A model generated the notes under the pieces. It did not search any database. It was not told the DNA's origin and worked only from the letters and a program-made list of their open reading frames with translations. From a virus: 21,729 nucleotides of DNA. The stretch spans positions 1-21,729 of IMG/VR virus record IMGVR_UViG_3300025728_000039; one strand, 5' to 3'. Within the stretch, counting starts at the first letter, position 1; each line of letters starts with the position of its first letter. The position numbers and the translations under genes were made by a program. Positions 1 through 21,729 of this stretch are shown in pieces.

Positions 1-2641
1 TCGCTATTTTTGTTGCTTCAATAATCCCCGCACGGTTTTCACCGTAGTTTTTCCACTGCTGATCCACGCTGTCATAATTAGCAAGGATGCTTTCAGCCAG
101 AAGTTGGGGATCGGTAATCAGCGGCTCTAAAAGCGCTTTACCGTCCTGTGTTTCAAGATATTTTTCCAGCGTGTCATGAATAAGGTCGTTGGCATCAACA
201 TTACTCGCACCGGCGACATATTCCGTCCAGTCCCCCACGTTGCCAATTCTGTCAACCAGTCTGGCCCGGTACCAGCGCCTTATACCTGCCGGCATCGGGC
301 CATGCTGATATGCAGACCCCGGATAGGGAATGGTGGCCAGCAGCGTTGGGTTTTGATGGTCAGCTGTGGTTGCTTGCTGCAGCTCGGTATAGGCTGTATC
401 GCCGCTACCTGCAGGAAATCCCCAGGTAATATCGATATTCCACACGACATTATCGCTGGCGACCAAGTTTATCGGTGTTCCGGGATTACCCACCTTGCCG
501 TTAAGCGTGGTCAAATCGGAGTATCCCCATGGAGATGACACTTCGACCGCATTAATCGCACGCACACGCACCATATAACTGCCAGCATAAATGCCAGGCA
601 CTTCAAACGACGTGGCAGAGCTGCGCGGTACGTTTACCCAGTTCCCATCGTTACGGCGCCACTGTGCCTCATAGGCGATAGCGTTCTTCGTTGCGTCCCA
701 CGTAGCCCGCATGGTCTGAACGCTGATCCCCTGATTGACCACAGAATAAGAGCCGATCTGAATATTGGCCGGGGCAGACTGGTTGCCCGGCGGGATAACA
801 CTGATCGGGCGTTCGTCGATGATGGCACCGGTATCGATGCGCGCATATTTATCGGGGTCGTGATATGCCGCAGAAATGGTGAACGTATTATCGTTGTTGT
901 CAGCCACGCTAAGCACGCGGTATTGCTGTGCATACAGTTCGTCTGACTCAACCACCCATACGCTTTCAGATTCCGGTGTTTCACTGTAGGCAGTGGTGAC
1001 AGTGACAGCCTTCCCCGACACCGACTGAATTGTGCGTGACTGAGCTGCACCTGATGGAAGGTTTAAAATCAGCCGGCCACCGGCGACAGCATCCGGAACA
1101 CGGTCCAGGGTAATCGCCCGGCCGTTCACTGAACTTATGCGGCCACCGGTAACTTTTCCAGACAGCATTTCGTCTGCAACCGCAATGATGTAACCCGGTT
1201 GTGGGATCATGCCGTCCAGTCCGACACCGAAAGTTATCACCCGATCTTTGTTATTGGTCAGGATACCCCAGCGCCCCTTTCTGTTCGCTTCAGACTGACG
1301 GGTACAGCCAATAGCCGTAAGTTCTAACTGGTTGACGTCGTAGCGCGTAACCAGATCCTGCTCAAAGACGGGCTCTATTGCATCAGCATAGGCATTGTCC
1401 GGATCAGACCATGACACCAGAGCCGTCGTGTATCGGGTCTTGATAGTGCTGCTCGAGTAACTGAACTGGCCATCGATGACGTTTGCGCGGGTGTAGCTGT
1501 AATCAACATCGCGCGGCATATCAGCCAAGGCAACAATCTGATTTCCACCCCAGTACGTCATGCCGCGGAAGATCGCCGCAAAGTCTCTCAAAACCGTATA
1601 GGCGTCGTTTCGGCTTTGTACGTAAACATTGCAGATATAACGCGGCTCTGTGCCATTTCCGCCTTTACCGTCCGGAACCATCTGATCGCAATATTGTGCG
1701 ACCTGGTAAAGTTCCCATTTATCGATGTTCGCCGCGGTGAGACGGTTGCCCAGACCAAACCGATCGGTGACGACAAGGTCATAGAAAACCCACGCGGGGT
1801 TATCTGACCAGGCCCATTTGAAAGCTCCGGTCCATGTTCCACTGTAAGTGCGTGTTACCGGGTCGTAGGTATCAGGCACGCGAATGACGCGCCCCTGCGG
1901 CTCGCATGAAATCTGAGGGATCGAACCATTGAACTGGCTGGAATCAAATTCGATATACAGCAGAGCGGTATTCGGATACCTCAGTTTTGCATCGATGACT
2001 TCCGTGTAGCTCTGGATCGTCATTGCATCGCCAATCTTGGCACTGTTCGCATCTGCCGTAATCTTCCGCAGACGAATTGTCCAGGTGGTGCCAGCCGGTG
2101 GAAGGTCAACGCGATGGCTGCGCTCGTATCCTGACGTGGTTTTGCCAGTAACTGCTGTGTTGATTACCGTCTGAAATGCTCCGCCGTCGGTTTGCAATTC
2201 GATGGTGTAATTGATCGAATACCCAACCAGATCCCCATCGTCTTCTTGCTTGAAGAGTGACGGCCATTTCAGGCGCAGACGAATAGCGGAAAGCTGGGTA
2301 TTAGTAAAAGTATGCGTCCAGGCAACGGTACTTTTAACCTCAGTACCAACGCTGATTTCGTTCTCAGTACCCGGCAACCCCTGAATATAAGATTGCGCCT
2401 GCGTGCCGGCGCGGAACTCCCACGCCACGCCGCTAAAATTACTCGAGCCGTCACTGTTAAGCAGCGGCGTTCCATCCAGAAAAATTGATTGCCCAGTCAG
2501 GCCGCCGCCAAATTCCCCCTCACCCAGCGCAATAAGCAGTTTTGCCTTCGCGATGGACTGAAGATCATCTGGCTGTTCTACGGGCGTGCGGGATGAAGAA
2601 CTGCCGCCCTTGCGGCCATTTATTTTGGTTGCGGTTGCCAT
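1..2641 (-). CDS. J: Tail tip host-specificity protein J (central fibre), 3' end outside window
   Basis: The reading frame opens at an ATG at 2641-2639 and I followed it to the left edge in most lines without a stop, so at least 880 residues are present and the C-terminus is missing. The N-terminus (MATATKINGRKGG, then AKAKLLIALGEGEFGGG) is the usual start of lambda-type gpJ, the protein that forms the tail tip hub and central fibre and carries host receptor specificity at its C-terminus. Roughly residues 615-790 look like fibronectin type III repeats (for example TMRATWD followed by YEAQWRR, later NIDITWGFP). The last residues in the window (ITDPQLLAESIL) belong to the helical region that follows these repeats in the family. 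The receptor-binding end, which would say most about host range, lies outside. It follows gene I, from which it is separated by a terminator-like hairpin. The ribosome site is weak. Confidence 0.93.
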   Translation of the reverse strand, partial: MATATKINGRKGGSSSSRTPVEQPDDLQSIAKAKLLIALGEGEFGGGLTGQSIFLDGTPLLNSDGSSNFSGVAWEFRAGTQAQSYIQGLPGTENEISVGTEVKSTVAWTHTFTNTQLSAIRLRLKWPSLFKQEDDGDLVGYSINYTIELQTDGGAFQTVINTAVTGKTTSGYERSHRVDLPPAGTTWTIRLRKITADANSAKIGDAMTIQSYTEVIDAKLRYPNTALLYIEFDSSQFNGSIPQISCEPQGRVIRVPDTYDPVTRTYSGTWTGAFKWAWSDNPAWVFYDLVVTDRFGLGNRLTAANIDKWELYQVAQYCDQMVPDGKGGNGTEPRYICNVYVQSRNDAYTVLRDFAAIFRGMTYWGGNQIVALADMPRDVDYSYTRANVIDGQFSYSSSTIKTRYTTALVSWSDPDNAYADAIEPVFEQDLVTRYDVNQLELTAIGCTRQSEANRKGRWGILTNNKDRVITFGVGLDGMIPQPGYIIAVADEMLSGKVTGGRISSVNGRAITLDRVPDAVAGGRLILNLPSGAAQSRTIQSVSGKAVTVTTAYSETPESESVWVVESDELYAQQYRVLSVADNNDNTFTISAAYHDPDKYARIDTGAIIDERPISVIPPGNQSAPANIQIGSYSVVNQGISVQTMRATWDATKNAIAYEAQWRRNDGNWVNVPRSSATSFEVPGIYAGSYMVRVRAINAVEVSSPWGYSDLTTLNGKVGNPGTPINLVASDNVVWNIDITWGFPAGSGDTAYTELQQATTADHQNPTLLATIPYPGSAYQHGPMPAGIRRWYRARLVDRIGNVGDWTEYVAGASNVDANDLIHDTLEKYLETQDGKALLEPLITDPQLLAESILANYDSVDQQWKNYGENRAGIIEATKIA

Positions 2642-2652
2642 ATTGCGCCCAT

Positions 2653-2675
2653 AAAAAAAGGCCGCCGTGGCGACC
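2653..2675 (-). terminator. Intrinsic terminator between I and J
   Basis: Read on the minus strand, a GC-rich hairpin of about six or seven pairs including one G-U (arms GGTCGCC and GGCGGCC) is followed by seven T. It lies between the stop of I and the ATG of J, so J transcripts must read through it. Confidence 0.65.
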
Positions 2676-2701
2676 TTAGATGGAAGAATTAGGTGATGAG
2701 A

Positions 2702-3289
2702 TTATTGCTGGTCTTCTACATAAATACCGGCGGAAATAATCGCGCCGCCGATCCGGCGTTTTCCGTAAAGAAGCGGAACAGGATAGCCCTGAGCGGCCGT
2801 ATTCGTGACACCGCCGAAGGCATAGGAAGCCTGGTTATCGGCATCCTGCTTACTGGCGAGACCGGAGGTCTGCGGGGAGAGCATTTGAATTACTCCTCCC
2901 GCTGCAAGTGCAACACCGGGCCCCACTAAAGCTAAACTCGCGCCGCCCGTAAAACCTGATAAAGCATATCCCGCAACAATCAATACGGCTCCGAGAATTG
3001 TTTGAAGCAAACCAGCACGTTTACTGCCAATAATAACAGGCACGATTCTTATAACGTCGCCAGTAACAGGGAAGCCGAGATCAACCTCTGCCAAATTTTT
3101 CTTTCCTTTAAAAATAGCATAGGTAATACCTCTTTTTTTGCTGTTATTCATATATCTTTCGAATCCCTCGATTGTACAGCTTAATGCTCTCCCCGCTTCT
3201 CCCACAGTTCTAATTAGTCGATGATGAACTTTGCCAAATGTTTTCCCAAGTGGTCCACTAAATTCAATTCTGGTCATGATTTCTTGCAT
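2702..3289 (-). CDS. I: Tail tip assembly protein I
   Basis: This 195-residue protein matches the lambda gpI family, needed to assemble the tail tip complex with K, L and J. The N-terminal part (SGPLGKTFGKVHHR, then TVGEAGRAL) and the segment IVPVIIGSKRAGLLQTILGA are typical. Residues about 92-135 are hydrophobic and glycine/alanine rich, as usual in this family, and the C-terminal part ends PVPLLYGKRRIGG. Two starts are possible, 3289 (preceded by GGGG) and 3277 (MTRIEF, the more family-like N-terminus). The gene begins directly after a terminator rather than overlapping K as in lambda, because cargo genes sit between. Its first half is clearly AT-richer than its second half. Confidence 0.9.
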   Translation of the reverse strand: MQEIMTRIEFSGPLGKTFGKVHHRLIRTVGEAGRALSCTIEGFERYMNNSKKRGITYAIFKGKKNLAEVDLGFPVTGDVIRIVPVIIGSKRAGLLQTILGAVLIVAGYALSGFTGGASLALVGPGVALAAGGVIQMLSPQTSGLASKQDADNQASYAFGGVTNTAAQGYPVPLLYGKRRIGGAIISAGIYVEDQQ

Positions 3290-3301
3290 ATTTACCCCAT
3301 T

Positions 3302-3321
3302 AAAAAAACCGCTTTCGCGGC
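3302..3321 (-). terminator. Intrinsic terminator after the lipoprotein gene
   Basis: On the minus strand CCGC-GAAA-GCGG, with a GNRA loop, is followed by seven T. It starts just after the lipoprotein stop codon and ends 12 bases before the first possible start of I. Confidence 0.7.
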
Positions 3322-3326
3322 TTCTT

Positions 3327-3752
3327 TTAGATAGTTGTTGGTCTTAAATCCAATCCAGAACTGGTATCGCCAGTAATTCTATATTTTTGTATTTCTTTAG
3401 GTTTGATTTCTGTGGCATTTTCTTTTATTGGCTGCCCGATTTGGAATCCACACAAGCCTCTTCCTTCTTTATCTCCAGTGATTGCTAGGATATGACGCCC
3501 TGAATTAACTTTTATTGTTACGCTCTCACCTGTATCTATTCGCGCTACTGGCTTGCCGTCAACAGTAACAGTCACGAAACATCCACCACCCGCAAACCAA
3601 CCTTTATCTCGAGTAATCGTCAGTATAGAGTCGCCCTGAGATTTCCATAGGATACGAGACTGTGGAACTGGTTTTGCCGAATTACTTGGTGTCGGTGTTG
3701 TAGAGCAACCTGCCAGCCCGAGCGCCAGCACTGCTATGAGTAGTTTTTTCAT
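3327..3752 (-). CDS. Prophage lipoprotein of unknown function (cargo gene)
   Basis: This 141-residue protein has a clear lipoprotein signal: MKK, a hydrophobic stretch, then the lipobox LAGC with the modified cysteine at residue 16. Serine follows the cysteine, so the Lol +2 rule predicts the outer membrane. The mature part has two further cysteines (in GGGCFV and GLCGF) that could form a disulfide, and is otherwise beta-like. Its pattern recalls small lipoproteins found in enterobacterial prophages near tail genes, but I know no proven function. It starts 8 bases after the preceding secreted-protein gene and is followed by a terminator, so the two form a unit. Superinfection exclusion or envelope modification are possibilities by analogy only. 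Confidence 0.8.
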   Translation of the reverse strand: MKKLLIAVLALGLAGCSTTPTPSNSAKPVPQSRILWKSQGDSILTITRDKGWFAGGGCFVTVTVDGKPVARIDTGESVTIKVNSGRHILAITGDKEGRGLCGFQIGQPIKENATEIKPKEIQKYRITGDTSSGLDLRPTTI

Positions 3753-3760
3753 ATTAAGAC

Positions 3761-4294
3761 CTATTGCTCAACTTTTGGAGATGAGTAACCAGTGAGGTCA
3801 AATTTAAACTGCTTATTTCCAGCTTGATAAAATTCAGCCTCAATAATTAGTTTTTTGTGAGAGCTGACATTTTTAATGAAAGATGCCGAGTTTTCAAAGA
3901 AAATCACATCAGCACTTCCATCTGCAGCTTCTGTCATTGAGTACTGCTGAATTTTTCCATCGTCAAACTTCACAGAAATGTGGCAATCATTAAATGAATT
4001 GCACAAAAACTGGCCCTTGCTCATTACCAAAACGGCTTCAGTAGGTTTCAGGTTATCTGGTTTTTGCCCTTCTTTGAGCATAACTTTCTTTGAGCGGAGA
4101 ACAATAGTCATCTGTGATCCGCCATTATACGGAAAATCAAAATCAACAGAGTTATCTGAAACAGAACGCACAAACTTCTGCGCAGTACCTCGCATCTCAT
4201 CATTATTGAAGTACGCCGACCAATCATTAGCGAATGATGAAACACTTGGAAAAAGAAGGAAAGTCGTAGCGCCTAAAAATAGATATTTCTTCAT
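3761..4294 (-). CDS. Secreted protein of unknown function (cargo gene)
   Basis: The 177-residue product begins with a standard Sec signal peptide (MKKYLFLGATTFLL) with a likely cleavage after SSFA near residue 22, giving a periplasmic or secreted protein of about 155 residues. Two cysteines lie close together (FLCNSFNDCHI), probably a disulfide. The rest alternates short charged and beta-prone segments; no enzyme motif is visible. A ribosome site AAAGG lies 6 bases before the ATG. The upstream ATG two codons earlier is out of frame and stops at once. The gene is AT-rich compared with the phage tail genes and is paired with the lipoprotein, so both products go to the envelope. I do not recognise the family. 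Confidence 0.75.
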   Translation of the reverse strand: MKKYLFLGATTFLLFPSVSSFANDWSAYFNNDEMRGTAQKFVRSVSDNSVDFDFPYNGGSQMTIVLRSKKVMLKEGQKPDNLKPTEAVLVMSKGQFLCNSFNDCHISVKFDDGKIQQYSMTEAADGSADVIFFENSASFIKNVSSHKKLIIEAEFYQAGNKQFKFDLTGYSSPKVEQ

Positions 4295-4331
4295 TTCATG
4301 CCTTTCTTATAGACAAATTACAAGTAGCAAC

Positions 4332-4359
4332 ATCCTACCACCGGCCTACTGCAAGGCAA
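4332..4359 (-). promoter_or_regulatory. Weak candidate promoter for the secreted protein/lipoprotein pair
   Basis: On the minus strand TTGCCT and TAGGAT are separated by 16 bases, about 40 bases before the ATG at 4294. The match to sigma70 is modest. It lies just downstream of a strong terminator, which makes a local promoter plausible. Confidence 0.3.
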
Positions 4360-4390
4360 TATAAAAGCCCACCTAAGTGGGCTTTTATAT
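4359..4390. terminator. Strong hairpin terminator, probably bidirectional
   Basis: A perfect inverted repeat with 14-bp arms (core AAAAGCCCAC / GTGGGCTTTT) and a four-base loop CTAA. Its A/T-rich outer arms give a T-run on both strands. It begins immediately after the stop codon of the DUF551 remnant. Confidence 0.85.
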
Positions 4391-4595
4391 TTACTCTGCG
4401 GGTGGCTGAGGGAGTGGCATCCAGTGAGTTACATAAAAATTACCATGCTGTAACCCACCGCTTAGTATCAATTCACTGAATCCTTTTAGATTATCAAAAA
4501 CAGCCACACCGACACCATGATTAGTGGCAACCAAAAAATCGCTCAAACTGACTAGTTACCTTGGGTTTTCTTTCTTTGATTGAAATCCACTTCAT
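4391..4595 (-). pseudogene. DUF551 protein gene, frameshifted
   Basis: This gene is split over two frames. From the ATG at 4595, with a ribosome site GGAG 7 bases upstream, the frame reads MKWISIKERKPKVTSQF and stops after 24 residues at 4521-4523. In the next frame the text continues SDFLVATNHGVGVAVFD and ends VTHWMPLPQPP before a TAA at 4391-4393. An N-terminal MKWIS(V/I)K-R-P and a C-terminal THWMPLP are the hallmarks of DUF551, a small phage and prophage protein of unknown function. The span is 205 bases, one more than a multiple of three, so a single added base (or two lost) near 4542-4545 explains the break. Restored, it would encode about 67 residues. Confidence 0.75.
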
Positions 4596-4645
4596 GAAAA
4601 ATCTCCATCAAATAGTGAAGATTGATGATAGCACTTACCACAAAA

Positions 4646-4667
4646 CAAAAGACCACCCGAGGGTGGC
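4646..4667 (-). terminator. Intrinsic terminator after the 69/125-aa gene pair
   Basis: On the minus strand the arms CCACCC and GGGTGG form a compact hairpin followed by CTTTT, 24 bases after the stop codon of the 125-residue gene. Confidence 0.65.
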
Positions 4668-4690
4668 TTAGTTACGTCAGAAAATTCGTT

Positions 4691-5068
4691 CTAATTAACT
4701 TCCAGAACGTATGGGTCATTGGAAAAGAAGGGATCTTTACGCTGTATTGTCGCCAGGGTGATTCTTGCCCAAGGCTTATTAAACTTTCTTGTTAGCTCAA
4801 TAAAGCAAGGGATGTTTATCTTTGATACCCTGCACTTGATCACAAACGCTGCGCCGTCAGGTAATCCTTGTATTACTTTGGAATGTGAAGCTTGCACCTT
4901 TTTAAATATGTCTTCCAACTCTTGCAAAGTAATGGCAGGGTTATTGCGCTGGTCATTGACTCTATCAATAGCAAAATGACCAGATATGGAAATTTCTAAG
5001 CAGTCTTTATCGAGGTCATCATTAATCTGTGCCTCAAGATCGTCCAAACCTTGACGCGATATTGTCAT
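4691..5068 (-). CDS. Cargo protein with an HF-x2-DRVND-type motif, function unknown
   Basis: The 125-residue protein has a distinct pattern: SGHFAIDRVNDQRNNPAIT near residues 29-47, INIPCF near 84-89, and TIQRKDPFF near 107-115. This order (H-F-x(2)-D-R-V-N-D-x-R-N, then I-N-I-P, then T-I-x-R-K-x(2)-F) recalls, from memory, a conserved small domain in T4-like and cyanophage proteins of unknown function. I have not confirmed it by search. The H-x(n)-R layout is also vaguely like RelE/BECR-fold toxins, but no catalytic set can be named. Its ATG overlaps the stop of the 69-residue gene in ATGA, so the two are translationally coupled. The pair has its own candidate promoter and terminator. Confidence 0.75.
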   Translation of the reverse strand: MTISRQGLDDLEAQINDDLDKDCLEISISGHFAIDRVNDQRNNPAITLQELEDIFKKVQASHSKVIQGLPDGAAFVIKCRVSKINIPCFIELTRKFNKPWARITLATIQRKDPFFSNDPYVLEVN

Positions 5069-5274
5069 AGATGGCTAGCCACTACTTGCTCAAGCCGCTC
5101 ATTGAGCTCAGCATCACTTTCAGCGACAACAGTACCAATTAATTTGCTGTAGCTCCTAGTCCCAAACCTCACGTCAAATTCTTTGTTATCGAAGCTATCA
5201 ACAATTACACACCTACCAGCTTCGTCTTGAAAAGAAGCATAGTTCTGCCGAACTAGCATATTGAATTTGAACAT
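5065..5274 (-). CDS. Small cargo protein, first gene of a two-gene unit
   Basis: The start at 5274 is chosen because AAGGAG stands 7 bases before it; the longer open frame to 5406 has no ribosome site and begins with composition unlike a coding region. The 69-residue product (MFKFNMLVRQNYASFQDE at the N-terminus, ending LEQVVASHL) has no signal peptide or membrane segment and is mildly acidic. I do not recognise it. A small upstream gene overlapping a larger one by four bases, under a palindrome-rich promoter, is the layout of many toxin-antitoxin or inhibitor-effector pairs, but this is only context. Confidence 0.7.
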   Translation of the reverse strand: MFKFNMLVRQNYASFQDEAGRCVIVDSFDNKEFDVRFGTRSYSKLIGTVVAESDAELNERLEQVVASHL

Positions 5275-5384
5275 GATTATCTCCTTAGTCGAGACTATTG
5301 GAGCCAGCTGGAATCTTGCATAGCAAGAAATATTTGGATGATGGACATAACACCAATGTATCGGCACAGATGTCACTTTTCTTG

Positions 5385-5413
5385 AGTGTATGCATGCCTC
5401 ATGCAATTTTCAA
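5385..5413 (-). promoter_or_regulatory. Candidate sigma70 promoter of the 69/125-aa cargo pair
   Basis: On the minus strand TTGAAA (5413-5408) and TACACT (5390-5385) are separated by 17 bases, five and four matches to consensus. Transcription would start near 5378, leaving a leader of about 100 bases before the ATG at 5274. Two palindromes overlap it. Confidence 0.5.
5391..5405. promoter_or_regulatory. Palindrome in the promoter spacer (possible operator)
   Basis: TGCATG-CCT-CATGCA is a perfect 6-3-6 inverted repeat lying exactly between the -10 and -35 of the candidate promoter. A protein bound here would block the polymerase. Confidence 0.45.
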
Positions 5414-5424
5414 CTAAAAGTTGA
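5410..5424. promoter_or_regulatory. Second palindrome overlapping the -35 (possible operator)
   Basis: TCAACT-AAA-AGTTGA is another perfect 6-3-6 inverted repeat, centred 19 bp from the first. Its arm sequence differs from the first palindrome, so the two need not bind the same protein. Confidence 0.4.
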
Positions 5425-5458
5425 TTAATTAAAAATCAAATCTGAGCGTTAGAAATGC

Positions 5459-5478
5459 AAAAAGCCCACCTGAGTGAG
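5459..5478 (-). terminator. Weak terminator after K
   Basis: On the minus strand CTCAC-TCAG-GTGGG (five pairs, one G-U) is followed by CTTTTT, directly after the stop of K. It shares 16 of 17 bases with the 5' arm region of the hairpin at 4359-4390. Confidence 0.5.
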
Positions 5479-6189
5479 TTATCTAACGTCTTTATGCCGG
5501 ACAAGTTTCATGGTCCTTTCCTGCCAGTACCCCCCGTAAGGAACCCGGTTGCTGAGCATGCCGAACATGTGGTGCAGAAGCATGTTACCTTCCAGGAGGA
5601 TCCCGGCGTGATTCCACTTATTGGACTGAACCTGCATGATCACCATATCGCCCGGCATTGCTGGCCCGCTGAATTCGCGAAACCCGCATTCATACCAGCA
5701 GTCCTGATAAAAATTATCTGGGTGCTCGTCTTCCCACCACGGGTAATCGACACGGTAATCGGTCAGCTCAATGCCATGCGTCTGCCTGTAATAGCTCATG
5801 ACCAATCCCCAGCAATCCGTGTGACCGAGCACGAACGGTCGCTCGAGTAATGGCAATTCGCCGCGCGGCTGAATGGTACGAAAATCCCCCTCTGGCCAGC
5901 TCACGATGTGCCAGGGTAATTCGGTTGCGTCGCACTGCGCCTTATCCAGTTCGCTTGGCTGCGTCGTTGCATCAGGATGGCTGTGAACGATGGAAATAAC
6001 CGTTCCCCAGTCTTCGGCGTCAGCATAACCCACGGGATCGAGGTGAAAATCTTCGGTGGGATTGGCTGCCAGATTGGCGCAAGGAAAATAACGTTCAACC
6101 CGGCTTTTCTGCGCTACCACTCCACAGCATTCGTGCGGGTAGCTCTGCCGGGCATGTTCAAAAATAGCCTGCAGGGTTTTATCACGCAT
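5479..6189 (-). CDS. K: Tail tip peptidase K (JAMM + NlpC/P60)
   Basis: This 236-residue protein carries two peptidase domains, as lambda-type gpK does. Residues 1-110 form a JAB/MPN metalloprotease domain with the full JAMM set: Glu20 in PHECCG and H69-S-H71-x7-S79-x2-D82. Residues 120-230 form an NlpC/P60 cysteine peptidase with Cys126 (HTDCWGLV), His194 (NHAGILL) and a further histidine pair at 206-207. The protein is part of tail tip assembly and probably cleaves peptidoglycan during DNA entry. It starts two bases after the stop of L. Both active sites look intact. Confidence 0.93.
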   Translation of the reverse strand: MRDKTLQAIFEHARQSYPHECCGVVAQKSRVERYFPCANLAANPTEDFHLDPVGYADAEDWGTVISIVHSHPDATTQPSELDKAQCDATELPWHIVSWPEGDFRTIQPRGELPLLERPFVLGHTDCWGLVMSYYRQTHGIELTDYRVDYPWWEDEHPDNFYQDCWYECGFREFSGPAMPGDMVIMQVQSNKWNHAGILLEGNMLLHHMFGMLSNRVPYGGYWQERTMKLVRHKDVR

Positions 6190-6191
6190 AA

Positions 6192-7850
6192 TCAGCTCTT
6201 GATCAGAGATGTGCCCGGAAATCCACCGAACGGCAATTCGTTATTTGCCCCGAAGCGAGGTTTGCAGCCAGTGTTCAGCGTGCCGTTGCACACGTCGAGC
6301 GAGGGATCGCTAACCGGATTACCGTGCTTATCGAAATAGTTGGTCCCCGCGTAATCGCAGCCATCCCCTGAACGGTATTTGCCACGGATGCACCAGGTGC
6401 ACAGAGAATGAAGCTGCCGCGTCGGGATCATCAATCCCTGCAAATCCATCGGGCTGCTCAGCGTGAACTCAACAGAGATGTTGGTTTCCATGCTCTTGCT
6501 GTCGATGTAGAAAACCTGCAACTTTTCCTGCGTGGCGTCCGCCGTGGCATTTCCGCCAGCAAAGTTTCGGGCGTCGAGGTACTGCGCCAGCGTATCGTGA
6601 ATCGTCACCACAGCCTGAAGCATGTCATCGTAAGCCAGACAAAGCGCGGTAATCGACCCGTCAAGATTCGCCACAGTCAGTTTCGGCTGTGCGCCGCTGC
6701 CGCTGGTTGAAGCCTCAATGCCTTCAATCTGAACCGGCCACGCTGAATATTCATTACCTTGCCACCAGATGGATTTCGCAGGCAGTTTCGATTCGTCGTA
6801 AACCGGCGTCCCACCAATATATTCAATTTTGGTGATATAACGGGTGCCCCACGGCTTGGTTGCTGCAGGTAGCGCAATTGAACCGGCGGACGCGAAAGAC
6901 AGACTGTCTGTCTCGCCTGTTGAATAAGTTATCTTGACGCCGGATGCTCCGTTTGCCGGAATGACGGCTGTTGCTGCTGGCCGAGTCTGTATTGTTCCTG
7001 ATGTGTAAATTAAGCTCGTTGGCGCGCTGTTCTGTTCAAAATGCGCTCCCCAAACTGCTATTCCTTTCACACCATCACCGGTCATCAATGTGGTGCTGGA
7101 TGTGGCCATTGGATAGACAGCAGGTCGGATATCTCCACTGATCGTGGCCGCCGTCGTCGATGTTACCGTGACCCTTACCCAGCCATCAGCCAGCTTAATA
7201 ATCGAACATCTTGTCAAATCTGTAGCGCGCAAAATAACGCCAGCATTCAGATCGACCGTGACCAAATTTTGTTGAACTAAGTTGCTGGCCTGCACGATTG
7301 AGATCGTCGCGAATCCATATCCTGCATCCTTAATGAATACAGAAAAGCTGTAATCAGTATTCGGAGAGGGGATAAAACTTCTGTAAATAGGGTGTGTGTT
7401 ATTAACGGTGTTGGGGATCCATTTAGTCCCATTCTGCGTGCCATCCGGTGCAGTCACTGCGTTGCTGACTGCCGAGCCATTACTTTTTAACCATGCGGCA
7501 TTTGCCCAGGCATTCGAGTATGTCAGCAAGTTTGTTGATGCTGGTTCAGGCTCAGTTCTGCCGCCAAGTTCGAGCGGCAACTGGTTAGCCGCTGCCTGGT
7601 AGATTTTCCCATCCTGACCAATATAACTGGCCGCACCAGCGCGCTGGAATGTCACACGATTATCCAGCGCGGTTTCTGTCAAATTGATAGGACTCAGTGG
7701 ATTAGCCGCGGCAATTTCATCTTCGGTGTAAGCCAGATTGTAATTGTGAAATCTGAGGACTTCGCCGGTGCCAAAAGCGGTACCGTCCACCTCAAAAAGC
7801 CGGACAGTGTCGCCCGGCTCTAATTTCTGATAATCGTTGTTTATGCTCAT
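6192..7850 (-). CDS. L: Tail tip Fe-S protein L with a large inserted adhesin-like module
   Basis: At 552 residues this is more than twice lambda gpL (232). Residues 1-50 (NNDYQKLEPGDTVRLFEVDG) and about 345-552 (KSIWWQGNEYSAWPVQIEG, then IEGIEASTSGSGAQPKLTVANL) are the ordinary L protein. The C-terminus has the cysteines (484, 487, 498, 521, 529) that in lambda L hold an iron-sulfur cluster. Between them, residues about 50-345 form an extra module. It has the pattern of beta-rich domains in phage adhesins: VTFQRAGAASYIGQDG, EPASTNLLTYSNAW, YSFSVFIKD, LADGWVRVTV, AVWGAHFEQ. The module reads through in frame with no stop. The ATG overlaps the stop of M (ATGA). The protein sits at the tail tip, where the extra domain might face outward. 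Confidence 0.9.
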   Translation of the reverse strand: MSINNDYQKLEPGDTVRLFEVDGTAFGTGEVLRFHNYNLAYTEDEIAAANPLSPINLTETALDNRVTFQRAGAASYIGQDGKIYQAAANQLPLELGGRTEPEPASTNLLTYSNAWANAAWLKSNGSAVSNAVTAPDGTQNGTKWIPNTVNNTHPIYRSFIPSPNTDYSFSVFIKDAGYGFATISIVQASNLVQQNLVTVDLNAGVILRATDLTRCSIIKLADGWVRVTVTSTTAATISGDIRPAVYPMATSSTTLMTGDGVKGIAVWGAHFEQNSAPTSLIYTSGTIQTRPAATAVIPANGASGVKITYSTGETDSLSFASAGSIALPAATKPWGTRYITKIEYIGGTPVYDESKLPAKSIWWQGNEYSAWPVQIEGIEASTSGSGAQPKLTVANLDGSITALCLAYDDMLQAVVTIHDTLAQYLDARNFAGGNATADATQEKLQVFYIDSKSMETNISVEFTLSSPMDLQGLMIPTRQLHSLCTWCIRGKYRSGDGCDYAGTNYFDKHGNPVSDPSLDVCNGTLNTGCKPRFGANNELPFGGFPGTSLIKS

Positions 7851-8185
7851 GGTTTAAATGCCTGCATAAAGGTCGCATCAAGGTTGTATTTTCCATTTCC
7901 CAGTGCGGTCTGCTTGTAAGTCTCACACCTGAAAAAACCAATCGATTCAAGGGGTGGTGTCCACAGAAAAGATTTTTTACCTGCATGTGAATCAAGGAAA
8001 TTTTTGATTGCTGAAATGTAAGACTCGTTGCCGGTAAAACTTAACGTCCATTCCTGGCTTTTCGCATTTAAACCATCACCGGCAACCTGAGTGTAGCCAT
8101 CGCCAAACTGCGCCTTGCGAATACGAAATGTCGTGTCCGCCTCTGCGTTCAGGCGCGGGCACCATGTAAAAGTTTCAATCGCCAT
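7847..8185 (-). CDS. M: Minor tail protein M (distal tail)
   Basis: The 112-residue product matches the lambda gpM family, a tail tip component joining the tube to the baseplate-like complex. Typical pieces are ETFTWCPRL at the start, RKAQFGDGYTQ, and a C-terminus ending in MQAFKP. Length is as expected for the family. It begins three bases after the end of the tape measure gene and overlaps L by four bases, so its translation is coupled to both. No defect is seen. Confidence 0.9.
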   Translation of the reverse strand: MAIETFTWCPRLNAEADTTFRIRKAQFGDGYTQVAGDGLNAKSQEWTLSFTGNESYISAIKNFLDSHAGKKSFLWTPPLESIGFFRCETYKQTALGNGKYNLDATFMQAFKP

Positions 8186-8188
8186 TTA

Positions 8189-11100
8189 TCACCTGCTTTT
8201 CATTGCATTCCAGATGTCACCGCCCGGGCGTAAATCTTTCGCCTTTTCCTGCTGATAAAGTTGCTTAACATAGTTGGCGATCTGCGTTCCGAATTGTTCC
8301 CATCCCTCGGAGGATTTCGAGCTGGAGTTACCGTTCCCATCAATAGAGATGTAAACCTGAGGTGCACCACCTGAGACGCCGGAAGAGTTACCCCCACCCA
8401 CCGCTCTAACGCCGAGCGAACCGTCAGCAGCCCGCGTAAGTGGCATGATGGCTTCCGGCCCTGCCTCTCCGAATACCCCAGCGCCCTGCGCAAAAGCAAA
8501 CATGGTTGGCGTGTTGTAGACCCCACCGCTGAATGAATTCAGGGACGGGGAATCGTAGACGCCGCCTTTGGCGTTAAAACTCAGGTTGCTATACGCACCA
8601 GAAGAGAATGAGCTGGACGCTGCCGCGCCGGATGTGCCTGCACCGCCGAAGTAACTCGCAACGCCGCCAACCAGAGAGCCGAATAAACCAGATGACGAAG
8701 AAGAACCGCCTCCCATAGCGCTGACCACCGCCATCTGAAGCGCCACTTTTTCAATAATCTGCAGGATTGACACGCCCCATGACTTCCAGCTCACCTTGTT
8801 GCCTTCCAGCATTGAAGTGACGTTGGTGAACGCGCTATCAAGGGTATTTTTCACGCCATCTGAAACGGTTCCGGATACGTTACTGACTTCCTCGAGCCAG
8901 TTGTTGTATCCCTTCGAAGCGCCAGACATCCAGTCTGCCTCTGCCGCAGCAGTGGCTTTATATTTCTTATCCAGTTCGGTCAGCGCAGCATCACGCGCCG
9001 CTATGGCCTGTGCGCCCTGGTCGGTTTTAGAGAACACCCTGTTAACCTGCTGGGTCTCATCAAACCGCGCGCGCTGCCGGTCACTCAGTCCAGCCGTTTC
9101 GGTCGTCAGCGCTGCCACATCCCGGTATTTTCTGGCTGCATCCGTTAAGTCCTTCAAAGCATCGGCCTGTTCGCGCTGTTTTCTGACAGTTTCGTCAGCG
9201 CGTTGATTCCACTTGGCGAGCTCAGCAGATGAAGCCTGAATGGCTTTGCGCTGTTCATCCGTCCATTTGGTACCGGCCTGGTGAGAGGCGGCATAAAGCT
9301 CAGAAGCCTTTTCACCTTCAGTAGCCCTGACCTTTTGAACCTCGATAGCGACCGTCAGATCGGCCATTTGGCGACTGTATTGCTCGGAGACTGTCGCCGC
9401 TTCACGCTCTGCCTTATTCTGGGCATTGGTGGCGGCAGTGCCGTCCTTTTTGGCCTGTGCCGCTGCAGCATCCTTTTTGGCTGCCTGATCTTTGTTGTAG
9501 ATGTAAGTCGTATAGAGTGCGCCGGTAAGTTTCAGGTCCTCGGCTTCATAAACATATTGCTGATGAAGCTTTTGCAGCCCTGAAAGGTTGGCTAACTCGT
9601 TTTCACGCCGGGATTTTTCAACTGCGGTGGATTGCTGAGGAGTGGCATTCGCGGTTGAAACTACAGGCCCAGCATATTGAGGCGGCGTGGCACCGGCTGT
9701 CGCCGACATTGACCGGTTAAGCAGGTCATAGGCACCTTTCAGAATGGAGACCGCTCCAGCCTGTTCGATAGCCTTTTTAGTTGCCAGATCACTGGCGTCA
9801 TTGACTAACTTTTGAGTGCTGGCCACTTTCGCCGCAGCATTCTCGCGTTCGTATTCCAGTTTGTTCAGCTTGTCGGTCAGTTCGATGTTTTTAGCGGTGA
9901 TGTCCGCCTGATCCATGAACGTGTTCAACTGGGTTACGGTCGGGTGTGCGTTATAGTCCTGCTGGATCTGATCCAACCCTTTCAGGCTGTCTTTCACTTT
10001 GGCAATCTGAACATCCAGATCGGCAAGGTCGCTTTTCTGTGCGGCCAGAGAAGAACGCGCGTCACCGGCTGTTGCCTTCAGGCCAAGCACAGACATGGTC
10101 TGAAGCTTGCCGTTTATCTCATCGAGATTATTGGCAAAGCTGACGGCTTCCTGGTGTACCTGTTGAGTATGCTGGTACAGACCATACATTGCCGTTCCGG
10201 CCGCAATAATAAGGCCCGGCCAACCACCCAGCAGGCTAAGAACGCCGCCACCCAGCCGGTTCATGACTGACGCTGTGTTATTCAGCTGGTTCATTGCCGC
10301 AGAACGCCCGCTGATAGCACTATTCAGTGATGTCTGGGCGGCAGCTAAATTCCGTTCAGCGAGAATTTGCGCCTCAATGGATGTTGCGGCAGCCCTTGCC
10401 TGTTGCGCACGATAAACAGTCTGGCGTGCAGCGGCCACGCTGACTTGTGCTCCACGCACATGAGCCTGTGCCAGCGCCACCTCGGCAGCAGTGTTTGAGA
10501 TTACTGCGGCCGTTGACTGGGCGACACTTCCCACCATATTCCCGAAGTACCGGGCAATGCCCAATCCAACCAGAGCGCCCGTAACATTCGCAACGGTATC
10601 GATATTTTTCGCCAGTCCATCCAACACGCCAGACAGACTTGATGACGCGCCAACCGCATCATTCGCACCACCCACCCATGCGAGGAAGGCATTTTTCACT
10701 TTCTGCGCGGATCCGCTGATCGAAGCAGGAAGGGTTTCAAACTCTTTTCTGAGCACCTGAACATTGGTCAGCAACGGGATTATCTTATCAGTCGTCAACT
10801 CGCCGTTGTTTGCCATGTTACGGAGACCGCCAACCGTGGTACCCAACCCATCTGCAAGAAGCTTCGCCAACCGGCCGCCACTCTCCATAATGGCGTTGAA
10901 TTCTTCACCACGTAAAACGCCGGAACCTAATGCCTGGCTGAGTTGCGTGATCACCGAACTGGCTTCTTCTGTGCTGGCCCCTGACAGTTTCAGCGACGTG
11001 GCCACGGTTTCCGTGACCTTCGCAACGTCTGAAGATGCATAGCCTGCCGCACGTAGCGCCTGGGCAATACGGCTGTAAAGGTTGCTGTTTGCCTCGAGAG

Positions 11101-11453
11101 AAGTCCCCGTACGTTGGCTGTGATGTGGCGTAATCATCTGCTGAGGTTGAAGCTAGGCGCAGCCGTCCGTTTAGCTGATTCCATGTGTCGGCAAATTCAA
11201 TAAGTTGGTGAGTGGCGAATGCGCCAGCAAACGCACCGGCTAGACCGGCGGCGGATGACTGAGCTGATGTAAGTTGCGCGCTTAATTCAGATACGGCTTG
11301 GCGAGTATTACGTGCTGCTGCTGCGGCCTTCTTGCCGCCCTGTTCCATCGTTTTGTAATAATCGGCCCCCATCCGGGAAGCACGGGAAATTTCAGACTGA
11401 AATGAACTGGAGTTCGCTGAAATTTTGATAATAAGTTCGCGCAGCGTAGCCAT
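8189..11453 (-). pseudogene. H: Tail tape measure protein, frameshifted
   Basis: Two frames together make one tape measure gene. The first, from the ATG at 11453, encodes MATLRELIIKISANSSSFQ through DDYATSQ (residue 112) and then turns to nonsense. The second resumes at 11116 with QRTGTSLEANSNLYSRIAQAL and runs 975 residues to 8189. Family members have about seven residues between these two points, so a loss of about 20 bases at 11117 is the likely cause. Restored length would be about 1094 residues. The remainder is typical: a hydrophobic segment near nt 10252-10174, long alanine-rich helical stretches, and the C-terminal GVFGEAGPEAIMPL. The tape measure sets tail length and helps DNA injection, so unless the frame is rescued the phage should not build working tails. 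Confidence 0.85.
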
Positions 11454-11465
11454 ATTTCACCCATA

Positions 11466-11482
11466 AACCCCGCCTGCGCGGG
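11466..11482 (-). terminator. Hairpin between T and the tape measure gene
   Basis: CCCGC-GCAG-GCGGG on the minus strand, followed only by GTTTATG. The T-run is poor, so termination may be weak or absent. Confidence 0.35.
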
Positions 11483-11484
11483 TA

Positions 11485-12170
11485 TCAAAGACCGCCTAAA
11501 AACTCTTCAAAATCACTAATTTCTTTCTCTTCCTCTGTCTGGCCCCACTTCAGCAGCACATCGTTTAAGCTGAGTTTTCCACCCTGTGCATTGATAGTTG
11601 CGGTCGCGACTTGCGCAGCCTGAACATCACCACGCCAGTCGCCAATAGGGCTTAACCGGTCATAGGCGATCCACATTTTCAATTCACTGGCGGTAAGGGT
11701 TTGGCGGAGTTCGTGAACGGTGCGCCCCAGACGGAGCGCCAGAGAGAAGAGGAAGAAGGTCAGCGGCTCTTTTACTTTTTTTCAGCGGATTCCTGACTCA
11801 GACCTAAGGCCAGCGCCTGTTGCAGTAAACGCACATGGACGGGCCCGTAAATTTCCGAGACCTGCTCTTTATCTTCAGGTGAAAACACTTGTTCGCCGTT
11901 CTCATCCAGCAATACATCGATAAACAGGATCACATCAGCGTCGCGGTTACGAATGAAGGTTTCAGTCGGGCTCAGTTTTGGCGGTTCTGTACCTTCCGGC
12001 AGTTCGGGAGAAAGGAAGGCGCGGAAATCAACCCAGGCTTGACCAGAGGGCTCGCGCAGAGTGACCTTGATGTCGCCCCATTCCGATACCGAAACTTCTT
12101 TTGTGCGATATGCGCCAGACGGGGCCAAAGCCAGATCACGTAATGAGGCAGAGAGTGCCGTTTTCTTCAT
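11485..12170 (-). CDS. GT: Tail assembly chaperone GT, made by -1 frameshift
   Basis: Ribosomes that slip back one base at 11775-11781 enter a second frame that stays open for 96 codons to 11485. It encodes VKEPLTFFLF, TVHELRQTLTASEL, WIAYDRLSPIGDW, and ends DFEEFLGGL. The fusion is 228 residues: the 132 of G plus 96 of T. In lambda and relatives, G and GT bind the tape measure and recruit tail tube subunits; GT is made at low level and both leave the finished tail. The T part has no credible start of its own. Only an in-frame TTG at 11682 is available, without a ribosome site, so frameshifting is the natural way to express it. Confidence 0.88.
11772..12170 (-). CDS. G: Tail assembly chaperone G
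   Basis: The unshifted product is 132 residues, starting MKKTALSASLRDLAL and ending AEKK at a TAA two codons after the slippery run begins. It is the counterpart of lambda G, a cytoplasmic chaperone that coats the tape measure before the tube forms. It lies in the expected place between the tail tube and tape measure genes. The ribosome site is weak (AGAGA about 8 bases upstream). Confidence 0.85.
   Translation of the reverse strand: MKKTALSASLRDLALAPSGAYRTKEVSVSEWGDIKVTLREPSGQAWVDFRAFLSPELPEGTEPPKLSPTETFIRNRDADVILFIDVLLDENGEQVFSPEDKEQVSEIYGPVHVRLLQQALALGLSQESAEKK
11775..11781 (-). promoter_or_regulatory. Programmed -1 ribosomal frameshift site
   Basis: On the minus strand the codons GAA AAA AAG TAA contain the heptamer A AAA AAG in the right phase for simultaneous slippage, with the stop of G immediately after. 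A 7-bp stem with one G-U (arms at 11722-11728 and 11733-11739) lies about 35 bases downstream, probably too far to be the main stimulator. Confidence 0.88.
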
Positions 12171-12204
12171 TGTTGGGTTCTCTAAAAGTGAAGGAATTCA
12201 GGGT

Positions 12205-12228
12205 AAAAAAAAGCGGCCTGAGCCGCTT
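12205..12228 (-). terminator. Intrinsic terminator after the tail tube gene
   Basis: Perfect 7-bp arms AAGCGGC and GCCGCTT with a four-base loop, followed by eight T on the minus strand. The stop codon of the tail tube gene overlaps the hairpin. Confidence 0.8.
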
Positions 12229-12697
12229 AGGATGTTGCCTGAATGATAGGGATCGGTTTGCCACGAACGCGCAGTGAATACGTCGCGCCGACGACGGAAG
12301 ACGTAGCCGCTGACCATGAGCTTTGACGTACTTCAACAAGAATGTAGTAGCCATTGCCCGAAGCGAATTTCACGCGCAGCGCCCGCAATTCGTCATTTTC
12401 ATATGCCGTCTGCAATGCGGCCTGTGCCTCTTCATCGCCAACCCAGTTACGAGTAATCGACATTTCTGCCGGAGCAGCGAGGCCGTTGGTCTGCTCCTGT
12501 TCGACGGAGCACAGCGTGGTGACATCAATGTCGCCCTTCTGGCCGCCGGTATAGGTGATTTCTTTCGTTGCGCATGCAGCTTCCAGCCAGGTGATCCCCA
12601 CACCGGGAAAACCAGGTGCAGTAAAATCAGCGGCAGAAACCGGCGCGTCGGTGACGGCGAACGTCATACCCTTTGTGACTTCGTATTTACTCGACAT
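12227..12697 (-). CDS. V: Major tail tube protein
   Basis: The 156-residue product (MSSKYEVTKGMTFAVTDAP at the start) has the size and beta-rich look of siphovirus tail tube subunits, with GDIDVTTLCSVEQEQTNGL in the loop region and a C-terminus containing YSLRVRGKPIP. It is shorter than lambda V (246) and lacks V's extra Ig-like domain. The start at 12697 is chosen because GGAG lies 5 bases upstream. An ATG five codons earlier (12712) sits in the T-run of the preceding terminator and has no ribosome site. The gene lies between the tail terminator and chaperone genes, as expected. Confidence 0.85.
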   Translation of the reverse strand: MSSKYEVTKGMTFAVTDAPVSAADFTAPGFPGVGITWLEAACATKEITYTGGQKGDIDVTTLCSVEQEQTNGLAAPAEMSITRNWVGDEEAQAALQTAYENDELRALRVKFASGNGYYILVEVRQSSWSAATSSVVGATYSLRVRGKPIPIIQATS

Positions 12698-12712
12698 AAG
12701 TTCTCCGGACAT

Positions 12713-12734
12713 AAAAAAACCGCCCGTGGGCGGC
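12713..12734 (-). terminator. Intrinsic terminator before the tail tube gene
   Basis: Arms CCGCC and GGCGG (six pairs if tight) followed by seven T on the minus strand, 16 bases before the tail tube start. It probably sets the ratio of head and tail transcripts or is bypassed by antitermination. Confidence 0.7.
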
Positions 12735-12752
12735 TATTGGTGAGGTGATGGG

Positions 12753-13100
12753 TTATTGCTGGTTCTGAATTTCCAGCATGGCACGGTAGAGCCCCGTTTC
12801 TGACTCGTAGCCGTTGGTTCGGTTAAGTTGCGTGAAATTCAGTGGCGTCAGCGCGTTTTGTACCAACTCACGAATTGCGCGGGCTTCATCAGGCGATTTG
12901 GCGTAAACATCGACCTGAACGGAATCTGTTTCTTCGGCAGGGCCGCAAAGGGTGTCGCCAAAGTGCTCGCTGACAATACTGAAGACGATCCACGGCGCGC
13001 TGACAGCGGTTTTACCTTCGGCATTAAGGGGAGCAACGTAAGGATAGACCTGCCCGCCGGCCAACATGCCTATGAGTGCAAAAACATCGGCTTCCGTCAT
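12753..13100 (-). CDS. Tail terminator/completion protein (DUF3168 type)
   Basis: The 115-residue protein begins MTEADVFALIGMLAGGQVYPYVAP and contains APWIVFSIVSE and VQVDVYAKSPDEAR. These are typical of the DUF3168 family, which caps the head-proximal end of the tail tube in many siphoviruses. Position between the gp10-like protein and the tail tube agrees. It overlaps the preceding gene by four bases (ATGA). Length is normal. Confidence 0.85.
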   Translation of the reverse strand: MTEADVFALIGMLAGGQVYPYVAPLNAEGKTAVSAPWIVFSIVSEHFGDTLCGPAEETDSVQVDVYAKSPDEARAIRELVQNALTPLNFTQLNRTNGYESETGLYRAMLEIQNQQ

Positions 13101-13543
13101 TTTGATAGCGCCTTATCGATAGCAAGATTGGCCTGGGAAAATGCAGCTTTTGTTGCATCATCCTGCCGGGCGTCATAAGCCGGGCGAACAAAAGGAACCT
13201 GAGCCATATAAGAAGTGCCCAACTCGACAAACCGCCAGTAAAAGGCATTCTTACTGTCGTTGGTCTTCATCTTATTATCGCTGTTCCCGGTACGGGGATT
13301 CGTGCCTCGGATATGAACGCCAGATGAAATATCACCGTTTCTGTCTCGCTGAGTCATAACGACAATATTCCTCTTCAACTTGCCGGTGCGAACGGGGGCA
13401 CGCTTGATCACTTCATCTTTAAAAACAGTAGCTGCGGCTCGCGTGGCATCGCGCATCACTTTTCTGTTTTCAGCTTTGCTGAGGGCTTTCAGGTCGTCGG
13501 ACAGATCCAGCAAATCAGAGAAATCGAGTTTAGTATCGATCAC
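13097..13543 (-). CDS. HK97 gp10-like head-tail connector protein
   Basis: The 148-residue product fits the HK97 gp10 family, a head-tail joining or neck protein: VKRAPVRTGKL-like text (RAPVRTGKLKRNIVV) near residues 48-62 and the FVELGTSYMAQVPFVRPAY signature near residues 105-125. The start codon is GTG, in a GTGA overlap with the stop of the previous gene, and GGGGG stands shortly before it. No abnormality is seen. Confidence 0.87.
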   Translation of the reverse strand: MIDTKLDFSDLLDLSDDLKALSKAENRKVMRDATRAAATVFKDEVIKRAPVRTGKLKRNIVVMTQRDRNGDISSGVHIRGTNPRTGNSDNKMKTNDSKNAFYWRFVELGTSYMAQVPFVRPAYDARQDDATKAAFSQANLAIDKALSK

Positions 13544-13878
13544 GTTTTCACCCCCTGATTACAGAGAATTTCTAACTGCGTCATTCTTGAGTCTGGGATA
13601 GGGGGACCTGATATTTCTAAAACCTGTCCTTTAAAAGGTCCTGACTCGCAGACAAGCCGGGATGAAGCGCCGACGTCAGCGCGATAGCGCATCCATACAC
13701 GTATCGTTGCTTCGGCTTTTTCCGCCCCTGACGCCACAAGTTCACGCCCGCTTATGCCTCTCACTTCTGCCCATACGGTTGCCGTGTCCGACCAGACCTT
13801 TTCCGGTTGTCCGGATGGCTTTCTGGTTTCAATAAAATTCTGAATAGTTACCCGATCGCGAAGTCGTCCGGCCTGCAT
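13540..13878 (-). CDS. Head closure (head-tail joining) protein
   Basis: The 112-residue protein starts MQAGRLRDRVTIQNF and contains WAEVRGISGRELVASGA, standard features of the SPP1 gp16/HK97 gp7-type head closure family. It seals the connector after packaging. The start at 13878 is chosen because AAGGAG lies 7 bases before it and overlaps the previous stop; the longer frame to 13935 runs back into the connector gene. It overlaps the gp10-like gene by four bases. Confidence 0.87.
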   Translation of the reverse strand: MQAGRLRDRVTIQNFIETRKPSGQPEKVWSDTATVWAEVRGISGRELVASGAEKAEATIRVWMRYRADVGASSRLVCESGPFKGQVLEISGPPIPDSRMTQLEILCNQGVKT

Positions 13879-13888
13879 AAAGCACTCC

Positions 13889-14233
13889 TTAAAGACCGTA
13901 AATTCTATACGGCTGCAAAAGCGATCCCACTGCAAAAGGGATGGTCGAAGTGATATTCCCGATGTTTACGGCTTCCCTGTTGGCATACCAGTGGCCAATC
14001 AGCAAAAGCATCGCTGTGCGGATATCGTCATCAAGTAACAGGCGGTTTTCGTCTGTGTCGTAACCCGGATCAGTGTTCAGTAAGTAAAGCGTCCGGCGCG
14101 TCCACGTTTCAACATAACGCTTCGCAGCACCGGTATAAATTTGGAATAACGAATCATCAAGGGTGAAATCAGGTTCAACCCGGCAATGATTTTTTACGAT
14201 ACCGAGATCAATAACTGCGGCGGGATCAGCCAT
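13889..14233 (-). CDS. Head-tail connector (gp6-like)
   Basis: The 114-residue helical protein has the gp6 pattern: an N-terminal helix (VIDLGIVKNHCRVE), DDSLFQIYTGAAKRYVETWT, and DDDIRTAMLLLIGHWYANRE. HK97 gp6 forms a ring below the portal. It follows the capsid gene after a terminator and is followed closely by the closure gene. Length is typical. Confidence 0.88.
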   Translation of the reverse strand: MADPAAVIDLGIVKNHCRVEPDFTLDDSLFQIYTGAAKRYVETWTRRTLYLLNTDPGYDTDENRLLLDDDIRTAMLLLIGHWYANREAVNIGNITSTIPFAVGSLLQPYRIYGL

Positions 14234-14256
14234 CTTTTGCCCAACCTTTTACAAAT

Positions 14257-14279
14257 GAAAAAGCGGCCCGAAGGCCGCC
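14257..14279 (-). terminator. Intrinsic terminator after the capsid gene
   Basis: GCGGCC-TTCG-GGCCGC, an extra-stable UUCG tetraloop hairpin, followed by five T on the minus strand. It lies between the capsid stop and the connector start. Confidence 0.8.
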
Positions 14280-14293
14280 ACAAGTTGCAAAAT

Positions 14294-15508
14294 TTAACTT
14301 CCCGCACCAGGCGCGGTGAATGCACCGTAAATAAACGCTTCCGGGCGCTTAACTGCCAGCGCCAGACGCTCTTCGCAACGAATCGAAAGCATGTTCTTTT
14401 CGAAATCGTCGGCATTCTCGGTGCTGATCACTACGTTGGCGTCTTCACGGTCGAACAGCTGAGCGGCGGCATTAAAGGCACCTGTCAGGAATTTACCCTG
14501 GAAGGCGGCAGTTTCTGTTGCCACGACTGGCAAGCCCCACAGTGTAGGACCCGTCAGAGCTGAAGGGTTCGCCAGAATGTAGCGGCCCAGCGTGTCTTTC
14601 GTCAGTTCGATCTTCGCCCAGTCGATGAAGTGCAGGACATGGCCTGAAGCCGGGAAGCGCGCCAGTTGTGCCTGCAACATTGCCAGGCGCAGATCATCGA
14701 TGCCGTTCTGCTGCTCTACCGAAAATGCCGGGTCGAACGCAGAGGCTTGAGGCACAATGCCGTGAAGGTGTACGCCGGTACCGTCGCCGAAGAGAATTTC
14801 CTGCTCTTCAACATATTTCAGGCCGTAGCGCATTTCTGCATCAATCGTTGATTGCAGCTGCGCAAAGTCATCGAGGATCTGCTTCGATGCTTTGAACATG
14901 TGAGCAATGGTGGTGACCGGGGTGATTTTGGTGGCGAATTCAATGCCGCTGTAAGGCTTGGTGGTTCCTTCCGCAACAACCTTCGCTGCGTTGGTGAAAC
15001 CGGTCTGCTGCACCCAGAAAATCGCCGGGGCGCCAGTGCGGCCCGGAGCAATCAAATCTCGGATGAACAAACGCTGTTTCGGCGCAGTATCGATGCCTAG
15101 TAAACGCTGAGGCTCGACAACACCCTCGGCAACATCCGTGGACAGCAACGCCGCATTCACAGGAATGTTTACACGCTTGCCGCCTTCAACACTTGCCGCG
15201 AAGTTCTTCAGCGCTTCGGAGCTGATCACCACTTTACCCACGGTTTCAGCGACTTTGGCAGCATTGTTCAGAGGCATCTGCGCGACATGCTGTTCCAGAT
15301 CGCCGAGTGCGGATTTCAGCGTTTTTTCAGCTTCACGCAGGGCATTGAACTCAGATGCCATCTGATCGACTGCTGCCTTTGTTTCTGCAGAAAGAGACCC
15401 GGATTTTTTGGCCTCTGCCAGCGCCTCTTCTGCCTTAGCGCTGAATTTGCCATTAGCTTCTTCAATGCTCGCCGTTACTTTTTTCAGAATTTCGTTTACT
15501 TCGGACAT
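14294..15508 (-). CDS. Major capsid protein, HK97 fold, with delta domain
   Basis: The 404-residue protein is collinear with HK97 gp5 (385). Residues 1 to about 110 are charged and helical, the delta domain that acts as scaffold and is cut off. The shell domain follows, with FIRDLIAPGRTGAPAIFW, the E-loop text VVAEGTTKPYSG, ILFGDGTG, and LWGLPVV. The HK97 cross-linking set aligns by eye: Lys184 (HK97 Lys169), Asn372 in EKNMLS (Asn356), and Glu379 (Glu363). Cleavage probably falls around residues 110-120. AAGGA stands 7 bases before the ATG. It lies directly after the protease gene, as usual. Confidence 0.95.
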   Translation of the reverse strand: MSEVNEILKKVTASIEEANGKFSAKAEEALAEAKKSGSLSAETKAAVDQMASEFNALREAEKTLKSALGDLEQHVAQMPLNNAAKVAETVGKVVISSEALKNFAASVEGGKRVNIPVNAALLSTDVAEGVVEPQRLLGIDTAPKQRLFIRDLIAPGRTGAPAIFWVQQTGFTNAAKVVAEGTTKPYSGIEFATKITPVTTIAHMFKASKQILDDFAQLQSTIDAEMRYGLKYVEEQEILFGDGTGVHLHGIVPQASAFDPAFSVEQQNGIDDLRLAMLQAQLARFPASGHVLHFIDWAKIELTKDTLGRYILANPSALTGPTLWGLPVVATETAAFQGKFLTGAFNAAAQLFDREDANVVISTENADDFEKNMLSIRCEERLALAVKRPEAFIYGAFTAPGAGS

Positions 15509-15517
15509 GATGTTTCC

Positions 15518-16366
15518 TTATTTGCCGAACGCGGCCAGCGCGTCTTCAAGTTGTTTGATGTTTTCAGGGTTTGGTGCGTCGGTAGCGCTCGGCTTACCTT
15601 GTTGATTGTCAGTAGCGCCCGGCGTACTGGCAGATAAAGATTTGAGAAGTTTTCTGCGCTCAGAGCGCGGGGTATTGGCTTTCGCTAACAATGCGTCAAG
15701 CTTACGCAGCGCGGCTGCCGGGCTTTCATCACCGTCAGAGATTTCATCTGCAGAAAGAAGGCGGTCAGCAAAACCTTTTTCGACCGCATCGTTGCCACCG
15801 ATATACGTTTCGTTATCCATCATTTCTGAAACGTCCGAAGCATCAAGGCCACTTCGGGCAGAGTAAATATCCTGCATGGCGCGATCGAAAGGCTCCATGT
15901 CCTGGGCTGCCCGTGCAAGGTCATGCCGGTTACCCACCGCATACACCCAGCAGTTATGGATCATCAGGAACGCGCCGCGGCCAATCTGCACCTCATCACC
16001 GGCCATCGCGATAATCGACGCGGCAGAGGCAGCGATCCCCAGCACCTTGACGGTAACTTTTCCGCTGTATTCGCGCAGTTGGTTATAGATTGCCAACCCT
16101 TCGAACATATCGCCGCCCGGAGAGTTAATGCTGACCGTGACGTTCTCGCCGTTCATAGAACGAAGATCGCCAGCAATTCTATTTGCAGTGACTCCCTCCC
16201 CCCAGTAATCAGCACCAATCACGTCAAAAATTGAAATCGTATTGTCGTTGCTGTTGGCAGCCTTAATGCCACCGTCCCAGCGATCCAAAGCGGCCGGTGA
16301 TAGCTCACTGGTGACTTTCGCGCACGGGCGCCCCTCCGGCGCTGCCGGAAGATTCTTTAATGACAT
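15518..16366 (-). CDS. Prohead maturation protease, ClpP (S14) type
   Basis: The 282-residue enzyme is a phage ClpP-like serine protease that trims the capsid delta domains. Residues about 45-205 form the protease: VSINSPGGDMFEGLAIY, the nucleophile Ser114 in GIAASAAS, His137 in LMIHN, and probably Asp184 in MMDNETYIGG. Residues 205-282 are a low-complexity, charged tail that may help assembly. HK97 itself uses a different protease family (U35), so capsid and protease are a different pairing from HK97, though one common in phages. A ribosome site GGAG overlaps the portal stop codon. Confidence 0.93.
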   Translation of the reverse strand: MSLKNLPAAPEGRPCAKVTSELSPAALDRWDGGIKAANSNDNTISIFDVIGADYWGEGVTANRIAGDLRSMNGENVTVSINSPGGDMFEGLAIYNQLREYSGKVTVKVLGIAASAASIIAMAGDEVQIGRGAFLMIHNCWVYAVGNRHDLARAAQDMEPFDRAMQDIYSARSGLDASDVSEMMDNETYIGGNDAVEKGFADRLLSADEISDGDESPAAALRKLDALLAKANTPRSERRKLLKSLSASTPGATDNQQGKPSATDAPNPENIKQLEDALAAFGK

Positions 16367-16376
16367 GGGATGGCTC

Positions 16377-17681
16377 CTAAGCCGCCTTTTTCAGCGGGGA
16401 ATGTTCGAAAGAAATATCGGGGAACAGTTGGTTATGGAGCTCGAGCAATGCGCTGGCTCTCGCTGCCTGATTGTTTTGGCGTAAATCCTCAAGCGCGGTG
16501 AGGTTCAACTGCACGGTGTAAATGTCGCCGCCCGGGATCGAAGGCAGATTTTCTAGTCGTCGGACATCATTTCTGCTCATCCAGCCATTCTGCAGGGCAG
16601 TCGTGTAATACGCTGCGCGACCTGCGCTGTCAGCGCGGAGTAAACCTTCAACCGAAAATTCAGCAAAATATTCTTCATCGTTACCCAGCAGGCAGCGCGC
16701 TATCTCCTGCTCGATATTGACCAGCAGCGGGCGCAACGTGTTCGTCAGGAATAACAGGTTCATACCTTCGACACTGGATGCCCAGCTGCTTTGCTTAGTC
16801 ATATGCCCGACCATAAATGGCGGGATCCGGAACCAACGACAGATTTCTTCAATACTGAAGGAACGGCTCTCCAGCATCTGCGCCGCCTCGGGGTTCATCG
16901 TCACACCCTGATAGGTCATGTCGCCTTCAAGTACCATGACCTTACCGGCATTCTTTGAACCCACAAACGTGCTCAGGTTTTGCTTTAAGCGCGCTCTTTG
17001 TTCCGCGTTTATATCGGTCTTAGCACTGATGAACCCTGAGTTCTGTATACCATTCTCGAAGATTTTCGCGGCAGATTCCTCAACCGCCATAGCTGAACCA
17101 ATGACATCACGCCCAGCCATCATCGGCATCATGCCGCATACGCCATCCAGCCCGAACCCACGAATATGCATCATGTTTTTCACAGGAATAACGCGCTGAC
17201 CGTTTTTATCGGTGTAGGTGTATTGCAATTGCCCGTTATCAAGTCGCTTAACGACCATGTTTTGCGGTAACAGCGGGTTAAGCCCAACCAGCTTTTGACC
17301 AATCATCAGCTTTTCTATGAAGGCATTACCCCGCATGCAGATGCTGGCAACGAGCATCAGCATAAATCTGGACGGGGTCATTTCCCCGTTGGGCTGCTTA
17401 CAGAGCACTTTATATGCCGGGTGGTCGGTGGCCAGCTCCCGAGAACCATCCTTTTCCCGCTTATAGACTTTCAGCGGCAGCGTTGATACCGATTCACTCA
17501 GCAGCCGTGCGCAGGCCCAGACGGCGGACAACATGATCGCCTTATCGACGGTCACCGTTTTACCGCTACTGCTGGTTCCCATCCACTCCTGCCAAAACGT
17601 GCCGGTGGTCAAACTGATAGGTACACCGAGCCAATTTAAAAGGGCGCTTTTTACGCGCCCCGGTTGTTTTTTGGATTTCAT
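16377..17681 (-). CDS. Portal protein, HK97 family
   Basis: The 434-residue product has the size of HK97 gp3 (424) and its landmarks: MLSAVWACARLLSESVSTLPL near residues 50-70, LLVASICMRGNAFIEK near 108-123, MMHIRGFG, and WFRIPPFMVGHM near residues 285-297. The portal is the dodecameric ring through which DNA enters and leaves the head. Its ATG shares one base with the terminase stop (TGATG). A terminator-like hairpin lies inside its first codons. Confidence 0.95.
   Translation of the reverse strand: MKSKKQPGRVKSALLNWLGVPISLTTGTFWQEWMGTSSSGKTVTVDKAIMLSAVWACARLLSESVSTLPLKVYKREKDGSRELATDHPAYKVLCKQPNGEMTPSRFMLMLVASICMRGNAFIEKLMIGQKLVGLNPLLPQNMVVKRLDNGQLQYTYTDKNGQRVIPVKNMMHIRGFGLDGVCGMMPMMAGRDVIGSAMAVEESAAKIFENGIQNSGFISAKTDINAEQRARLKQNLSTFVGSKNAGKVMVLEGDMTYQGVTMNPEAAQMLESRSFSIEEICRWFRIPPFMVGHMTKQSSWASSVEGMNLLFLTNTLRPLLVNIEQEIARCLLGNDEEYFAEFSVEGLLRADSAGRAAYYTTALQNGWMSRNDVRRLENLPSIPGGDIYTVQLNLTALEDLRQNNQAARASALLELHNQLFPDISFEHSPLKKAA
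17638..17660 (-). terminator. Terminator-like hairpin inside the portal start region
   Basis: GGGCGC, a seven-base loop, GCGCCC, then four T on the minus strand, within portal codons about 8-15. It could attenuate transcription or translation, or be chance. Confidence 0.35.
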
Positions 17682-19411
17682 CAGACACCTATCATTATCG
17701 GATCTTCGAAGAAGTCGGTTAAGTCCTGTTTATCATCGCCGCCGTTGACCAGTAACCGGCTCTTCGCCGTAAACAGTGCAACCGGTCCATCGATTTTGTT
17801 TTCTGGGGTCGATTTATTGGGGAAGATATTGTCGTTTTTGTCAGGTTTAACCGTGACGTTTGACATCATCCAGGTCATCACCGGGTTACCGTCGTGGTGG
17901 ATTTTGCTTCCGTACACATCGGCCTGTACTGACTTCATCGCCTCAGACAGGTTTTTAACTGTCTGTGCAACCTCAACCAGCGGCAATCCCTCTTCAGCCA
18001 GTGCCAAACTAAACTGTGTTGCACTCCACGGGTCGAACGCGATTTCCTTCAGGCTTTCGCCTTTTACCCACGCTTCCACTTCGGCTTTGATGTAGCCGTG
18101 ATCGATAACGTCACCATCGGTTAAGTCCAGATAACCCGCATCTGCCCACTTCCGGTACAGTTCGGATATATGCTTCGGCGCGGTCTCCAGTCTTCCCTCT
18201 GGGATCCAGAATTTCGATTTCGTGTGAGTGTGTCCGGATGGAGAACGCCACGTTTTCACCGCGGCGCAAATATCTATTTTGTTCGCAAGGTCGATACCTA
18301 CCCAAAGCGGCCAGTTACGCAGCTCATCATCGGGCGCAATATCTGCACACTTCGCCCAGCGGTCCATATCCATCCAGGCACTTTCAGCCGTCACCCAGAT
18401 ATTTAGATGCTTCGTAAAGAAGTTCGGACGAGCGGCGATTTGCTCTTTCGCCTTTTTTGCCAGACGGCGCATATCGTCCCAGCGCTTACAGATGCCAAGC
18501 CCCGGATTCGCCTTCGGCCAGTTCTTTTCATCGAACGGGTCGTCGTCTTCATCCAGCGTATAAATGACAGCAAAATAAGTGTCATCATCCACCACGCCGC
18601 GCAGCACTTTTATCGCGTAGTCGCGCTGTTCGAAACAGATACCCTCTTTGTTAGAACCTGCTGTCGTAATGGCAAACAGCAATGATTGAAGACGCGCGCC
18701 GGTGGCCGTTTCCAATACGTCCCAAACGTCACGGGTGCGGTGAGCGTGAAGCTCATCAACGATCCCGCAATGGATATTCAGCCCGTCGAGGTTATTTGCG
18801 TCGCTGGAAAGCGGTTCAAACTTTGAGGCTGTTCTCTCCTGATGGATGTTCAGTTTGACGTGACCAAACAGTCTGCCCAGTGTCCGGGGGGCTTTCTTGA
18901 TCATGTTCTTTGCATCATCGAACACGATCCGGGCCTGGTCACGGGTGGTGGCAGCTGAGTAAACCTCGGCGCCGCCCTCTCCATCCGCGCCGGTCATGTA
19001 CAGGCCAATCCCCGAGGAGAGAGTCGACTTAGCGTTTTTACGCGCCACCTCGTTATAAGCAGTACGGAAGCGGCGAACCATAATTGCATCGCCGTCGTCA
19101 TCGAACACCTGTTCCCCGGTCATTTCATCGATCAGGGGGATAACGAAGCCAAAAAGATTTATCAGAATGAAGATGTCCCACGCCATCAGCTCTATCGGCT
19201 TGCCAGCCAGTGCGCCTTTTACGTGGGGGACGAAGTTATAGAAATCGAGGATGTGCTGGGCGCGATCCTCACTGAAGTAGACGCCGCGTTCCGGCCCATG
19301 CTCTAAATCGTTAAGGAATCGTTGGCACGAAAGCCGCACCAGTTCGCCAGCAACAATCTCGCCGGATAGCACGCGCTCGGCGTACTGAATACCATCCGAA
19401 ACCGTTGCCAT
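17681..19411 (-). CDS. terL: Terminase large subunit
   Basis: The 576-residue motor/nuclease protein belongs to the large terminases paired with P27-type small subunits. The ATPase half has FRTAYNEVARKNAKST (Walker A-like, residues 115-130), AATTRDQARIVFDDA, and the Walker B GIVDELHAHR (216-225). The nuclease half includes WVGIDLANKIDICA and EIAFDPWSATQF, and ends with KIDGPVALFTAKSR, the usual third acidic region. It packages DNA into the prohead and cuts it. It starts three bases after the small subunit and shares one base with the portal. Confidence 0.95.
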   Translation of the reverse strand: MATVSDGIQYAERVLSGEIVAGELVRLSCQRFLNDLEHGPERGVYFSEDRAQHILDFYNFVPHVKGALAGKPIELMAWDIFILINLFGFVIPLIDEMTGEQVFDDDGDAIMVRRFRTAYNEVARKNAKSTLSSGIGLYMTGADGEGGAEVYSAATTRDQARIVFDDAKNMIKKAPRTLGRLFGHVKLNIHQERTASKFEPLSSDANNLDGLNIHCGIVDELHAHRTRDVWDVLETATGARLQSLLFAITTAGSNKEGICFEQRDYAIKVLRGVVDDDTYFAVIYTLDEDDDPFDEKNWPKANPGLGICKRWDDMRRLAKKAKEQIAARPNFFTKHLNIWVTAESAWMDMDRWAKCADIAPDDELRNWPLWVGIDLANKIDICAAVKTWRSPSGHTHTKSKFWIPEGRLETAPKHISELYRKWADAGYLDLTDGDVIDHGYIKAEVEAWVKGESLKEIAFDPWSATQFSLALAEEGLPLVEVAQTVKNLSEAMKSVQADVYGSKIHHDGNPVMTWMMSNVTVKPDKNDNIFPNKSTPENKIDGPVALFTAKSRLLVNGGDDKQDLTDFFEDPIMIGV

Positions 19412-19414
19412 TCA

Positions 19415-19888
19415 TCATTTGCGCTTTTTCAAAAATTCTTCGAGTGGGTCGGCTTCCCCCTTCCCTTCGCTGCTGACTTTGCTGCGAGCGGCTGGGGTCA
19501 TGCCGAATTCAGACATCATTGCCCGCAAACGTTTCCAGGCATCTGACATCATCGCAACCTGTGGATGGGCTTTTACTAACGTCTCACCCTGCATGTTCGT
19601 TACGTTGTAGGTCTCGCCAACCTGGTCAATCACATCACGGTGTTTTCGCCATTCAACATACGCGCCGATGAGAAGTTCCAGCGCCATGCCATCAAGCTTA
19701 GTGATCACATTGGAGCAATCCAACTCTTCCCCGATCCGTTTGAACCAGTACTTTTCCTGCTTGTTAAAATGCTTCGGAATTTGGGGTACCCCAGAAGGGG
19801 GTTTTGGCTCTGCCTTGTTCAAGGCCCTTTTCGATGGGTTACCCTTGACCAAACGCAGAGCTGTCGGGGTTCTCGGCGGTCCGGACAT
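19415..19888 (-). CDS. terS: Terminase small subunit, P27 family
   Basis: The 157-residue protein has the typical N-terminus of the P27 family (RTPTALRLVKGNPSKR) and a helical body with MALELLIGAYVEWRKHRDV and AWKRLRAMMSEFGMTPAAR. It recognises the phage DNA end and directs the large subunit. AGGAG lies 9 bases before the start. The gene is preceded by the intergenic gap in which cos is suspected. Confidence 0.93.
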   Translation of the reverse strand: MSGPPRTPTALRLVKGNPSKRALNKAEPKPPSGVPQIPKHFNKQEKYWFKRIGEELDCSNVITKLDGMALELLIGAYVEWRKHRDVIDQVGETYNVTNMQGETLVKAHPQVAMMSDAWKRLRAMMSEFGMTPAARSKVSSEGKGEADPLEEFLKKRK

Positions 19889-20029
19889 GATTGAAAACTC
19901 CTATTAATCGATCCTCAGGGGACCCCTAAAAAAGATTTGTAACCTGCGGGCGTGTGACAAAAACTTAGGCGGCGGTCCTGAAGCGCGATAGCCCTGAACT
20001 CTCAACCCGCCCCCTACTGATGAGAACGA
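19889..20029. other. Candidate cos region between the HNH and small terminase genes
   Basis: This 141-base gap has no gene. It contains runs of G (or C), a perfect palindrome AGGGG-A-CCCCT at 19917-19927, and a run of six T (minus strand) beside it. In HK97-like phages with an HNH protein next to the terminase, cos lies here. No cut site can be read from the sequence alone. Confidence 0.4.
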
Positions 20030-20383
20030 TTATCGTTTGAGCCGTTCGCGGCCTGTTTTCGCCCGATGGCAAGGCCAGCACAGGCTTTCGAGGTTGTCTG
20101 GGTCATCGGTCCCCCCATTGGCTTTGGCCTTGATGTGGTCGACGGTCGTGGCTGGTGTGATCCTACCCTGCCGCGCACACTCCTGGCACAGATGTTTGTC
20201 ACGCCCGAGGATGAGCGGTCGGAGTTTGTCCCAGCTGGTGCCGTAGCCGCGCTCATGCCTTGACTGTCCCCGCTGGTGCTGCTGCCATCCTTCATTGCGG
20301 TGCGCCTCACAATAACCAGAACGGTCTGTCGTAGTTCGCCCGCATCCGTGCTTGCGGCATGCACGGGGAATTGCTGCTGGCAT
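20030..20383 (-). CDS. HNH endonuclease
   Basis: The 117-residue protein has a complete HNH site: a zinc pair Cys66/Cys69 (CQEC), Asp82-His83 (TVDHIKAK), Asn97 (DNLESLC), and Cys102, Cys105-His106 (CWPCH). A second small cysteine/histidine cluster lies near residues 9-28. In HK97, the HNH protein gp74 assists terminase cleavage at cos. The start at 20383 is chosen because AGGA lies 8 bases upstream and longer frames overlap the glycosyltransferase gene in another frame. Position beside terS fits the packaging role. Confidence 0.92.
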   Translation of the reverse strand: MPAAIPRACRKHGCGRTTTDRSGYCEAHRNEGWQQHQRGQSRHERGYGTSWDKLRPLILGRDKHLCQECARQGRITPATTVDHIKAKANGGTDDPDNLESLCWPCHRAKTGRERLKR

Positions 20384-20393
20384 ATTGGTTTTC

Positions 20394-20939
20394 CTATGAG
20401 GGTGACACGGCCAGCCGCCAAGCGCGCCGCCGTTCCATCCTTGGTTGATTGTCTGGATGTCGCTCGACTGTGACGCCGTCGGCATGATCCACCAGCGAGT
20501 AACACGGGTAGATGACCTTGCCACCCAGCGCATCACCGACTGCATAGTCAGCCGCCTTGGTGCGGTTCCAGTTCTGGATGATGCAGCTTAGTCCGCTGAC
20601 TGGCGGGCTGTAGCACACGCCATGAATCAGGCGATCTATCGTGATGTAATCGCTGCGACGCTTATCGGCATCAATCAGCTCCTCGATACTTCGGTTCTTC
20701 GAAGCTACGATCCCGAGTGATTTCTCATGCCTGATGATTTCGATACCGGCGGCTGTGGCTGCTGGCGCTGAACCATCATCTATCACGATCAACTTAGCGC
20801 CAGCCGGTAAGTGCGTCAGGTGCTGCTCAATCGTCTTCGCCAGAACAGCAGGCCGGTTGTGCGTCGTTATTGCGATATCAATGTTTGTTTGTAGGTCTGT
20901 CACGGGACAGTGGCGGATACCGTCAATAATGACTTCCAT
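20394..20939 (-). CDS. Glycosyltransferase-like protein, apparently internally deleted
   Basis: The 181-residue product starts MEVIIDGIRHCPV, and residues 20-90 are the front half of a family 2 (GT-A) glycosyltransferase: IAITTHNRP, KLIVIDDGS, GIVASKNR. The next expected part, the metal-binding DxD region (usually FLFDDD) and acceptor domain, is missing. From about residue 92 (SDYITIDRLIHGV, VIYPCYSLVDHADG, ERRRAWRL) the text resembles the C-terminus of another phage glycosyltransferase type. The frame is intact, so an in-frame deletion or fusion is likely and activity is doubtful. Such enzymes in phages may glycosylate DNA or surface sugars. It starts with AAGG 7 bases upstream and is followed by the HNH gene 10 bases on. 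Confidence 0.75.
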   Translation of the reverse strand: MEVIIDGIRHCPVTDLQTNIDIAITTHNRPAVLAKTIEQHLTHLPAGAKLIVIDDGSAPAATAAGIEIIRHEKSLGIVASKNRSIEELIDADKRRSDYITIDRLIHGVCYSPPVSGLSCIIQNWNRTKAADYAVGDALGGKVIYPCYSLVDHADGVTVERHPDNQPRMERRRAWRLAVSPS

Positions 20940-21009
20940 AAGACAACCTTAAGTGAGCTAGAATGCTTCAAGTGGCGTGTTATCCCCTAAAACAAAACAG
21001 AAGGCTGAA

Positions 21010-21516
21010 ATGGAAATAACAACTGTAAATCAACTTATTGCTGCCGGTGCGGGCCTTTTTGGTGTTCTGGTCGGTGGTGCTGTTACCGCAACTGTGAATT
21101 ACCGCGTTGAAAATGCTAAACGCAGGTACGAAAAAGAATCATTTGAGGCTGGTTTTATTGCAGAAGTCGATGCGTTATTAATGATTATCGAAAAAAGAAG
21201 ATATTTAGACTTTTTCACAGAATTCTTAAAAATGCCCGAAATCCTATCCGGTGGTTCTCAAGCGATGCTTTACGCGTTAATCCCAGATAATTACGCCCCT
21301 TTTTATCAAAATAATATGTCGAAGGTCGGGCTATTAGGTCCCGAGAAATCGTCAAAACTTATTCAATTCCATCAGATTTTGACGGCTATTATCCAAGATT
21401 TTAAGCCTGACTCTTATGTAGGCCAGCACGGGTTTGAAAAAGAGGCCTTAGAAGAAAATCTTCATCTTTTAGAAATGGCAATCAGCCTAGGGAATGAACT
21501 GACCACCCAAGGATGA
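21010..21516 (+). CDS. Membrane-anchored protein of unknown function
   Basis: This is the only convincing rightward gene, 168 residues. Residues about 5-27 (LIAAGAGLFGVLVGGAVTATV) form a single membrane segment, followed by a charged helical stretch (NYRVENAKRRYEKESFEA) and a mostly helical cytoplasmic part. The ATG at 21010 is preferred over a GTG at 20977 because AAGG stands 5 bases before it. The gene is AT-richer than the phage structural genes and runs against the late transcription direction, so it may be a separately controlled cargo gene or lie in a junction with other DNA. A TAGAAT at 20959 could be its -10, with no good -35. I do not recognise the family. Confidence 0.75.
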   Translation: MEITTVNQLIAAGAGLFGVLVGGAVTATVNYRVENAKRRYEKESFEAGFIAEVDALLMIIEKRRYLDFFTEFLKMPEILSGGSQAMLYALIPDNYAPFYQNNMSKVGLLGPEKSSKLIQFHQILTAIIQDFKPDSYVGQHGFEKEALEENLHLLEMAISLGNELTTQG

Positions 21517-21518
21517 CT

Positions 21519-21656
21519 TTATTTCTTTAGAACCTCTTTTATATAAGCTTGAAGGTATTGAATTACTTCGTCGTCTCTGCTGGTTGACTCTCTGAGACTG
21601 AGAACAGCCTTTTGACCTACCTCAAGTATCTTTAAGTTTTTAACGTAAATTACCAT
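21519..21656 (-). CDS. Possible 45-residue ORF
   Basis: From an ATG at 21656 the minus strand encodes MVIYVKNLKILEVGQKAVLSL and ends YIKEVLKK. The amino acid make-up looks protein-like (charged, helical), and the stop lies two bases from the end of the opposite-strand gene. The ribosome site is weak (AGAG). No homology is recognised. Confidence 0.35.
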   Translation of the reverse strand: MVIYVKNLKILEVGQKAVLSLRESTSRDDEVIQYLQAYIKEVLKK

Positions 21657-21729
21657 TTTGTGCTCTATTGTTAGATGACAATGCCAATAGAGTAGAAAAG
21701 ATGGAATGGAAAGTGGTAGATGGAATCTT

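Follow-up and report, generated by a model that had tools for sequence, protein, structure and literature searches.

A moron with a predicted RegB/RelE-like RNase pair between tail genes of a lambda-like phage, and the probable control of its promoter and leader

Introduction

Two small overlapping genes lie between the tail genes of a lambda-like phage, behind a promoter overlain by two perfect palindromes. What do these genes encode, and what holds their promoter? We addressed both questions in a 21.7-kb viral contig (21,729 nucleotides; hereafter the window), whose lambda-like late region is on the minus strand. The immunity region is absent from the window, and the question of control was followed into related loci. 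An earlier note on the same DNA had described the promoter and its palindromes and proposed that the pair is repressed in its own right, perhaps by one of its own products, as in toxin–antitoxin or exclusion modules, and that it is probably expressed in the lysogen.

Results

An independently transcribed unit between tail genes K and I

Tail gene K ends at 5479 and gene I begins at 3289, and the cargo pair is located between them. The elements that define the unit are as follows.

5479–6189, minus strand: tail gene K (JAB + NlpC/P60; Pfam PF14464 and PF00877, phrog_30), the upstream neighbour of the cargo
5465–5478, minus strand: terminator-like hairpin after K, with a 5-bp stem followed by CTTTTTGC
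5065–5274, minus strand: ORF69 (phrog_14630), the predicted antitoxin or immunity partner
4691–5068, minus strand: ORF125 (phrog_14518), a predicted BECR-fold endoribonuclease, RegB/RelE-like
4652–4667, minus strand: terminator after ORF125, GCCACCC-TCG-GGTGGT followed by CTTTTGTTTT

The pair has terminators on both flanks and a single promoter, and shares its orientation with the conserved late genes K and I. It is a moron: a promoter, two genes, and a terminator set between tail genes K and I. Separate transcription of the pair, as the earlier note had it, is borne out by its own promoter (5413–5385) and its own terminator (4652–4667), and the two genes overlap in ATGA exactly as described there. 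Lambdoid morons between late genes likewise have their own promoter and terminator, insert among tail genes, and have variable neighbours; they differ from this unit, which carries a predicted RNase pair whose promoter is overlain by dyads and whose leader hairpin would bury the Shine–Dalgarno (SD) sequence.

A Rahnella prophage (contig 2840472181, present too in the genome of Rahnella sp. AA) has the unit likewise between K and I, with a DUF551 gene before it and a pair of genes for 262 and 127 aa after it. The window instead has a DUF551-like gene, a 177-aa secreted protein, and a lipoprotein, in that order, between ORF125 and gene I. Because the neighbours differ between the two prophages, the unit appears to move as a block. 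Elsewhere, the cargo has other neighbours: a tail gene on one side and a tape-measure-like gene on the other, a BRO-N gene, or a CI-like gene. A comparison of the region with 50,697 phage records gave no DNA match.

The DUF551-like gene of the window (4391–4595, minus strand) is broken by one extra T, with six T where locus L003 has five, and the DUF551 gene of Rahnella is on the opposite side of the cargo. The overlapping 262- and 127-aa genes directly after the Rahnella cargo (L004 3576–4744, plus strand; phrog_17809 and phrog_5176, of unknown function) resemble another two-gene module. Before gene I of the window (3327–4294, minus strand), the lipoprotein (phrog_890) and the 177-aa protein, which has a likely signal peptide (phrog_1848), are also cargo-like.

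ORF125 is a predicted BECR-fold endoribonuclease

ORF69 and ORF125 both belong to PHROG families of unknown function and gave no usable Pfam, NCBIfam, or PADLOC match; a PADLOC PbeC match of ORF125 was weak (E 0.028) and was disregarded. Both genes are under strong purifying selection, with a dN/dS of 0.03 for ORF69 and 0.08 for ORF125.

The structural model of ORF125, built with 34 relatives, has a pLDDT of 94. Among PDB chains, its top seven matches by Z-score (5.3–6.2) are six RelE/HigB-family toxins (RelE, HigB2) and T4 RegB, the latter aligned over ORF125 residues 1–125 (Z 6.1, 108 residues); Z-scores of about 6 are middling in general. A Foldseek search of the PDB returned nothing at E ≤ 0.001, and a search of BFVD matched an annotated phage T4-type site-specific RNA endonuclease (E 2.8e-6, prob 1.00). 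We accept the predicted BECR fold for ORF125 because the seven top chains come from one superfamily and because of the BFVD match. A common BECR active site consists of a helix His and a late-strand Ser/Thr (PMC5512222), and ORF125 has this configuration in H31 and T107, both invariant in 34/34 relatives. An hhalign comparison of the ORF125 profile with seven RegB proteins was not significant (prob 0.9%); the sole aligned stretch places H31 opposite RegB H48, a catalytic residue (PMC3014915). ORF125 has no PF10715 or phrog_1323 match. As the sequence-profile similarity is not significant, ORF125 is called RegB/RelE-like and is not filed as RegB; the model predicts a BECR-fold endoribonuclease of the RegB/RelE type.

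An ORF125-like domain is also found within proteins of 550–1000 aa of Sinorhizobium and marine T4-like phages (L009, L019, L053, L058, L066, L096, and L099), some of which have a nucleotidyltransferase-like N-terminus.

ORF69 is the near-constant partner of ORF125

ORF69 is modelled with a pLDDT of 93 as four strands and a helix. This predicted fold has no DNA-binding match and no clear structural match; PDB matches to CapZ, T7 Gp1.2, and AcrIF24 were weak (Z under 6) and were not used. In each of the ~30 non-giant loci checked, ORF125 directly follows ORF69, usually with the ATGA overlap, and one of these pairs (L015) is damaged by a frameshift. The toxin–antitoxin-like character that the earlier note had suggested thereby gains substance, from the predicted BECR/RegB/RelE-type RNase on the one side and its near-constant upstream partner on the other. 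We read ORF69–ORF125 as a new toxin–antitoxin-like RNase module. A literature search found no mention of the E. coli protein accessions, phrog_14518, or phrog_14630.

Four giant-phage records (Kaldavass and three contigs, 355–524 kb; L192, L193, L196, and L010) carry ORF69 by itself. No ORF125 was found in these four records by a search that found two positive controls; a PF10715 search of the same records, which detected no control, was uninformative. Counter-defence by orphan antitoxins is a known theme in lytic phages. This theme and the orphan genes of the giant phages together make ORF69 the likelier antitoxin of the two proteins, and the giant-phage orphan is possibly a counter-defence antitoxin.

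The promoter dyad over the −35 element is conserved

Upstream of ORF69, the promoter and three dyads are arranged as follows.

5385–5413, minus strand: sigma-70-type promoter TTGAAA-17-TACACT, 26/29 positions kept with unchanged spacing in Rahnella
5391–5405, minus strand: dyad 1, TGCATG-AGG-CATGCA, a perfect 6-3-6 dyad inside the promoter spacer
5410–5424, minus strand: dyad 2, TCAACT-TTT-AGTTGA, a perfect 6-3-6 dyad over the −35 element and a likely operator
5314–5328, minus strand: third 6-3-6 dyad, TCTTGC-TAT-GCAAGA, an RNA hairpin in the transcribed leader

The −35 element TTGAAA occupies 5413–5408 and is separated by a 17-bp spacer from the −10 element TACACT at 5390–5385. Dyad 1 is centred at 5398 and dyad 2 at 5417, 19 bp apart, and every base of the promoter and perfect dyads described in the earlier note is present. 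The whole window contains seven perfect 6-3-6 dyads; three of the seven are in the 204-bp cargo intergenic region, and no two of the seven other than dyads 1 and 2 lie within 25 bp of each other. Of 4,000 dinucleotide shuffles made from this intergenic region, 0.075% contained two 6-3-6 dyads within 25 bp of each other, 0.33% contained at least two anywhere, and none contained three or more. A 9/12 promoter match appeared in 23% of the shuffles, and the hexamers alone are weak evidence.

The Rahnella prophage is the one close relative found with an upstream region (n = 1): locus L003, at 99% identity, breaks off at the start codon, and scanning viral contigs for the pattern revealed no further case. 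The promoter block is identical at 62/66 bases between the window and Rahnella, against 50% at the four-fold sites of both genes (binomial 1e-14 versus the four-fold rate). The earlier note's reading implied palindromes conserved among homologues, which holds for one half in this relative: dyad 2 is identical at 15/15 positions, and dyad 1 is kept at only 13/15. We also read ~30 further pair-bearing loci of more distant relatives; the upstream regions examined there contain neither perfect 6-3-6 dyad, which rules out dyads common to all. The Rahnella version of dyad 1 reads CCCATG-AGG-CATGCA, with both changes in the left arm; two outer pairs are lost and a 4-3-4 core, CATG-AGG-CATG, remains. 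The third dyad keeps a CTTGC/GCAAG core.

The losses in dyad 1 and the lack of either dyad in distant relatives would suit accidental dyads on a constitutive promoter that is itself the only target of selection, and conservation does span the whole promoter block rather than the dyads alone. Chance, on the other hand, seldom places two such dyads within 25 bp, as the shuffles indicate, and the identity is complete across the −35 dyad and past it, more than a promoter alone needs; we consider this account rather unlikely. Selection on the promoter makes a real control site at dyad 2 likely: by sequence comparison, dyad 2 is a probable protein-binding site and dyad 1 is doubtful. Local recombination could also explain the similar promoter block in the two prophages, and the conservation, strong as it is, is not decisive.

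Relatives connect the pair to different operators

In the 5.9-Mb Rahnella genome, the only other perfect TCAACT-N3-AGTTGA is inside a coding (structural) gene of the same prophage. With this single intragenic copy, a host-wide regulon is unlikely. The Rahnella prophage cI region (46.3–46.8 kb) contains TTATC/GATAA among other dyads and lacks any TCAACT or TGCATG half-site; given this and the position of the second copy inside a coding gene, we rejected the motif as the operator of the phage repressor in Rahnella.

Other phages carry different motifs at the same cargo. In one relative group (proteins 60–66% identical), most members have TTGAT-N3-ATCAA over a presumed extended −10; this motif was rejected as a regulon, as no genome of that group has more than one perfect copy. 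The epsilon15-like (Uetakevirus) prophages found in E. coli and Klebsiella have a TTACC-N5-GGTAA site that overlaps the presumed cargo promoter start, with one mismatch in this copy in some of them. The motif occurs in 10–15 copies per ~40 kb, versus 0–1 for a reversed-pattern control, and most of its sites are directly 5′ of genes, the divergent cI region and int among them. This distribution looks like a genome-wide repressor regulon, and the pair appears to be wired to the phage's master repressor in these prophages. Since the cargo promoter carries this apparent master operator, silence of the pair in the lysogen is predicted there. A published account of a Uetakevirus repressor contains no operator sequence. 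In the prophage of E. coli H10407 (L158), the sites are at 4976, 11232, 12365, 29943, 33251, 36960, 37022, 39353, 40065, and 40127, among others, and the motif also recurs in OK490417.1.

By analogy, the lysogeny repressor of the resident phage could bind the dyads of the window, so that the pair would be silent in the lysogen and switched on by induction. The epsilon15-like prophages offer the precedent, with one motif at the pair's promoter, the cI region, and int. The Rahnella prophage, despite its matching cargo promoter, speaks against such a scheme through its cI region free of either half-site and its other dyad-2 copy found only within a structural gene, and we hold it to be improbable.

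Type II autoregulation, in which ORF69, alone or with ORF125, binds both dyads and represses the promoter like RelB/RelE, has the architecture in its favour: two dyads 19 bp apart over the −35 element and spacer, overlapping genes, a BECR-type second protein, and a dyad 2 unchanged in Rahnella. Its difficulties are that the predicted ORF69 fold has no DNA-binding match, that dyad 1 is lost in the closest relative, and that the operators differ wholly among relatives although their ORF69 proteins are 52–67% identical. Repression by a product of the pair, put forward in the earlier note, is disfavoured on these grounds, as the pair is kept while its promoter dyads change completely, and seems to us improbable as well. 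Any regulator at dyad 2 is likelier to be a resident phage or host protein than the pair itself, because relatives wire the pair to different operators.

A conserved leader hairpin is predicted to bury the ORF69 Shine–Dalgarno sequence

The leader just 5′ of the ORF69 start codon holds a further element, absent from the earlier note.

5280–5303, minus strand: 24-nt leader element CTCCAATAGTCTCG[A/G]CTAAGGAGA, a hairpin pairing CUCC with the SD GGAG of ORF69

Across eight leaders from two groups, this element is invariant except for one A/G position and is the best conserved leader segment. The 110 nt upstream of it are 47–51% identical between the groups (shuffled mean 46%), and the genes are 63–67% identical. 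In the predicted hairpin, CUCC pairs with the SD GGAG and UAGU with RCUA, and the variable base keeps its pair (U-A or U-G); the ORF69 SD is predicted to be paired with P 0.95. Other groups bury the same GGAG through unrelated arms (CCC-GUAU-GGGAGG; CUCCC-UGC-GGGAG). Taken one by one, such cases of SD burial rank no higher than the top 5–27% of control genes, and burial is absent in relatives L113, L014, and L017; for both reasons, the hairpin is claimed only for the ORF69 branch of the window, where it is conserved and probably regulatory. No SD is evident for ORF125, whose start is within the ATGA, and the output of both genes should therefore depend on the translation of ORF69.

T4 RegB cleaves the GGAG of its own SD, with a preference for GG*AGRAYARAA (PMC3014915). 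The leader of one relative group reads GGAGAACAA, a suggestive fit to this preference. RNA secondary structure inhibits RegB (PMC3014915), and since the GGAG is predicted to be paired here, a simple self-cutting model is disfavoured.

ORF125 might be a RegB-like manager of phage mRNA rather than a toxin, modulated by ORF69 during lytic growth. The best functional Foldseek match of ORF125 is a RegB-type endonuclease, T4 RegB trims early mRNAs at GGAG besides cutting its own SD (PMC3014915), related domains form parts of large phage proteins, and in the epsilon15-like relatives the pair is apparently repressed during lysogeny. Nevertheless, the pair is organised as a moron, under a promoter and terminator of its own, recurs in unrelated phages, and always includes a dedicated partner, as is usual for cargo modules. 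The annotation around T4 regB lists no ORF69 homologue; a managing role is in our view unlikely.

Discussion

The reading that we consider probable is that of a moron with a toxin–antitoxin-like RNase pair, the output of which is held low at the dyad 2 promoter and by the SD hairpin. A weak-to-moderate promoter would drive this mobile, independently transcribed unit of a lambda-like prophage. A DNA-binding protein, most likely a repressor judging from the symmetry, position, and conservation of the dyad, would sit over the −35 element, and the leader hairpin would bury the GGAG of ORF69 and, via coupling, also limit ORF125. ORF69 would be made first, with ORF125 translationally coupled through the ATGA, and, as the likely neutralising partner, would hold the ORF125 RNase. 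Loss of ORF69 or a phage trigger may then free the RNase for exclusion or prophage maintenance. What the analysis shows directly are sequence features, conservation, linkage, and predicted folds; the RNase activity, its neutralisation by ORF69, the repression, and the role in phage exclusion or prophage maintenance are what we infer from them.

The module resembles several known systems. T4 RegB (PF10715, phrog_1323) shares with ORF125 a predicted full-length fold, the alignment of H48 with H31, a phage origin, and a GGAG in its own leader. It differs in that ORF125 has no significant profile similarity to it and belongs to a paired moron of temperate phages, whereas regB is a solo early gene. 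RelBE and HigBA type II modules have in common with the pair the RelE-type fold of ORF125, a small first gene, the ATGA overlap, and promoter dyads. Like their genes, ORF69 and ORF125 are small, co-oriented, overlapping, and linked in every non-giant locus checked, but ORF69 gave no match to a known antitoxin family in Pfam, NCBIfam, or PADLOC and has no recognised DNA-binding fold. Nor are operator dyads conserved with the pair, since dyad 2 is shared only with the closest relative and others have different dyads. The PBECR domains of phage polyvalent proteins, solo or fused (PMC5512222), have the BECR fold, the helix His and late-strand Thr, and embedded relatives; the pair described here is a standalone two-gene unit and matched no Pfam family.

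A bolder version of this reading, which we consider unlikely, is that ORF69–ORF125 represents a RegB-type toxin–antitoxin defence module that has so far gone unrecognised in temperate phages. It would comprise an mRNA RNase of the GGAG type and a dedicated anti-RegB, with the buried GGAG of the leader hairpin as part of self-limitation and the orphan ORF69 of giant phages as a counter-defence antitoxin. The T4 literature asks whether RegB has an anti-RegB partner (PMC3014915), a question on which the pair would already bear under the main reading. If that main reading is true, two families so far catalogued only as 'unknown function' (phrog_14518 and phrog_14630) would form a new toxin–antitoxin or defence family across temperate phages of Enterobacterales, Vibrio, and others, and the orphan ORF69 of giant phages would provide a direct test for counter-defence. 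The same cargo behind different operators in different phages also allows the acquisition of regulation by morons to be compared cleanly in natural material.

Other genes of the window

A 179-aa gene (20977–21516, plus strand) is opposed to the late genes and is without a family match. The tape measure gene (8189–11453, minus strand) is apparently in two frames near 10905–11137, perhaps through a single-base indel or an assembly error. Minor tail protein L (6192–7850, minus strand) has 552 aa, versus 250 aa in Rahnella (L004 839–1591), and its ~300 additional residues (51–345) match phrog_11600 and phrog_5939.
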